This document shows, piece by piece, positions 1 to 64,000 of a DNA stretch of 64,000 nt. The stretch comes from Roseibium porphyridii (GTDB taxonomy: Bacteria; Pseudomonadota; Alphaproteobacteria; Rhizobiales; Stappiaceae), in NCBI RefSeq assembly GCF_026191725.2, contig NZ_CP120863.1, forward strand, positions 3,328,001 to 3,392,000. Direction: 5' to 3'. Both the position numbers and the translations under genes were made by a program. The notes under the pieces are model-generated. The model saw only the letters and a list, made by a program, of their open reading frames with translations, searched no databases and was not told the DNA's origin. The number at the start of each line of letters is the position of its first letter. The first letter of the stretch is position 1.

Positions 1-1
1 A

Positions 2-145
2 GTATGGGTTGTCTGGCAGGAGGCAACGGGCCTGATCACCTCGGCACTCGGTGAAAACCAGGCCGAGACACTCACGGTCCTTTCTACGAAGCTCCGGAAT
101 GCTTTGGGGGGCACGCAGCCGGAAAAAGAACGGCACGAGACGTGA
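2..145 (+). CDS. C-terminal fragment of a probable MarR-family regulator (truncated by window edge)
   Basis: An open frame enters from the left edge and stops with TGA at 143-145, leaving 47 residues. The translated tail has a leucine-rich helix pattern (ATGLITSALGENQAETL, then LSTKLRNAL) that resembles the dimerisation helices at the end of MarR-type winged-helix regulators, followed by a charged, probably flexible end. The DNA-binding part lies outside the window, so the family call rests on the helix pattern alone. It is read in the same direction as the cytochrome gene but is separated from it by about 460 bases. Confidence 0.45.
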   Translation, partial: VWVVWQEATGLITSALGENQAETLTVLSTKLRNALGGTQPEKERHET

Positions 146-604
146 GTCTCCGCCCTCGGCCCCACTCCAAAATAGGTAGTCACAACTCTCTATCGAATTG
201 TCGAAACATGACGCGAAATCATCACAGCAAATTGGCACTGTGTCCTAGATAGACCTCATCGAGCCATTGGGAATGGCTTCCGCGTCGCCCAAAATATGTC
301 GGTCGAAGCAGTTCGGCCTGCTCACAATAGGTGTGTCCTGAACCAACCTGACTGCCACCCGAAACTTGGCCACGAACCATACTTCCAAAGGGGCAACTCA
401 CCACATATCAGAGACCTACATATTCTAGCTGAAACGCTCGTTGCCCTTCCTAAACCTTCCCAAAGCAAAGAGCCTTTCGAACTGCGACCAAAAGGATATT
501 ATCGTCAGTTCCATCACTTGTTGGGTCGCCAGAGCCTCGTTAAGCTCTGAAGCTGTTGCTTGTTTCGAATTTTCTCTGGCAAGCTGTTGAACCTGTGGGG
601 CCAG
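146..604. other. Intergenic stretch without a supported gene
   Basis: About 460 bases between the regulator tail and the cytochrome gene. Short open frames exist on both strands (for example 296-550 plus), but none has a plausible ribosome site, domain or codon pattern. I see no strong terminator. The promoter for the downstream cytochrome gene is presumably here but no convincing -35/-10 pair stands out. Confidence 0.5.
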
Positions 605-2554
605 ATGCAGATTGGGTCTTTTCTATGCTGGTCCATGATTTCTTTCATGCTTTTACAAGTGCATGCGAGTGCAAACGAAAGAACTCCTGGCTATCAAGGC
701 AGCGCCATTTGTCAGTCGTGCCACAATGGGGCTTTTCAAGACTGGAAATCCAGTCACCATGCCATGGCCTGGCTCCCCGTTGATGATGAGCACGTTGATG
801 GCGACTTCAACAATTCCACATTTGAGCATCGAGGTCGCAAGACACGTTTTTTCAAAGATGGTGACCGCTACTTCGTCGAGACATCCGACATAGATGGAGG
901 CAGCAGGGTCCTTGAAGTCAAAGGGGTTGCCGGCATCTCACCCTTGCAGCAATACCTGATTGAGACTGAACCAGGGCGCTTGCAGTCACTAGATATTGCG
1001 TGGGACCAGGAAAACGACCGCTGGTATCACCTTTACTCGGATCAGGCGTTGGCACCCAATGATGGTTATCATTGGTCTGGACCATACAAGAACTGGAATT
1101 CGCGCTGCGCAGAATGCCACGCAACAGGGTTTCAAAAGAACTATGACCCAAGAACGCGACGTTACTCCAGCACTCAGTCTGAGATCGGTGTAGGATGTGA
1201 AGCTTGTCATGGACCGGGGGAAGCACACCTTGCCTGGGCGAATGGTGCTTCTTCGTCAGAACTATCCGTCTTTGAAGGAACAGACGATCAAGGCCTTATC
1301 GTTGGTTTCAAAGACGCATTTCCGCATACGGAAATCGAACAGTGTGCGGCTTGCCATTCAAGGCGCGAGCCGAACCAAGACGGCAATCCGCTTCCCGGCA
1401 CGCCCTTTCACGACAGTTATCGATTGGCGCTGCTGCGGGATGGACTTTATCACGCTGACGGTCAGATCCATGACGAAGTCTATGTCTACGGGTCTTTTCT
1501 TCAATCAAAAATGTATGCTGAAGGCGTCCGATGCACGGACTGTCATGAACCCCACTCCGGCCAGTTAAAGGCAGAGGGAAACGGGGTTTGTACCCAATGT
1601 CACTCTCAAGTGGGTAACGACACATTTCCCTCCTTGACGTTGAAAAGATATGACAGCCCGGACCATCACTTCCACGAAGCCGGAACCGCAGGTGCGCAAT
1701 GCGTTTCGTGTCACATGATCGAGCGCACTTACATGGGAATAGATGGACGCCGCGACCATTCCTTCAGGGTGCCGCGGCCGGATCTCAGCGCGTCTCTCGG
1801 AACGCCGAACGCCTGCACGGATTGTCACACCGACAAGCCTGCGACCTGGGCTGCGGAAGAGCTGAAGATGCGTTTTCCTGATAGTGCCCATCGTTCTTCC
1901 CATTTTGCTTCGGTTTTTGCCCCGGCACGCAGAGGGGTGACGGGACTTGGAGAACAATTGCTCAACATTGCGCTTCAAGAGACGCTGCCTGGAATCGTGC
2001 GCGCTTCGGCAATAAATTTGTACGCACAACACTCAGGATCCGAGGCACCAAGTGATGCATTTTCGCTCTTGAGCGACTCCGATCCTCTTGTGCGGGCCGC
2101 CGCCGTCTCGTTGACGGCTACTCTGCCGGCCAGCACTCAAGTCCAGCTGCTGTCCAAATTGTTGGAAGACCCTCTGAGGTCTGTACGTATTGCCACAGCC
2201 AGGCAGCTTCTGGGCGTTTCATTAAGGGGAGAAGAACAAGGAATTCAGGACGCTGTCCAGAATGCAAATGACGAGTGGCGTACCGCTCTTTCTTCCAAAC
2301 TGGATTATCCAGAAACTCATATGGTTATCGCAGGCACAGCTCTGACCTTGCGAAACCCAAAAGCTGCTATCAGGGCGTTTCAGGAAGCCACGCAACTCGA
2401 TCCGCAATTGTCAGATGCCTGGATTATGCAGATCCGTCTTTTTATGGCGCTTCAGGACTACACCAACGCGCAGATCACGCTTCAACGAGCGAAAAAACTG
2501 ATCCCGGAAGACGTTCGGCTTGCCGACTTTGAGCGGCTATTGAAAGGCCGTTGA
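605..2554 (+). CDS. Secreted octahaem cytochrome c with HEAT/TPR-like C-terminus
   Basis: Predicted periplasmic multihaem c-type cytochrome of about 649 residues. It carries eight CxxCH haem-attachment motifs (CQSCH, CAECH, CEACH, CAACH, CTDCH, CTQCH, CVSCH, CTDCH) spread over roughly residues 36-410, resembling the cytochrome c552/c554 type. The last third is haem-free and alanine/leucine rich. It looks like HEAT-type repeats (about 430-545) followed by TPR-like helices (about 565-645), suggesting a protein-binding platform. The ATG at 605 is preferred because it starts a good signal peptide (hydrophobic run, then QVHASA); an in-frame TTG at 560 would put a polar stretch before it. The sulfatase gene follows 224 bases downstream on the same strand. 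The electron donor or acceptor cannot be read from the sequence. Electron transfer or a redox-sensing scaffold is an inference. Confidence 0.8.
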   Translation: MQIGSFLCWSMISFMLLQVHASANERTPGYQGSAICQSCHNGAFQDWKSSHHAMAWLPVDDEHVDGDFNNSTFEHRGRKTRFFKDGDRYFVETSDIDGGSRVLEVKGVAGISPLQQYLIETEPGRLQSLDIAWDQENDRWYHLYSDQALAPNDGYHWSGPYKNWNSRCAECHATGFQKNYDPRTRRYSSTQSEIGVGCEACHGPGEAHLAWANGASSSELSVFEGTDDQGLIVGFKDAFPHTEIEQCAACHSRREPNQDGNPLPGTPFHDSYRLALLRDGLYHADGQIHDEVYVYGSFLQSKMYAEGVRCTDCHEPHSGQLKAEGNGVCTQCHSQVGNDTFPSLTLKRYDSPDHHFHEAGTAGAQCVSCHMIERTYMGIDGRRDHSFRVPRPDLSASLGTPNACTDCHTDKPATWAAEELKMRFPDSAHRSSHFASVFAPARRGVTGLGEQLLNIALQETLPGIVRASAINLYAQHSGSEAPSDAFSLLSDSDPLVRAAAVSLTATLPASTQVQLLSKLLEDPLRSVRIATARQLLGVSLRGEEQGIQDAVQNANDEWRTALSSKLDYPETHMVIAGTALTLRNPKAAIRAFQEATQLDPQLSDAWIMQIRLFMALQDYTNAQITLQRAKKLIPEDVRLADFERLLKGR

Positions 2555-2778
2555 CTGGAAAACAGTCGTCGGATTTCCACTTTTAGCTGTATTTTTGCTT
2601 CGAAAAATGACAGGGCCTTGGCATTCTTTACGAGGCTGATGACCTTTAGAAAATTAAATTTCGCTTTCTGTATTGACGCAAGGGCAAATTCGACATCTGA
2701 TTGATGAACCGACGTCCAACGCATTGGTACTAATAACAATTTTACACAGTGCCAGTGTACATGGGAGGATAATCGAAC

Positions 2779-4383
2779 ATGCCATTTCAGTATAATTTCA
2801 GGGCCGCATTGTTCGCAGCCTGTGCCTTTGGGGCCTGCGGCCTCGCCGGAGGACTGCCTGCGCTGGCACAATCAGAAGGTAAGCCCAACATTCTCGTCAT
2901 CTGGGGTGACGATGTCGGCCAATCCAACATATCTGCCTATACATTCGGTTTGATGGGATACAACACTCCCAATATCGACAGAATTGCGAAAGAAGGCATG
3001 ATGTTTACCGACTATTATGGTGAGCAGTCATGCACAGCGGGTCGATCTTCCTACATCACTGGACAAAGTGTTTTCAGAACGGGACTTTCTAAGGTTGGAT
3101 TGCCGGGTGCCGATCTTGGCATGCAGGAAGAAGACCCAACAATTGCCGGCCTCCTGAAAGCACAAGGCTATGTGACCGGTCAGTTTGGTAAGAACCATCT
3201 CGGCGACAAGGATGAACACCTGCCGACCAATCACGGTTTCGATGAGTTTTTTGGCAATCTTTATCACTTGAATGCCGAGGAAGAGCCCGAAAACGAGGAT
3301 TACCCCGGTAACATGACGCTGGCTGACGGAAGGACCTTCCGCGAAGCCTTTGGTCCTCGTGGCGTTATCAAGTCATCTGCGGACGGTACGATTGAAGACA
3401 CGGGCCCTCTAACCAAAAAACGTATGGAAACCGTTGATGATGAAACGGTAACCGCCGCTATCGACTTCATCAAACGAGCGAATGATCAGGGACAGCCCTT
3501 CTATGTCTGGTGGAACGGGACCAGGATGCATTTCCGCACACACGTAAAGCCGGAAATGCGTGAAAGAGCGAATGAGCTTGCAGGCAGAAATCTCGATGAG
3601 TATTCAGCGGGCATGATCGAGCATGATCTGCATGTCGGTCAGCTTCTTGATTTGATCGATGAACTCGGCATTGCTGACAATACCATCGTCCACTACTCAA
3701 CGGATAACGGCCCTCATTACAACACCTGGCCAGATGCCGCTTCAACACCGTTCTTTGGTGAGAAGAACACCAACTATGAAGGCGGATGGCGCGTTCCGTC
3801 CATGGTACGCTGGCCCGGCAAGATTGAGGCAGGAGCTGTCTCCAACGAGATCATGCACCACATGGACTGGTTGCCGACTTACCTGGCGGCTGCAGGTGCT
3901 CCGGAGATCAAAGAGCAGCTGAAAGAAGGTGGCGTTCAAGCGATCGGTCGCGAATACAAGGTCCATCTCGACGGTTACAACTTCTTGCCTGTGCTTTTGG
4001 GTGAAGAAGACGCCGGTCCAAGAGCAGAGATATTCTATTTTTCCGATGACGGAGATCTGACGGCTCTGCGCTGGAACGACTGGAAACTGATCTTCATGGA
4101 GCAGAAACAGTACAAGACCTTGCGGGCATGGATTGAGCCATTCACGGTTTTGCGTCTGCCTCTCATTTTCAATCTGCGACGTGATCCTTACGAGCGGTCC
4201 TATCAAACTTCCAATACCTATTATGATTGGTTGATCGACCGGGCTTATATGCTTGTGCCTGCACAGCAGTATGTCGGAAATTTCCTTGCCACTTTCCAGG
4301 AATTTCCTCCGCGCCAAAAAGCTGCGAGTTTCTCTCTCGATCAGGTCATGGACAAACTCAGCACACCAGGCGGTGCTCAATAA
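2779..4383 (+). CDS. Secreted type I (formylglycine) sulfatase
   Basis: A 534-residue arylsulfatase-family hydrolase expected to cleave sulfate esters outside the cytoplasm. A signal peptide ends near ALAQ (residue 31). Next come the metal-binding start of the alkaline-phosphatase fold (NILVIWGDDVGQ) and the active-site motif SCTAGRSS, which fits C-x-P/A-x-R, so the cysteine would be converted to formylglycine by an FGE-type or anaerobic maturase encoded elsewhere. A second metal site is seen in HYSTDNGPH. The length is normal for the family. The natural substrate cannot be assigned. It lies between the octahaem cytochrome and a secreted HAD phosphatase, and a terminator-like hairpin sits right after its stop, so it may form a unit with the cytochrome or stand alone. 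Confidence 0.9.
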   Translation: MPFQYNFRAALFAACAFGACGLAGGLPALAQSEGKPNILVIWGDDVGQSNISAYTFGLMGYNTPNIDRIAKEGMMFTDYYGEQSCTAGRSSYITGQSVFRTGLSKVGLPGADLGMQEEDPTIAGLLKAQGYVTGQFGKNHLGDKDEHLPTNHGFDEFFGNLYHLNAEEEPENEDYPGNMTLADGRTFREAFGPRGVIKSSADGTIEDTGPLTKKRMETVDDETVTAAIDFIKRANDQGQPFYVWWNGTRMHFRTHVKPEMRERANELAGRNLDEYSAGMIEHDLHVGQLLDLIDELGIADNTIVHYSTDNGPHYNTWPDAASTPFFGEKNTNYEGGWRVPSMVRWPGKIEAGAVSNEIMHHMDWLPTYLAAAGAPEIKEQLKEGGVQAIGREYKVHLDGYNFLPVLLGEEDAGPRAEIFYFSDDGDLTALRWNDWKLIFMEQKQYKTLRAWIEPFTVLRLPLIFNLRRDPYERSYQTSNTYYDWLIDRAYMLVPAQQYVGNFLATFQEFPPRQKAASFSLDQVMDKLSTPGGAQ

Positions 4384-4396
4384 AAGCTGATTGCAC

Positions 4397-4432
4397 AACC
4401 GCGGTGGACTTCAAATATCCATCGCGGTTTTT
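4397..4432 (+). terminator. Intrinsic terminator after the sulfatase gene
   Basis: The arms CCGCGGTGGA and TCCATCGCGG pair over ten positions with one G-U wobble around a 9-base loop, followed by a run of five T. It lies between the sulfatase stop and the HAD gene, so the HAD/MoxR genes probably have their own promoter or rely on partial read-through. Confidence 0.7.
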
Positions 4433-4464
4433 CATTTCACTTTAGAGACTGTCAGGAGGCCCGC

Positions 4465-5442
4465 ATGCGCCTGTTCTGTTCGATTGCTGTTGTTCTGATG
4501 GTAACGGGGAGTGCAATCGCTGATCCCCTGCCCTCCTGGAACGATAATGCCGCGAAGGCACAGATTATTGACTTTGTCGGTTCGGTCACCGATCCAGCCT
4601 CTCCTGAATACGTAACCCCAATCCAAAGGGTTGCTGTTTTCGACAATGACGGGACACTCTGGGCTGAGAAACCCGTTTATTTCCAATTGCTTTATGCCCT
4701 CGACAAACTGAAGCAAAAGGCTGCCGCCAACCCAGAAATACTGACCAGCGCAACGTTGGAAGCCGCAGCGGCCGGCGATATGGATGCAGTGGCAAAGTCA
4801 GGTGAAGAAGGCTTATTGGAAATAGTCATGGCGTCTCATGCCGGGCTTTCAGTCGATGCGTTCACACAAGACGTTGCCAATTGGATAAAGAGCGCAAAAC
4901 ACCCAACAAGAAATGTGCCTTATACGGACATGACTTATCAGCCCATGCTGGAACTGCTGCGTTTCCTCAGAGACGAGGGTTTTGACACATATATTGTGTC
5001 CGGCGGCGGTATCCATTTCATGCGGGCTTTCGTCGAAGAAGCTTATGGAATTCCTCCAGAAAAAGTAATCGGCAGTGCAGGTGTGACACGATACGCCGTG
5101 GTTGAAGGCGTACCGACGATTTTAAAGGATCCCGGAATTGCCTTTATCGACGACAAGGCGGGCAAACCGGTGGGAATAGACAACAAGATCGGGAAAAAAC
5201 CGATTTTCGTGGGCGGCAACTCGGACGGTGATTTTGAGATGCTGGAATGGGCAACGTCAGGAGACGGTCCCAGGTTCGGGCTCATCGTTCATCACACGGA
5301 TGCGGAACGCGAATGGGCTTATGACCGGAACAGTCATGTTGGCAAGCTTGTCAGGGGACTGGATGAAGGACCTGATCGCGGTTGGTTGCTAGTCGATATG
5401 GCGAAAGACTGGAACCGTGTCTGGAGCGGCTCTCCCAATTGA
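4465..5442 (+). CDS. Secreted HAD-superfamily phosphatase
   Basis: A 325-residue haloacid dehalogenase-type hydrolase, probably a phosphomonoesterase acting in the periplasm. The N-terminus is a signal peptide ending at AIAD. The HAD motifs are readable in order: motif I FDNDGTLW (near residue 55), motif II IVSGGG (near 175), a lysine-containing loop (KPVGIDNKIGKK) and motif IV GGNSDGDFEM (near 252). Both nucleophile-loop aspartates are intact. A ribosome site AGGAGG lies just upstream of ATG 4465. The moxR gene begins 48 bases after the stop, so the phosphatase may be the first gene of the MoxR/Bat operon. Its neighbour, a sulfatase, also cleaves an ester of an oxyanion; a common substrate is possible but unproven. 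Confidence 0.85.
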   Translation: MRLFCSIAVVLMVTGSAIADPLPSWNDNAAKAQIIDFVGSVTDPASPEYVTPIQRVAVFDNDGTLWAEKPVYFQLLYALDKLKQKAAANPEILTSATLEAAAAGDMDAVAKSGEEGLLEIVMASHAGLSVDAFTQDVANWIKSAKHPTRNVPYTDMTYQPMLELLRFLRDEGFDTYIVSGGGIHFMRAFVEEAYGIPPEKVIGSAGVTRYAVVEGVPTILKDPGIAFIDDKAGKPVGIDNKIGKKPIFVGGNSDGDFEMLEWATSGDGPRFGLIVHHTDAEREWAYDRNSHVGKLVRGLDEGPDRGWLLVDMAKDWNRVWSGSPN

Positions 5443-5490
5443 GGCCCAAGGGCCGAATGTCATTGCCCCTTTGTTCAACTGGAAACCTTC

Positions 5491-6495
5491 ATGCCCGGCA
5501 CCCGAGATCAGATCAATGAGCTGAAAGAACGAATGCAGCAGTCGATAATCGGCCAGGTCGATGTCATTGATCGCCTGATTATCGGACTGCTTGCGAATGG
5601 GAACCTGCTGATCGAAGGTCTGCCTGGTCTGGCGAAAACACGGGCGATCAAGGCACTCGCGAAAAACCTGCAAGCAGACTTCAGTCGGATCCAGTTTACA
5701 CCCGATCTACTTCCTTCGGATGTGACCGGGACAGAGGTTTATCATCAGTCGGGCGGTGCGGGAACATTTCGCTTCGAAAAGGGACCTATTTTCGCAAACA
5801 TCGTCCTGGCTGACGAGATCAATCGCGCGCCAGCCAAAGTACAGGCTGCATTGTTGGAAGCTATGGAAGAACGGCAAGTGACCGTTTCAGGCAAAACTCA
5901 CGAAATGTCGCCTCTCTTCATGGTTATGGCCACTCAGAACCCAGTTGAGCAGGAAGGCACCTACCCGCTGCCGGAAGCCCAGATGGACAGGTTCTTGATG
6001 CATGTGCTGATCAATTACCCTCCTGTCGAAGACGAGGTGAAAGTCGTCCAATTGGTGCGAGACGAAGAAAAAGAGGCCATCGCAGCAAGTCAAAACGACA
6101 AGACAAAGACGCCGCGCAAGGAACAAAGTCCCCAAATCTCTCAGGATACCGTCTTTTCTGCGCGGGCGGAGATCGGAGCCATCGCTGTATCGCCGGCAAT
6201 TGAGCGTTATATGGCAGATCTCGTCCACGCAACGCGCTATCCGGACAAATTCTCCGACGACCTGGCAAAATGGATCGAACTTGGAGCCAGTCCGCGTGCC
6301 TCGATAGCGCTGGACAAGTGCGGGCGTACACATGCCTGGCTTGCCGGTCGCGACTATGTAGATCCTCTGGATGTTCAAGCTATCGCTTGCGATGTACTGC
6401 GACATCGATTGACCATCAGCTTTGAAGCCGAGGGAGATGGGGTAACTCCAGATGATGTCGTGAAAGAGATCATCAAGAACGTTGCCTTGTCATAG
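5491..6495 (+). CDS. moxR: MoxR-family AAA+ ATPase
   Basis: A 334-residue cytoplasmic AAA+ ATPase of the MoxR type, a chaperone-like motor that usually works with von Willebrand factor A (vWA) proteins encoded next to it. Walker A is GLPGLAKT (near residue 44), Walker B is [11 protein letters not shown] (near 106), and sensor 1 plus the family-typical [18 protein letters not shown] follows. The C-terminal helical lid is complete. It starts the overlapping block MoxR, DUF58, DUF4381, BatA, BatB, BatD. In other bacteria such sets affect envelope stress, respiratory enzyme maturation or calcium/oxygen tolerance; the client here is unknown. The position downstream of a multihaem cytochrome and a sulfatase makes a metallo- or redox-enzyme maturation role a reasonable hypothesis. 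Confidence 0.93.
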
Positions 6496-6525
6496 ACGAG
6501 CCGCAGCAAGGCAGGACCATTCAAC

Positions 6526-7533
6526 ATGAGGGATCACGCCGCAAGAGTTCGAACGGGACTGGTCAGCTCAAATTCGACCAGATCGAACCAAGCCGACCTG
6601 CGCATTCATGTCACCTTAGATCACCTGAAATCCATGGAGGGACATGTCAGGTCATTGAGGCTGCTTCCCTCAAAACAACCGTCCTCGAGTGTCTTGAACG
6701 GTCGACATGCATCGCGCCTTCGTGGCAGGGGGCTGAATTTCGAAGAGTTGCGCGGATATCTTCCAGGTGATGATCCGCGCACGATCGATTGGAAAGTGAC
6801 CGCGAGAACGGGAGAACCTCATGTTCGGGTGTATAGCGAAGAACGCGACCGCCCTACCCTAGTTGTTGTCGATCAACGCATGTCCATGTTTTTCGGAACC
6901 CGACATGCGATGAAATCCGTGACCGCCGCAGAAGCTGCAGCACTCATTGTGTTCAGAGTACTGGATCAGGGTGATCGCATCGGAGGTATCGTCTTCGGTG
7001 ATGAATTGCTGAGTGAAGTGCGACCGAGAAACAGCAGAAATGCCTGCCATCGTCTCCTTTGCGCTCTGGAACGCGCCAACCGAATGTTAAAAGCGGATGC
7101 CCTAATCGGCCACGAACCAATGGGCCTCAACCAACCGCTTTCTATGGTTGCGCGTATTGCGAAGCGCGATCATTTGGTTGTCATCTTGAGCGATTTTGAC
7201 GGAATTGACGACCGTACCGAGACATTGGTCGCCGGAATTGCGCGTCGAAACGACGTAATTTTGTGCCCGATAACGGACCCCATCTCTCAAGAGATTCCGA
7301 ACGATTTGAAAATCGTCGTTTCCGATGGCGAGTTACAGGTAGAGCTCGACACAACGCACGGCGACGTGCGAAAGCGGCTCGAAACATTCTCCAAAGGCCG
7401 CCTAGCTGATCTTCTTAATTGGCAAAAACGTTTCGGATTGATCGTCCTTCCGCTGAGTGCAGGAGAAGAGACGCTTTCTCAGTTGCGATTGCTGACCGGT
7501 GGAGCACCTCAAAAGCGGAGACCTGATCTTTGA
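6526..7533 (+). CDS. DUF58 domain protein
   Basis: A 335-residue protein of the DUF58 family, the usual partner of MoxR ATPases. The signature is clear near residues 65-105: RGRGLNFEELRGYLPGDD, then R-x-IDW and a conserved arginine/acidic stretch. After it comes a vWA-like fold in which the first metal-site loop reads VVDQRMSMF, so only part of the D-x-S-x-S motif is left. There are no membrane segments, unlike many DUF58 proteins, so it is probably cytoplasmic or associates with membrane partners. It lies 30 bases after moxR and overlaps the next gene by four bases, which implies translational coupling. Confidence 0.88.
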   Translation: MRDHAARVRTGLVSSNSTRSNQADLRIHVTLDHLKSMEGHVRSLRLLPSKQPSSSVLNGRHASRLRGRGLNFEELRGYLPGDDPRTIDWKVTARTGEPHVRVYSEERDRPTLVVVDQRMSMFFGTRHAMKSVTAAEAAALIVFRVLDQGDRIGGIVFGDELLSEVRPRNSRNACHRLLCALERANRMLKADALIGHEPMGLNQPLSMVARIAKRDHLVVILSDFDGIDDRTETLVAGIARRNDVILCPITDPISQEIPNDLKIVVSDGELQVELDTTHGDVRKRLETFSKGRLADLLNWQKRFGLIVLPLSAGEETLSQLRLLTGGAPQKRRPDL

Positions 7534-8000
7534 AAGAAGAATGGAAAGGCCTTACGCTGCCCGAGCTCTTCGAGTTGCTGGAGCCTGTGCCGCTTCCACA
7601 ACCAGTTTCAATGGCGCCTCAGACTGCCGGCTGGATTTGGATCGGGTTGCTCCTTCTGGCAATTGTGATTGCATCTGTTTGGGCAGCTATCAGACAGCGT
7701 CGCAAAAACGCCTATCGCAAACAGGCACTTGCAGAGCTTAAGATTGCTTCGAAAGACGCGGCACGGATTGCGGAAATCGTTAGACGGACAGCCCTCACCG
7801 CCTATCCGCGCACCGAAGTAGCGTCTCTCCATGGTGCCGACTGGCTCGCGTTTCTGGATCGAAGCTACAATGGTAACGGGTTCTCTGAAGGCCCTGGGCG
7901 GCAAATCGCGGACGCACCTTACAAACAGCAAAACGCATCCCCTGATCTTTATGCAATTGCACGGACCTGGATTTCTACGCATCAGGCCAAATTGTCATGA
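7530..8000 (+). CDS. DUF4381 single-pass membrane protein
   Basis: A 156-residue protein of the DUF4381 type found in alpha- and gammaproteobacterial MoxR/Bat operons. Residues 32-52 form one hydrophobic membrane span (WIWIGLLLLAIVIASVW), followed by a basic stop-transfer sequence and a cytoplasmic helical region. The only in-frame start at the junction is TTG 7530, sharing bases with the TGA of the DUF58 gene; the next gene begins inside its own stop (ATGA). It probably links the cytoplasmic MoxR/DUF58 pair with the membrane-bound vWA proteins. No catalytic motif is visible. Confidence 0.8.
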   Translation: MKEEWKGLTLPELFELLEPVPLPQPVSMAPQTAGWIWIGLLLLAIVIASVWAAIRQRRKNAYRKQALAELKIASKDAARIAEIVRRTALTAYPRTEVASLHGADWLAFLDRSYNGNGFSEGPGRQIADAPYKQQNASPDLYAIARTWISTHQAKLS

Positions 8001-8980
8001 TTGAGTTCAGCGCGCCCCTTATGCTTTTGCTGCTGCCGCTACCATTGGCCGTCTATTTCCTGGTTCCCGCACACCGTGAAAGAGTCTCGGCCCTGCGCTT
8101 GCCGTTTTTCAGGCGACTGGCAACTGCTGTGGGGAAAGATCCAAAACCCGGATCGGTCATTTTTTCCCGGTCAGTCGTTCAACTGGTTGCTGCCGTGCTG
8201 GTCTGGACGCTTACAATTTGTGCCCTTGCCGGCCCTGAAAAAGTCGGAGAACCCGTCGTGCTCGAAAAGGCTGCGCGAGATGTCATGCTCGCGATCGACA
8301 TTTCCGGATCGATGGATCAGAGAGATTTTGTGGCAACCAACGGGGAAAGAACGCAAAGATTGGAGGCTGTCCAAAGGGTGGTCGGTAAGTTTGTTTCTGA
8401 GCGGGATGGCGATCGCATTGCGTTGATCGTGTTTGGCGCAAAAGCGTTTGTGCAAGCACCTTTCACCGAAGACCTGGAGAGTGTGCGGGCGCTACTTGAA
8501 CAGACCGAGGTTGGCATGGCAGGGCCGCATACTGTGCTCGGCGATGCTATCGGACTGGCAATCAAGACGTTCCAGGGAAGCGAGATTGCCGACAAGTTAT
8601 TGATAGTGTTGAGCGACGGCGCAGATACCGGCAGCCGAATGACACCAATCAATGCAGCGGCCATCGCTGCAAAAGACGGAATTGACATCATTACGATTGG
8701 CGTCGGAGATCCGGCGGGAAGCGGAGAACAAAGGCTCGACGAGACAAGTCTGAAAGAAATCGCTGAACAGGCAAACGGGTCCTACTATTTTGCTGGAGAC
8801 GAGGCGGCGCTTTCCGACATCTACATACGGATTGACGCTCAAGAAACTCGCACTGTCGAGACGTCAACGTACCGGCCGAGAGAAAGTCTCGGATATGTCC
8901 TGCTGGCGCTTGCAGCGTTTACAGGTTTTTTGACCTTGCTTTTCCTGCATGTACTCAAAGAACGCCGGAGGCTCGCATGA
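7997..8980 (+). CDS. batA: Membrane-anchored vWA protein, BatA-like, with intact MIDAS
   Basis: A 327-residue vWA protein with two N-terminal membrane spans (about 7-25 and 55-75) and one near the C-terminus (about 298-318), giving a large soluble vWA domain between them. The metal-ion-dependent adhesion site is complete: AIDISGSMD supplies D-x-S-x-S, TVLGDA the threonine, and VLSDGAD the final aspartate. This is the BatA topology. Start and stop both overlap neighbouring genes by four bases, so it is made together with the DUF4381 and BatB-like proteins. The intact metal site suggests it is the ligand-binding vWA member of the set. Confidence 0.88.
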   Translation: MIEFSAPLMLLLLPLPLAVYFLVPAHRERVSALRLPFFRRLATAVGKDPKPGSVIFSRSVVQLVAAVLVWTLTICALAGPEKVGEPVVLEKAARDVMLAIDISGSMDQRDFVATNGERTQRLEAVQRVVGKFVSERDGDRIALIVFGAKAFVQAPFTEDLESVRALLEQTEVGMAGPHTVLGDAIGLAIKTFQGSEIADKLLIVLSDGADTGSRMTPINAAAIAAKDGIDIITIGVGDPAGSGEQRLDETSLKEIAEQANGSYYFAGDEAALSDIYIRIDAQETRTVETSTYRPRESLGYVLLALAAFTGFLTLLFLHVLKERRRLA

Positions 8981-10506
8981 TACCGGACGGATTTGTCGAC
9001 AGCTTTTCCGCGTTTCATTTTATCCGTCCATTGTGGCTCCTGTTTTTGTTTCCAGTCGGAATACTCTGGTGGTCGGTTCGTGGGTCTGCCGGTCGGTCTG
9101 CATCTATTCCGTCTTCTATTGCGCCGCACCTGGCTAAGGCACTTCAAGTGGGTTCAGAAAGCAGGCAGCGCATTCAACCGGTTGACAGTGCAGTTCTTGT
9201 TCTTTCACTTCTCGTGTTGGCAGCGGCTGGACCAACCTGGTCTCGAATTCCAAACCCGCTTGTTTCGGACACTGCGCCCCTTGTCGTGGCACTGAAAGTC
9301 ACAAAGTCGATGATGCAGGTCGACGTCGCTCCAAACAGACTTGAGCGCTCGAAACAAAAGGTCCTTGATCTTCTAGACGAAAGAACCGGGGCAAAGACCG
9401 CACTTGTCGCCTATGCAGGAACTGCGCACCAGGTTGTGCCACTTACCGAAGACCCAGCCGTCTTGAAACCGTTTCTGGAAGGATTGGACCCGTCGGTCAT
9501 GCCGAAGGCCGGCACCAGTTTGAAGGCCGCTCTCAATCTGGCTCAGGACATATTGTCTTCTCAGGATGTTCCTGGCGCGATTCTATTCATGGTTGATGAG
9601 ATAGCAGATGCAGATACGGCGGTTTTGTCACAACATGTTCAAAGTGGAAATTCGCCTGCTTTGTTCTGGTTTGCGTCCCGCGACCAACAATCTAAGTCTA
9701 AACTGAGCGCTTTACCGGGGTATCCGGTGGTCGAAATGACGCCGGACAGCAAAGACGTTGAGCAAATCTCTCGAAATATCAACGCGGTTTATCAGGCAGC
9801 TCTTGCGAATGATGAACGTCAAAAATGGAAGGACCAGGGGCGCTTCCTGGTATTCCCGGCAGCGCTGATCATGCTCTTCTGGTTTCGCAGAGGCTGGACA
9901 ATGCAGTGGGCCGCTATTCTGCTATCAGCTGGTGTTTTTCTGCAGCCTTCCGAGGTGCGCGCAGATGGCTGGAAGGACTGGTTCTTCACACCCGATCAAC
10001 AAGGGCGTATGGCGTTTGAAGACAAGCAATATGAAAAGGCCGCGGATTTGTTTCAAGACCCCATGTGGAAGGCCTTTTCACTCTACCGGCTCGGAAAATA
10101 CGAAGATGCTGCTGAACTTTATTCTTGGCAGGAAAGCACGGACGCTGCCATGGGTGAAGGCATGTCTTTGCTCCGATCACGAGCTTACAGACCAGCAATT
10201 GCAGCGTTTGAAAAGGCTGTTGCTCGCGATCCCAACAACAAGGCTGCGCAGCACAATCTGGAGCTTGCCAGGTACATACTCGACTATATCGAAACGACAC
10301 GCGAACAATCCGATACAGGTGAAAGCGGGATCGGCGCAGACGATGTTGCCTTTGACAACGAGGCGGGGCGTGGAACCCAAACGCAACAGCCAACCGGCGA
10401 AGCTCTGCCTGAAACAGCCGAGCAATGGATGCGGACCGTGGATACGCGAACAGGAGATTTTCTGAAGACCCGTTTTGCATTGGAAGCTGCCGGGAGCTCA
10501 CAATGA
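8977..10506 (+). CDS. batB: BatB-type vWA protein fused to TPR repeats (BatB/BatC), degenerate MIDAS
   Basis: A 509-residue protein joining a membrane-anchored vWA domain to a C-terminal TPR segment, so it combines the parts called BatB and BatC in Bacteroides. Membrane spans are near residues 15-32, 65-80 and 290-320. The TPR helices (FEDKQYEKAADLF, LYRLGKYEDAAELY, SRAYRPAIAAFEKAV) lie at about 340-430 and should face the periplasm. The vWA metal site is damaged: the place of D-x-S-x-S reads ALKVTKSM, with lysine for the first aspartate, and the last loop reads MVDEIADA instead of the usual SDG-type loop. Metal-dependent ligand binding is therefore unlikely, and a structural partner role to BatA is more plausible. 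Confidence 0.85.
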   Translation: MIPDGFVDSFSAFHFIRPLWLLFLFPVGILWWSVRGSAGRSASIPSSIAPHLAKALQVGSESRQRIQPVDSAVLVLSLLVLAAAGPTWSRIPNPLVSDTAPLVVALKVTKSMMQVDVAPNRLERSKQKVLDLLDERTGAKTALVAYAGTAHQVVPLTEDPAVLKPFLEGLDPSVMPKAGTSLKAALNLAQDILSSQDVPGAILFMVDEIADADTAVLSQHVQSGNSPALFWFASRDQQSKSKLSALPGYPVVEMTPDSKDVEQISRNINAVYQAALANDERQKWKDQGRFLVFPAALIMLFWFRRGWTMQWAAILLSAGVFLQPSEVRADGWKDWFFTPDQQGRMAFEDKQYEKAADLFQDPMWKAFSLYRLGKYEDAAELYSWQESTDAAMGEGMSLLRSRAYRPAIAAFEKAVARDPNNKAAQHNLELARYILDYIETTREQSDTGESGIGADDVAFDNEAGRGTQTQQPTGEALPETAEQWMRTVDTRTGDFLKTRFALEAAGSSQ

Positions 10507-11789
10507 GACACTGGCTCGTGCTGCTCCTTTTGACCCTTGCAGGTCCTGTGCTCGCACAAGGCGACACGTCGCCGATAGTGCGATCATCCCTTGAACAAAA
10601 CACGGCCATACCCGGGCAACCGCTGATCTATCGCATCAGTGTTCTTGTACCAACCTGGTTACCCTCACCACCAGTGTTTCCGAGTTTTGAAGTGCCAAAT
10701 GTCGCCGTCCGTTTGCCCTCAAGAGCCAGCGGACCGATCAGCGAAACGATTGATGGAGAGACCTGGTCAGGCGTGTCGCGGTCCTATCGACTGTATCCCA
10801 TGGCAGCCGGCCGATTTGAAATACCGGCTGGACTTATAAAAGTTACATATGCCGACCCGCAAACGAGCCAACCAGTTGTCGTAGACGTTCAAACAGACGC
10901 ATTTGAAATCATCGGCCAGTTACCCGCTGGCGCTGATACGCTGAGCCCATTTTTGGCAGCACGTACCCTGACACTGGATCGAACTTTTGACGGGGTCACA
11001 GACGACCTCAAGGCCGGAGATTCGCTTTCTATCAGCACCTCAGTCGGCGTAACCGGTGTTTTGCCCATGTTCGTTCCGCCGCTTACTCCAGATGAGGGTA
11101 TTTCCGGGCTGGTCTTCTATCCCAAAGAACCTGTTCTGGAAGAAGGTGAAAATCGCGGCGTCATTGAAGGCAAAAGGTCAGAAGAAGTGACCGTGATGGT
11201 GGAAAATGCAGGTAGCTATCGGATCAGTGAATTGTCGGTATCCTGGTACAATCTTGAAAGCGGCAAAGTTGAGACGAGTACAGTTCCTGCGATTGAGTTT
11301 GACGTGGCGGGTGTCGTGCCTGACAATGAAGCGGTTTCGGAGAGTTTCAGTGCCAGATCGTTTCTTACCGGTGTGTTGGCGGTTATGGTTGCCGCAGTCC
11401 TATTTGTATTCTTCATCAAGGCCTACGGACAACCTGTTTTGAAGTGGATCAAGTACCGTCTAAAGGCCTATAATTTGTCTGAGTTTCATGCCTATCAAAC
11501 GCTCAAACACTCGGTTCGCAAGCGTGATTATTCAGGCACACTAGTGGCTGTTTCCAACTGGAAAGACCGGATTGGTCGGCACTGTGCATCGCTCGATATG
11601 ACCAGCGTCGACGATACGCTCTTTGCACTGGGTAAGTCACAGTTCGAGAATACCACGAACCAAAGCTCAAAGCAGGAAATTGCTGCCTGGAACTCGGTAT
11701 TGAATTCCGTTTCAAAACTCAGGCGACAAGCGGACGTTGAACAAAGGCAAAGGCGTAGGTCTTCACTCAAGAGCCTAAACCCGACCTGA
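10503..11789 (+). CDS. batD: BatD-like periplasmic/membrane protein
   Basis: A 428-residue protein closing the MoxR/Bat operon. ATG 10503 overlaps the batB stop and begins a clear signal peptide (LVLLLLTLAGPVLAQ). Residues about 25-275 are beta-rich and resemble BatD/BamL-type immunoglobulin-like domains. One membrane span follows near 287-307 and then a basic cytoplasmic helical tail. This arrangement lets it connect periplasmic vWA/TPR proteins to cytoplasmic MoxR. An in-frame upstream ATG at 10425 inside batB was rejected because it would bury the signal peptide. The stop is only nine bases from the stop of the convergent exporter gene, and no obvious terminator separates them. Confidence 0.82.
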   Translation: MRHWLVLLLLTLAGPVLAQGDTSPIVRSSLEQNTAIPGQPLIYRISVLVPTWLPSPPVFPSFEVPNVAVRLPSRASGPISETIDGETWSGVSRSYRLYPMAAGRFEIPAGLIKVTYADPQTSQPVVVDVQTDAFEIIGQLPAGADTLSPFLAARTLTLDRTFDGVTDDLKAGDSLSISTSVGVTGVLPMFVPPLTPDEGISGLVFYPKEPVLEEGENRGVIEGKRSEEVTVMVENAGSYRISELSVSWYNLESGKVETSTVPAIEFDVAGVVPDNEAVSESFSARSFLTGVLAVMVAAVLFVFFIKAYGQPVLKWIKYRLKAYNLSEFHAYQTLKHSVRKRDYSGTLVAVSNWKDRIGRHCASLDMTSVDDTLFALGKSQFENTTNQSSKQEIAAWNSVLNSVSKLRRQADVEQRQRRRSSLKSLNPT

Positions 11790-11798
11790 TGTGCCGGC

Positions 11799-14015
11799 TT
11801 AACTGGCCTTGGCTGTTTGCCCCATTAGCACAGGCACGACTTTGTCAGGTGTTCCCATCATGGCAATTTGTCCCGATTTCATGACCACAACTCGATCCGC
11901 CATTTTCATGTGGCTTGGACGTTGAGTGTTGAGGAGGATCGTTGCCTTGCCCTTGAGGTCTGCAATCATTGCCATGAACTTCTTGTCGCCTTCGAAATCG
12001 AGATGCGTTCCCGGATTGTCGAAGAGATAAAGCGGCACCGCTTTAACAAAGGCCCTTGCCAGGACAATCCTCTGTTTCATGTTGTCCGGGATCTGAGCCA
12101 GACTTTCGTTGTTCAACCTGGTTTCCAGGCCTTCGAAATTCTCCTCCAGGTAAGACAACAATCCCAAATCATCCGTAATTTCGAACAGCCTTTGATCGCT
12201 TGCACCTGGATCGGAAAGGAGCAAATTCTGCTTTACCGTGCCATAAAAGAAGTCAAGATCGTCCGGAGCATAACCAATGGCAGAACGCCACTCGGCTGTG
12301 TCGAGCTGGCGAACATCCAGACCATCAAACAGTATTGAGCCGACCTGGGGCTGGAACAAGCCAGTAATGGATTGAAAGAGCGCTGTTTTACCGGAACCGC
12401 TGGGTCCTGTGATGGCGATCATCTCGCCCTGTTTTATCGTTAGCTCCATTCCCTTCAGCGCAGCTTCTGTTGCGCCTGGATATCTCAGAACAAGGGAGGT
12501 GATTTTCAAGTCACCGCGTATGTCACGGGTGATCTTGGGGAGATGTCCGGGTTCACGCTCGAGCGGCACCTGCATCAAGTTGTTGATCTGTTCGATGACC
12601 GTGCGACTTTGGGCAAGTTGCGTGATGCTCAGGAAGGCCTGGTTCATGGGGTTCAGCACACGCCACGCTAATGCCATTGTGGCGATCAGAGCCCCCATGC
12701 TCATATCCCCGTTCATGACCTGAATGGCACCAATCCCAAGCACAAGCACCCCGCAGATGGTCATCAAGGTTTGTGAAACGGTTTGAAGCACCAACGTCAG
12801 AGTTCGGGCATGAACGTTCAACTTGTTGAACGTCGTAGACATTGTGGAGAACCTGTCGAGCCAGATGTCTTCCACGGACAGGTTGCGCAGTGCTCTCTGA
12901 TTGCGGAAAGTTTCGATCATGAAACTGTTCAGCTTGGACTTTTGTTCGCCTACTGCTGCAACTTCACGCTGGACCTTTGGGAGAACATAAACGGCCAGGA
13001 GAGCATAGACCGCAAACAGTGCCAGCGGTGGCAGTGCCACCGGACCGCCAATCAGGAAGATCGCAGTGATGAATATCAGACTGAATGGAATATCCACCAT
13101 CGCGTTAAAGAGCGAGCTTTGAAAGATATCACGCACACTGTCGAAGTAGCGGAGACGCATAACCTGCGTCCCGATAGGCGCTTCCGACAACATCGAATAC
13201 GGCAGATGTAGGATGCGTTCGAAGGTCTTGTTGCCAACGATCGCATCGATGCGTCCGCCCAGATAGGATTGCAGCCAGGTCTTTGTTTTTCTGAGCGCGA
13301 CTTCACTCAGCAAAATGATTGCAATACCGACTGCCATGGTCAAAAGCACATTGACCGACTTGGCGCCCATGGCCTTGTCGTAAATCGCCATGATGAACAA
13401 GGGCGGCCCGAGTGCGAGCAGGTTCAGGACAAAGCCGAGAGCCAAGATGGCAACAATACTCGTTCGGAACTTTTTCGAGACCCCGGAAAACCACGTTCTG
13501 TTTCCGGGAGTTTGCTCCGCCGTGTCATCTTCTTCGCTCGTCAGATAGACTTTGTCTTTCTGAATTGCACTTGGAGCAATTTCGGTGGCGGCGGCATTCT
13601 TGCCGGAATATGCGCGAAACGCCCCTGTTTCTGCCCGGCTGACAATCACCAGAACATCGCTTGAAGTAACCAGCAGACAGGGAAACTGGGATTGTGAAAG
13701 GTCTTTGGCACTGCCTTTGTAAGGAGTTGTTTTGACGTTCAGCCGGTTCAGAACCACTCGCAAGTCCTGAAAGGTTTCAATCTTGTCAAAATGAGGCAAT
13801 GCCTCGAAAAGCAATCGATCATTACCTTGCCAGTGCATTTCGCGAAGCAATGGGACCAGGCAATTTTCAGCTGCATGCGCACTTTTTTCAGATGCAGCCG
13901 GTCGGTTTTCCGACTGTGTGGTTGAAGACAATTCTGCAGACAAGTCCTGCCATTGCCGATGAACCGCGTTATCCGTGTATTCGATGTCGTCGAGGTCAAA
14001 GAGATTTCTGCTCAT
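11799..14015 (-). CDS. Type I secretion ABC exporter with N-terminal extension; degenerate nucleotide-binding domain
   Basis: A 738-residue half-transporter: a C39-like, non-catalytic N-terminal region (about 45-155), six membrane spans (about 190-470) and a C-terminal ATPase. Walker A is intact (GPSGSGKTAL), but Walker B reads LYLFDNPGTHLD with asparagine for the catalytic glutamate, the switch histidine is replaced (NTQRPS), and the place of LSGGQ reads IPDNMKQRI. The protein should bind ATP but hydrolyse it poorly. It begins inside the stop of the upstream exporter gene (four-base overlap), so the two products probably form a heterodimer. The neighbouring giant RTX protein is the obvious substrate, and the HlyD-type protein at 25436-26755 the periplasmic partner. 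Confidence 0.85.
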   Translation of the reverse strand: MSRNLFDLDDIEYTDNAVHRQWQDLSAELSSTTQSENRPAASEKSAHAAENCLVPLLREMHWQGNDRLLFEALPHFDKIETFQDLRVVLNRLNVKTTPYKGSAKDLSQSQFPCLLVTSSDVLVIVSRAETGAFRAYSGKNAAATEIAPSAIQKDKVYLTSEEDDTAEQTPGNRTWFSGVSKKFRTSIVAILALGFVLNLLALGPPLFIMAIYDKAMGAKSVNVLLTMAVGIAIILLSEVALRKTKTWLQSYLGGRIDAIVGNKTFERILHLPYSMLSEAPIGTQVMRLRYFDSVRDIFQSSLFNAMVDIPFSLIFITAIFLIGGPVALPPLALFAVYALLAVYVLPKVQREVAAVGEQKSKLNSFMIETFRNQRALRNLSVEDIWLDRFSTMSTTFNKLNVHARTLTLVLQTVSQTLMTICGVLVLGIGAIQVMNGDMSMGALIATMALAWRVLNPMNQAFLSITQLAQSRTVIEQINNLMQVPLEREPGHLPKITRDIRGDLKITSLVLRYPGATEAALKGMELTIKQGEMIAITGPSGSGKTALFQSITGLFQPQVGSILFDGLDVRQLDTAEWRSAIGYAPDDLDFFYGTVKQNLLLSDPGASDQRLFEITDDLGLLSYLEENFEGLETRLNNESLAQIPDNMKQRIVLARAFVKAVPLYLFDNPGTHLDFEGDKKFMAMIADLKGKATILLNTQRPSHMKMADRVVVMKSGQIAMMGTPDKVVPVLMGQTAKAS

Positions 14016-15745
14016 GCCGACCGTCCCCCCGTTTGCTGACGATCAGTGTCGAAGGAAGCTTCCAGGGCATGAATTTGCCCGCCTCTCAATTCAAACTGAT
14101 GGTCGGCAACCGCCAGCATGGACGGACGGTGGCTGATGATGACAACGGTCAGATACCCTTTCAGACGCACGAGGGCCTGGATAAGGCTTTTTTCGGCTAT
14201 TTGATCCAATTGGGCATTGGCTTCGTCCAGGATTAGTATTTTTGGTTCGCTCGCCAATGCGCGTGCAATACAGATGCGTTGCAGCGTCGATGTTGGAACT
14301 TTTCCGCCAAGGTCTGACCCCAGCTGCGTTTCATAGCCCTTCGGCAGAAGATGGATTTCCTTTTCCAGACCGATCAGCTTCGCCGCCATGCGCGCATGCG
14401 CGATATCTGCGACAGCCCCGAACATGGTTATGTTTTCAAGTATGGTTCCGTTGAAGATCGCGGATTGATTGTCAACATATGCCACGGTGCGTCGAAGCGC
14501 GTGTTCATAAGGACCGTCATAGTCAAGACCACCAATGAGTACGTGGCCTGAATTCGGCTTCAACTCGCCTGTCAGGACCTTCATCAAGGTCGATTTTCCG
14601 CTTCCGTCCGCCCCGCGAAAACCGACAAACTGTCCAGTTTCGACAGTCAGATTCAATTTGGCGAAAACTTGACGTCCAGTATCTCCCTTATCGACGTCAA
14701 CATTGACCAGATTGATCGATCCGTCGGTCTCACCCTTGATTGCATGTTGAATTTTGACTTCGGGCAACGAAAACAACTCATGGACCTGCGAATAATCATG
14801 TTTGAGACGCTGCATGTCGGTGAGTTGATTGATTGCCCTCAGGAATGGCTGAATGAACTGGCCGGATAGCAGGGTGCTGGCTGCGACACCACCAATGCTG
14901 AAAGTTCCTTGGATAACCATCAAGGCTCCGAAAATGACGACCAAAACCGTCGTCATGGTGCCAAAGAGAGCTGAAGCGTCCCTGGCCTGCCCAGACATTC
15001 GCATATACTTGGCGCTGAGATTGGCGGTTGTGCGCTGAAGCCGTTCAAACCGACGCATGATCAACGCTTCCATTGCCTGCGATTTCACGGTTTTGGCACC
15101 GGAAAGGACTTCCAGAATGAAGTCTGACTTGCGATCGTCCTGTTCTGCCCTGTCGGCAACAACCTGCTGCAGATATTTATTTCGCTTCAACGCAAAGAGT
15201 AAAAACAATCCAAGCAATACAACGGGCACGAGTGCCAGCGGTCCTCCAATAAACACGAGCACGGCAAGGAAAATTCCACCTGCGGGCAAATCAATAGCCA
15301 GCAGTCGCCCCTGATCGCCATAGTGGTCTGCGATCGATTGAAGTGACCTTAGCTTATGAACTTGTACCGATACGGGCGTCTTTGAGAAGTCTGCAGGATC
15401 TGCATCCAGGACCCGGCGGAAAAGCTCTGTGTGTGCCTGATGGTTGAACCCTGCTCCCAGACGGCCAACGACTGCTGCCCGCGCGATCTTGAAAAAGGCA
15501 TCGACGATCAGGACGCCAGAAACGCCGAGCATAAGCACCAGAAGCGTATCGGTGGAGGCGTTTGGCAACACGCGGTCATATACCTGCAGAATCGCCAGCG
15601 GCATGGCCAGTCCAAACACATTCGCAAAAATCGACGCAACAACAACTTCCCTCGGCAATCCTGGCGAGGAAATCCATTTGCCGGTTGGGGAATGCTTCAC
15701 CCTAAGCCTGGGCAAAAAGAATGATGAGAACACAGATTTCAGCAT
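14012..15745 (-). CDS. Type I secretion ABC exporter, catalytic half
   Basis: A 577-residue ABC half-transporter with six membrane spans (about 35-310) and an ATPase domain. It lacks the C39-like N-terminal domain of its partner. Walker A (GADGSGKSTL), Walker B with catalytic glutamate (ILILDEANAQLD) and switch histidine (IISHRPS) are all present, but the signature segment reads VPTSTLQRI where LSGGQxQRI is expected. It is the first gene of the minus-strand pair. The 189 bases upstream separate it from the divergent adhesin gene and must hold both promoters. Together with the overlapping gene it would form one asymmetric exporter with a single competent Walker B. Confidence 0.87.
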   Translation of the reverse strand: MLKSVFSSFFLPRLRVKHSPTGKWISSPGLPREVVVASIFANVFGLAMPLAILQVYDRVLPNASTDTLLVLMLGVSGVLIVDAFFKIARAAVVGRLGAGFNHQAHTELFRRVLDADPADFSKTPVSVQVHKLRSLQSIADHYGDQGRLLAIDLPAGGIFLAVLVFIGGPLALVPVVLLGLFLLFALKRNKYLQQVVADRAEQDDRKSDFILEVLSGAKTVKSQAMEALIMRRFERLQRTTANLSAKYMRMSGQARDASALFGTMTTVLVVIFGALMVIQGTFSIGGVAASTLLSGQFIQPFLRAINQLTDMQRLKHDYSQVHELFSLPEVKIQHAIKGETDGSINLVNVDVDKGDTGRQVFAKLNLTVETGQFVGFRGADGSGKSTLMKVLTGELKPNSGHVLIGGLDYDGPYEHALRRTVAYVDNQSAIFNGTILENITMFGAVADIAHARMAAKLIGLEKEIHLLPKGYETQLGSDLGGKVPTSTLQRICIARALASEPKILILDEANAQLDQIAEKSLIQALVRLKGYLTVVIISHRPSMLAVADHQFELRGGQIHALEASFDTDRQQTGGRSA

Positions 15746-15934
15746 TGGTTTGACGCGTGTCGAGTAGCTACCTGCTCAAACTGTGCCGATCAGGTTTAAA
15801 AAGCGTTTACCTTACGGCTGTTTTTAACAATTCAGATTGGCGCTAACTTCAGGAATCAACGGCGATTTTTGCTGTTTTTTAAGACGCATCAGGTTGATTG
15901 CCATAATCGGAAATTGTGCGGATGTGCGACCGTT

Positions 15935-18900
15935 ATGGCAAGCGACACTGAAAACCGGGACCCGAAAAACAGCGACTCTTCAGAAGCTGGGTCAGGTGAA
16001 AGCAGAACAACAGTAAATTCTGACAGCATGCTGCATTCGGGCATGCTCGACACTCGCGACCAACATCTGGACAAGGCACACGACTACCATCTCGACCAGG
16101 ACATGGGCGAATCCGTGGAGCAGGTAAACGCAAATCTGCATCTTGGAAGTCGAACGCCAGAGCCGCTTAGCAGCGAGCAAGGTGCACATACCTCGACAAG
16201 CGATGAAACGGCAGATCCGGCCGCCGAGCTTCCGAAGATTGCCCAATTGGACATCGGGCCCACTGAAAGCGGCGCTTCATTTGGTGCGGCCCTCCCTGCC
16301 GAGATCGCCGACGAAAGGCTCGGTCGTGAAGCTGATGTCGTTGGCTCCGGCGCAACCGACCCGGCGGCCATATTGTCACGTGAACCGCTTCAATTCGATA
16401 TTCCGGTAACAGAGCGCACCGAGGAGAATGAGCAAACTGAAAGTCGGTCATCTGTTGATGTGCAGTCAAATGAGGTAAGGGCCGAAGCGACTGAACAGGG
16501 TGAAACTGCGCAAGCCCTACCCTTGTCTGCGGTCGTTGATGTGGATGCGTCTGAAAATACCGTGGACGAAAACTCAACAATTGGAGTGTCAACTGGAATT
16601 CAGGCTTCGGCGACGGCCGGCCAAGATGCCGTTGTTACCTACAGTTTGCTAGATGATGCCAATGGTCTGTTTTCGATAGACCCAGAAACCGGGATCGTCG
16701 CGGTTGCCGGCCAGTTGGACGCTGAAACAGCGGCCAGTCACCAGATTACTGTTGTCGCCACCGCGCCGGACGGTGCAACGCAATCTGAAGTGTTCACAAT
16801 TTCTATTCGTGACGTGAACGAGGACGGCGTCACTTCAGTTTCAGATACGGACCAGTCGGCAAACACATTCGCCGAGGATGCCAAAGAAGGTTCAAAAGTT
16901 GGCATCACGGCATCAGCAACAGATGGTGATTCCACAGACAAAGTTTCCTACTCGGTTGATGATCCAAGGTTTGAAATTGACGAAAACGGCATAGTAACGA
17001 TCGCTGAAGATGCGGTTTTCGATGCGGAAAACGAAGGCAGCGTCTCGATAGCAATCACGGCGACATCCACAGATGGCTCTTCATCTACGGAAACTTTCAA
17101 CCTGTCGGTATCCGATGTGAATGAGGCCGATGTGTCCGATGTCTCGGACGCCGACACATCTGCAAACACAATAGCCGAAGACGCTGGCGAAGGAACGAAG
17201 GTCGGCATCACCGCCCTCGCCACCGACGCTGATGGGTCCGACACCGTCTCCTATTCACTGGATGACGACCGTTTCCTTGTGGATGGCAATGGTGTTGTGA
17301 CCGTTGCGCCCGGCGTGTCCTTTGACGCGGAGACTGAAGGCTCCATCGATGTCACAGTGACGGCGACGTCTACAGACGGTTCGACGTCTCGAGAGACCTT
17401 CACGATCTCTGTGTCGGATGTCGATGAAGCAGATGTGTCCGCCGTCTCGGATACTGATACCGCTGCCAACACGATCGCCGAGAACGCCGGTGAAGGTGCG
17501 CAAGTCGGTATCACCGCCCTCGCCAACGATGCGGATGTGTCTGATACCGTGAGTTATTCCGTTGACGACAGCCGGTTCTCCGTTGACGGCAGCGGTGTTG
17601 TCACTGTCGCGTCCGGCGCATCCTTTGACGCGGAAACCGAGGGTTCCATCGACGTCACAGTGACGGCAACGTCTACGGACGGTTCGACATCTCAAGAATC
17701 TTTCACGATTTCTGTAGCCGATGTCGATGAGGCAGGTGTGTCCGCCGTCTCGGACACTGATACCGCCGCCAACACGATTGCCGAAGATGCCGGTGAAGGT
17801 GCACAAGTTGGCATTACTGCCCTGGCAACGGATGCCGACGCCACTGACACGGTTTCTTACTCCGTCGATGATGCACGCTTCGCTGTTGACGGCAACGGCG
17901 TTGTCACTGTCGCGTCCGGCGCGTCCTTTGACGCGGAAACCGAGGGCTCTGTCGACGTCACAGTGACTGCGACATCGACGGATGGGTCAACGTCTCAAGA
18001 GACCTTCACGATCTCTGTGTCGGATATCGATGAAGCTGATGTGTCCGCGGTCGCAGACACTGATACCAACGCCAACACTATTGCCGAGAACGCCGGTGAA
18101 GGCACCCAGGTCGGTATCACCGCCCTCGCCACTGATACGGATGTGTCTGATTCCGTGAGTTATTCCGTCGATGACAGCCGGTTCTCTGTTGATGGCAACG
18201 GCGTTGTGACCGTTGCTTCCGGTGCGTCTTTCGATGCGGAGACTGAGGGCTCTGTCGACGTCACAGTGACGGCGACGTCCACGGATGGTTCGACGTCTCA
18301 AGAGACATTCACGATCTCTGTGTCCGATGTTGATGAAGCTGATGTGTCCGCGGTCGCAGACACTGATACCAACGCCAACACTATTGCCGAGAACGCCGGT
18401 GAAGGTGCACAAGTTGGCATTACTGCCCTGGCAACGGATGCCGACGCCACTGACACGGTTTCTTACTCCGTCGATGATGCACGCTTCGCTGTTGACGGCA
18501 ACGGCGTTGTCACTGTCGCGTCCGGCGCGTCCTTTGACGCGGAAACCGAGGGCTCTGTCGACGTCACAGTGACTGCGACATCGACGGATGGGTCAACGTC
18601 TCAAGAAACCTTCACGATCTCTGTGTCGGATATCGATGAAGCTGATGTGTCCGCCGTCTCGGACACAGATGCTTCTGCCAACACGATTGCCGAGAACGCC
18701 GGTGAAGGTGCACAAGTTGGCATTACTGCCCTGGCAACGGATGCCGACGCCACTGACACGGTTTCTTACTCCGTCGATGATGCACGCTTCGCTGTTGACG
18801 GCAACGGCGTTGTCACTGTCGCGTCCGGCGCGTCCTTTGACGCGGAAACCGAGGGCTCTGTCGACGTCACAGTGACTGCGACATCGACGGATGGGTCAAC

Positions 18901-21900
18901 GTCTCAAGAAACCTTCACGATCTCTGTGTCCGATGTCGATGAAGCTGATGTGTCTGCAGTCTCGGACACTGACACCACCGCCAACACGATTGCAGAGAAC
19001 GCCGGTGAAGGCACGCAGGTCGGTATCACCGCCCTCGCCACCGACACGGATGTGTCTGATTCCGTGAGTTATTCCGTTGATGACAGCCGGTTCTCAGTTG
19101 ACGGCAACGGCGTTCTGACGGTCGCATCCGGTGCGTCCTTTGACGCGGAGACCGAAGGGTCCATCGACGTCACCGTAACGGCGACGTCCTCGGATGGTTC
19201 GACGTCTCAAGAGACATTCACGATCTCTGTGTCCGATGTTGATGAAGCTGATGTGTCCGCGGTCGCAGACACTGATACCAACGCCAACACTATTGCCGAG
19301 AACGCCGGTGAAGGCACGCAAGTTGGTATCACCGCCCTCGCCACTGATGCGGATGTGTCTGATTCCGTGAGTTATTCCGTCGATGACAACAGGTTCTCTG
19401 TTGATGGCAACGGCGTTGTGACCGTTGCGCCCGGCGCGTCCTTTGACGCAGAGACCGAGGGCTCTGTCGATGTTACAGTGACGGCGACCTCGACGGATGG
19501 GTCAACGTCTCAAGAAACCTTCACGATCTCTGTGTCCGATGTTGATGAAGCTGATGTGTCTGCAGTCTCGGACACAGATGCTACTGCCAACACCGTTGCC
19601 GAGAACGCCGGTGAAGGCACCCAGGTCGGTATCACCGCCCTGGCGACAGACGCCGACGCCACCGACACAGTCTCTTACGCCGTTGATGACAGCCGGTTCT
19701 CCGTCGACGGCAACGGAGTTGTGACTGTCGTGTCCGGCGCGTCCTTTGACGCGGAGACTGAGGGTTCCATCGACGTCACAGTAACGGCGACCTCGACGGA
19801 TGGGTCAACGTCTCAAGAGACGTTCACGGTCTCTGTGTCGGATGTCGATGAAGCTGATGTGTCCGCCGTTTCGGACACAGATGCTTCTGCCAACACCATT
19901 GCTGAAGATGCCGGTGAAGGCAACCAGGTCGGTATCACTGCCCTGGCGACAGACGCCGACGCCACCGACACAGTCTCTTACGCCGTTGATGACAGCCGGT
20001 TCTCCGTCGACGGCAACGGTGTAGTGACTGTTGCATCCGGTGCGTCCTTTGACGCGGAGACCGAAGGGTCCATCGACGTCACAGTGACTGCGACGTCCAC
20101 GGACGGTTCAACGTCTCAAGAGACCTTCGCCGTTTCTGTTACCGACGTTAATGAGCAAGTCGTTGCAAATGACGACGGTGCATCGGTTGGCGGAACGGCA
20201 ACGACTTTCTACTACAGTGACGATGACGGCGAACTTCACCTGATAGGAGCTGATGGCAGTGATGCTGTTATTGGTTCAACCGGTGTGGGGCCTCTTACTG
20301 ACATTGCCCTGGACCCGGATGGCAATCTTTATGGTGTCAGCTTCAGTCATCTCTACAGCGTTGATCCGCAAACTGGTGCCGCAACGCAGATTTCAACGAG
20401 TTTCTTTCCAAGTTCCATAAATGCACTTGAGTTTGGACCTGACGGGACACTCTACGCAGCTGGTGGGTCAGGTGAACTCTTCACGATTGACGCTGACACA
20501 GGTGTTGCGACGCTGGTTGGCGATATGGATTACAGCTCCGCTGGAGATTTGGCCTTTGCCGGCGGCTCTCTCTATCTTGCGACCTCTACCGGTGACGTCG
20601 TCGAAGTTGATCCGGCGACCGGCGATACAGTCGGTGTTGTGACGACGCTTCCCTCAACGAGTGCATTTGGTCTTGTTGGGGATGCGGCAGGCAATCTCTA
20701 TGCCCTAACCGATGACAAGATGGTTTATCAGATTGATCCGGAAACCGGGGCAATCTCTACACCTGACAATTACTCGATGAACGATTCAGGTTGGGGCGCT
20801 GCCGCGACCAGTTCCTCATCTGAAGATGTCTCAAGCCAGGTTGAAGGCAATGTGCTGTCGAACGATCTGGACCCTGAAGACAGCATGTCGGTCAGCAATA
20901 TTCGCTTCGAAGGTGCCGATCATGTTCCAGGCACTGAAATTCAGGGAACCTACGGAACTATCACGATCAATTCAGACGGGAGCTACACCTACAGCCTCGA
21001 CGAGACGAAAACCGAAACCAAGGGTTTGGCAGAGGGTGAAACCGCAGAAGAGTTATTCACTTACACGGTTACGGATAGTGGTGGATTGACGGATACCGCA
21101 ACGTTGAAAATCAGCGTCGAAGGGTACAACAACGCACCAACTGCGGTCTTGCTTGATGGAGCTGCTGCTGACGCGACACCACATACTTTAACCGAAAATG
21201 ACGCAGGTGCCGTAATCGCCTCGCTCACCACTATTGATGCCGATACCGGTGACAGCCACACCTACAGCGTTGATGACAGTCGATTTGAAGTCGTCGCAGG
21301 CCAACTCAAGCTTAAAGACGGTGTGAGCTTAGACCGCGAGAGTGAAGCCTCTATCACGGTCAACGTAACATCTACTGATGAAAACGGTGCCTCACACACC
21401 GAAGAAGTCACGATCGCTGTATCCGATGTAGACGAGACGGATGTAGCGTCCGTTTCCGATAGTGACGGTACTGCCAACACTATCGCTGAAAACGCAAGTG
21501 CGGGTACACAAGTCGGCATCACGGCACTGGCCTCGGATGCCGATGCCACCGACACGGTCTCCTATTCGGTGGATGACAGTCGGTTCTCCGTTGACGGAAA
21601 TGGTGTTGTCACGGTTGCCACCGGAGCTGATTTCGATGCAGAGACCGAAGGTTCCGTCGATATCACCGTAACGGCCACCTCAACCGACGGGTCGTCCTCC
21701 CAGGAAACCTTCACAGTCTCAGTGTCAGACATCGATGAATTTGACATTTCCACGGTCACGGATGCCGATGCTTCTGCCGATGCGTTTTCTGAAGATGTTG
21801 TGGCAGGAACCCAAGTCGGTGTGTCAGCACAAGCAAGTGATGCAGACATTACCGATGATGTCACCTACACGGTGTCAGACAACCGTTTTACCGTTGATGC

Positions 21901-24613
21901 TGACGGGCTCGTCACAGTTGCTGCAAACGCCAGTTTTGACTACGAGAATGAGCCGACGGTTTATCTGACGGTTACCGCGACGTCGGACGATGGCACCACT
22001 TCTCAGGAAACCTTTGAGGTTTCAGTTGCGGATGTCGCAGAAGCCTATCAACTTCAGGATGGTCAAACGACGTTCACCGATGACGGTGTCGCTGAAACAT
22101 CGATTACCGGCACAGATGCGGCTGAAACAATTACCGGTCACGACGACGGAGCAACCATTTACAGTGGTGGCGGTGACGACACGATTTATGGTGGCGACAG
22201 CGCCGATCACATCATGTTCGGCGAAGGTGCCGACACCGTCTACGGTGGCGATGGCAATGACTTCATTGATGATGAAGTGGGAACGCAGCCCAACACAGAC
22301 GCCAACTATCTCGACGGCCAAGGCGGCAACGACACAATTTATGGCGGCGGCGGTGACGACACACTGATAGGCGGTGAAGGAGCGGATATTCTATCCGGCG
22401 AAAATGACAACGATACGCTGACAGGCGATGCCGGCAATGACAACCTTTATGGTGGAGCCGGCGACGATGTTCTGGAAGGCGGTTCAGGCAACGACTATCT
22501 GGACGGTGGAAGCGACAACGACACGGCCGTTTTCTCGGGTTCCTTTGCTGATTATACCATCAGCAAGAACGATGACGGGTCCTATACGGTTTCTGACAAT
22601 CGGTCAGGCACACCGGACGGGACAGACACAGTTCACAACGTTGAAACCTTCAGGTTTGCAGACGGAGATGTTCTTGCCGGCGACCTTGTTGCGGAGGATA
22701 TCGGGACCGTCAGGGATGCCGATACGACTTCCAATACCTTTTCTGAAAATGCTGGTATGGGCACAACAGTTGGCGTGACTGCTTTCGCCGAAGACGGAAA
22801 CACATCAGACACCGTGTCCTACGCTGTTGACGATAGTCGTTTCACCGTCGATTCCGATGGAACAGTCAAGGTGGCGTCTGGCGCAAGCTTTGACTACGAA
22901 AGCGAACCGCAAATCACAATAACGGTGACGGCAACTTCGACCGATGGGTCGACGTCCGATCAGAGTTTTACGCTGGATGTTACGGACGTCGCGGAAAACC
23001 AGCAGCTGTCAGATGTCGGTGTCACATTCACAGATACGGGTGTTGGTGAAACGAGCATCACGGGCGGTGCCGGCAATGACACGATTACTGCCCATGATGA
23101 TGGCGGAACAATTTTCGGCGGTGCCGGTGCGGATACCCTGACAGGTGGCGATGGCGCCGACGCTATTTATACCGGATCCGGCGCTGACACGGTGGACGGC
23201 GGTGATGGTTCCGACACCATTTATCTGGATGACAGCGACGGTGGACGCACCAACACGATCGTTGACACCGGAACGTCCGGCACCGACACGATTGTCCTGA
23301 ATTCAGGAAGCGGCACGTACCGTGTTCAGGGCAACTTCTCAGCGGCATCGGGCATAGAGGCGATCGATGGTTCGGGTGCAACCGGCGATCAACTGGGTAC
23401 GAGAGACGCTCAGGCGAATTTTGACTTCTCGAATGTTACCTTGACGGGCGTTGACGAGATCATCGGAACGACAAACGATGACACCATCGTCGGCTCGTCA
23501 AGCGATGATAAAATCTCACTGGATGCCGGAAGCGATACTGTAACCGGTGGAACGGGAGATGACGAACTCGACGGCGGTGAAGGCACCGACACTGCCATCT
23601 ATTCCGGAAACTTCGCCGACTATGACATTTCAGAAAATGTGGACGGCAGTTACACAATCACGGACCTTCGCACAGGTGGTCCCGATGGCACAGACACGGT
23701 CTCGAACGTCGAAAACTTCCGTTTTGCCGATGGTGACGTTCTGGCAGGTGATTTGACCAATTCAAATGTCGGTGCCGTGACGGACAGTGACAATTCTTCG
23801 AACACCATCCACGAAACAGATGGTGGCGGCACTCTTGTTGGTGTCACAGCCGCCGCAACCGATCCTGACGGCGACAGCGTAAGCTATTCGCTCAATGACG
23901 ACCGCTTCGAGGTCAGTGATGATGGTATAATTACCGTTGCGAACCATGCATTTTTTGACAGCCAAACCGAAAGCTCAATTGACCTTACTGTGACGGCGAC
24001 GTCGACAGATGGCTCGCAATCCAGCGAAACTTTCAGCATCTCTGTCGCTGGAGATTACGACTATGAGGCAACTGGGGGGCTGGCAAACGGCTATTTCAGT
24101 GAGACAACGCAGTCGGTGTCCATTGACGGCATCGGTGGCGATGATCAAATCTATACAGGTGATTATAATGATCGCCTCGAAGGTGGCTCCGTAGACGGGA
24201 ACGACATCCTGTCTGCCGGCGGCGGGCGTGATTTGATCTTTGGTGACGGCGGCGCGGACAATATTTACGCCGGTGCAGGAGACGATGTCATCATCGGAGG
24301 CACTGGTGATGACAACATCCTTGGTCAAGACGGCTCCGACCTTTTCATGCATGGTCTTGGCGATGGAAGCGACACTATCTCTGCAGGCCAAGGTGCAGCC
24401 TGGACCGATGTAATCGACCTGGGTGGAGGACCAGGAGTGGTATCGGCGGGCGACTACGGCACCGACTGGACGGTCACGGTTACCAGCGGTTCTATAGAAA
24501 GCACGGATACAGATGCCGGGAAAATTGATCTTTCCCAGGATGCGGACGGCTATATCGATTTCTCTGACGGAAGCCGCGTTACCTTTAACGACGTTGAAGA
24601 GATCCGGTGGTAG
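15935..24613 (+). CDS. Giant cadherin-repeat/RTX adhesin, type I secretion substrate
   Basis: About 2,892 residues, strongly acidic, with no cysteine-rich or Sec-signal features, as expected of a type I secretion substrate. Layout: disordered acidic N-terminus (1-205); one divergent cadherin-like repeat (207-295); eleven tandem 101-residue repeats (296-1406); a beta-propeller-like segment with DPxTG repeats (about 1412-1626); a VCBS-like domain (about 1630-1732); further cadherin-like repeats; then three RTX areas with GGxGxD nonapeptides separated by more cadherin-like units; and a short C-terminal secretion region ending VEEIRW. The start at ATG 15935 (MASDTENRD) is chosen over an in-frame TTG at 15869. 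It is probably an exported or surface adhesin folded by calcium. No LapG-type retention/cleavage module was recognised. Confidence 0.88.
16820..20152 (+). repeat. Eleven tandem 303-bp repeats coding 101-residue cadherin-like units
   Basis: The repeat starts fall exactly every 303 bases (16820, 17123, 17426 and so on to 19850). Each unit runs from E-A-D-V-S through TIAENAGEG, a VSYSVDD core and [14 protein letters not shown]. Units four, six and seven share almost their whole DNA sequence, including third codon positions, and units five and nine share another haplotype at their start. This indicates recent duplication or gene conversion rather than selection on protein alone. Two diverged copies follow at 21434-22039. 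Confidence 0.93.
22130..22530 (+). repeat. First RTX calcium-binding nonapeptide block
   Basis: About fourteen glycine/aspartate-rich nonamers of the GGxGxDxxx kind ([27 protein letters not shown] and others) that would form a calcium-filled parallel beta-roll. Further blocks lie at about 23060-23230 and 24130-24345. The first two areas are followed by the module ending in [24 protein letters not shown] that often flanks RTX arrays in type I secreted proteins. Confidence 0.85.
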
Positions 24614-24641
24614 CTGATGTCACCGGACAGCGGAAACTAAC

Positions 24642-24671
24642 AGAAGCCCCTCCAGAAATGGCGGGGCTTCT
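24642..24671 (+). terminator. Terminator after the adhesin gene
   Basis: AGAAGCCCC and GGGGCTTCT form a perfect nine-base stem around a 12-base loop, 28 bases past the adhesin stop. The T tail is short (TTCGTATTT). The remaining bases to 24898 contain no supported gene. Confidence 0.65.
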
Positions 24672-24898
24672 TCGTATTTAAGATTGTCCCAGGTGGCCAC
24701 ACATGTGCCCTGTGCCGGAATGCAGTTATGCTGTGAAACGAGCGCAGTATCTGGCCATGAGAAAGACCTTAGAATTAATCTGGTGCCAACTCGTCAATTC
24801 ATTTCAGGTGATCTTTTTGGTGGTCCGCCGTCACCAAGAATTCCTGTTATCGCATCGGCCATTGCTCCAGAAATTCCTGGCGAAGAACAATTCAAACA

Positions 24899-25429
24899 AT
24901 GACAACCGATATTTCTTTGATAGTCAGACAGATGTGTCCCAAGGACCGGAAAGACTTGCGAGCGTTGATCAAGACCTGCTGGCTTGAAACCTACGAAAAA
25001 GAGCTCGGCGCAACGGTAACTTCCCAGCTGTTGAGTCTCTTGATGGAACACGACTTAGCGGGCTTGGTTCCGAGCAAAGACGAAAGAGTTCTGTTTGCCA
25101 AACAACAGAACTTGTTGTGTGGAAGCGTAATATCAGCAGCCCGGCATGCAACCACTTACCTTTGGGGTTTCTATGTGTTGCCTGACTTTCAAAGAAGGGG
25201 GATTGGCGCGAAACTACTCCTTGGAGCAATCAAAGAGCATGACCCGAAAAATATGGTCGAACTAACAGTACTGAACAGTAGTCATTCGGCCAAACAATTC
25301 TATAAATATTTAGGTTTCCACGAAGTGTCCAATGAATACTTCGAAATCCTTGATGGCATAAAACTACCTGCAATCAAGATGAATGCTCTCGCTGCCGACA
25401 TAATCGAGCAAAGACGCTTTCCAAGTTAG
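24899..25429 (+). CDS. GNAT-family N-acetyltransferase
   Basis: A 176-residue acetyl-CoA-dependent transferase. The core acetyl-CoA binding motif is clear: VLPDFQRRGIGAKLL near residues 93-107 (R-R-G-x-G-A), followed by the beta-strand with conserved asparagine (ELTVLNSSHSAKQFYKYLGF) typical of small-molecule or protein acetylating GNATs. The substrate is unknown. It is A/T-richer than its neighbours and ends only six bases before the stop of the convergent fusion-protein gene, so it may be an insertion into the secretion locus. It does not resemble HlyC-type acyltransferases enough to propose RTX activation. Confidence 0.82.
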   Translation: MTTDISLIVRQMCPKDRKDLRALIKTCWLETYEKELGATVTSQLLSLLMEHDLAGLVPSKDERVLFAKQQNLLCGSVISAARHATTYLWGFYVLPDFQRRGIGAKLLLGAIKEHDPKNMVELTVLNSSHSAKQFYKYLGFHEVSNEYFEILDGIKLPAIKMNALAADIIEQRRFPS

Positions 25430-25435
25430 AGTATT

Positions 25436-26755
25436 TTACCGTTCACTGAGTGGGTCACCGATTGCGCGTGTGACGGGCTTCAGCATGTATTGAAGTACGG
25501 ATTTGGACCCTGTGACGATTTTTGCGTCGACCACCATTCCCGGAGAAATCGTTTCCGCACGCGAGCCCGCTCCAATCTGGTTGGACGTCAGAGGTATCGT
25601 TGCCTTGAAATAGTAGTTTCCATATTCATCCCGGAAGCTGGAAGCAGAGATGACAGACACTTCCCCTTTCAATGTCCCTTGAATGTTTGGATCAAAGGTC
25701 GTGACTGCAATCTCCGCCTCGTCGCCAACCTCAACATGGCCGATATCACGCGGCGATATCCGCACATCGGCTACAAGCTCGCTGTCGCTCGGAACGATTT
25801 CTGCAACAACATCGCCCGGCGCCAAAACACTGCCCGGTCCCTTCAGATAGAGCGCTTTGATGTGACCGGAAGCAGGAGCACGAACGAACAAACGATCGAA
25901 CCGATCTTTCTGTTTTTCTGCCTCGAAGGACAGCTCATTGCGCTCCTGGACAACGCGGCTTCTTTCCTCTGCCAGTTCTTCTTCGGCGACAGCGACTGAT
26001 CTTTGCAACCCCGCCTTTGCTTCTCTCAATTGCGCTTCGACGCGGCCTTTCATACCGCTCAATTCACTGAGCGAACTCTGCGCATTTTGAAGTGACGACT
26101 TGGCATCAAGAAAACGTCGCTTGGACGTGTAGCCCTGATCGAAGAGTGATTGCTGGATCTCGAACTTCTCCTGTTCGATCTCGATTTGGGTCTCTTGCAA
26201 CCCGATCCGCTCCACCACGCTTGAAAGTTCAGCTTCCTTCTCGCTGACGCGGGCCATCAGAGCCTGTTGCTCCTGCTCGAATGCCCTTTGTTGTGCGATC
26301 AAAGCCGCTTGCTGGGCCTCGGAAAAAGATACCCCATCCCCCAAACGCAGTCCTGAGGATTGCTCTCGCGACGTGTTGGTAGCAAGGCGTTGTTCTTCAG
26401 TTGCCAAGAATCGTAGTCTTGTCTGCACCCGTTCAAGATCGCTGGAAGTAGCGGTTTCCGTGAGGCGCACCAAAGGTGTTCCCTGGTCAACCAGCTGTCC
26501 CTCCTGAACCAAAACTTCGGCAACAATACCACCTTCGAGATGCCCGACGGTCTGGACTTTGCCGGCAGGTGCAATTTCACCACTCGCCTTGGCGACTTCA
26601 CGCACCTGTCCTATCGCAGCCCAGGCTAAAAATGCTGCAGCACTGATAGAAAGGATCTGAAGAACGCGTTTGTAGGCAACAGGCGGTGGCCCTTCCTCGA
26701 GCTCCAACGGGATGTCGAGAGCAATTTCTTCAGCGGTGGTTTTACGATTAAACAT
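25436..26755 (-). CDS. HlyD-family membrane fusion protein of a type I secretion system
   Basis: A 439-residue periplasmic adaptor that joins the inner-membrane ABC exporter to an outer-membrane TolC-type channel. A short cytoplasmic N-terminus is followed by one membrane span (about 35-55), a lipoyl half-motif (GHLEGGIVAEVLVQEGQLV), a long coiled-coil hairpin (about 105-285, rich in E/Q/A heptads), the second lipoyl half and the AprE-like beta-barrel with the family-typical end PGMVVDAKIVTG. The ATG at 26755 has an AGGA ribosome site; an upstream in-frame start at 26824 lacks one. It is the only adaptor in the window and matches the two exporter genes across the adhesin. No TolC gene is nearby. 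Confidence 0.92.
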   Translation of the reverse strand: MFNRKTTAEEIALDIPLELEEGPPPVAYKRVLQILSISAAAFLAWAAIGQVREVAKASGEIAPAGKVQTVGHLEGGIVAEVLVQEGQLVDQGTPLVRLTETATSSDLERVQTRLRFLATEEQRLATNTSREQSSGLRLGDGVSFSEAQQAALIAQQRAFEQEQQALMARVSEKEAELSSVVERIGLQETQIEIEQEKFEIQQSLFDQGYTSKRRFLDAKSSLQNAQSSLSELSGMKGRVEAQLREAKAGLQRSVAVAEEELAEERSRVVQERNELSFEAEKQKDRFDRLFVRAPASGHIKALYLKGPGSVLAPGDVVAEIVPSDSELVADVRISPRDIGHVEVGDEAEIAVTTFDPNIQGTLKGEVSVISASSFRDEYGNYYFKATIPLTSNQIGAGSRAETISPGMVVDAKIVTGSKSVLQYMLKPVTRAIGDPLSER

Positions 26756-26926
26756 GAGGTCCTGACGCTGCCCCGTACTTTGGAGCCAACTATTGGCGAC
26801 TAAAGTAAACATCCACTGAATCAATTTCTTAGATTGAGTTCCTTTCGTCGGGGAAGTCTCGGCAGATCACACGTTGATTTGGTGCCGTGGTTCGTCGGAG
26901 GACGGTAAAAAACACCGATTCAGGCT

Positions 26927-26956
26927 TTGACCGAAACGTTACTCCGTGCATTAATG
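26927..26956 (+). promoter_or_regulatory. Candidate sigma-70 promoter for paaGIK
   Basis: TTGACC at 26927-26932 and TTAATG at 26951-26956 are 18 bases apart, in the gap upstream of paaG. The left arm of the PaaX-like operator starts at the last base of this -10 element, so repressor binding would block initiation. Confidence 0.45.
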
Positions 26957-26997
26957 TCACAAGTATCTGTTCATTTTGCAAAAACATGTGACGCTTT
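26953..26997. promoter_or_regulatory. PaaX-like operator upstream of paaG
   Basis: An inverted pair GTCACA (26956-26961) and TGTGAC (26987-26992), 25 bases apart. The right half, 26969-26997, matches the segment 36039-36067 upstream of paaA in nearly every position (GTTCATT, TG, AAAAA, ATGTGA, GCTTT). Two sites in one catabolic cluster that also encodes PaaX make a common PaaX operator likely. The right arm ends 11 bases before the paaG start. Confidence 0.65.
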
Positions 26998-27007
26998 GGG
27001 AGGGCGC

Positions 27008-27802
27008 ATGTCGGAAACAGAAACGGTGATCGCGGAAGAGCGGGACGGCGCACTTTTGCTCACCCTCAATCGGCCCGACCGTTTGAACGCCTTCAATGAA
27101 GGAATGCACAAATCGCTGCTTCAGCATATGAAGTCAGCACGTCAAAACGACGGGATAAGGTGCATCCTGTTGACGGGAGCCGGTCGAGGCTTTTGCGCTG
27201 GTCAGGATCTTTCCGACCGAGACATGCGTGATGGAAGCGCGGCTCCTGATCTCGGTCTGACCCTCGAAAACCTGTATAACCCACTCATCCGCGAAATCCG
27301 GTCAATGCCGAAGCCGATCGTGTGTGCGGTAAACGGGGTCGCGGCAGGTGCCGGTGCCAACATTGCGCTGGCCTGCGATATCGTGCTTGCGGCACGGTCG
27401 GCGCGTTTCATTCAGGCATTTTCGAAAATAGGTCTCGTGCCCGATTCAGGCGGCACCTGGTTGCTGCCGAAATTGATCGGCGAAGCAAGAGCTAAGGCCC
27501 TTGCAATGACCGGTGAACCGCTCAATGCAGACACAGCTGCGGAATGGGGTCTCATTTGGAAAACTTATCCGGATGCAGAACTACACCCGGAAGCTGAAAA
27601 ACTTGCCGCGCATTTCGCGGCAGGCGCGACCACCGGATTGGCGCTGACGAAGCAACTCATCCAGGACGCTGCGGTTCAGTCTCTTGACCAGCAGCTGGAT
27701 GCCGAGCGGGATGCGCAAAGACAAGCCGGCAGGACTGCAGATTATCGAGAAGGCGTTTCTGCTTTTCTTGAAAAGCGCCCTGCCCGTTTTTCAGGATCAT
27801 GA
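27008..27802 (+). CDS. paaG: 1,2-epoxyphenylacetyl-CoA isomerase (PaaG)
   Basis: A 264-residue crotonase-fold enzyme that converts ring-1,2-epoxyphenylacetyl-CoA to oxepin-CoA in aerobic phenylacetate breakdown. The crotonase signature is visible: GAGRGFCAGQDL for the first oxyanion-hole strand and VNGVAAGAGANIALACDIV for the second, followed by FSKIGLVPDSGGTWLLP with the catalytic aspartate. ATG 27008 has GGGAGGG five bases upstream; the longer frame from 26927 would run through the operator and promoter and is rejected. It is the first gene of paaG-paaI-paaK. The assignment over other enoyl-CoA hydratases rests on sequence likeness and on the surrounding paa genes. Confidence 0.92.
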   Translation: MSETETVIAEERDGALLLTLNRPDRLNAFNEGMHKSLLQHMKSARQNDGIRCILLTGAGRGFCAGQDLSDRDMRDGSAAPDLGLTLENLYNPLIREIRSMPKPIVCAVNGVAAGAGANIALACDIVLAARSARFIQAFSKIGLVPDSGGTWLLPKLIGEARAKALAMTGEPLNADTAAEWGLIWKTYPDAELHPEAEKLAAHFAAGATTGLALTKQLIQDAAVQSLDQQLDAERDAQRQAGRTADYREGVSAFLEKRPARFSGS

Positions 27803-27822
27803 GCTAGCAGCCGGAGATGCGT

Positions 27823-28248
27823 ATGTCCCCCGAAGAACTCGCACGAGCATGCGCCGATCGCATGTGGTCGCAAGATACGGCTTCTCAAAGTCTCGGTATG
27901 GCCCTTGATAGTGTAGGTCTGGGAAAGTCCGAGCTGTCGATGTCAGTCTCTGAAACCATGACCAATGGGCACGGCATTTGCCACGGCGGCTACATCTTCA
28001 CGCTTGCCGACAGCGCATTTGCCTTTGCCTGCAATACATACAATCAAGTGACGGTTGCTCAGCACTGTGACGTTACATTTCTGGCGCCAGCGCGCCTCGG
28101 CGACCGGTTGACCGCAAGCGCAGTCGAAAGGTCCCGTTCCGGTCGATCAGGGCTTTACGACGTGACGGTTCGAAACCAGCACGATGATGTTATTGCGGAA
28201 TTTCGCGGCAACTCAAGGACGACCAAAGGCACCATTTTGCCAGACTAA
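27823..28248 (+). CDS. paaI: Hydroxyphenylacetyl-CoA thioesterase (PaaI)
   Basis: A 141-residue hot-dog-fold thioesterase that frees CoA from dead-end ring-hydroxylated phenylacetyl-CoA products. The family motif HGGYIFTLADSAFAFACN is at about residues 52-69, with the catalytic aspartate in LAD. Two start codons are six bases apart. ATG 27823 is chosen because the GGAG at 27813-27816 is six bases before it but directly abuts ATG 27817. It lies 20 bases behind paaG and 39 bases ahead of paaK, so the three are co-transcribed. Confidence 0.9.
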   Translation: MSPEELARACADRMWSQDTASQSLGMALDSVGLGKSELSMSVSETMTNGHGICHGGYIFTLADSAFAFACNTYNQVTVAQHCDVTFLAPARLGDRLTASAVERSRSGRSGLYDVTVRNQHDDVIAEFRGNSRTTKGTILPD

Positions 28249-28287
28249 TGTGAGCGCAGATTGTTCAGCGTTCCAAGGGAGAGAAAC

Positions 28288-29598
28288 ATGGAAAACCTGG
28301 CCCCACGCCCTGGCGATCTTGAGCCTATCGAAACGGCATCAAGAGACGAGATATCCGCGCTGCAATTAAAACGGCTGCAATGGTCGCTCGCTCATGCGTA
28401 TGAGAACGTGCCGCTGTTCAAACAACGGTTCGATGCAAAAGGTGTTCATCCATCTGATCTCAAACAGCTAGCAGATTTATCGAAGTTTCCCTTCACCACC
28501 AAATCTGACCTTAGAGACAATTATCCGTTTGGTCTCTTTGCAGTGCCCCGAGAAAAGATTTCGCGCATTCATGCCTCCTCAGGCACGACCGGCAAACCAA
28601 CAGTCGTCGGATATACTGCCAATGATATTGAGATGTGGGCGCAGCTTGTCGCGCGCTCGATCAAAGCTTCCGGGGGGCGTCCTGGTGACATCATCCATAT
28701 TGCCTACGGATACGGTCTTTTCACAGGTGGGCTCGGCGCGCATTACGGCGCGGAGAAAATGGGGTGCACGGTGGTGCCTGTTTCAGGGGGCATGACCGAA
28801 CGCCAGGTGACCTTGATCCAGGATTTCAAGCCTCGGATTATCATGGTCACGCCCTCGTACCTTCTGTCGATCCTGGATGAATTTCGCCGCGAAGGCATTG
28901 ACCCGAGAGAAAGCTCCCTTGCTGTTGGTATTTTTGGAGCCGAACCCTGGACCAACGCCATGCGACTGGAAATCCAAGACGCCTTCGACATGCATGCGGT
29001 CGATATCTACGGTTTGTCGGAGATCCTCGGGCCTGGCGTTGCCAATGAATGTGTAGAGACAAAGGACGGGCTGCACATCTGGGAGGACCACTTCTACCCG
29101 GAGATCATCGATCCCGTAACCGGGAACGTGATGCCTGACGGTGAAATCGGTGAGTTGGTATTTACCACTCTGACCAAGGAGGGTTTGCCGATGGTGCGGT
29201 ATCGGACGCGGGATCTAACCCGTCTTCTTCCAGGGACCGCACGCTCGATGCGAAGGATGGAAAAGGTCACGGGCCGTTCCGATGACATGATCATCCTCAG
29301 AGGTGTCAACGTCTTTCCAACACAGATCGAAGAACAGTTGCTGAAATGCGAGGGTCTGTCGCCGCACTTTCAGATTGAACTGACGAAGCACAACAGACTC
29401 GATGTCATGACGGTGCATGTTGAAGCCCTGCCCGGCGCTGCATCATCTGAGCAAAGAAGCGCTGCCGCCAAAGAGCTGGGCCACCATATCAAGAGCGTCA
29501 TTGGTGTGTCCGCCCAAATCGATGTAGCGGAACCAGGCAAGATTGAACGGTCTGCCGGCAAAGCAAAACGGGTCGTCGACAATAGGCCAAAGGACTAA
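28288..29598 (+). CDS. paaK: Phenylacetate-CoA ligase (PaaK)
   Basis: A 436-residue AMP-forming ligase that activates phenylacetate to phenylacetyl-CoA, the entry step of the pathway. The adenylate loop IHASSGTTGKPTVVGYT is at about residues 92-108, and the C-terminal hinge and lid are marked by TGRSDDMIILRGVNVFPTQIEE. The length is normal for the family. ATG 28288 with GGGAGAG upstream is preferred to the in-frame TTG at 28261. It is the last gene of the plus-strand paa operon and meets paaZ tail to tail. Confidence 0.94.
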   Translation: MENLAPRPGDLEPIETASRDEISALQLKRLQWSLAHAYENVPLFKQRFDAKGVHPSDLKQLADLSKFPFTTKSDLRDNYPFGLFAVPREKISRIHASSGTTGKPTVVGYTANDIEMWAQLVARSIKASGGRPGDIIHIAYGYGLFTGGLGAHYGAEKMGCTVVPVSGGMTERQVTLIQDFKPRIIMVTPSYLLSILDEFRREGIDPRESSLAVGIFGAEPWTNAMRLEIQDAFDMHAVDIYGLSEILGPGVANECVETKDGLHIWEDHFYPEIIDPVTGNVMPDGEIGELVFTTLTKEGLPMVRYRTRDLTRLLPGTARSMRRMEKVTGRSDDMIILRGVNVFPTQIEEQLLKCEGLSPHFQIELTKHNRLDVMTVHVEALPGAASSEQRSAAAKELGHHIKSVIGVSAQIDVAEPGKIERSAGKAKRVVDNRPKD

Positions 29599-29606
29599 AA
29601 ACAAAC

Positions 29607-29633
29607 GATCGCCCGCCAGAATGACGAGCGATC
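29607..29633. terminator. Weak hairpin between convergent paaK and paaZ
   Basis: GATCGC and GCGATC form a six-base stem around a 15-base loop in the 54-base gap between the two convergent stops. There is no long T run on either side, so termination here is tentative. Confidence 0.3.
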
Positions 29634-29652
29634 CAAATCTTGCGTTCATTGG

Positions 29653-31701
29653 CTACGAGGAGGACGGCCACTCCTTGGCGACCAGGGTGAGGACATCGTA
29701 TTGCGCAACAGGTTCGTCGTTCTGATTGGAGACGAGGCAATCCCAACGAACTTCGCCATAGTCGGCTGAGATGCGCGGCGATATTTCCTTGGCCGTCAAT
29801 TGGACCTTCAAGGCATCCCCGGCATTGACAGGTGTAAGGAAACGCAGGTTGTCGACGCCATAGTTCGCAAGAACGGGCCCTTCTTGCGGCTCAACAAACA
29901 ACCCGGCTGCAAATGAGACAATCAGGTAACCATGCGCAACGCGGCCTTCAAAAAATGGATTGCGTTTAGCCGCTGCCTCGTTCATGTGGGCATAGAAGGT
30001 ATCTCCGGTGAATTCCGCAAAGTGTTCGATATCTTCAAGAGAAACCGTCCGCTCCCTGGTGACGAGTTGATCGCCGATTTTGAGTTCGGCAAGAGACTTC
30101 CTGAAAGGATGGCGGCTCTCGGTTCTGCCGTTTGACCCGGCAACCCATCGTCCAGTCACGGCGCCAAGAAGATTTGGAGCACCTTGAATGGCGGTTCTTT
30201 GCATAAAGTGTTTGACGGATCTCAAGCCACCAAGTTCTTCCCCGCCGCCTGCCCGGCCCGGACCGCCATGCACGAGCATTGGCAACGGAGAGCCGTGACC
30301 GGTTGACGTTTTTGCACTCTGCCGATTTCCAATCAGGACCCGACCGTGAAACGGTGCCATTCCGAGCACCATTTCTTCGGCAATCGCTGGGTCATTTGTA
30401 AACAACGAAGCGACAAGAGACCCCTTGCCTTTGTGGGTGAGCGCGACAGCGTCTTCAATCGTGTCATATGGCATGAGCGTTGCCACAGGTCCAAAGGCCT
30501 CAACGGCGTGGATGGCTTCTGAAGCCAAGGGTCTGTCGCAATAAAGTAGGACCGGAGCTTCGAAAGCTCCCTTTTCCGGAATACTGCACGAACCGCCGTA
30601 GACAGTTTCCGCCTCCGTCCTCAATTCTTCGACGCGCGATTGGACCTCGTCTCTTTGACCGGCAGATGCGAGGGGCCCCATGGTGACGGTGTCATCTCTT
30701 GGGTCCCCAATTCTCAGTTTTTCAAAGCGAGCCTTCAAGGCGTCACTTACAGCTTCAGCAGCGTCACGAGGGACAATGACCCGACGGATCGCGGTGCATT
30801 TTTGCCCCGCTTTGACGGTCACCTCCCGAGCCACTTCCTTGACGAAAAGATCGAACTCGGGTTCCCCCGCCTTTGCATCCGATCCTAGCACAGCTGCATT
30901 AAGGCTGTCGGCTTCCATTGAAAACCGCGTCGAATTACGAACCATTGACGGATTTTGACGCAACATCTGACCAGTCGCCGCAGACCCGGTGAACGTCACA
31001 ACATCTTGTCCCGTCACATGGTCCACAAGGTCGTTCGCTGAGCCACAGAGCAGCTGAAGAGCTCCTTCTGGAAGTATATCGGCTGCCAGAATGTGCCTGA
31101 CCATGAGTTCCGTGAGGTAGGCGGTTTGGCTGGCCGGTTTTACGAGACAAGGCACACCGGCAATCAGTGAAGGTGCAATCTTCTCCAACATTCCCCAGCA
31201 AGGAAAGTTATAGGCGTTGATATGGACTGCGATTCCCTTCAACGGCGAAAGGATATGCTGACCTGAAAATGTGCTGTCACGCGAGAGCGGCTCAATTGCT
31301 CCCTCCGTAAAAACGCGCGTGTTCGGCATTTCCCGGCGCGCCTTTGAGGAATAGGCAAACAACGTTCCGATGCCGCCTTCAATATCAATCCAGCTGTCCT
31401 TGCGCGTTGCGCCAGTTGCAAAACTCTCCTGGTAGAAGATTTCTTTCTTCTCCATGAGTATCTGCGCAAGACTTTTGAGCATCAGCGCCCGCTCATGAAA
31501 GGTCATTTTGCCAAGAGCGGCACCACCCTTGCTGCGCCCATAGTTGAGCGCCTCAGACAAATCGAGGCCGTCTGCGTTGATGCGAGCAACAGGCTGACTG
31601 GTCGCTGCATCAACAAGCAACTTGCCCTCGCCTTTTCCACTTCGCCAAGAACCGCTGAGAAAACTCTCAAGGTCGCGGACATTGTGAGAAACCACCGTCA
31701 T
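29653..31701 (-). CDS. paaZ: Oxepin-CoA hydrolase / semialdehyde dehydrogenase fusion (PaaZ)
   Basis: A 682-residue bifunctional enzyme. The N-terminal aldehyde dehydrogenase (about 1-520) carries the catalytic cysteine in AGQKCTAIRRV and a conserved glutamate in STRFSMEADSLNAA. It oxidises the ring-opened semialdehyde to 3-oxo-5,6-dehydrosuberyl-CoA. The C-terminal MaoC-type hot-dog domain (about 540-680) hydrolyses the oxepin-CoA ring; its hydratase segment reads VAHGYLIVSFAAGLFVEP. Both halves look intact. It is the last gene of the paaA operon in the minus direction, 66 bases behind paaE. Confidence 0.95.
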   Translation of the reverse strand: MTVVSHNVRDLESFLSGSWRSGKGEGKLLVDAATSQPVARINADGLDLSEALNYGRSKGGAALGKMTFHERALMLKSLAQILMEKKEIFYQESFATGATRKDSWIDIEGGIGTLFAYSSKARREMPNTRVFTEGAIEPLSRDSTFSGQHILSPLKGIAVHINAYNFPCWGMLEKIAPSLIAGVPCLVKPASQTAYLTELMVRHILAADILPEGALQLLCGSANDLVDHVTGQDVVTFTGSAATGQMLRQNPSMVRNSTRFSMEADSLNAAVLGSDAKAGEPEFDLFVKEVAREVTVKAGQKCTAIRRVIVPRDAAEAVSDALKARFEKLRIGDPRDDTVTMGPLASAGQRDEVQSRVEELRTEAETVYGGSCSIPEKGAFEAPVLLYCDRPLASEAIHAVEAFGPVATLMPYDTIEDAVALTHKGKGSLVASLFTNDPAIAEEMVLGMAPFHGRVLIGNRQSAKTSTGHGSPLPMLVHGGPGRAGGGEELGGLRSVKHFMQRTAIQGAPNLLGAVTGRWVAGSNGRTESRHPFRKSLAELKIGDQLVTRERTVSLEDIEHFAEFTGDTFYAHMNEAAAKRNPFFEGRVAHGYLIVSFAAGLFVEPQEGPVLANYGVDNLRFLTPVNAGDALKVQLTAKEISPRISADYGEVRWDCLVSNQNDEPVAQYDVLTLVAKEWPSSS

Positions 31702-31767
31702 GAAATCACTTCCAGTTCTTTGAAAGATTGGCCGCTACCCGGCCATTGCGCCCATGTTTTCCGCGGA

Positions 31768-32841
31768 TCAGGCGTCGTAAGTGAGCACCAATCGTTTTGA
31801 CAAGGGCCTGGATTGGCAGGTCAAAATGTATCCGTCCCGGATTTCGTCGTCTTCAAGAGCGTGGTTTGCGGCCATTTCCACTTCGCCTTCCAGAAGCTTG
31901 CCACGGCACGTGGAGCAGACGCCTGCGCAACACGAATAAGGAGCGTCGATACTGTTTCTGTGAGCGGTTTCCAAAATGGTTTCTCCAGGCTCCATGTGAA
32001 GTACACGGGTCGTACCGTCGAGCGTCAGCTTGAGATCCGCCTCTTTTGCCTCGTTTCCGGTAAGTGCCGGTCTTTGTTTGGCAGGCAAACGCCCGGGTTG
32101 ATCGGATTTGAAGAGTTCCTGCTTGATCCGGCCGTTTTCGACCCCGTGGTTTTTCAGGGCCTCACTTACGGTTTCCATCATTCCGTGAGGTCCGCACAGG
32201 AACGCCTGGTCGATATCTTGCGGATCAACCACGTTCTGAAACAAGTCTTCGAGCTTTTCCTTGTCAATGCGCCCTGAGAACAACTCCGTATCCTGACCGT
32301 CATTCTTGAGAATGTGAATGATTTGAAGTCTGCCGAGATAGAGGTTTTTCAAGTCTTCAAGGTCTTCTCGGAACATGATCGAGGAAACCTGACGATTGGC
32401 GTAGACGAGCGTGAATTGAGCTTCCGGCTCACGGGCCAGCACCGTTTTGATAATCGACAGTATCGGCGTTATTCCCGAACCGCCGGCAAAGCCGAAATAG
32501 AATTTCGCTTCATCAGGATCAATCTCGGAATGGAAACTGCCACGAGGGGGCATCGCCTCTATGGTATCGCCGGGTTTCAGATCTTCATTTGCCCAACACG
32601 AAAAAGCGCCACCGTCGACGCGCTTTATGCCGACCTTCAGATCACCATCTTCCGTACCGGTGCATATTGAATAACAACGCCGCACTTCGTGACCGTCAAA
32701 GTCTCGTCGGAACGTCAGATATTGACCTTGAGAAAAGTGAAAAACCTCCTCATCCCCTGTTTGGGGTCTCAGGGTTACCACGACTGCGTCCCGTGTCTCG
32801 GGTGCGACTTCGGTTACCGTGAGGGCGTGAAACCTCGACAT
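31768..32841 (-). CDS. paaE: Phenylacetyl-CoA epoxidase reductase subunit (PaaE)
   Basis: A 357-residue electron-transfer protein feeding NADPH electrons to the PaaABC epoxidase. The N-terminal two thirds are a ferredoxin-NADP reductase module: a FAD-binding barrel with RCYSICTGTEDG, and a nucleotide-binding part with FGFAGGSGITPILSI. The C-terminal third is a plant-type [2Fe-2S] ferredoxin with cysteines in SCCAGVCSTCRG plus the distant cysteine in ILTCQS. All expected ligands are present. The spacing to paaD is 64 bases. Confidence 0.95.
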   Translation of the reverse strand: MSRFHALTVTEVAPETRDAVVVTLRPQTGDEEVFHFSQGQYLTFRRDFDGHEVRRCYSICTGTEDGDLKVGIKRVDGGAFSCWANEDLKPGDTIEAMPPRGSFHSEIDPDEAKFYFGFAGGSGITPILSIIKTVLAREPEAQFTLVYANRQVSSIMFREDLEDLKNLYLGRLQIIHILKNDGQDTELFSGRIDKEKLEDLFQNVVDPQDIDQAFLCGPHGMMETVSEALKNHGVENGRIKQELFKSDQPGRLPAKQRPALTGNEAKEADLKLTLDGTTRVLHMEPGETILETAHRNSIDAPYSCCAGVCSTCRGKLLEGEVEMAANHALEDDEIRDGYILTCQSRPLSKRLVLTYDA

Positions 32842-32905
32842 CTAGTTCCTCCCTGGAGTTGTGATGACAGTAGGCTGAGCTGACCTGCAACGACCGCCCA
32901 TCGTT

Positions 32906-33406
32906 CTAGTGGCATTTGAAATAGTCGAATGGCTCCAGGCAGGACCGGCACCGATAGGCAGCTTTACAAGGTGTAGAACCGAATTGGCTGATCTTTTCCG
33001 TTTTGTCAGAACCGCAGCGTGGACACGCAACAACCAAAGCTTTCTTGCTGGACAATCTTGATATCCGTCCGGTATTCGCGGTGCCTTCAACTGGTGGCGC
33101 AATGCCATATTTTCGGAGTTTTTCACGACCTTCCGGACTGAGCCAGGCCGTCGTCCAGGCCGGACTGATACGCTGTTCCAGGCGCAGGTTCTCAATTCCG
33201 TTGGACCGCAGTTTGGTTTCGATATCGAGATTGATAACGGCTGTCGCGGGACAACCTGTGTAGGTCGGCGTTACGGTAACGACCAACATGCCCTCGTCCC
33301 ATCGAACATCTCGAATTACGCCAAGATCGGTTAGCGACAGGACAGGGATTTCAGGGTCCGGAACTTCAGACAACCATCTCCAAACCGTTTGCGTGGGAAC
33401 GTGCAT
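32906..33406 (-). CDS. paaD: Phenylacetyl-CoA epoxidase maturation protein (PaaD)
   Basis: A 166-residue protein with an N-terminal MIP18/DUF59 domain (about 5-90; DPEIPVLSLTDLGVIRDV and the conserved TGCPA) and a C-terminal four-cysteine zinc-ribbon-like end (CPRCGSDKTEK, then CRSC). PaaD is required for assembly or repair of the epoxidase metal centres, probably of the iron-sulfur reductase PaaE. It sits five bases after paaC and before paaE, the usual order. Confidence 0.94.
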   Translation of the reverse strand: MHVPTQTVWRWLSEVPDPEIPVLSLTDLGVIRDVRWDEGMLVVTVTPTYTGCPATAVINLDIETKLRSNGIENLRLEQRISPAWTTAWLSPEGREKLRKYGIAPPVEGTANTGRISRLSSKKALVVACPRCGSDKTEKISQFGSTPCKAAYRCRSCLEPFDYFKCH

Positions 33407-33411
33407 GGGCT

Positions 33412-34188
33412 TTACCAGGTAGCGCCCGGATAGGCTCTTTGCAGAAACTGCATGTCAGCCAGAATGTGTCCGAGATGCTCTGAATGACGGCCGGTCAGAC
33501 CTCCGGTATGAGCAAAGTCCGTCTCTGGCTTTGACAAAGTCGCTGCAGTGAAGACTGCATCAACGGTCGATACCCAATCGGGCCGGAGATCTTCAGGTGA
33601 AGGAGCGACTTTTGCCGCAGCCGCTGCCTGATCGACGGCGTCACCGATGAACATTTCTCCCGAATAAGGCCATAGAATTTCTACGGCCATTTGCATTCGC
33701 TGTCTGCTCTCTGCGGTGCCATCACCAAGCCTGATGACCAGATCTGCTGACCTGTCGAGGTGATAGTCCACTTCCTTACCGGCTTTCACCGCAATTTCAG
33801 CGACACGTTCATCAGCGGACTTTGCAAGAGCTTTCAACAATTGCGCCTGATAAGCGTCGATAAGAAACTGTCGCATCATGGTCTGACCGAAATCGCCATT
33901 TGGTTGTTCTGCCAACAACAGATTTCGGAAGTCCCAGGCATCTCGCAAATAGGCAAGTTCGTTCTCGCCGCGCCCTTTGCCTTCCACTTCTCCTGCCAAT
34001 GACAGCCAAAGTCTCGCCTGCCCGATTAAATCGAGCGCGATATTCGCGAGCGCGATATCTTCTTCCAAAACGGGAGAATGGCCGCACCATTCCGACACTC
34101 TGTGACCAAGCACGAGAGCAGTGTCACCGCGCCGCAAAAGCCAGTCAAAGAATATATCGTTTGCGATATTATCGCCTGTATCGGTCAT
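33412..34188 (-). CDS. paaC: Phenylacetyl-CoA epoxidase structural subunit (PaaC)
   Basis: A 258-residue ferritin-like helical protein, the non-catalytic partner of PaaA in the ring-1,2-epoxidase. ATG 34188 shares its bases with the paaB stop (TGATG), so translation is coupled; a GTG one codon earlier is possible but less likely. Family landmarks include GDTALVLGHRVSEWCGHSPVLEEDIAL and the C-terminal GGLTGRHSEHLGHILADMQFLQRAYPGA. Confidence 0.94.
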   Translation of the reverse strand: MTDTGDNIANDIFFDWLLRRGDTALVLGHRVSEWCGHSPVLEEDIALANIALDLIGQARLWLSLAGEVEGKGRGENELAYLRDAWDFRNLLLAEQPNGDFGQTMMRQFLIDAYQAQLLKALAKSADERVAEIAVKAGKEVDYHLDRSADLVIRLGDGTAESRQRMQMAVEILWPYSGEMFIGDAVDQAAAAAKVAPSPEDLRPDWVSTVDAVFTAATLSKPETDFAHTGGLTGRHSEHLGHILADMQFLQRAYPGATW

Positions 34189-34472
34189 CACATTTTTCCG
34201 ACGTCATCAGGAATGTCGTAAAAGCTTGGATGCCTGTAGATCTTGTCGATGGACGGTTCGAACAAGGCATCTTTGGATCCGGGATCTGACGCTGTGATTT
34301 GTGATGACGCGACAACCCAAATACTGACGCCTTCCTTGCGCCGTGTGTAAACATCGCGCGCATTTTTGATCGCCATTTCAGCATCGGGCGCGTGGAGCGA
34401 TCCGACATGGCGATGATTGAGGCCGTGCTGACCTCGAATGAACACTTCCCAGAGCGGCCATTCCTTTTTCAT
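34188..34472 (-). CDS. paaB: Phenylacetyl-CoA epoxidase subunit (PaaB)
   Basis: A 94-residue small subunit of the epoxidase complex, thought to bridge PaaAC heterodimers. It has the typical N-terminus EWPLWEVFIRGQHGLNHRHVGSLHAPD and the RRKEGVSIWVV segment. The length is as expected. It overlaps paaC by one base and follows the DUF3291 gene by 24 bases, instead of following paaA directly as in most paa operons. Confidence 0.95.
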   Translation of the reverse strand: MKKEWPLWEVFIRGQHGLNHRHVGSLHAPDAEMAIKNARDVYTRRKEGVSIWVVASSQITASDPGSKDALFEPSIDKIYRHPSFYDIPDDVGKM

Positions 34473-34496
34473 GTTTACGTCTCCCTGGAATATCGC

Positions 34497-34979
34497 TCAG
34501 GCCGCTGACGATGTGCACCTTGCAGTTCGCCACAGACTTGCATCTTCAATATGCTCCCAACCGAATGCGTGATCGGAAGCGCCATGCGTGTTGAGATGGT
34601 TCAGCCGGTCCCAGGCTTCTTCGAGCGAAGGTCGGTGCCCGGTTGGCACGAACCACATAACAAAGTGCATTTTTTCCATCACGCTGAACCATTCGGCGCG
34701 TCGTTCGTAAAACCGTTTGTGAACCGTCTTAAAGACAAAGTTTTCCAACGACTTGACGTCAGTCCAAACGGACAGGTTCGGAATAACCATCGGGTCATTT
34801 TCAGCGGACATCGCAACTGACGTGCCTGCCTCGTCCTTGAGCCGCCAGACAAAGCCTTCACTGCGCTCGGCAGCGAAGTTGATCCGGTTCAGGTTTCGCA
34901 CGAAATCAGAAATTCGCGGATCGTTGATGTCATGTTTCAGCCGGGCAACATTCAATTCGGCAATGTTAAAATCAGTCAT
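34497..34979 (-). CDS. DUF3291 protein within the paa operon
   Basis: A 160-residue protein matching DUF3291, a dimeric alpha/beta-barrel-like family related in fold to small monooxygenases and heme-degrading proteins. The motifs NLSVWTDVKSLENFVF, HKRFYERRAEWF and MHFVMWFVPTGHRPSLEEAWDRL are typical. No enzyme activity is established for the family. It begins five bases after the paaA stop and ends 24 bases before paaB, so it is fully inside the epoxidase operon. ATG 34979 is preferred to a GTG at 34988 that overlaps paaA. A role in the epoxidase, such as removing reactive epoxide or assisting the metal centre, is an inference from position only. Confidence 0.85.
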   Translation of the reverse strand: MTDFNIAELNVARLKHDINDPRISDFVRNLNRINFAAERSEGFVWRLKDEAGTSVAMSAENDPMVIPNLSVWTDVKSLENFVFKTVHKRFYERRAEWFSVMEKMHFVMWFVPTGHRPSLEEAWDRLNHLNTHGASDHAFGWEHIEDASLWRTARCTSSAA

Positions 34980-34984
34980 TAGGT

Positions 34985-35977
34985 TCACTCCGCGGCTGTT
35001 CTTGCAGCTTCATGCTTATCGGCGTGAGCCATCAGCGCATCGCGTACCCATGCGCCGTCTTCCCATGCCTTTACCCGCGCTGCCATACGTTCCCGATTGC
35101 ACGGCCCGTTGCCTTTGAGCACTTCAAAGAACTCACTCCAATCAGGTTCGGAAAAGTCATAGCCGCCCTTTTCCTCGTTCCACGTCAAATGCTCATCGGG
35201 AACCGTGAGGCCCAGATACTGCGCTTGCGGGACGGTCTGATCGACAAATTTTTGCCGAAGCTCATCATTGGTATTGATCTTGATTTTCCAGACCATGGAT
35301 TGAGCAGAGTGAACGGACTCTTTGTCCGAGGGGCCGAACATCATCAAGGAGGGATACCAAAATCTGTCGAGTGCATCCTGCGCCATGCGCCTTTGCGCCT
35401 CGTTCCCGCCGGCCATCTTCATCATGATGTCGTAGCCTTGGCGTTGATGGAAACTTTCCTCTTTACAGATACGGATCATGGCACGCGAATAAGGTCCGAA
35501 GGAAGTGCGCTGAAGCGGGACCTGGTTCATGATTGCAGCACCGTCCACCAACCAACCGACAGCTCCGATATCGGCCCATGTCAACGTCGGATAATTAAAG
35601 ATCGAGGAGTATTTCATCTTGCCGGCGTGGAGGAGTTCTATCAGCTCATCCCTGCTGACACCGAGGGTTTCGGCCGCGCAGTAAAGATAAAGACCGTGTC
35701 CGGCCTCGTCCTGTACCTTTGCAAGCAGGATGGCCTTGCGCTCCAGCGTCGGAGCGCGCGTAATCCAATTGCCTTCTGGAAGCTGACCAACAATCTCTGA
35801 ATGCGCATGCTGACCGATTTGTCGTATCAGGGTCTTGCGATACCCTTCCGGCATCCAATCCGTTGGTTCGATCTTTTCACCGCGGTCGATACGTTCCTGA
35901 AACGCACGTTCTTCTGCCGACATTTCCGATAGATCAAGTACCTTGGTCGTATCGGTTTTCACCATTTGCGCATACAT
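34985..35977 (-). CDS. paaA: Phenylacetyl-CoA epoxidase catalytic subunit (PaaA)
   Basis: A 330-residue di-iron oxygenase subunit that epoxidises the aromatic ring of phenylacetyl-CoA. The iron-ligand motifs are visible in [13 protein letters not shown] (D-E-x-x-H) and [11 protein letters not shown] (E-x-x-H), with an additional glutamate in the helices between. ATG 35977 has a strong GGAGG site; the upstream in-frame codon at 35995 is rejected. It is the first gene of paaA-DUF3291-paaBCDE-paaZ, and the PaaX-like operator lies 48-87 bases upstream. Confidence 0.96.
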
Positions 35978-36021
35978 GACGCCTCCTCTCGTCATGTTGA
36001 AGATGCGTCAGGATAGCGCAC

Positions 36022-36067
36022 AATGCATCACAGAAAAAGTTCATTCTGGAAAAAAATGTGATGCTTT
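36022..36067. promoter_or_regulatory. PaaX-like operator upstream of paaA
   Basis: A perfect eight-base inverted repeat, GCATCACA (36025-36032) and TGTGATGC (36057-36064), with 24 bases between the arms. Bases 36039-36067 are nearly the same as 26969-26997 ahead of paaG. The half-site TGTGAT(T/G)C resembles known PaaX recognition. The site lies between paaX and paaA, next to a candidate -10. Confidence 0.7.
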
Positions 36068-36093
36068 TAGATCCAATCGCGGATTTCCGCCAA
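36066..36093 (-). promoter_or_regulatory. Candidate promoter of the paaA operon
   Basis: Read on the minus strand, TTGGCG (36093-36088) and TCTAAA (36071-36066) are 16 bases apart. The -10 sits directly against the operator arm, the same geometry as at paaG. The match to consensus is moderate. Confidence 0.35.
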
Positions 36094-36103
36094 ACTCCAG
36101 GTG

Positions 36104-36964
36104 TCAAATTCTTGCAGAGATCGTTTCCAGTCTCGATCTGATGGATGCTGGAACGGCGTCCAAGAGGCCTGCCTGATTCATGAGGTGCTGCCCAATGAAG
36201 TTGTCAGCTGCCTGCGAAAGACCCGCATAAAGGATCGCGAAGAGCTTGTGAGCTTCGTTTCCCGGCCAGTCTTTGGGGAGCGCTTCAGGTGGCAGTCTGG
36301 GGTCGCGAAAGCGTATGGCACGATAGTCATGGACAAGAGCAAGGCGGCACAATAACGCTTCCTGAGCGGACAGCGCCTTCTTCAATACTGTGTTCATTGG
36401 TTGATATCGCTTCGCGAATTCACTGTACTCAACGCTCAGTTCATCCAGCTTAAACGAAGATCTCAGCAGCGCTCGAAAAGACTTGCTTTTCGGATCCACC
36501 GCTGACGAGCGGAACGAGACGTCGTTAAGCGGGCGGTCACGTCGATCGGCCGCGATGAAAACGCTTCCCCCCAGACTGACAAACCCTCCTCTCAGAAGCT
36601 TCTCCTGTTCAGCCGGAACAGAGCAAATGGAGATAATCCAATCACAGTCTTTGTCGCTCGGCCCGAAAAACAAGTCAGCTGCCAGGTGATATTCGTTTCG
36701 TGCCTCTTCCGTGAGCGCATAAAAGCTGCGTCGGCCATCGCGTTCACCGGACAACTGACCTTTTGAAACGAGACGTGAAACGGCTGTGCGGACAAGAGAT
36801 TCATTGACGCCAAAACCGCTGCACAAACTGATCAGGTCACCCATCCACAATACGCCACCACGAGGTTCTACGATGTCGCCATAAATCGTGACGATCAACT
36901 GAGCGGCTTTCGGTGGATAGGATTTCAGGAACCTCTCGGCTCGAAATGCGGAACTTTCCTGCAT
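36104..36964 (-). CDS. paaX: Phenylacetate pathway repressor PaaX
   Basis: A 286-residue GntR-like winged-helix repressor released by phenylacetyl-CoA. The N-terminal helix-turn-helix region includes LISLCSGFGVNESLVRTAVSRLVSKGQLSGERDGRRSFY in pieces at about 45-85. The central and C-terminal PaaX domains follow, with the conserved RDPRLPPEALPKDWPG near residue 220. It is upstream of paaA in the same direction, 126 bases away, so paaA transcription could be partly by read-through. The two operator-like repeats are its probable targets; I see no third copy before paaX itself. Confidence 0.93.
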   Translation of the reverse strand: MQESSAFRAERFLKSYPPKAAQLIVTIYGDIVEPRGGVLWMGDLISLCSGFGVNESLVRTAVSRLVSKGQLSGERDGRRSFYALTEEARNEYHLAADLFFGPSDKDCDWIISICSVPAEQEKLLRGGFVSLGGSVFIAADRRDRPLNDVSFRSSAVDPKSKSFRALLRSSFKLDELSVEYSEFAKRYQPMNTVLKKALSAQEALLCRLALVHDYRAIRFRDPRLPPEALPKDWPGNEAHKLFAILYAGLSQAADNFIGQHLMNQAGLLDAVPASIRSRLETISARI

Positions 36965-37083
36965 GAAACGTTTGATCCGTTTGTTTTTTTCGACCTTAAC
37001 CGCCTGACGAATTCAATCCAAGTCTTCTCCAGTAGTCTTGCAAGACTCTCGGATCTAGATCACTTGCGAAGCCAATACACAAA

Positions 37084-37098
37084 CGTTATAAAATTACG
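37084..37098. promoter_or_regulatory. Candidate Zur box upstream of znuA
   Basis: CGTTATAAAATTACG is an imperfect palindrome (five of seven base pairs match around a central A) and resembles the alphaproteobacterial Zur operator core GTTATA-N-ATAAC. It ends 35 bases before the znuA start, a fitting place for zinc-dependent repression. Confidence 0.5.
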
Positions 37099-37133
37099 CG
37101 TTACATTGTTACATCAAATCGAGTACTCCCCGC

Positions 37134-38399
37134 ATGATTGACAAATCCGATACCAAAGGTGCTACGGCTCGAGGCCGCAAGACATTCGTTGCGACCGCGC
37201 TTGCGAGCGTCGCTGCAAGTGCGTTGCTTAGTTCCACTGCGTTTGCTGAAAGCCCGAACGTCGTCACCACCATCAAGCCGATTCACTCTATCGCGGCCGC
37301 CGTTATGGATGGTGTTGGAACACCGCACATCTTGATCGATGGCGCGGCTTCACCGCATGGTTTTGCGCTGAAACCATCTCAGGCTTCTCTTCTGGAAGGC
37401 GCAGATGTCGTCTTTTGGGTTGGCCCGCAACTAACGCCGTCATTGGAAAAGCCCATCAGTTCGATGGCGAGTGACGCCGAAGTTCTGAGTTTCATGGATG
37501 TTAAAGATGTTAGTCACCTTGGCATTCGGGAAGGCAAAGACTTCGATTCACATGATCATGACCATGGGCATGGGCATGGGCACGATCATGGAGCTGAAGA
37601 AGCTTCCCATGAAGAGCATGAAGAAGAACATCATGACGAACATGCTCATGATGACCATGATCACGATAAGCATGAAGAACACGCGCATGCTGAAGATGAG
37701 CACAAGCACGGCGACAGCCATGACGAACATGCCCATGACGATCATGACAAGGAGAAACATGGCGATCATGAGGAACATGCTCACGCGGAAGAAGAGCATG
37801 ACCACGATGAAGGCCATGCGGACCATGACGACCATGATCACGACAAGCATGAAGAACATGCTGGGCATGACCACTCGGACCATGCTGGCGACCCGCATAT
37901 CTGGTTAAATCCAGACAACGGAATCGCAATTGCTGGCGCAATGGCAGAAAAGCTTGCTGAGGTAGACCCGACAAACGCTGAAAAGTATCGTGAGAATGCG
38001 ACTGCATTCCAGGCGAAAATCGAAGCACTTGAAGGCAAAATTGAAGAACAACTCCACCCGGTTGAAGGCAAGAAGTTCATCGTATTCCACGATGCCTATC
38101 ATCATTTCGAACATCATTTTGACATCGAAGCGAGTGGTTCGATCACGATCTCACCTGAAGCGCTGTCCAGTGCTGATCGGGTCGCTGATATCCAGGGTCG
38201 AATACGCGATCTGGAGGTGACTTGCGTTTTCCAGGAGCCGCAATTCGATGCCAAGCTCGTTGATGTTGTTATGGAAGGCAGCAGTGCTCAAAAAGGCACG
38301 CTTGACCCTCTCGGCACCGGCCTTGAAAATGGACCGGACCTTTACCCGAACCTGCTGCAAAGCCTAGCGAATTCCTTGTCGGATTGCCTCAAAGGTTAA
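37134..38399 (+). CDS. znuA: Periplasmic zinc-binding protein ZnuA with long His-rich loop
   Basis: A 421-residue substrate-binding protein of a zinc ABC importer (cluster A-I). A twin-basic start and hydrophobic core precede the cleavage region STAFAES. Conserved zinc ligands are seen in IKPIHSIAAAVM, the later DPHIWLNPDNG and HDAYHHFEHHF. Between about residues 138 and 255 lies a loop of alternating H, D and E with about 39 histidines and near-duplicate segments (HDHDKHEEHA occurs twice). The loop is much longer than in model ZnuA proteins and probably captures or buffers zinc. No znuB or znuC gene is adjacent: the neighbours are paaX and an L,D-transpeptidase. Confidence 0.93.
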   Translation: MIDKSDTKGATARGRKTFVATALASVAASALLSSTAFAESPNVVTTIKPIHSIAAAVMDGVGTPHILIDGAASPHGFALKPSQASLLEGADVVFWVGPQLTPSLEKPISSMASDAEVLSFMDVKDVSHLGIREGKDFDSHDHDHGHGHGHDHGAEEASHEEHEEEHHDEHAHDDHDHDKHEEHAHAEDEHKHGDSHDEHAHDDHDKEKHGDHEEHAHAEEEHDHDEGHADHDDHDHDKHEEHAGHDHSDHAGDPHIWLNPDNGIAIAGAMAEKLAEVDPTNAEKYRENATAFQAKIEALEGKIEEQLHPVEGKKFIVFHDAYHHFEHHFDIEASGSITISPEALSSADRVADIQGRIRDLEVTCVFQEPQFDAKLVDVVMEGSSAQKGTLDPLGTGLENGPDLYPNLLQSLANSLSDCLKG

Positions 38400-38432
38400 T
38401 CCTGACACTCGCAGATCCTGTGTTAACTAAAA

Positions 38433-38467
38433 AGGCCGCCGGATTGTTATCCAGCGGCCTTTGTTTT
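38433..38467. terminator. Bidirectional terminator between znuA and the L,D-transpeptidase gene
   Basis: AAAGGCCGC and GCGGCCTTT pair perfectly around an inner GGA/TCC extension. A T-rich run follows on the plus strand and an A run precedes the stem, so it can serve both convergent genes. Confidence 0.8.
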
Positions 38468-38484
38468 TTGCATTGAGTCTGTGC

Positions 38485-40482
38485 TTAGGACGCGCGTGCT
38501 TTCGCCCTAACCGCTTCGGTTTTTTCAAGCGCCTTCAAGAGGTGCCGATCGCGGTCATAAATATCGGTATAATAGGCGATTGTACCGTCAAGTTCTGGCC
38601 AGGCAGTAAAGTAGGAAACGTAAACAGGGAGGTCTCCGGTCACTTTCTCCTGTTCGTTCTGTCCAGCCGAAATACGTGAGCTGACATAATCTTTCGATTT
38701 CCCCAGCACCGCCGCCGCCATGGCCTTTGGGTCATGGAGACGAATACAGCCGTGGCTGAACGCCCTCACGTCTTTGTTGAAAAGACTCTTTGAGGGAGTG
38801 TCGTGCATGTAGATATGGTGCCTGTTCGGGAAAAGTATCTTCACCTCTCCAAGCGCATTCGAACGACCTGGATATTGGCGGACATTGATCGTCTGTTGTT
38901 TTGAAGCGACGGCATACCAATTGACGGACGAAGACGATACTTTCCGCCCTCCAGCCGTTGTCACTTCGTATCCCGCACGATCCAGATAGCTCGGGTCCTT
39001 TGCCAGTTTAGGCAACATCTCGTTGACGATAATCGAATACGGCACGCCCCAGTACGGGTTGTATTCCACGATTTCGATCTTGTCGTAGAAGAAATTGGTC
39101 TGGTTGGACTTTTTGCCAACCACGACACGCATCGACAGGGGATCTTCCCCTGGGGCGCTGTATGTTGCGGTAAATGCCGGCTGGTTGATGAAGACTTTCC
39201 GCTCGCCAAGTTCTTCCGGCATCCAGCGGCTGCGCTCCATTGCCAGTTCAACTTTGGCGATCTTTGCAGCATTGGTTTCTCCGACCATGGCCTTGATCGA
39301 GTTCTTGCCGACAATACCGTCTGGCGTCAGTTTGTTTTCCTTTTGAAAGGCTTTGACCAACTCGACCAGTTCAGGTGAATAGAGGTCGTCACCTTCATAC
39401 GCTTCCAGCGTTCCGGAGTGGGCGGTCCTCAACTCAACCGATCCGTTCTTTTGGATAGCAGCAACGATGTTTTTCATCTCCGGACTGGACTTGCCTGCCT
39501 TCAGGAAAGTCCCGGGCGCTATCACGATCTGATCGGTTGCTTCGTCTTCAGCCTTCAAACGCTCAAGTTCAGCGGTCAACTCTTTGAAATGGGAATTTTG
39601 CGGCTGGTTTGATTGAAGGGTTTCAGCAATATTCGTTGCAGATTTCAGATTTTCAAGCGCAGCAACCAGATCAACATCATGGCGAGGCAGATCGTGATAT
39701 TGCGAAATCCGGTTGGGGTCGACGCGGCCACGCTTGGCATCCAGAACATAGGTCAGTGCGGCAGCGCTGAGCGCCATCTCGAACTGCATTGTCGCAGCAT
39801 CTTGATTGGCCTCTTCCGCACCTGAGGCTTCTGGAAGCGGCACAAAATAGTCTGCCGGATTGAGGGCGAAGTCACCGGCCTTTTCGAGTGCGTCACGGAG
39901 CTGCTTTGCCTTGGCTGTCGGTTGACCGTCCTCAGTCCAGGCAAAATCGGGATGTTCGCGATAAAATGCGACAAGAGCTTCCCCAACCTCTGGAAGTCCC
40001 ATCAGGGTCATGTCTTTCAACGCGGGGCGTGCTTCATCAAATGCGGTCAGTACAACAGGAACAACAGTGGCCGGTTCTGCGTCCAGGGTTGCCGGGTCGC
40101 CGGCTTCGACACTCTGGGCCGCAGGCTGAATTTCTGCGGTTTTCTTTTCAGACAATTCTCCGAGCGGCAGCTGCTTCCAATCATCGGGTCGATAATTCAA
40201 ATAGCGTGGAGCGGAGACCCGCACCTTCGAAACCTTCCTTTTGAGCTCTTCCTGGCGAAGCCGTTCCTGCTCGCGGCGCTGATGCTCCGGATTGAAGAGG
40301 CGCTGAAAGAAATTCTGGGCGGATGCCGGTTCCACAGGTGCAATGGCAAAGCCTGTCGCAAGCACCGAAGCCATAAGGCCGGTTTTCAAGGATGTGCCGA
40401 AAAAGGTTCCTGCGCGGCTCTTGACGGCGGTCTTGCCTTTGGCACCAACCTGCTTGCAATTCGCTGATGTGTCTGTTCGCAT
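38485..40482 (-). CDS. L,D-transpeptidase (YcbB/LdtD-like)
   Basis: A 665-residue envelope enzyme that makes 3-3 peptidoglycan cross-links or attaches proteins to the wall. The membrane/signal segment is near residues 30-55 (TGLMASVLATGFAIAPVEPASAQ). A scaffold domain (about 150-330) and a peptidoglycan-binding domain (ELVKAFQKENKLTPDGIVGKNSI) follow. The YkuD catalytic domain then has the motif HDTPSKSLF and SHGCIRLHDP, with the nucleophilic cysteine in SHGC. The ATG at 40482 (MRTDTSANC) is chosen over the in-frame GTG at 40530. It is large for the family but matches the two-domain YcbB type. It is convergent with znuA and divergent from a zincin gene. Confidence 0.9.
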   Translation of the reverse strand: MRTDTSANCKQVGAKGKTAVKSRAGTFFGTSLKTGLMASVLATGFAIAPVEPASAQNFFQRLFNPEHQRREQERLRQEELKRKVSKVRVSAPRYLNYRPDDWKQLPLGELSEKKTAEIQPAAQSVEAGDPATLDAEPATVVPVVLTAFDEARPALKDMTLMGLPEVGEALVAFYREHPDFAWTEDGQPTAKAKQLRDALEKAGDFALNPADYFVPLPEASGAEEANQDAATMQFEMALSAAALTYVLDAKRGRVDPNRISQYHDLPRHDVDLVAALENLKSATNIAETLQSNQPQNSHFKELTAELERLKAEDEATDQIVIAPGTFLKAGKSSPEMKNIVAAIQKNGSVELRTAHSGTLEAYEGDDLYSPELVELVKAFQKENKLTPDGIVGKNSIKAMVGETNAAKIAKVELAMERSRWMPEELGERKVFINQPAFTATYSAPGEDPLSMRVVVGKKSNQTNFFYDKIEIVEYNPYWGVPYSIIVNEMLPKLAKDPSYLDRAGYEVTTAGGRKVSSSSVNWYAVASKQQTINVRQYPGRSNALGEVKILFPNRHHIYMHDTPSKSLFNKDVRAFSHGCIRLHDPKAMAAAVLGKSKDYVSSRISAGQNEQEKVTGDLPVYVSYFTAWPELDGTIAYYTDIYDRDRHLLKALEKTEAVRAKARAS

Positions 40483-40919
40483 TGTTCCAACCCGAAAACT
40501 AAAGTCAATTTGGTCCGGCAGCGCGCCCACGGTGACCGGATGTTCTCATTCCCTGCCAAGGAAAAAACGCCACCCGGTTCGTTCTGCCGGGAAATTGTGT
40601 CGCGTTTGGTGTATTCACCAGGCAAAAGCAGGGCTTTTTCCGCCGCACTGCCTGGGCAAATCATTCCAATTCAATTCGTTGATACTATATCAAGCTTCTG
40701 AAGATGGTTAAGAGCGGGCGTCGTGCACAGATTTTGAATTCAATTCAGTGTGACGTTATTGCCTCGATTTCACCCACCAGAAGATGCAATTGAAAATGCA
40801 CTCACTTTCTGAGTGCGTCATTCGCAGTATTCGGCCAGGGCGTGATGGCCATCACGATATGCACAACGCTGCGCTCCTATAAGAGCTCACGAAAACGTGA
40901 GCCAAAAGGAGAAGGCAAA
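40483..40919. promoter_or_regulatory. Intergenic region with four inverted repeats ahead of the zincin gene
   Basis: The gap of about 440 bases has no gene but holds perfect inverted repeats: TTGATA/TATCAA (40679-40693); GCACTCA/TGAGTGC with a 5-base loop (40798-40816); the 16-base palindrome CGTGATGGCCATCACG (40841-40856); and GCTCACG/CGTGAGC with an AAAA loop (40885-40902). The last ends four bases before the zincin ribosome site AGGAG (40907-40911). A stacked-hairpin leader that controls translation, or operator sites, is plausible. Confidence 0.5.
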
Positions 40920-41396
40920 ATGCCGTTCCAGTTCAATGTCGGCGACCATTCCTCGCCAATCTGGAAATATACAAGTTTCGATTCTTCGAAATATTCGAAA
41001 TGCAAATGGGCAAGGAACAAGTTGTTTCGGATGGTCAAGAACAATCCGTCCTGCAATGCCTATTTCCGCACCCTGCCCAAGGGGCGCAGCTTGTCAGCTA
41101 TGATCAACGACAGTTCGATCTGGGTGAACTATGGCCCGACCATTTCTCCACTGCATGGAGAGATCCATGTACCAACCGGTGAAATCGCCATTGGCGACCG
41201 TGCATTCAACATGGGACGCTGGATGGTTTTGGCGACCATTATTCATGAGCTGGCACATCATAATGGTGCTCCGATCACAGGTGGAGACACCCGTGCGGAA
41301 GAAGCCGTCTATCATTGCGGTCTGGGTACTTCGGAGGAATATTATGACGGCGTCGACGATCCGAGCACACCGTATGATCCGCATGTCGGCGGATGA
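40920..41396 (+). CDS. Small zincin-like protein (HExxH), function unknown
   Basis: A 158-residue protein with no signal peptide or membrane span. IIHELAHHNGAP at residues 107-118 contains the zinc protease motif HExxH. A downstream TRAEEAVYHCGLG (124-136) supplies possible third ligands (E127, E128 or H132) and looks like the end segment of small metallopeptidase domains found in toxin or effector proteins. The rest, including three short cysteine/lysine-rich strands at the N-terminus, is not recognised. ATG 40920 has AGGAG eight bases upstream; the frame could extend to 40842 but that start lies inside a palindrome. It stands alone, flanked by hairpins on both sides. A protease is likely from the motif, but the target is unknown. 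Confidence 0.75.
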   Translation: MPFQFNVGDHSSPIWKYTSFDSSKYSKCKWARNKLFRMVKNNPSCNAYFRTLPKGRSLSAMINDSSIWVNYGPTISPLHGEIHVPTGEIAIGDRAFNMGRWMVLATIIHELAHHNGAPITGGDTRAEEAVYHCGLGTSEEYYDGVDDPSTPYDPHVGG

Positions 41397-41406
41397 CCAG
41401 AGGACA

Positions 41407-41439
41407 CACGAGGCCCCTGTTAAAACAGGGCCTCTCGTG
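41407..41439. terminator. Terminator between the zincin gene and ssb
   Basis: CACGAG and CTCGTG close a long stem that continues through GCCCTGT-type pairing to a short AA-rich loop. TTTAT follows on the plus side. It lies between two convergent stops and can serve both genes. Confidence 0.7.
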
Positions 41440-41453
41440 CCTTTATCGTTTGA

Positions 41454-41984
41454 TTAGAATGGAATCTCATCGTCCATCGGGCCGGCACCACCGCCACCAC
41501 TCGAAGGACCTCCGAAACCGCCGCCGCTCTGGCCACCGCCATAGCCTCCGCCACTACCGGAGCCTCCGCCGAAACCGCCGCCCTGGTCGTTTCCGTAGTC
41601 TGGCAATCCACCTGGTTGGCCACCGCCCTCACCGCGCCCGTCGAGCATAGTCAGGTTGGAGTTGAAACCTTGCAGCACAACTTCGGTCGAATAGCGGTCC
41701 TGACCTGACTGATCCTGCCACTTGCGGGTCTGCAATTGACCTTCAAGATAGATCTTGGATCCTTTGCGCAGATATTGCTCAGCCACCTTGCACAGACCTT
41801 CGTTGAAGATGACAACCCGGTGCCATTCGGTTTTTTCCCGACGCTCACCGCTGTTGCGGTCTCTCCAGGATTCCGACGTCGCGATCCGCAGATTGGCAAT
41901 CGGCCGACCGTCCTGAGTCCGACGGATTTCCGGGTCTGCCCCCAGATTTCCAACCAAAATTACCTTATTGACGCTGCCCGCCAT
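41454..41984 (-). CDS. ssb: Single-stranded DNA-binding protein
   Basis: A 176-residue SSB that coats single-stranded DNA during replication, repair and recombination. The OB-fold fills residues 1-110 ([20 protein letters not shown], then [37 protein letters not shown]). A glycine-rich flexible linker follows, then the acidic partner-binding tip MDDEIPF. ATG 41984 has AGGAG upstream; the longer frame to 42134 has no family support. It is divergent from uvrA, a common alphaproteobacterial arrangement tied to SOS control. Confidence 0.97.
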
Positions 41985-42349
41985 TCTGCTCTCCTGTTTT
42001 TCATTCTGCGGTTTGACATCACAAGACAGTTCACTTCTCGGCAAACATGTCGATGTCCAACCGTGCCACCGGCTTCGCGGCTTGAACCAGAACCCTAACG
42101 GCCTGCCAACAGCTTCGCCCGCTTTTTCCCGCACAAGCGCTCATTTTCCACAGGCCAGCCCTGGCTAACGAGGCATAGCGCAATCTTTCTTGCCAGCCTC
42201 AGCACCGTGGAGCGATCTCAAAGTAGATAACCAGAGCGCACGGAGCACTGCAGCCCAACGATTGCTCCAAAGGCTGTCAGGAAGATACTCTTGCAAGCGC
42301 CTGCATTTAGACCCTATCAGAGCAAGCTTCCTGACGCGGCATATCTCGT

Positions 42350-42364
42350 GTACTTGTTTTGTTC
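42350..42364. promoter_or_regulatory. Candidate LexA (SOS) box between ssb and uvrA
   Basis: GTAC-N7-GTTC differs by one base from the alphaproteobacterial LexA consensus GTTC-N7-GTTC. It is the best match in the 570-base ssb-uvrA gap, 193 bases before uvrA. Nothing else in 41985-42556 looks like a gene. Confidence 0.4.
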
Positions 42365-42556
42365 TTATCATTTCTGTAAAACCGATTCAATCGAACACCA
42401 AGGAAAGATGCCAGTCTTCCAGCAACATGAATTTGGACCACTGGAAGCGCCGGTGGAAACTGTTATATCCGGGCAGGAAAAACTTGCCACACCGATATCA
42501 AAGTTCCCTGCTCATGCCGATACGATTGCCTGTGCAGGCCTTCAGGAAACACAAGA

Positions 42557-45487
42557 ATGACCAAGCCCAAGACACCCAAGTCGGACAACAGCTGGAAAAA
42601 TGACCCGACCAAGGTGATCAGTGTCAGGGGTGCCCGTGAGCACAACCTCAAAGGCGTGGACCTGGACTTGCCTCGCGACCGGCTGATAGTCATGACCGGA
42701 CTATCGGGATCGGGCAAGTCGTCGCTTGCGTTCGATACGATATATGCCGAAGGGCAGCGGCGCTACGTTGAAAGTCTCTCCGCTTACGCACGTCAGTTCC
42801 TGGAAATGATGCAGAAGCCTGACGTGGATCAAATTGACGGTCTTTCGCCTGCCATTTCAATCGAGCAAAAGACAACGAGCCGTAACCCGCGCTCAACCGT
42901 AGGCACGGTCACTGAAATTTACGACTACATGCGCCTGTTGTTCGCACGGGTTGGTGTTCCCTATTCGCCGGCGACCGGACTGCCCATCGAAAGTCAAACT
43001 GTGAGCCAGATGGTCGACAGGGTCATGGATCTTGACGAAGGCGCAAGGCTTTATCTGCTTGCACCAATGGTGCGCGGCAGAAAGGGCGAATATCGTAAAG
43101 AGCTGGCCGAGCTGATGAAAAAGGGCTTCCAGCGCGTCAAGATTGACGGCACCTTCTACGAAATTGCGGATGCTCCGGCGCTCGACAAGAAATTCAAGCA
43201 TGACATCGATGTTGTCGTGGACCGTATAGTCGTGCGCGATGATATCGCGGGCAGACTTGCTGACTCTCTGGAGACCGCACTGAAACTCGCCGATGGCATC
43301 GCAATCGCGGAATTTGCCGATCAGGTTGAAGAAAACGGCGATCCGAAAAGACTGATTTTTTCTGAAAAATTTGCCTGCCCGGTATCCGGTTTCACTATTC
43401 CGGAGATAGAGCCGCGGCTCTTTTCCTTTAACAATCCGTTCGGCGCCTGCCCGACGTGTGACGGGCTTGGCACCACTTTGGCGTTCGAGGAAGACCTGGT
43501 TGTCCCTGATCATTCCCTCTCGCTACGAGAGGGCGCCGTCTTGCCCTGGGCAAAGACGGGATCGACATCGCCTTATTACACCCAGACGCTTGAGGCTCTT
43601 TGCGGACACTTCAAAGTTTCGATGGCAACTCCCTGGAAAGACCTCCCATCTGAGGTGCAGGACGCCATACTGCATGGGACAGGAAAAGACGCGATCGAAT
43701 TTGTCTATGACGATGGTGTGAGAAGCTATCGGACTGAAAAGACGTTCGAAGGCGTAATCGGTAACATCGAACGACGTTGGCGCGAAACCGAGAGCACATG
43801 GGTACGCGAAGAGCTCAGCCGGTTTCAATCAGACCATGCATGCCCGGCATGCAGTGGTTTTCGCCTGAAGCCAGAAGCATTGGCGGTCAAGATTGCCGGA
43901 AAACATATCGGTGAAATAACCGAGAATTCTATTCGACTTGCAAGTGACTGGTTTGAAGAGCTTCCTGCGCAACTGAATGAAAAACAAAGCGAAATCGCCG
44001 GTCGGATCTTGAAGGAAATCCGCGAGAGACTGAAATTTCTGAATGATGTCGGGTTGGAGTATCTGACACTTTCACGTGCTTCCGGGACCCTTTCCGGTGG
44101 CGAGAGCCAGCGTATCCGGCTGGCTTCGCAAATCGGCTCTGGGCTTACGGGTGTTCTTTATGTGCTGGACGAACCCTCAATTGGCCTTCATCAGCGAGAC
44201 AATGCCAGACTGCTGGAAACGCTGAAGCATCTGCGCGACCTCGGCAACACTGTCATCGTGGTTGAACACGATGAAGACGCTGTCCTTACGGCGGACTATG
44301 TTGTCGATGTCGGTCCAGGTGCTGGTGTTCATGGTGGTCAAGTGGTTGCGAAAGGCACCCCTGCCGAAGTCATGGCGAACCCGAAGTCCCTCACCGGTGA
44401 GTATTTGTCTGGCACACGCATGATTTCCAGGGCGGATGGACGACGCAAGATAAACAAGAAGCGGCAACTTTCGGTCAAAGGCGCGCGCGGAAACAATCTG
44501 AAAGACGTCAATGTGGACGTGCCGCTCAGTACGTTCACTTGCGTCACGGGTGTCTCCGGCGGTGGAAAATCGACCTTCCTGATAGACACCTTATATAAGG
44601 CCGCGGCACGTCGACTGAATGGTGCTCGCGACAACCCTGCTCCGCATGACCGGATCGAAGGGCTTGAGGTGCTGGACAAGGTGATCGATATCGATCAGTC
44701 CCCAATCGGACGAACGCCAAGATCGAATCCGGCCACCTATACCGGCGCATTCACGCCCATACGGGAATGGTTTGCCGGCATGCCCGAAGCAAAAGCACGT
44801 GGCTATCAACCCGGCAGGTTTTCGTTCAACGTCAAGGGCGGTCGCTGTGAAGCCTGTCAGGGCGATGGCGTCATAAAGATTGAGATGCATTTCCTGCCAG
44901 ATGTCTATGTCACCTGTGACGTTTGCCAAGGCAGACGTTACAACCGCGAAACGCTGGAAGTTGAATTCAAAGGCAAATCCATCGCCGATGTGCTCGATAT
45001 GACCGTTGAAGAGGCGGCAGAGTTCTTTGCAGCGGTCCCTGCAGTCCGGGACAAGATGGAGACGCTCGCAAGGGTCGGGCTCGGCTATATCAAGGTTGGT
45101 CAGCAGGCAACCACGCTCTCTGGAGGCGAAGCGCAGCGGGTCAAGCTCGCGAAAGAACTCTCAAAACGCTCCACGGGCCGCACGCTTTATATATTGGACG
45201 AGCCGACAACCGGTCTGCATTTCCATGATGTCGCCAAGCTGCTGGACGTTTTGCATGAGCTGGTCGATCAGGGGAACACGGTTCTCGTAATCGAACACAA
45301 TCTGGAAGTCATCAAGACGGCAGACTGGATCATAGATCTTGGTCCGGAAGGCGGAGACGGCGGTGGCACAATTGTGGCGACAGGGCGCCCCGAGGACGTG
45401 GCAGAAGCTGAACAAAGCTACACCGGTCAGTTTTTGCGCGAATTGTTGCAACGACGTCCGCAGCAAACTTCTGACGCAGCCGAATAA
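42557..45487 (+). CDS. uvrA: Excinuclease ABC subunit A
   Basis: A 976-residue ATPase that scans DNA for helix-distorting lesions with UvrB. It has two ABC modules: Walker [15 protein letters not shown] near residue 50 and [10 protein letters not shown] near 658, and signatures LSGGESQR and LSGGEAQR with Walker B segments [12 protein letters not shown] and [12 protein letters not shown]. Zinc-binding cysteines occur as CPTC and CPACSGF in the first half and CEACQGDG with [10 protein letters not shown] in the second. The length is normal. It is divergent from ssb; the next gene downstream is a small DUF1127 gene. Confidence 0.98.
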
Positions 45488-45517
45488 CGCCCTAACAGCG
45501 GATTGGCGTGACACACT

Positions 45518-45546
45518 CTTGAAATATGTGCACTGCACCCTATCTA
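45518..45546 (+). promoter_or_regulatory. Candidate RpoH-type (heat-shock sigma) promoter
   Basis: CTTGAAA at 45518-45524 and CCCTATCTA at 45538-45546 are 13 bases apart, close to the sigma-32 pattern CTTGAAA-N11-16-CCCCAT-T. It lies after uvrA and about 190 bases before the first DUF1127 gene, so the leader would be long. DUF1127/CcsR units in Rhodobacter are RpoH-controlled, which supports the reading. Confidence 0.45.
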
Positions 45547-45733
45547 TTAATTTGTTGATTTGCAGTGTGTTTTTTTAATCACACTGATTTCACCGAGCGA
45601 ATTTTTTTGCATTGCATCAAACGCATGCCTGTCATGCAGAGATGGCACTTCTTTTATTTCACTCGGTGAATTATATCATGGATCAACAACGGAGCGAGCG
45701 GTTGAGGCCACTCGCCGAATAAGGAACAAGAAG

Positions 45734-45883
45734 ATGTTTGATACTGTGCGACAGAAGTACAGCAACTGGGTGAGCTACCGCCGTGCGGTCGATGAGCTGT
45801 CTCGTCTTTCCAATCGCGAACTCACCGACCTCGGCATCAGCCGGAGCGATATTAAATTCGTCGCTCGCCGTCACTACGGCTAA
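45734..45883 (+). CDS. DUF1127 small basic protein, copy 1
   Basis: A 49-residue arginine-rich protein with the family core ELSRLSNRELTDLGISRSDIKF in pieces at residues 21-42. DUF1127 proteins of this size act as RNA-related regulators; the Rhodobacter homologue CcaF1 affects maturation and turnover of the sRNAs encoded just downstream. ATG 45734 follows AAGGAACAAGAAG; the longer open frame from 45560 is not conserved-looking. Three CCTCCTCCC hairpins follow at 45899-46012, so the gene and sRNA group form one unit. Confidence 0.85.
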   Translation: MFDTVRQKYSNWVSYRRAVDELSRLSNRELTDLGISRSDIKFVARRHYG

Positions 45884-45898
45884 CACAGTTTAGAATCG

Positions 45899-46012
45899 CG
45901 TCCCGAGGCATCCTCCTCCCAGCCAACGGACGTGTGACACGCAGGGCATCCTCCTCCCAGCCCTGTCACGTCGAAACGACGCCCGCCAGCACCTCCTCCC
46001 GCTGGCGGGCGT
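45899..46012 (+). ncRNA. CcsR/cuckoo-type sRNA group 1 (three CCTCCTCCC hairpins)
   Basis: Three consecutive stem-loops, each presenting CCTCCTCCC in the loop (45912-45920, 45950-45958, 45992-46000). Stems: CGTCC/GGACG with inner GGC/GCC (45899-45932); GTGACA/TGTCAC with inner GGGC/GCCC (45934-45969); and a 12-base perfect stem ACGCCCGCCAGC (45979-46012) that can also terminate. This matches the cuckoo RNA / CcsR arrangement known downstream of DUF1127 genes in Alphaproteobacteria. The loops are anti-Shine-Dalgarno and could bind mRNA ribosome sites. Confidence 0.85.
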
Positions 46013-46293
46013 TCGTTTGTCTAGCGGTCTGTTTCTTTCCCCTGTTTTAATTCCCACATCCTGCCTCTTCGCAACTGCGAAAGAGCGCAGCCAAAGCTAT
46101 GCGTCAAAAGGGTGTGCGCTAGGAATTCAAATGGTTTAAGAGCAAGTTGATCTGCAAAAAATGCATATCAGTCACGCGATTTTCCCTCTACCTCGCAGTG
46201 CACAATATCACTATCTTCAAAAACGTAAGAGATGAACGGGCCAGACGCCGATCCGCGGTGCCATGGCCACAGATATAGCGAAAGGCCTAAAAA

Positions 46294-46443
46294 ATGATCG
46301 ATAACGTTGTTCGCAAATACAACAACTGGAAACGCTTCCGTCAGACATATGACGAGCTGTCCAACCTGAGCAACCGGGAACTGAACGACCTGGGTATTGC
46401 TCGCGCAGACATCAGCCACTACGCACGTATGTCCGCGAAATAA
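46294..46443 (+). CDS. DUF1127 small basic protein, copy 2
   Basis: A 49-residue paralogue of the gene at 45734, with MIDNVVRKYNNW at the start and ELSNLSNRELNDLGIARADI in the core. Both copies have the same length and the same spacing of the conserved L-S-N-R-E-L-x-D-L-G-I motif, so this is a tandem duplication that has diverged. ATG 46294 follows a purine-rich AAAGGCCTAAAAA site. It is followed within seven bases by its own CCTCCTCCC hairpin group. The 280 bases upstream hold no other gene and presumably its promoter. Confidence 0.85.
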   Translation: MIDNVVRKYNNWKRFRQTYDELSNLSNRELNDLGIARADISHYARMSAK

Positions 46444-46449
46444 GTATAA

Positions 46450-46559
46450 GCAGTCTGGAGCTATCCTCCTCCCAAGTTCCTGACTGCAGACCTACGCCAA
46501 CCGCGTAGGATCAAAAAAAACGCCTGCCGGATCCTCCTCCCATCGGCAGGCGTTTTTTT
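46450..46559 (+). ncRNA. CcsR/cuckoo-type sRNA group 2 (two CCTCCTCCC hairpins)
   Basis: Two stem-loops with CCTCCTCCC in the loop (46465-46473 and 46533-46541). The first is closed by GCAGTC/GACTGC (46450-46487). The second has the perfect stem CGCCTGCCG/CGGCAGGCG flanked by A8 and T7 (46519-46559), a textbook terminator. Spacing and loop sequence match group 1, with less identical stems, so the loop is the conserved part. Confidence 0.85.
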
Positions 46560-46676
46560 GTGTCCGGATTTCAGAGAGCGTTCTTTCAAAAAACGTCCCA
46601 GACGCATTCTTGCTCAATTCTCAACGACCGGTCATGGGTCAACTGTTCCAAGAAGCTTGCAACTCCCGAAACTTGC

Positions 46677-47054
46677 TCAGATTTGCAGACGACTTCCGAA
46701 AATCCGGCGCTTCGGCAACGCGTCGAGATCAATTTCATCGATGCATCTGAGATTTATGGACCAACCGTCGAATGGGTCCAGACCAGCTGTTCTTTCCTCA
46801 AGCGTCAGCTGGCTGGGTCGCCGGAACGGCAAAACACCGCAAATTGGGCAGAAATAGTCGACAGCTGTTCTTGTTCCCCAACGATATTGGAGCAGGTCCG
46901 CCAAGTCGCATTTCAGTTGAAGCGCATCGTTGGACACCCTGAACGTCAGTAGCCCTCGTTTTCTGCATATTGTACAATCGCATTGACGTGCGTGATCGAT
47001 TGTTGCATCGACCAGAAACGCGACCCGACCGCAGTGACAAGAACCGCTATGCAA
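46677..47054 (-). CDS. GFA/CENP-V family zinc protein
   Basis: A 125-residue protein of the GFA (glutathione-dependent formaldehyde-activating-like) fold. The zinc ligands are in order: GSCHCGRVAF (residues 4-13), CDCTICRKRG (about 25-34) and YFCPICGVLPF (about 68-78). The family binds zinc and sometimes glutathione or small aldehydes; most members have no proven enzyme role. The ATG at 47054 is reasonable because SGSCHCGRV begins right after it. It is an isolated gene with no co-directional neighbour. Confidence 0.85.
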   Translation of the reverse strand: MHSGSCHCGRVAFLVDATIDHARQCDCTICRKRGLLTFRVSNDALQLKCDLADLLQYRWGTRTAVDYFCPICGVLPFRRPSQLTLEERTAGLDPFDGWSINLRCIDEIDLDALPKRRIFGSRLQI

Positions 47055-47299
47055 CCTTTCCTCCTGTGCTCGCCAGACCCGACATTTGAGTCCTGTGGCC
47101 TGAAAAAAGTGAAGAGCTCACGCCTTTGCGATGGAGCTTGGGCCATCCAATCTCAAAGAACGGCTAGCCAGCCTCAGCGGACTTATTCACTTGCACGCCT
47201 GATGCATTCGGCACTAGTTTCAGCCATGCGGACAAGGCGGGCTTCGGCAGAAAGTCTATTACGGTCCATGGGTTTAGCTGGTCCCCATTAAAAGGTTCG

Positions 47300-47974
47300 A
47301 TGCAGATGTTCAGTGTCTTTGGGAGCCGGAACGAACCACCAGAGATTTTTTCTTCCTACCCATCATTTAATCGGCCTTTTCCCGGCGACCCTGGCAAGTT
47401 GAGTATCGAGCAAGTCGAGGCCAACATAAAACATCTGTACCAAGTTCATGATGAGCGCTTAGAAATTTCAACCGCATTTTTGAATGACCATGGCATTGAA
47501 GTTTCAAATCTCGGATGGCGCGACTTTTTCCAGAAACTGGATGATATAGGTGTCTTGATCGAGCAGGTTCTGGTGCCTGTTTCCGTCGCTCATGCTCCCA
47601 GGCATCTCAGTAAGGTGAGCAAATCAGATTGGGTTGCGACCTTTGACGGGCGCAATATCATCTACTCGTTTCTGACAGACATCAGCATTCTATGTTTTCA
47701 CCATCTCAATTCTGCGTTTGACGGAAAACTGCGATGGGACACTTGGAGTGATCAATACCTTGATCCTGATATTGCAGAAGCAATAGATCTCTCAGTTGCA
47801 AATAGAATAGTGGTTTATGGACTGCACCTTAAATCAAGTGGTGTTGAAATGCCGGAAGACATTGAACTCCTGTTTTTTTGTACGGTACGTGCTGGCTGCA
47901 TGGATCTGCCAGCTTTCGCACGCCCACTCTCAGAAGTGTTCGGCGAGAAAATAGACGAGTTCGAGGCAAGATAA
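47300..47974 (+). CDS. Hypothetical protein, no recognised domain
   Basis: A 224-residue open frame with an acidic, soluble, mixed alpha/beta composition and no signal peptide or membrane span. I recognise no family. It contains aromatic-rich helices (DISILCFHHLNSAF) and a C-terminal cysteine pair (FFCTVRAGCMDL). ATG 47300 is followed two codons on by another ATG; neither has a strong ribosome site. A/T content is higher than in the flanking housekeeping genes, which may mean recent gain. The absence of a long competing frame makes it likely but not certain to be real. Confidence 0.55.
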   Translation: MQMFSVFGSRNEPPEIFSSYPSFNRPFPGDPGKLSIEQVEANIKHLYQVHDERLEISTAFLNDHGIEVSNLGWRDFFQKLDDIGVLIEQVLVPVSVAHAPRHLSKVSKSDWVATFDGRNIIYSFLTDISILCFHHLNSAFDGKLRWDTWSDQYLDPDIAEAIDLSVANRIVVYGLHLKSSGVEMPEDIELLFFCTVRAGCMDLPAFARPLSEVFGEKIDEFEAR

Positions 47975-48177
47975 GACTGTACATAGCCACTCGCCCGTCG
48001 CAAATCGAAGATCCACCTGGCAGATATCCGCCAGATTCCAGCTTTGCACAGATCCAGGGGTTTGTTGGGAAACGATTGCAGTTGGCATTGAATGTAGATA
48101 ATCACTAACTCAGTGTTCGAACCGGCGCGTGGCGTGAATAAGCCTCTCATTGTCGGCATTGCTCCCAGGGAAGACCA

Positions 48178-49596
48178 ATGAACCCCATTCATGTAATCGG
48201 CGGTGGCCTTGCCGGCTCGGAAGCCGCTTGGCAGATCGCCCAGGCCGGAATTGACGTCATACTGCACGAGATGCGCCCGGTCAGAAAAACAGACGCGCAC
48301 CAGACGGATGGCTTGGCTGAACTCGTCTGCTCCAACTCTTTCCGGTCCGACGACAACGAACAGAATGCCGTTGGCCTGATACATCATGAACTTCGTCAAC
48401 TCGGTTCGCTGATCATGGCCTCGGCGGATGCCAATCAAGTGCCTGCAGGCAGCGCACTGGCAGTCGATCGCGAAGGTTTTTCAAACGCGGTGACAAAAGC
48501 GCTCGAAGATCACCCAAGAATTACAATCGACCGCGCCGAAGTTGCAGGTCTTCCGCCTGAAGACTGGGACAAGGTAATTGTTGCTACTGGGCCACTCACC
48601 TCCCCAGCTCTGTCGCATTCAGTGCTGGACCTGAGCGGCGAAGATGCCCTTGCGTTTTTCGACGCCATTGCACCTATCGTTCACTTTGATTCCGTTGATC
48701 TTTCCAAAGCCTGGTTCCAGTCGCGATACGATAAGGTTGGGCCGGGCGGCACGGGCAAAGACTATCTCAACTGCCCGTTGGACAAAGACCAGTACGAAGC
48801 GTTCATTGATGCCCTGATTGCCGGGGATACGGCCGATTTCAAGGAGTGGGAAGCCAATACACCCTATTTCGACGGCTGCCTTCCCATCGAGGTAATGGCT
48901 GCGCGTGGCCGCGAAACACTTCGACACGGCCCCATGAAACCAATGGGGCTCACCAACGCCCACAATCCTGATGTCAAAGCTTATGCCGTGGTTCAGCTGA
49001 GGCAGGATAACGCCCTAGGCACGCTCTACAACATGGTCGGATTCCAGACCAAACTTAAATACGGCGCACAGGCTGAAATTTTCAAAATGATACCCGGCCT
49101 TGAAAATGCACAGTTTGCCCGACTGGGCGGCCTGCATCGCAATACCTTTTTGAACTCGCCGAAGGTTCTGGACAAATCCCTACGCCTCAAAGCTGATCCG
49201 CGCATGCGGTTTGCCGGCCAGATAACAGGCTGTGAAGGCTATGTTGAATCGGCAAGCGTCGGCTGTATGGCCGGATTGTTTGCAGTTCGAGAGACGCGCG
49301 GCCAAGACATTCTCACCCCGCCTGACACCACAGCAATGGGCGCTCTGCTCGGCCACATTACAGGTGGTCATATAAGCCGAGAGGATGGCGCTGGAAAACC
49401 TGGTTCATTTCAGCCAATGAATGTCAATTTTGGTCTCTTTCCTCCTATCGAAGCGCCCACAAAGGATGAGGATGGCAAACGCCTGAAAGGAAAAGACAAG
49501 ACAAGGGCGAAAAAACGAGCCCTGACCGACCGCGCAAAAGTCGACTTTCTTGCCTGGAAATCGAGTTTGGATCTGCAACAAACTGCAGCCGAATAG
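48178..49596 (+). CDS. trmFO: Folate-dependent tRNA uracil-54 methyltransferase (TrmFO)
   Basis: A 472-residue flavoprotein that methylates U54 in the T-loop of tRNA, using methylenetetrahydrofolate and FAD. The dinucleotide loop [16 protein letters not shown] begins at residue 6. The family-typical [15 protein letters not shown] and later [16 protein letters not shown] segments are present, including the catalytic cysteine environment. The length fits. It is transcribed alone, convergent with the NDUFAF6-like gene, and starts a long run of core genes. Confidence 0.96.
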
Positions 49597-49623
49597 GCTT
49601 CTTGCAGTGACCAGCCCAGCTTT

Positions 49624-50475
49624 TTAAAGCCTTCCAAATACGTTTCGTCTGGCGCGCCACATGACCCATTGACGCTTCAATTGCGACAAGTCTGCGCTTT
49701 GCTTAAGCGGGTCAAAACCGGTTGCCTCCAATTTCTGCAAAAAGGGCTCGACCAACACAAGTGGAAGGAAAGCCGCAGCGCAGGTGCCAGGCACATTTCC
49801 GGATACTGCCCTCACCCGCTCGAGATGATGACGCACATGGGCACGAAGTTCGGTTAGAACCGCGAGCAGTTGAGGTGTGGTCTCACCTTTGAATACAGTT
49901 GCCGGATCCAGATTGTGGCGTTCCTGCAAGTCCTTCGGCAGATACATTTGCTGTCGGGCCGCGTGCCAGGGCAATGCTCGCATCAAGCCGGTCAAAGCAT
50001 AAGCAACCCCGGCATGACCCGCTGCCGTCGCTGTGCCAGGATCCTTGCCGTCGTTGAGGACCAAGCACGCCAATTGAATGAGACCAGAGGCGGTCTCGCC
50101 TGCGTATCCTTCTAGATCATTCAGAGATGGCATCGGATCGTTGTAGAGGTCGAATATTCGCGCCTCGGTCATGGCGATCAGACTTTGCCTGGGCAATTGA
50201 AACTGAGCAATCGTTTCCAGTAGAGCATTCGCAACCGGATTAGAGGCGGCCGCCCCATGTTCTGTGCCTTCAAGAAGATCGCGCCACCATTGCAGCCGAA
50301 CTTCCCCCGGCAATGGTTCAGATACCAATTCACGAATTCGAGCAAGTTCGGCACTGTAGGCATAAAGCGCCATGAGACCCGGGCGGAACTTCTCGGGCGC
50401 TAGAAGAGCGCTTAAATAACGATCCTTGTCGAATTGGCGTGCAATATCGGCCGCGTGATCAAAGTCAGTGGTCAT
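49624..50475 (-). CDS. Squalene/phytoene synthase-fold protein (NDUFAF6-like)
   Basis: A 283-residue all-helical protein of the trans-prenyltransferase fold. The aspartate-rich motif expected of active squalene/phytoene synthases is missing: the region reads YAYSAELARIRELVSEPLPGEVRLQWW. This matches the NDUFAF6 subgroup, which in mitochondria is a complex I assembly factor. A second motif area reads ETASGLIQLACLVL. Hydroxysqualene synthesis is therefore unlikely, and complex I assembly is the better guess. It lies just downstream of the Mth938-like gene in the sec operon. Confidence 0.82.
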   Translation of the reverse strand: MTTDFDHAADIARQFDKDRYLSALLAPEKFRPGLMALYAYSAELARIRELVSEPLPGEVRLQWWRDLLEGTEHGAAASNPVANALLETIAQFQLPRQSLIAMTEARIFDLYNDPMPSLNDLEGYAGETASGLIQLACLVLNDGKDPGTATAAGHAGVAYALTGLMRALPWHAARQQMYLPKDLQERHNLDPATVFKGETTPQLLAVLTELRAHVRHHLERVRAVSGNVPGTCAAAFLPLVLVEPFLQKLEATGFDPLKQSADLSQLKRQWVMWRARRNVFGRL

Positions 50476-50502
50476 ATCTGCACATATGGTCCGGTTCGGT
50501 TG

Positions 50503-50886
50503 TCAGTCCACCGCCAGAAGGGCCGCGGCAACAGCCCTGTCTTCCGACAAAAGAACATTGAATGTGCGTACGGCTGCACCGGTCGACATTGGGTCCGCCA
50601 GAATACCTGCCTCGCGAAACAAAGTCTTGAGATCTTGCGGCAAGAGGCGCAGCTCTGTCCCCGTACCGACCAGCAAGACCTCAATGTCCTCCTGTTCCTG
50701 GAAAACCTTCTCAAACGCATTTTGAGAGAAGTTCTCGGGTGCGCTGACATCCCAGCCGTAAATCCCGCTAGGGACGCACAGCAGCGATCCGCGATGAGAC
50801 ATCTCGGCAAAACGAAAGCCGCCTTCGCCATAGGCATCCAGCGGCGCTCGCCCCGGAAAATGCGCGTCCCGGATTTCCACTACCAA
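50503..50886 (-). CDS. Mth938-like (DUF498, NDUFAF3-type) protein
   Basis: A 127-residue small protein with the Mth938 fold, homologous to the mitochondrial complex I assembly factor NDUFAF3. Recognisable are the conserved GIYGWDV, the VLLVGTGTELRLLP strand-loop and the final TGAAVRTFNVLLSEDRAVAAALLAV. It begins six bases after the secF stop, so it is co-transcribed with secD and secF, an arrangement common in Alphaproteobacteria. An enzymatic role is not known. Confidence 0.88.
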   Translation of the reverse strand: MVVEIRDAHFPGRAPLDAYGEGGFRFAEMSHRGSLLCVPSGIYGWDVSAPENFSQNAFEKVFQEQEDIEVLLVGTGTELRLLPQDLKTLFREAGILADPMSTGAAVRTFNVLLSEDRAVAAALLAVD

Positions 50887-50892
50887 CCAGCC

Positions 50893-51843
50893 CTATGCAG
50901 TCGCCTCGGCATCCGATCCCTTCTTGCCATCATCATCCTTCGACGACATTGCGTCTGGTCGCAGGTTCAGCAGGATCAGGAATGGTGCTGCCAGGAAGAT
51001 GGACGAATAGGTGCCGATAACAATGCCGAAAATCATGGCAAGCGTGAAGGATTGGATGACCTCACCGCCAAAGACATAGAGTGAAATCAGTGCCAAAAGA
51101 GTCGTCACGGACGTCATGGTCGTCCTCGACAATGTTTCGTTGATGGACTGATCAAGAATATCGGCCAACGGACGCTTCTTGTATTTTCGAAGATTTTCAC
51201 GAATCCGGTCATAGACCACAACGGTATCGTTGAGCGAATAGCCGATAATGGTTAGAACCGCCGCGATACTCGACAACGAGAAATCCAGCTGAAGCAGCAC
51301 GAATAAGCCAATGGTAATCACCACGTCATTGGCAGTTGTCAGGATTGCACCTATGGCGAAATGCCATTCGAAGCGGAACCAGATATAGAACATTATGGCC
51401 AACAAGGAAGCGATCACCGCGATCGCGCCCGCCTGCGCCAGTTCTCCGGAAACGCGCGGCCCCACAACTTCCACACGGCGGAAGTCGACATTGTCGTCTT
51501 CAAAAATGGTACGGATGCGCTGGACGACCGATTGCTGCGCCAGTTCTCCGCCAGGCTGTTCCTCGACACGGATCAGGATGTCGTCGGATGCACCGAACTC
51601 CTGGACTTGGACGTCACCCAGATTGAGTTCACCCAATTCGGAACGAATGGCACCGATATCAGCCGGACCATCGGTCTTGATCTCGATGATCGTTCCGCCC
51701 TTGAAGTCGATGCCGTAGTTCATACCGACGAGGAAAAATCCTGCCAGCGAGGCGATGACGAGGACGATGGACAGCGGAAAACTGGCTTTCCGCAGCCACA
51801 TGAACTTGATGTTGGTGTTGTCCGGAACAAGTCTCAGCAACAT
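50893..51843 (-). CDS. secF: Protein translocase subunit SecF
   Basis: A 316-residue inner-membrane protein that, with SecD, uses the proton gradient to help pull proteins out of SecYEG. Membrane span one is near residues 17-37, followed by the family motif GIDFKGGTIIEIK and a periplasmic domain. Five more spans follow (about 135-290), including the IGYSLNDTVVVYDRIRENLRKYKK signature in segments. It starts 15 bases after secD, so the two are co-expressed. Confidence 0.97.
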   Translation of the reverse strand: MLLRLVPDNTNIKFMWLRKASFPLSIVLVIASLAGFFLVGMNYGIDFKGGTIIEIKTDGPADIGAIRSELGELNLGDVQVQEFGASDDILIRVEEQPGGELAQQSVVQRIRTIFEDDNVDFRRVEVVGPRVSGELAQAGAIAVIASLLAIMFYIWFRFEWHFAIGAILTTANDVVITIGLFVLLQLDFSLSSIAAVLTIIGYSLNDTVVVYDRIRENLRKYKKRPLADILDQSINETLSRTTMTSVTTLLALISLYVFGGEVIQSFTLAMIFGIVIGTYSSIFLAAPFLILLNLRPDAMSSKDDDGKKGSDAEATA

Positions 51844-51858
51844 GATATTTCTCCCGGC

Positions 51859-53469
51859 TCAGATCGGCAATTTCGACGGACGACGCTGGCGGATCCAAAG
51901 AGCCACCAATAGCCGACTGAAGGTGAAGGCTGAGAAGACAGTCGTGAAAATCCCGATCGCAAGCGTCACCGCGAAACCGCGTACTGGTCCCGACCCAAGC
52001 TGGAACAGGATGACAGCTGCGATAAGTGTGGTGATGTTGGCGTCAAGAATTGTGCCCAGAGCCCGACTGTAACCGGCATCAATGGCTGATATGACGGATC
52101 GCCCAGCTCTTGATTCCTCTCGTATTCGCTCAAAAATCAGCACGTTGGCATCCACCGCCATACCGATTGTCAATACGATCCCTGCAATACCCGGAAGGGT
52201 CAGCGTTGCCTGAAGAAATGTGAGCGCACCGAAAATCAGGAATATATTGGCCGTCAGAGCGAGGTCGGCGATTACGCCGAACCGGCCATACGCCAGGATC
52301 ATGAAGATGATCACGGCAGCGCCTGCGATGATCGAGGCGATCCGGCCAGCTTCAACTGAATCCGCACCAAGTCCTGGACCAATCGAGCGTTCCTCGATGA
52401 CTGTCAACTGAGCCGGAAGTGCACCCGCACGCAGCAGAACTGCGAGGTTGTTGGCACTATCGACGGTAAAGTTGCCGGAAATCTGTCCAGAACCTCCGGT
52501 GATCGGCTCTCGAATGACCGGTGCTGAGATGACTTCGTTGTCAAGCACGATTGCGAACGCCCTGTTCACATTCTGCGTCGAAATACGGGCAAATTCACGC
52601 GCACCGGATTGGTTGAACCGGAAGTTGACCACGGGTTCGTTGTTGCGTTGGTCGAAGCTGACCTGCGCATCGACCAGATCCTCACCAGCGAGAAGTGGCA
52701 CTTCTTCCAGCAAATACGGTATCGGCGGATCGTCCACCGACATCAGCACAATAGTTCCAACCGGAGGGCGGTTCTGAAGCGCCTGATCACCGGACATGGA
52801 AGTGTCGACCATGTGGAACGTCAGCTGCGCAGTCGTTCCGATCACGTCTTTCAGGCGTTCCGGATCATCTTCGCCAGGCGCTTCGACCAGAATTCGGTCT
52901 GCGCCTTGTCTCTGGATGCTGGGTTCGGTCGTTCCCAGTTCATCAACGCGGCGTCGAATGACCTCAATCGACTGTTGAACAATGTTGGTCAGGCGATCTT
53001 CCAGCCCTTGTTCGGTGTAAGTGAACCGAACAAGGCCGTCGTCAGAAACCGCCATCGCAAATTCATTGACCGGTTGACCGCCGAACAGGTTGGATACGAG
53101 CGGGTTGACCAGCGGTTCAAGCCGCTCTTCCGCCTCGCCGAGCCGGGTCAGGTCGCGAATACGAACCTGGGCCGTCTCCCCTTGCACACCAAGTCCGGTG
53201 TAGCCAATTCTGGGATTTTCCCGCAACGTTGCCCGGATATCGCTGACAAGCGCCTTCATGCGCTTTTGGATGTAATCCTGCTGATCGACTTCATAGAGGA
53301 GATACGCGCCCCCTCGAAGATCAAGCCCCAGAACCATTTGGCTCTTCGGCAGGAAATCTGGCCAGCTTTCAAGCTGTTTTTGGGAAAAGAAATTCGGCAG
53401 CGTGGTCAGGATGCCTGCAGCAACCACAATCACGATCAGCGCGATTTTCCAGCGAGCGAAATAGAGCAT
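51859..53469 (-). CDS. secD: Protein translocase subunit SecD
   Basis: A 536-residue membrane partner of SecF. Span one is near residues 8-26. The large periplasmic P1 domain starts with LGLDLRGGAYLLYEVD, the VEAPGEDDPERLKDVIG head follows, and a five-span C-terminal half includes GMAVDANVLIFERIREE with the conserved aspartate/arginine pair. ATG 53469 is preferred over the TTG two codons earlier. A GC-rich hairpin (53489-53513) separates it from yajC. Confidence 0.97.
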   Translation of the reverse strand: MLYFARWKIALIVIVVAAGILTTLPNFFSQKQLESWPDFLPKSQMVLGLDLRGGAYLLYEVDQQDYIQKRMKALVSDIRATLRENPRIGYTGLGVQGETAQVRIRDLTRLGEAEERLEPLVNPLVSNLFGGQPVNEFAMAVSDDGLVRFTYTEQGLEDRLTNIVQQSIEVIRRRVDELGTTEPSIQRQGADRILVEAPGEDDPERLKDVIGTTAQLTFHMVDTSMSGDQALQNRPPVGTIVLMSVDDPPIPYLLEEVPLLAGEDLVDAQVSFDQRNNEPVVNFRFNQSGAREFARISTQNVNRAFAIVLDNEVISAPVIREPITGGSGQISGNFTVDSANNLAVLLRAGALPAQLTVIEERSIGPGLGADSVEAGRIASIIAGAAVIIFMILAYGRFGVIADLALTANIFLIFGALTFLQATLTLPGIAGIVLTIGMAVDANVLIFERIREESRAGRSVISAIDAGYSRALGTILDANITTLIAAVILFQLGSGPVRGFAVTLAIGIFTTVFSAFTFSRLLVALWIRQRRPSKLPI

Positions 53470-53488
53470 AGTCAAGCCTTAATAGCGC

Positions 53489-53513
53489 CCGGGCCGACAT
53501 CAGACCGGCCCGG
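53489..53513. terminator. Hairpin between yajC and secD
   Basis: CCGGGCC and GGCCCGG pair over seven bases around an 11-base loop, 29 bases after the yajC stop. No U run follows in the minus direction, so it is more likely an attenuator or mRNA-stabilising element than a full stop. Confidence 0.4.
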
Positions 53514-53542
53514 CAATAATATCTGAACGGCGGAACGGGCTC

Positions 53543-53881
53543 TTAGCCGTTGTCTTTGACAGGCTCAGTCTTTGAGCGGACTTCCTGAACCATGCCGCGA
53601 ACAACGCGCACTTTCACACCTTCAGACAGTTCCAGCTGAATTTCGCCATCATCAACGACCTTTGCCACTTTGCCGATCAAACCACCGGAAGTAACGACCG
53701 TGTCGCCACGACGCAGGTTCGAAACCAATTCCTGGTGCTGTTTCATACGTTGCCGTTGTGGGCGAATAATCAGAAAATACATGATCGCAAACAGCGCGAC
53801 CATCATTGGAATCGGACCGTAAAGAAGGGATTCCATTCCACCTGCTCCGGCGGTCTGCGCATAGGCTGGGGTGATGAACAT
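53543..53881 (-). CDS. yajC: Preprotein translocase accessory protein YajC
   Basis: A 112-residue single-span membrane protein associated with SecDF and YidC. The span is near residues 22-42 (PMMVALFAIMYFLIIRPQRQR), with the family's RPQ-basic stretch after it and a cytoplasmic GGLIGKVAKVVDD domain. It is the first gene of the yajC-secD-secF operon and is divergent from a DUF815 ATPase gene. Confidence 0.96.
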   Translation of the reverse strand: MFITPAYAQTAGAGGMESLLYGPIPMMVALFAIMYFLIIRPQRQRMKQHQELVSNLRRGDTVVTSGGLIGKVAKVVDDGEIQLELSEGVKVRVVRGMVQEVRSKTEPVKDNG

Positions 53882-54122
53882 TCAATTCTCCTAAGGTGGC
53901 GCTATTCATTGCTTGGGAAAACCCTGACCCCAAAGCAAAAACGCTCTCATTCTGGTGGCGCGGACTATAACGGCGGCGCGCTTCTTTTCAAGCTTTCCAA
54001 GCAGTTTCCAGCGTACCGGTATGGGAATAACTGGCGTTTTCGTGTTTCAGTCTGCGTGTTACTCCAACCGCAGGTACTTTCAGGGCCTCACATGGGCCTT
54101 TTTGACAGGGCTTGCAAGAAGA

Positions 54123-54995
54123 ATGAGCACGCAAAACGACATCGCTGCACTTAACGCCAAACTCGATTCCCTTATCGAGCTTGTTGCCAGAGCAGTCCCG
54201 GCTAAAGCCAGCCGACCAGATTGGAACTCCGCCGATGCGTTTGTCTGGGTTCCCGAACCAGGCGAGCTGCAAGCTGTGAAGAAGGTTAATCGAGTCGATA
54301 TCGCACTTCTTTGCGCCGTTTCACATGTCCGTGACCTGCTGTTGGAAAATACAAAACGTTTCGCGAAGGGGCTGCCGGCCAACAATGCATTGCTTTGGGG
54401 TGCACGGGGCATGGGAAAGTCTTCGCTGGTCAAGGCTGCGCATGCGTCGGTCAACGCTGAAAACGGTTCGTCATCTTTGAAACTGATAGAAATTCATCGA
54501 GAAGATATTGAATCGCTTCCCAAACTTATGACTGAGATCCGAAAGTCCTCGCTCAGGTTCATAGTCTTTTGCGACGATCTGAGTTTCGACAATGACGACA
54601 CGTCCTACAAATCGCTGAAAGCCGTTCTGGAAGGCGGGATTGAAGGCCGGCCTGACAACGTGATTTTCTACGCCACGTCCAATCGCCGGCATCTGCTCCC
54701 ACGTGACATGATCGAAAACGAACGATCTACAGCTATCAATCCGGCAGAAGCAGTCGAAGAAAAAGTATCGCTCTCGGACCGGTTCGGTCTCTGGCTTGGT
54801 TTTCACAAATGCAGCCAGGACGACTATTTGGACATGGTGCGTGGCTATGCGACCCACTTTGGACTGCAAATCGATGAGGATCGAATGCGTTCAGAGGCTC
54901 TAGAATGGGCAACCACGCGTGGTAGCCGCTCCGGTCGCGTCGCATATCAGTTCATACAAGACCTGGCCGGACGGCTCGGAAAGCCGCTTAGCTGA
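54123..54995 (+). CDS. DUF815-family P-loop ATPase
   Basis: A 290-residue AAA-type ATPase of the DUF815 family, found next to sec or nlpD genes in many Alphaproteobacteria. Walker A is WGARGMGKSSLVKA (near residue 88) and Walker B is RFIVFCDDLSFDND (near 137). A sensor-like region follows with FYATSNRRHLLPRDM, and the C-terminus has a helical lid. ATG 54123 (MSTQNDIAAL) is chosen; the longer frame from 53955 runs into the yajC promoter area. The biological role is not established. Confidence 0.88.
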   Translation: MSTQNDIAALNAKLDSLIELVARAVPAKASRPDWNSADAFVWVPEPGELQAVKKVNRVDIALLCAVSHVRDLLLENTKRFAKGLPANNALLWGARGMGKSSLVKAAHASVNAENGSSSLKLIEIHREDIESLPKLMTEIRKSSLRFIVFCDDLSFDNDDTSYKSLKAVLEGGIEGRPDNVIFYATSNRRHLLPRDMIENERSTAINPAEAVEEKVSLSDRFGLWLGFHKCSQDDYLDMVRGYATHFGLQIDEDRMRSEALEWATTRGSRSGRVAYQFIQDLAGRLGKPLS

Positions 54996-54996
54996 C

Positions 54997-55030
54997 AAAA
55001 AAGCCCGGCCAATTGACCGGGCTTTCTTTT
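54997..55030. terminator. Bidirectional terminator between the DUF815 gene and the nlpD-like gene
   Basis: AAAGCCCGG and CCGGGCTTT form a nine-base stem around eight bases, with AAAAA before and TTCTTTTTC-like T richness after, placed between two convergent stops. Confidence 0.85.
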
Positions 55031-55044
55031 TCCGTAGTCGAAAA

Positions 55045-56493
55045 CTATCTGCGTGGCAGGTGATTAAGCGGGTCGACGGGCTTGTTGCCTTTGCGCAATT
55101 CAAAATGAACTTGCGGTTGGTTGACCGAACCGGTCTTGCCGGCAAGACCGACAACATCGCCACGACGGACAGTATCGCCACGCTTAACCTTCAATTCGCT
55201 GTTGTGAGCGTACGCAGAGACCCAGCCCTCATCGTGCCTTACGAGCACGAGATTGCCGTATCCTTTGAGTTCGTTGCCTGAATAGATAACGGTACCGCCA
55301 TCTGCTGCTTTCACCGGCGTGCCTTCCGGAACCGCGAGGTTTACGCCCTCGTTTTTGCCACCACCTGGTTTGCTGCCGAAGTCGGAAATTATCCGACCGC
55401 GCACCGGCCAGCGAAACTTCTCAGAAGAAACGTTTGCGTCTGGACGAACACTGGCAACCTGGGTTGGTGTCTTGATCGGAGCCGTCGGCCTCGCCTCGTC
55501 GGTCAATGCCGGCGCCGGTAAGCTGTTCTTGTCAACTGTACCGGAAGGCGCTGCCGCAACGGGCGTTGGCGTCACTGCACCAGAGCCAGGTTGGCGTCTT
55601 GGCGAAGGCACTCCATCGGCAGTATTGCTCTTGATCGAAGCTGTCGTAAGCGACTGACCAAAGCCCGAGGGTTTCTTTTTGGGCAAAGTGCTTACACGAA
55701 GGATTTCAACTTCCTCGACAACGGTCTCACCCCGACTGATGTCAGCAAAAGTCGGTTGACTGAAGGGCTTTCGATCCGGCTTGGGCATCCCAGCAACTGC
55801 AGTTGGTACGGACCCGGTAACAACGCGTTCATTTGAGCCAGCCTTAGGCAATCGCACCTTGTCAGCACTTACGCTGCTCGACCCATTACGCTCAGAATAG
55901 ACATACGTCGGAATGATAATGCTTTGTCCGGGACGCACCTGGTTCGGATCGCTGATGCCGTTGACAGACATTATAGCTTTTTCCGGAACACCAAATCGGC
56001 GTGCCATGGATTGCACACTGTCACCCTGACGGACCTGGACCCTGGTACCACCAGTTGATGTCCAGCCTTTCCAGCTTTTCGCCTGCCCCGCCGCGGCAGA
56101 GACCACGGGAGCGCTCGAAATTTCAGGAGCTGGCTTCACCGCGATGGGTGCTGGCTTGATTGGCTGGGATCCAGATTGCGCAGGCGCGGGCAAAGGTGCC
56201 GAGCTGATCTGCGATGTTCTCTGAGGAATGGAACCGGTGGTCGCAGGAGCAGTATTTGACTGCGGCAGACCTGCACTCGTCCCTCCCGGACCATTGACGA
56301 TATCCTGATAAGTCGGTTGCTTTTGGCCACCGTTCAGAATGTTCCGCTGATTTTGTGTGTTTCCGGTATAAAACGGAGGTTCACCAAATCGTTCAACCGC
56401 GCCGGAACATCCCGCCAATACGGCAGCAAGGAGTGATACCGTCGCTACCTTGCTCAAAAGATCCCCGCGGAGGGTACGCATCCGCTTTTTCAT
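55045..56493 (-). CDS. nlpD: NlpD-like LysM/LytM lipoprotein (amidase activator)
   Basis: A 482-residue outer-membrane lipoprotein. The lipobox LLAAVLAGC (cysteine about residue 29) follows a basic start. A LysM peptidoglycan-binding domain lies near 147-192 (RQGDSVQSMARRFGVPEKAIMSVN). A proline/serine-rich linker leads to a C-terminal LytM/M23 domain (about 365-480). The catalytic histidine and aspartate positions are both asparagine (GKNEGVNLAV), so it is probably not a peptidase but, like E. coli NlpD, an activator of amidases at division. It is encoded downstream of pcm and surE as in many proteobacteria. Confidence 0.9.
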   Translation of the reverse strand: MKKRMRTLRGDLLSKVATVSLLAAVLAGCSGAVERFGEPPFYTGNTQNQRNILNGGQKQPTYQDIVNGPGGTSAGLPQSNTAPATTGSIPQRTSQISSAPLPAPAQSGSQPIKPAPIAVKPAPEISSAPVVSAAAGQAKSWKGWTSTGGTRVQVRQGDSVQSMARRFGVPEKAIMSVNGISDPNQVRPGQSIIIPTYVYSERNGSSSVSADKVRLPKAGSNERVVTGSVPTAVAGMPKPDRKPFSQPTFADISRGETVVEEVEILRVSTLPKKKPSGFGQSLTTASIKSNTADGVPSPRRQPGSGAVTPTPVAAAPSGTVDKNSLPAPALTDEARPTAPIKTPTQVASVRPDANVSSEKFRWPVRGRIISDFGSKPGGGKNEGVNLAVPEGTPVKAADGGTVIYSGNELKGYGNLVLVRHDEGWVSAYAHNSELKVKRGDTVRRGDVVGLAGKTGSVNQPQVHFELRKGNKPVDPLNHLPRR

Positions 56494-56718
56494 CGCCTAA
56501 ACTCTGACCGCTAACAATGACTGTTATGGTTAAGAGTAGACGGCAGTAAGGTTTATAAAGGCTAAAGACCGAGCGGAAAGGTCGCGAAAAACGCTGTTTT
56601 CTCAGTATTTCGAACAGTTCGGAAAAACTCAGATTGCTTGACCATAGTAAATTTGAGGCAAAAGCTGTTCCAAGAATCGCAACTTGGAATGGCCTGGAGA
56701 CCATCTGATTCCATACTC

Positions 56719-57411
56719 TTACAGCTTCTTGGCCAAGCCACGCTGCAACATCACTGTGCGAACTGTGGTGAGTGTCTCAGCCGTCATGACATTGTCTGTC
56801 TTCTGGAACCTGATCAAAGGCTGAGGCTGCTTTGCCTGACCGACAGGCGCAATCAAAAGACCGCCAGGTTTTAACTGCTGTATCCAGGGATCCGGCACGG
56901 CTTCGATTGCAGCATTGACCACAATGCGATCAAAAGGTCCCTGTTTCTGAAGCCCTTCAAAACCGTCTTCCTGACGCGCATTGACGTTTGCAAGTTTCAA
57001 GGCCGCGAAGCGGCGTGTTGCAAGGTCGGTCAGCGTTGAAAAGCGATCCAGTGTCTCAACCCGGCCAACCAGATGTGCCAGGATCGCAGCCTGATATCCT
57101 GAGCCAGTACCAATTTCCAGGACCGCATGCTCGTTAGAAAGGTCGAGAGCCTGCATGGTCAAGGCAACCAATGAAGGTGCGGAAACAGTCTGACCACATT
57201 CTATTGGCAACGCTGCATCTTCGTAGGCAAGTCCGTGATGCCGTGCTGACAGAAACAAACGGCGCGGCACTCTTTCTATTGCAGCAAGTACGTTTGTGGC
57301 TCCGATCCCACGCCGTCTTAAAGCGAGAACCAGCGCCGCGCGAGCCTCTGACTCGTCCGGGAGTGCTTTGGATCCTGACGTTGCTTCTCCGCCGGTCGGA
57401 TGTCCGGCCAT
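56719..57411 (-). CDS. pcm: Protein-L-isoaspartate O-methyltransferase
   Basis: A 230-residue SAM-dependent enzyme that repairs isoaspartyl damage in proteins. The SAM loop AVLEIGTGSGYQAAILAHLVG is at about residues 96-116, and the family post-motif ADGFEGL-like segment reads EDGFEGLQKQGPFDRIVVNAA. A family-typical N-terminus (RRLFLSARHHGLAYEDAALPIECGQTVSAPSLVA) lies before it. It is 21 bases after surE and is co-transcribed with surE; 225 bases separate it from nlpD. Confidence 0.95.
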   Translation of the reverse strand: MAGHPTGGEATSGSKALPDESEARAALVLALRRRGIGATNVLAAIERVPRRLFLSARHHGLAYEDAALPIECGQTVSAPSLVALTMQALDLSNEHAVLEIGTGSGYQAAILAHLVGRVETLDRFSTLTDLATRRFAALKLANVNARQEDGFEGLQKQGPFDRIVVNAAIEAVPDPWIQQLKPGGLLIAPVGQAKQPQPLIRFQKTDNVMTAETLTTVRTVMLQRGLAKKL

Positions 57412-57432
57412 GCATTGCTCCCCGATACGGGA

Positions 57433-58191
57433 TTATTGAAGTGCTCCAGCCAGGCGACTCACCAAGTCGTGGGCTGTCAGATCTATGCGTAACGGTGAAA
57501 CGGAAACATATCCATCTGCAATTGCCTGCAGGTCTGAATTATCAAGAACCGAGTTGCCCCTGTCCTGAAACCGTAACCAGTAGTATGGCGCACCGCGTGT
57601 ATCTGTACGCGCATCTATCGAAAGCCCGCTCTGTTCATGATGTCCTTGTACGGTCACCTTCACACCCTTGACCGCTTCCGCGTCGCAAGACGGAAAATTG
57701 ACGTTGAGGAGCGAATATGGCGGTAGATCAAAATCGATCAGCTTTCTGAACAAAGCCGGCGCATGGGCTTCCGCCGGTGCATAAGAAATTTGGGAAGCAA
57801 AGCCCCAATCATAAGCCTGTGAAACGGCAATTGAGCGAATGCCCAAGATGGCAGCTTCCATTGCGCCTGCAACAGTTCCTGAGTAGGTCACGTCCTCGGC
57901 AAGGTTCTGCCCCCTGTTGATACCGGAAAGCACAAGGTCCGGTGCTTCCGGCAGAACCTGACGAACGCCCATTATCACACAATCAGTCGGCGTTCCTTTG
58001 AGCGCAAAGCGACGATCATCAAGTTGGCGAAGCCGCAGCGGATCATTGAGCGTAAGCGAATGGGCAACGCCGCTTTGATCTGTTTCCGGCGCGATCACCC
58101 AGACATCGTCGGACAAGGACCTGGCAATCCGTTCAAGCGACGTCAGGCCTTCCGACAGAATGCCGTCATCGTTGGTGATCAAAATCCGCAT
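57433..58191 (-). CDS. surE: Survival protein SurE (nucleotidase)
   Basis: A 252-residue metal-dependent 5'/3'-nucleotidase. The catalytic start [15 protein letters not shown] supplies the two metal aspartates and asparagine, and [25 protein letters not shown] is the second metal/nucleotide loop. ATG 58191 has AGGG seven bases upstream; the longer frame to 58308 has no family support. The order surE-pcm-nlpD is standard. Confidence 0.96.
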
Positions 58192-58278
58192 TTTCGCCCT
58201 ACTCCATTTTTGTCTGATTTGGCGGCGGCCAACATCTTCCGGCGGCACCTCACGAATGCCGACCAGAAATGAAACCTT

Positions 58279-58309
58279 CATGCACCGGGGCCTGGCGCTC
58301 CGGTGCATG
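58279..58309. terminator. Hairpin between serS and surE
   Basis: CATGCACCGG and CCGGTGCATG pair perfectly over ten bases around 11 bases, seven bases beyond the serS stop. In the minus direction only AAGGTTTCATTT follows, so it may attenuate rather than fully terminate. Confidence 0.5.
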
Positions 58310-58316
58310 CCCGCCG

Positions 58317-59597
58317 TTAGCCGAGCTTCTCAAGGCCTCCCATATAAGGACGCAACACTTCAGGAACCGTGATGGAACCGTCGCCGTTCTGGTAGTTTTC
58401 AAGCACCGCAATCAGCGCGCGCCCGACAGCAATTCCAGACCCGTTCAGTGTATGGACATGAAGAGGCTGTTTGGAATCGGTTGGGCGATACCTTGCGTTC
58501 ATACGGCGCGCCTGAAAGTCCCCACAGACCGAACAGGAAGAGATTTCACGATAGGCATCCTGGCCCGGAAGCCAAACCTCGATATCGTAGGTTTTCCGGG
58601 CACCGAAGCCCATGTCTCCCGTACACAAGGTCATGACGCGGTAGTGCAGACCGAGTTTTTGCAAAATCAGTTCTGCACAGCCAAGCATCCTGTCCAGCTC
58701 ATCCAGAGACTCTTCAGGCCGGGTGACAGATACCAGTTCACATTTCAGGAACTGGTGCTGCCTGAGCATGCCTCTTGTATCGCGTCCTGCCGAACCGGCT
58801 TCCGAGCGGAAGCAATAGGTGAGCGCGGTAACACGTAAAGGCAGCTGTTCATCGCTCAGGATCTCACCCGCAACAAGGTTCGTAAGCGGCACCTCTGCTG
58901 TCGGGATCAGATAGTGATCCGTGGTCGACTTGAAGAGATCTTCTTCAAACTTCGGAAGCTGGCCGGTTCCATAGAGAGGGTCTGCATTGACGAGGAGCGG
59001 CGGGGACACTTCCATGTAGCCGTTTTCTTGTGTGTGCAGATCGATCATGAATTGACCGAGAGCCCGCTCCAGCCGCGCAATCTGTCCCTTTAACACCACA
59101 AAGCGAGAGCCAGAGAGTTTCGCAGCCCTCGCGAAATCCATATCGCCGAGCGCCTCGCCAAGTTCGTAATGCTCTTTCGGCGCTTCGTTGAAGGTAAAGG
59201 TCGGGCGCTCACCATGGGTTTTCAGAAGAACGTTTTCGTTCTCGTCTGAACCAACAGGCACATCTTCATACGGCAGATTCGGAATAACCGCCATGGCAGC
59301 TTCCAGATTGCCGACAAGTGTCCGCTCTTCTTCTTCACCAGACTGAATGAACGCTTTGATCTGCGCGACTTCGTCGATCAGCTCTTGGGCCCTGGCTTCA
59401 TCACCAGAGCCTTTGGCCTTACCGATCTCCTTCGACGCGGCGTTGCGTCGTTCCTGGGCTTCCTGAAGCTTCGTGATATGGGAACGGCGGGAATCATCCA
59501 GCGCGATCAGCTTGGCGGAGGAGGCCTCGTAACCCCGTTTTGCCAAAGCCTTGTCGAATGCGTCTGCGTTTTCCCTGATCCACTTGATATCAAACAT
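58317..59597 (-). CDS. serS: Seryl-tRNA synthetase
   Basis: A 426-residue class II synthetase that charges tRNA-Ser with serine. The N-terminal antiparallel coiled-coil arm (about 30-105) binds the long variable arm of tRNA-Ser. Class II motif 2 is seen as [20 protein letters not shown] and motif 3 as [15 protein letters not shown] 59597 ([10 protein letters not shown]) fits the family; a GTG two codons upstream is possible. It lies between surE and tatC in the same direction. Confidence 0.97.
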
Positions 59598-59666
59598 CTT
59601 CACTTTCCGAACGACGGTCGTTGTACATTCATTCCGTCGGAAAGGTCTGGATGTCGGGAACGAAGA

Positions 59667-60461
59667 TTAGGCGGTTTCCGCTTCTCGTTCCGCCTCACGC
59701 TGAGCGCGCTGTTTCTCCACAAGCCTGACTGACAGAATGGAGACTTCGTAGAGAAGCAACGTTGGCAGCGCAAGACCGATCTGCGAGATCGGGTCTGGAG
59801 GCGTCAAAATTGCCGCGGCGGCGAACGCACCAACTATCGCGTATTTGCGCTTCGTCTTCAGCGAAGCAGAAGACACCAGCCCCGCCCTGCCAAGCAGCGT
59901 CAGAACCACCGGCAACTGAAAGACAAGGCCAAACGCAAAGATCAAGATCATGATCAGACCAAGATACTCACTGACCTTGGCAAGGTGCTGAATGGCAACC
60001 TGTCCCTCTCGTGCCAGTTGCTCTTGGGAGAGGAAAAAGCCCATCGCCATCGGCATGATGAGGAAATAGACCAAACAGGCACCGATCAGAAACAGAATTG
60101 GTGTCGCGATCAGGAACGGCAGAAACGCGCCGCGTTCGTTCTTGTAAAGGCCTGGCGCCACAAACATGTAGATCTGACTGGCAACAACGGGAAATGCCAG
60201 AAACAAGGCGCCGAAAAGCGCCAGCTTCAATTGCGTGAAGAACCATTCCTGAGGCGCGGTGAAAATCATCTCCACCGGATGCCCTTCACCAGCAGCCCGG
60301 ATATATGGAATGGTGAGGATGTTGTAGATGTCTGTCGCAAAATAAAAGCAAACGACAAACATCACGAGAATGGCGGCGATCGACCACATCAGGCGTTGAC
60401 GCAGTTCGATAAGATGCTCGATCAGGGGCGCTTTTGAGGAGTCGATATCTTCCTGGCTCAT
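59667..60461 (-). CDS. tatC: Twin-arginine translocase subunit TatC
   Basis: A 264-residue polytopic membrane protein that recognises twin-arginine signal peptides. It has six spans; the conserved first-loop motif near PLIEHLIELRQRLMWS and the later FAFGLVFQLPVVLTLL and GAFAAAAILTPPDPISQ segments are readable. It overlaps tatB by four bases. The charged tail after the last span is normal. Confidence 0.97.
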   Translation of the reverse strand: MSQEDIDSSKAPLIEHLIELRQRLMWSIAAILVMFVVCFYFATDIYNILTIPYIRAAGEGHPVEMIFTAPQEWFFTQLKLALFGALFLAFPVVASQIYMFVAPGLYKNERGAFLPFLIATPILFLIGACLVYFLIMPMAMGFFLSQEQLAREGQVAIQHLAKVSEYLGLIMILIFAFGLVFQLPVVLTLLGRAGLVSSASLKTKRKYAIVGAFAAAAILTPPDPISQIGLALPTLLLYEVSILSVRLVEKQRAQREAEREAETA

Positions 60462-60904
60462 GCCTTCACATCTTCCGTCGCGGGCTTGCTGTCCGACTGC
60501 GCGGTCGCTTCGGCCGCCGGCGAATCGCTGGTTACCTCTGCAGGTGCGGCCGGTGTTTTCACTTCGGCCTTCGGCATTTCGCTCTCAGGCTTTTTCGCGG
60601 GCACTTCCGCCTTGGACTTGCCAGTTGCCTGGGCAACATCTTCTTCGATGGATTTCTTCAGGTCGCCCAACGGGTTGAAGTTGGCAGCGTCTTCGACCTG
60701 TTTCTTCATGTCCGCTATATCGGCCTGTTGCTCAGCCTCTCGCAGCGCTTCATTGAACGTGGACTGAAATTCGCGTGACATACGACGCATTTTGCCCATC
60801 GTCTGCCCGAGCGTGCGCAGCATGCGCGGCAGGTCTTTTGGCCCCACAACGATGATTGCCACGCTGGCAATCACCAAGAGTTCGGTCCAGCCGATATCGA
60901 ACAT
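60458..60904 (-). CDS. tatB: Twin-arginine translocase subunit TatB
   Basis: A 148-residue single-span protein that hands twin-arginine substrates from TatC to TatA. The start MFDIGWTELLVIASVAIIVVGPKDLPRMLR holds the span and the G-P-x-x-L hinge. An amphipathic helix (about 30-75) follows, then an alanine/proline/glutamate-rich tail. It lies 41 bases after tatA and overlaps tatC. Confidence 0.96.
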   Translation of the reverse strand: MFDIGWTELLVIASVAIIVVGPKDLPRMLRTLGQTMGKMRRMSREFQSTFNEALREAEQQADIADMKKQVEDAANFNPLGDLKKSIEEDVAQATGKSKAEVPAKKPESEMPKAEVKTPAAPAEVTSDSPAAEATAQSDSKPATEDVKA

Positions 60905-60945
60905 GAGATGTCTCGTCCCTTAAGGAGACGCGATGCAGATTAAGA

Positions 60946-61170
60946 TCAGCTCGCTTTGGTCTGATCTTCAGCTTTGGCCGTTGGGGCCGCTTCGCTGTTC
61001 TGATGGTCGATGGTCTTCGGGGCATCGGCTGTATCGTCTTCTGCCATGCCTTTTTTGAAGCTCTTGATGCCTTTTGCAACATCGCCCATGAGTTCGGAAA
61101 TCTTGCCACGTCCGAACAGCAGAACCACGACCACTGCTATGATCAAGATCTGCCAAATACTAATGCCCAT
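60946..61170 (-). CDS. tatA: Twin-arginine translocase subunit TatA
   Basis: A 74-residue pore-forming subunit. [20 protein letters not shown] gives the membrane span and phenylalanine-glycine hinge. The amphipathic helix [20 protein letters not shown] and an acidic tail follow. It is first in the tatABC operon; 129 bases upstream separate it from the ABC ATPase gene. Confidence 0.97.
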
Positions 61171-61206
61171 ACGCCAAACTCCTGATAATCGGCTTTAAAG
61201 CCCTTA

Positions 61207-61228
61207 GGCCCTTCTTACAAAAAGGGCC
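61207..61228. terminator. Hairpin between the ABC ATPase gene and tatA
   Basis: GGCCCTT and AAGGGCC pair over seven bases around an 8-base loop; a GGCTTTAAAGCC palindrome lies next to it at 61191-61202. Probably the end of the scpA-scpB-ABC transcript before tatABC, with a weak T tail. Confidence 0.4.
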
Positions 61229-61299
61229 ACCTCCCTGCAACATGTCCGACATGATCATTTAATGCACTTAGACACAATGATTAATCGGATCCTCATTCC

Positions 61300-62433
61300 C
61301 TAGACTTGGGGCGCAGGCCGAGGAAAAACAAGCACGTCTTTCGGATCAGTGGTTACTGCCACGTCCATTCCCATCTCCCATTTACTGCCAGCGCGCACAC
61401 GCGCCTGAAGTGGTTGGTCGATGCCTTCGACAACGACGGACAGCAAATCCACCTCTCCGACGAATCGTTTTGAGCGGATGCGTCCTGGAACTCCGCACAG
61501 TCCAGCCGTGTTCAGGATGACCCCCTGTGGCCTTACGCAAACATCGACTTGCTGCCCTGTTTCAAGTTCTTCAGACGGTAAGACCCCAAGCGGTGTTTCA
61601 ACACCAGATGATGTGACGCGCCCCTGTAGCTGGTTCAATTCAGAAAAGAACCGAGCCGAAAAGAGATCGGCAGGACTGTTGTAAAGTTCGGCTGCCGTGC
61701 CGTGCTGAATCAGCCGTCCTTGTCGCATCAAGGCAATCTTGTCTCCCATGCGCATGGCCTCTTCCGGGTCATGGGTGACGATGATGCATGTTGCCCGCGT
61801 TTCCCGGATAACCGCTAGGGTTTCATCGCGAACACTATCTCTCAGTCGCTTGTCGAGACCTGAAAATGGCTCATCCATAAGCAAAATGCCCGGGCGCGGG
61901 ACAAGCGCTCTTGCAAGAGCAACACGTTGTTGTTCACCGCCAGACAAGGCATGCGGATAGTCTTCTGCATAGTCGGCGAGACCGACGCGACCCAGTGCAC
62001 TTAGTGCAGCAGTCTTGGCCTCGGATTTTGGCAACTGTGTCAAGCCGAACATGACATTGGCGAGAATGCTCATATGCGGAAAGAGCGCATAATCCTGGAA
62101 CATCAAGCCGACACCGCGTTTTTCCGGAGGGAGGAACGCAGTGTCGCCTGCAATTTCATGTCCGTTGATGAGCACCTTGCCACGGCTTTGACGTTCAACG
62201 CCGGCCGCAATACGCATCAATGTGGTTTTGCCGCAGCCTGAGTGGCCGAGCAAGCACAGAATTTCCCCTGGAGCTATCGACAGGTTCATATCTCTCACCG
62301 ACACGACACCGTCATAGTCGTGAGACACATTTTCAAATACGAGACCGGCTGCGATCGTCGCACCGGCCGTTCCCGGCGCGCCCCAATTCCGTGGACGGCC
62401 ATTTTCAAATAGGGTTGGATCTTGTCGAGACAT
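61300..62433 (-). CDS. Orphan ABC-transporter ATPase (FbpC-like)
   Basis: A 377-residue importer ATPase of the iron(III)/polyamine (FbpC/PotA) class. Walker A is GHSGCGKTTL (near residue 62), the Q-loop MFQDYALFPHMS, signature LSGGEQQR, Walker B ILLMDEPFSGLD and switch ITHDPEEAM-like VTHDPEEAM are all intact. A C-terminal regulatory TOBE-type region (about 265-377) follows. No permease or binding protein is adjacent: it is translationally coupled to scpB (TGATG) and precedes tatA. The partner permease must be elsewhere, so the substrate is unknown. Confidence 0.88.
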   Translation of the reverse strand: MSRQDPTLFENGRPRNWGAPGTAGATIAAGLVFENVSHDYDGVVSVRDMNLSIAPGEILCLLGHSGCGKTTLMRIAAGVERQSRGKVLINGHEIAGDTAFLPPEKRGVGLMFQDYALFPHMSILANVMFGLTQLPKSEAKTAALSALGRVGLADYAEDYPHALSGGEQQRVALARALVPRPGILLMDEPFSGLDKRLRDSVRDETLAVIRETRATCIIVTHDPEEAMRMGDKIALMRQGRLIQHGTAAELYNSPADLFSARFFSELNQLQGRVTSSGVETPLGVLPSEELETGQQVDVCVRPQGVILNTAGLCGVPGRIRSKRFVGEVDLLSVVVEGIDQPLQARVRAGSKWEMGMDVAVTTDPKDVLVFPRPAPQV

Positions 62434-63137
62434 CAGGTTTCGGCGGTTTCGTCCGTATCTCCATCAAAGAGCGAACCGTCTTCAAGAGGATCTTCATCCT
62501 CTGTCAATGCCGCATCATCATTTGGTGTTGGCACCATGAACGACGCGGGGACCGCGCTGTCAAGAAGCCCGGCCCCTTTGAGTTCTTCAAGTCCGGGTAG
62601 ATCCTTGACATTCTCTAGGCCGAAGTGAACCAGGAATTGTTCAGTGGTGCCATATGTCACAGGCCTGCCGGGTGTACGACGGCGGCCGCGCATGCGGATC
62701 CAGGTGGTTTCAAGAAGCACGTCAAGAGTACCCTTCGAGGTAGACACTCCCCGAATTTCTTCGATTTCTGCCCGCGTGACCGGTTGGTGATAGGCAATGA
62801 TAGCGAGCGTTTCCAACGCAGCGCGCGAAAGCTTGCGTTGTTCCTCGACGTTTCGATGCATCAGATAGGCAAGATCCTCTGCAGTTCTGAAACACCACTT
62901 TCCCGCCACACGAACCAGATTCACGCCGCGAGGTGCGTAGGTCTGCTGAAGGTCTTCCAGCAAGGACAAAACGTCAGACCCTTCCGGCAACCGGAGCGTC
63001 AACTCCTCCAGCGACAATGGTTCCGATGAGGCAAACAGCAGTGCCTCGACCATGCGAAGGCCCGCAAGATCTACCGTTGTCCCCTTCCCCTTTTGCTCCA
63101 AGGGTTCCAGATCCAGACGATCTGTTTCAGCTGCCAT
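62433..63137 (-). CDS. scpB: Segregation and condensation protein ScpB
   Basis: A 234-residue winged-helix protein of the SMC-ScpAB condensin. The double winged-helix core covers about 20-190, with typical LEALLFASSEPLSLEEL, LETLAIIAYHQPVTRAEIEEIRG and VTYGTTEQFLVHFGL segments. The acidic tail after residue 205 is variable in the family. Overlap with scpA (ATG at 63137, scpA stop 63127) shows coupled translation. Confidence 0.94.
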   Translation of the reverse strand: MAAETDRLDLEPLEQKGKGTTVDLAGLRMVEALLFASSEPLSLEELTLRLPEGSDVLSLLEDLQQTYAPRGVNLVRVAGKWCFRTAEDLAYLMHRNVEEQRKLSRAALETLAIIAYHQPVTRAEIEEIRGVSTSKGTLDVLLETTWIRMRGRRRTPGRPVTYGTTEQFLVHFGLENVKDLPGLEELKGAGLLDSAVPASFMVPTPNDDAALTEDEDPLEDGSLFDGDTDETAET

Positions 63138-63966
63138 GCTCGGGCTCCTTGGTGACCGAGCGGATATAGACAGGCGAAAATGGTTCTCCCTGGCGGATCT
63201 CTACTTGCCCTTCGCGCACCATTTCAAGGCTGGCGGAGAATGTGCTGGCAACAATCGTCGCCCAATCCTTATTGTCGTAAAGATATTCACGCAGGTAACC
63301 GTTCAACGGCGCCCACTCGCTAATTCTGCCGACCAGCTTGGTCAGCAACTCTCTGGCTTCCTGCAATGACCAGACGGTACGCCGTAAAACCCTGACAGAC
63401 GTGACGGACTGCCGTTGTCTCTGGGTCGCGTAAGCTGACAGGAGATCATAAACCGATGCTTCCCAGATGCTGTTGTGCTGAACCGACATTGTCTCTGGTT
63501 CACCACGATGAAACACCTCTCGCCCCTGACGGCTGCGTATCATGAGCTTTTCGGAAACTTCGCGCATGGCTTCAAGCCGGCGTAGCCTAAAGGCGAGAGC
63601 AGCAGCAAGCTCTTCGCCAGTCGGCTCGTCTTCATCTCGCTGTTCCGGTAACAACAATTTGGATTTGAGGAACGCCAACCAAGCAGCCATGACAAGATAG
63701 TCCGCTGCCAGTTCAAGACGCATCCGGCGCGCTTCGGCAACAAATTCAAGATATTGCTCGACAAGTTCAAGGATCGAAATACGGGCCAGATCCACTTTTT
63801 GGGTTCGCGCCAGACCCAGCAGCAAATCGAGTGGCCCCTCAAAGCCTTCGACATCCACAACCAACTGCGGATCGGACGAGGCTCTCTCCTCGGCGGAATG
63901 GACCGAACTCAGAAGATCAAAAGATCCATCATCGGCGAGCTTTTCCGTGGTTTCCAATTCCGCCAT
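63127..63966 (-). CDS. scpA: Segregation and condensation protein ScpA (kleisin)
   Basis: A 279-residue kleisin that bridges the SMC heads for chromosome compaction. The N-terminal domain reads FEGPLDLLLGLARTQKVDLARISILELVEQYLEF, matching the family, and the helical AADYLVMAAWLAFLKSKLLLP follows. The C-terminal winged helix (about 215-270) contains ATIVASTFSASLEMVREGQVEIRQ. ATG 63966 has GGAG upstream; the longer frame from 63981 (TTG) is less likely. The gene appears whole and its start is 34 bases from the window edge. Confidence 0.95.
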   Translation of the reverse strand: MAELETTEKLADDGSFDLLSSVHSAEERASSDPQLVVDVEGFEGPLDLLLGLARTQKVDLARISILELVEQYLEFVAEARRMRLELAADYLVMAAWLAFLKSKLLLPEQRDEDEPTGEELAAALAFRLRRLEAMREVSEKLMIRSRQGREVFHRGEPETMSVQHNSIWEASVYDLLSAYATQRQRQSVTSVRVLRRTVWSLQEARELLTKLVGRISEWAPLNGYLREYLYDNKDWATIVASTFSASLEMVREGQVEIRQGEPFSPVYIRSVTKEPEHGS

Positions 63967-64000
63967 TCCCGCTCCGGTCAAACGGCCTGCCGGCCGGTCA

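Follow-up and report, generated by a model that had tools for sequence, protein, structure and literature searches.

Tandem DUF1127 genes followed by ar14 (cuckoo-type) RNAs, with LsrB/VtlR-type boxes upstream, in Roseibium porphyridii

In the 5.94 Mb genome of Roseibium porphyridii two short DUF1127 genes stand in tandem, each with a set of hairpins behind it, which raises the question of what kind of system is present here in duplicate and whether its two copies are controlled differently. An earlier note, made from the sequence alone, had proposed a tandem duplication of a gene-plus-RNA unit of the CcsR/cuckoo type with two differently regulated inputs. The locus was analysed within a window of 64,000 nucleotides (contig NZ_CP120863.1, positions 3,328,001 to 3,392,000), in which the following features were located or predicted; coordinates are those of the window.

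45613..45635, + strand: LsrB/VtlR-type box of unit 1, TGCA-N6-GCAT (45613-45626) overlapping GCAT-N3-TG-N3-T (45623-45635)
45671..45676, + strand: TTATAT, predicted -10 element of unit 1; a TATAT block is shared by most of 44 genomes
45734..45883, + strand: DUF1127 gene 1 (49 aa); PF06568, 57.6 bits; codon periodicity
45892..46018, + strand: ar14 sRNA 1 (Rfam match 45892-46017); RF02344, 61.7 bits; fold; covariation
45897-45934, 45935-45973 and 45974-46018, + strand: hairpins of sRNA 1, with CCTCCTCCC in all three loops
46153..46166, + strand: LsrB/VtlR-type box of unit 2, TGCA-N6-GCAT
46211..46216, + strand: predicted -10 element of unit 2 (CTATCT); CTAT.T conserved in the alignment
46231..46293, + strand: conserved leader of gene 2, with a GGCCA/TGGCC hairpin (46239-46243 with 46264-46268)
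46280-46287, + strand: Shine-Dalgarno sequence of gene 2, GAAAGGCC, which can pair instead with GGGCC (46238-46242)
46294..46443, + strand: DUF1127 gene 2 (49 aa); PF06568, 53.5 bits; codon periodicity
46446..46559, + strand: ar14 sRNA 2 (Rfam match 46446-46558); RF02344, 59.7 bits; fold; loops across the genus
46450-46487, 46489-46512 and 46514-46559, + strand: hairpins of sRNA 2, with CCTCCTCCC in loops 1 and 3 only

Both of the 49-codon paralogues reported in the earlier note are present at this place. Their PF06568 matches lie above the cut-off of 23.3 bits, and the encoded proteins are 55 % identical to each other. Among relatives, identity at third codon positions (0.53 in gene 1 and 0.64 in gene 2) is below that at first and second positions (0.84-0.86) and therefore both genes are regarded as coding; 40 of the 44 sequences per gene entered this comparison, G001, G013, G025 and G044 having been dropped. 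The closest named record to protein 1, among the best 80 of 178 relatives, is that of Labrenzia sp. THAF82 (100 % over 49 aa).

Each gene lies directly 5′ of an RNA of the ar14 family (RF02344), and the order of DUF1127 gene then RNA is thus found twice, in agreement with the proposed tandem duplication of the unit. A covariance search for cuckoo-type RNAs, as had been suggested, placed both RNAs above the ar14 gathering score of 58.8 bits; they are the only two matches above threshold in an Rfam scan of the whole window, and no further ar14 match was found in the whole genome at E up to 0.001. A short DUF1127 gene followed directly by CcsR-like RNAs is the arrangement reported for CcaF1-CcsR and CIN1 (PMC10253847), and the assignment of these RNAs to the CcsR/cuckoo type is upheld.

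All five copies of CCTCCTCCC in the window lie at the tandem, where 0.37 would be expected and none of 100 shuffles reached five, and every one of them is unpaired in a loop in the predicted folds. Both folds are better than those of shuffled sequences (z -6.2 for RNA 1 and z -9.4 for RNA 2; 0 of 200 shuffles as good for either). Five stem-loops, three and two, had been counted previously. Five hairpins do carry the motif, but the folds give six, three in each RNA, the middle one of RNA 2 (46489-46512) being without it, and the supposed difference in hairpin number between the units falls away. The loops differ instead, since CCUCCUCCC, which characterizes each hairpin of an ar14/cuckoo RNA, is found in three of three hairpins of RNA 1 and in two of three of RNA 2.

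Matches to ar14 at E up to 0.001 are present in 44 of the 45 genomes of the genus, 36 of them above the gathering score, and at least two matches lie within 2.5 kb in 41 (counted from the listing). As to the exceptions, G011 has one match, G019 and G043 have their other matches elsewhere, and G033, an assembly of 680 contigs, has none. The locus was read in 44 genomes, and in all 44 RNA 1 has three exact 9-mer loops. When its stems are scored on the alignment from which the structure was itself derived, 98.8 % of the cells in 31 pairs are paired and 19 of the pairs are changed on both sides, neither value being reached in 500 shuffles; controls in which the structure was slid along the alignment gave at most 50.2 % paired and at most seven pairs changed on both sides. 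Further pair types were not above shuffles (193 of 500 as high).

RNA 2 is less constant. In the 42 genomes counted (G013 and G044, with second genes that have no clear counterpart, were left out) the exact 9-mer is found twice in 27, once in five and not at all in ten, whereas its core CCTCCC is found twice in 38, at similar offsets, three times in one, once in one and never in two. The automatic consensus is limited to the terminator stem (12 pairs, eight changed on both sides) because the 5′ part aligns poorly, and mean column identity is 49 % in unit 2 versus 73 % in unit 1. The earlier note had held that stems conserved without their loops would speak against its reading. Unit 1 is the opposite case, with invariant loops on covarying stems; in unit 2 the exact loop has been lost once or twice in 15 of the 42 genomes, and the description of ultraconserved loops on variable stems fits RNA 2 in part.

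If the hairpins were ordinary terminators or mRNA-protecting ends, with the loop motif incidental, this would suit the terminator-like T run after the final hairpin of RNA 2 and the broken run after that of RNA 1; a sigma-70/terminator scan, in which loops are limited to 8 nt, found the terminator of neither RNA. The upstream hairpins of both RNAs, however, have no T runs, CCTCCTCCC is in large excess over expectation, and the loops of RNA 1 stay the same while its stems change. Because the loops are conserved, this explanation is contradicted and is scarcely credible. It is less far-fetched, although still unlikely, that unit 2 is a duplicate in decay, with a mere terminator-bearing 3′ end for an RNA, and that all of the sRNA work falls to unit 1. 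The genomes with fewer exact loops and the lower column identity of unit 2 would agree with decay, but the core persists at two similarly placed sites in most genomes, the terminator stem of RNA 2 covaries, its Rfam match is above threshold and protein 2 is under coding constraint.

Across the family, ar14 was found in 85 of 87 genomes at E up to 0.001 (61 above the gathering score). Leaving genus g6 apart, 69 of the 70 family loci read have at least two DUF1127 genes, G046 having one, and the comparison across Stappiaceae, which the earlier note had proposed, thus supports retention of the tandem. These 70 loci had been retrieved through their ar14 match, and at each of them loops come after the first DUF1127 gene; second genes are not always followed by exact motifs. 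As the pair is conserved among relatives, the tandem is to be seen as a further instance of a known arrangement, not as a new system. Among the literature matches listed, the locus is unreported in Roseibium, Labrenzia and Stappia, and the tandem may already be listed in the 2021 CcaF1 paper and in the founding paper on the cuckoo RNA family, reportedly that of Reinkensmeier and Giegerich in 2015. In a quick protein tree (49 columns), 34 of the 38 distinct Roseibium unit 2 rows form one group (SH-aLRT 98), which also holds two long-branched g3 rows, the other four lying outside; this tree does not resolve whether the duplication predates the family. In five of 14 genomes of g7, which is Stappia judging by the contig of L154, three DUF1127 genes alternate with loops (L062, L088, L060, L056 and L089), and at L068, L077, L014 and L092 nine to 12 copies of CCTCCTCCC follow in a row behind one DUF1127 gene.

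Genus g6 (G057-G072) is different. No DUF1127 gene was found in the 4-5 kb loci, each centred on an ar14 match, of ten of its 16 genomes. Six g6 genomes were searched whole. Each has one or two DUF1127 genes, all of them away from any ar14 match; five of the six carry two to four dispersed ar14 matches without a DUF1127 neighbour, none of which reaches the gathering score and some of which only just pass the E limit. From these five genomes it follows that the RNA can persist without the DUF1127 protein.

Several known systems share parts of this organization. The ar14/NfeR1 RNAs of Sinorhizobium and its relatives (RF02344) likewise have three hairpins, CCUCCUCCC loops, variable stems and TGCA-N6-GCAT upstream; unlike them, the Roseibium RNAs form two tandem units with the DUF1127 genes that they follow, and the middle hairpin of RNA 2 lacks the motif. 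That one motif-less hairpin also sets RNA 2 apart from the cuckoo RNAs SmelA075/SmelA099, which are described as neighbouring hairpins that have CCUCCUCCC in their loops and differ in their stems (PMC3927594). In CcaF1-CcsR1-4/CIN1 of Rhodobacter sphaeroides and other Alphaproteobacteria a short DUF1127 gene also precedes CcsR-like sRNAs, but the CcaF1 locus is reported to have one gene, of 71 aa, with four sRNAs and an RpoHI/RpoHII promoter (PMC10253847), whereas Roseibium has two 49-aa genes with one RNA each. The Rhodobacter system is further characterized by co-transcription of gene and RNAs and by RNase E processing with help from the DUF1127 protein. Mesorhizobium and Aminobacter also have tandem DUF1127 genes with several copies of CCTCCTCCC downstream; among 77 named loci from the best 80 of 178 relatives, however, these two genera mostly have two adjoining genes and then several loops, whereas in Roseibium, Stappia and Pannonibacter each gene is mostly followed by its own loops before the next gene comes. 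In the VtlR system of Brucella and Agrobacterium a LysR-type regulator is reported to activate small DUF1127 proteins and anti-Shine-Dalgarno sRNAs (AbcR), Brucella VtlR being the orthologue of LsrB and activating three DUF1127 genes and AbcR2 (PMC12595884). Those accounts treat the protein genes and the sRNAs as distinct targets of the regulator, whereas in Roseibium protein and sRNA share a unit.

Upstream of the two Roseibium genes the boxes are of the same kind. TGCA-N6-GCAT and GCAT-N3-TG-N3-T are published LsrB/VtlR motifs (PMC10746234, PMC8844928, PMC7486931), the former being the LsrB motif of NfeR1 (PMC10746234). By sequence match TGCA-N6-GCAT is present before both units, starting 58 nt before the predicted -10 element in each, and GCAT-N3-TG-N3-T is missing from the unit 2 upstream region. 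Transcription would start near 45683 in unit 1 and 46223 in unit 2, which would put the unit 1 boxes at about -70 to -48, with the GCAT box taking up roughly -60 to -48; in S. meliloti the LsrB site published for PabcR1 is at -61 to -49 (PMC8844928). Within 300 nt upstream, the exact TGCA-N6-GCAT is found for unit 1 in 42 and for unit 2 in 24 of 44 Roseibium genomes, compared with 9 of 1760 single-base shuffles, the related genomes in these counts not being independent; the unit 2 box is exact at 138-141 nt before the ATG in 22 of the 44. Outside Roseibium the exact box is less common (13 of 26 first units, eight of 25 second units and none of five third units). In the window, TGCA-N6-GCAT occurs seven times (3.4 expected; 3 of 100 shuffles as high) and GCAT-N3-TG-N3-T 15 times (10.5 expected; 12 of 100 as high). 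Since neither motif is rare in the window by itself and no promoter was returned for 45000-47500, on either strand, by a general sigma-70 scan, the case for LsrB is built on the place of the boxes and their conservation.

A candidate regulator is encoded in the host genome by a LysR gene that adjoins trxB, as lsrB presumably does in rhizobia, and that matches 9HH1 at 431 bits. The entry 9HH1 is deposited as A. tumefaciens LsrB (PMC11975290). Because both units look like LsrB targets, the suggestion of two different inputs is unsupported. Of the 21 VtlR-type boxes GCAT-N3-TG-N3-TGCA in the genome, one (L009:1352; G000:C1:299648-299663) begins about 113 nt before the start of another DUF1127 gene. 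Elsewhere, some 350 nt 3′ of the LsrB-like gene, there is a copy of CCTCCTCCC that by eye looks like the loop of a hairpin (L106:3027-3035, - strand; G000:C1:1976526-1976534). In S. meliloti this is the place of the AbcR sRNAs; L106 has no Rfam match above threshold.

A rival reading would have the units CcsR-like and under RpoH, responding to heat and singlet oxygen, and providing two different inputs. This has the precedent of the RpoHI/RpoHII promoter of CcaF1-CcsR in Rhodobacter (PMC10253847), and an RpoH-like match, CTTGAAA..CCCTATCT, was noticed by eye at 45518-45545. This single match is absent from the conserved blocks of the 44-genome alignment and was rejected as a promoter; the LsrB-type boxes before both units are conserved instead, and control by RpoH is considered improbable. 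A stronger contender concerns the proteins. The function of DUF1127 is disputed, CcaF1 being reported to bind RNA and promote CcsR maturation (PMC10253847), whereas small DUF1127 proteins of A. tumefaciens are reported to act through PhoR, which is bound there, with CcaF1 and YjiS complementing the defect (PMC12501420). If what DUF1127 proteins act on is proteins, sensor kinases or others, their linkage to the sRNA would reflect shared regulation only and no protein-RNA partnership. The ar14 matches that stand apart from any DUF1127 gene in five of the six g6 genomes searched would agree with this, but the report on CcaF1 and the loops behind the first DUF1127 gene at all 70 loci read outside g6, retrieved as these were through ar14, point the other way. 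This possibility is given somewhat less than even chances, and it is compatible with the rest of the explanation preferred here.

That explanation, which we consider probable, is of two LsrB-activated mRNAs with 3′ ends that yield anti-Shine-Dalgarno sRNAs, which silence other mRNAs. A LysR-type LsrB/VtlR regulator probably activates each of the neighbouring units from its own promoter. Each mRNA would encode a small DUF1127 protein and have as its 3′ end an ar14 (cuckoo) sRNA, which is probably cut out of it. The CCUCCUCCC loops would then block translation of other mRNAs by masking their GGAGG-type Shine-Dalgarno sequences, in analogy to NfeR1 in Sinorhizobium, for which such silencing is reported, as is the loss of ntrB silencing when its three loops are mutated (PMC10746234). 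Unit 2 would be a paralogue that has diverged, having fewer loops and a promoter and leader of its own. On this explanation LsrB/VtlR control, DUF1127 small proteins and anti-Shine-Dalgarno sRNAs, which have mostly been studied apart, meet in one locus, of which most of a bacterial family retains two copies. There is also a natural comparison, as protein and RNA are coupled in both Roseibium units, while ar14-like RNAs without a DUF1127 neighbour are kept by five of the six g6 genomes searched; a direct action of DUF1127 proteins on the neighbouring sRNA therefore becomes directly testable.

What differs between units 1 and 2 is the leader of gene 2. It is conserved in most Roseibium (40 of 44 aligned, a few of these diverged) and could be matched to nothing known, and a simple pattern search of the fetched loci showed no such stretch before DUF1127 genes of other genera. 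Three GGCC repeats, the last within the Shine-Dalgarno sequence, would allow two exclusive folds. In an alignment without G001, G012, G013 and G044 (of 44), the hairpin is 95.4 % paired with two of ten pairs changed on both sides (15 of 500 shuffles reach this; 0 to 3 such pairs when slid), and the alternative pairing is 92.6 % paired with none. This covariation is weak, there being little of it because the sequence hardly varies. Fold energies did not decide between the two forms, and the leader in the host genome has no clear advantage in folding over shuffled sequences (z -1.4; 16 of 200 as good). The possibility of an upstream reading frame within it (ATG at 46232 in the host genome) was considered and rejected, as several genomes lack the ATG and the frame is broken by a one-base gap. 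The repeats are no more than suggestive of a switch between two folds, and it is rather doubtful that the leader is a new Roseibium cis-acting RNA in which the hairpin frees the Shine-Dalgarno sequence and GGGCC:GGCCU hides it, making DUF1127 protein 2 tunable while the sRNA is still made. If this were true, the units would differ not in transcriptional input but in coupling, protein and sRNA being made together from unit 1 and uncoupled in unit 2, and the leader is a concrete candidate for such an extra layer of control.

With regard to targets, a perfect 9-nt complement of the loop is found at 22 other places in the genome. In 11 of the 20 such sites that were fetched, some start codon follows at a distance of 4-15 nt, and in three of these the frame is open to the end of the stretch; these 9-nt sites show no sign of enrichment at starts, although shorter pairing would suffice for silencing. 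Targeting by the loops of the DUF1127 genes' own Shine-Dalgarno sequences was also considered and appears unlikely: within 20 nt before the ATG of Roseibium units 1 and 2 the longest perfect complement is 3-4 nt in 85 of 88 sites and 5 nt in one, compared with 6 or 7 nt before the start of three of 33 long frames in the window. Outside the locus, CCTCCTCCC is on the minus strand in six of seven cases below 2.1 Mb and on the plus strand in 14 of 15 above 3.5 Mb, a pattern that a G-rich word with a preference for the leading strand would produce. Elsewhere in the window, there are three plus-strand copies of the 13-mer GCATTACTGCCCT in less than 1 kb (17811, 18417 and 18720), and therefore a repeat may be present there.
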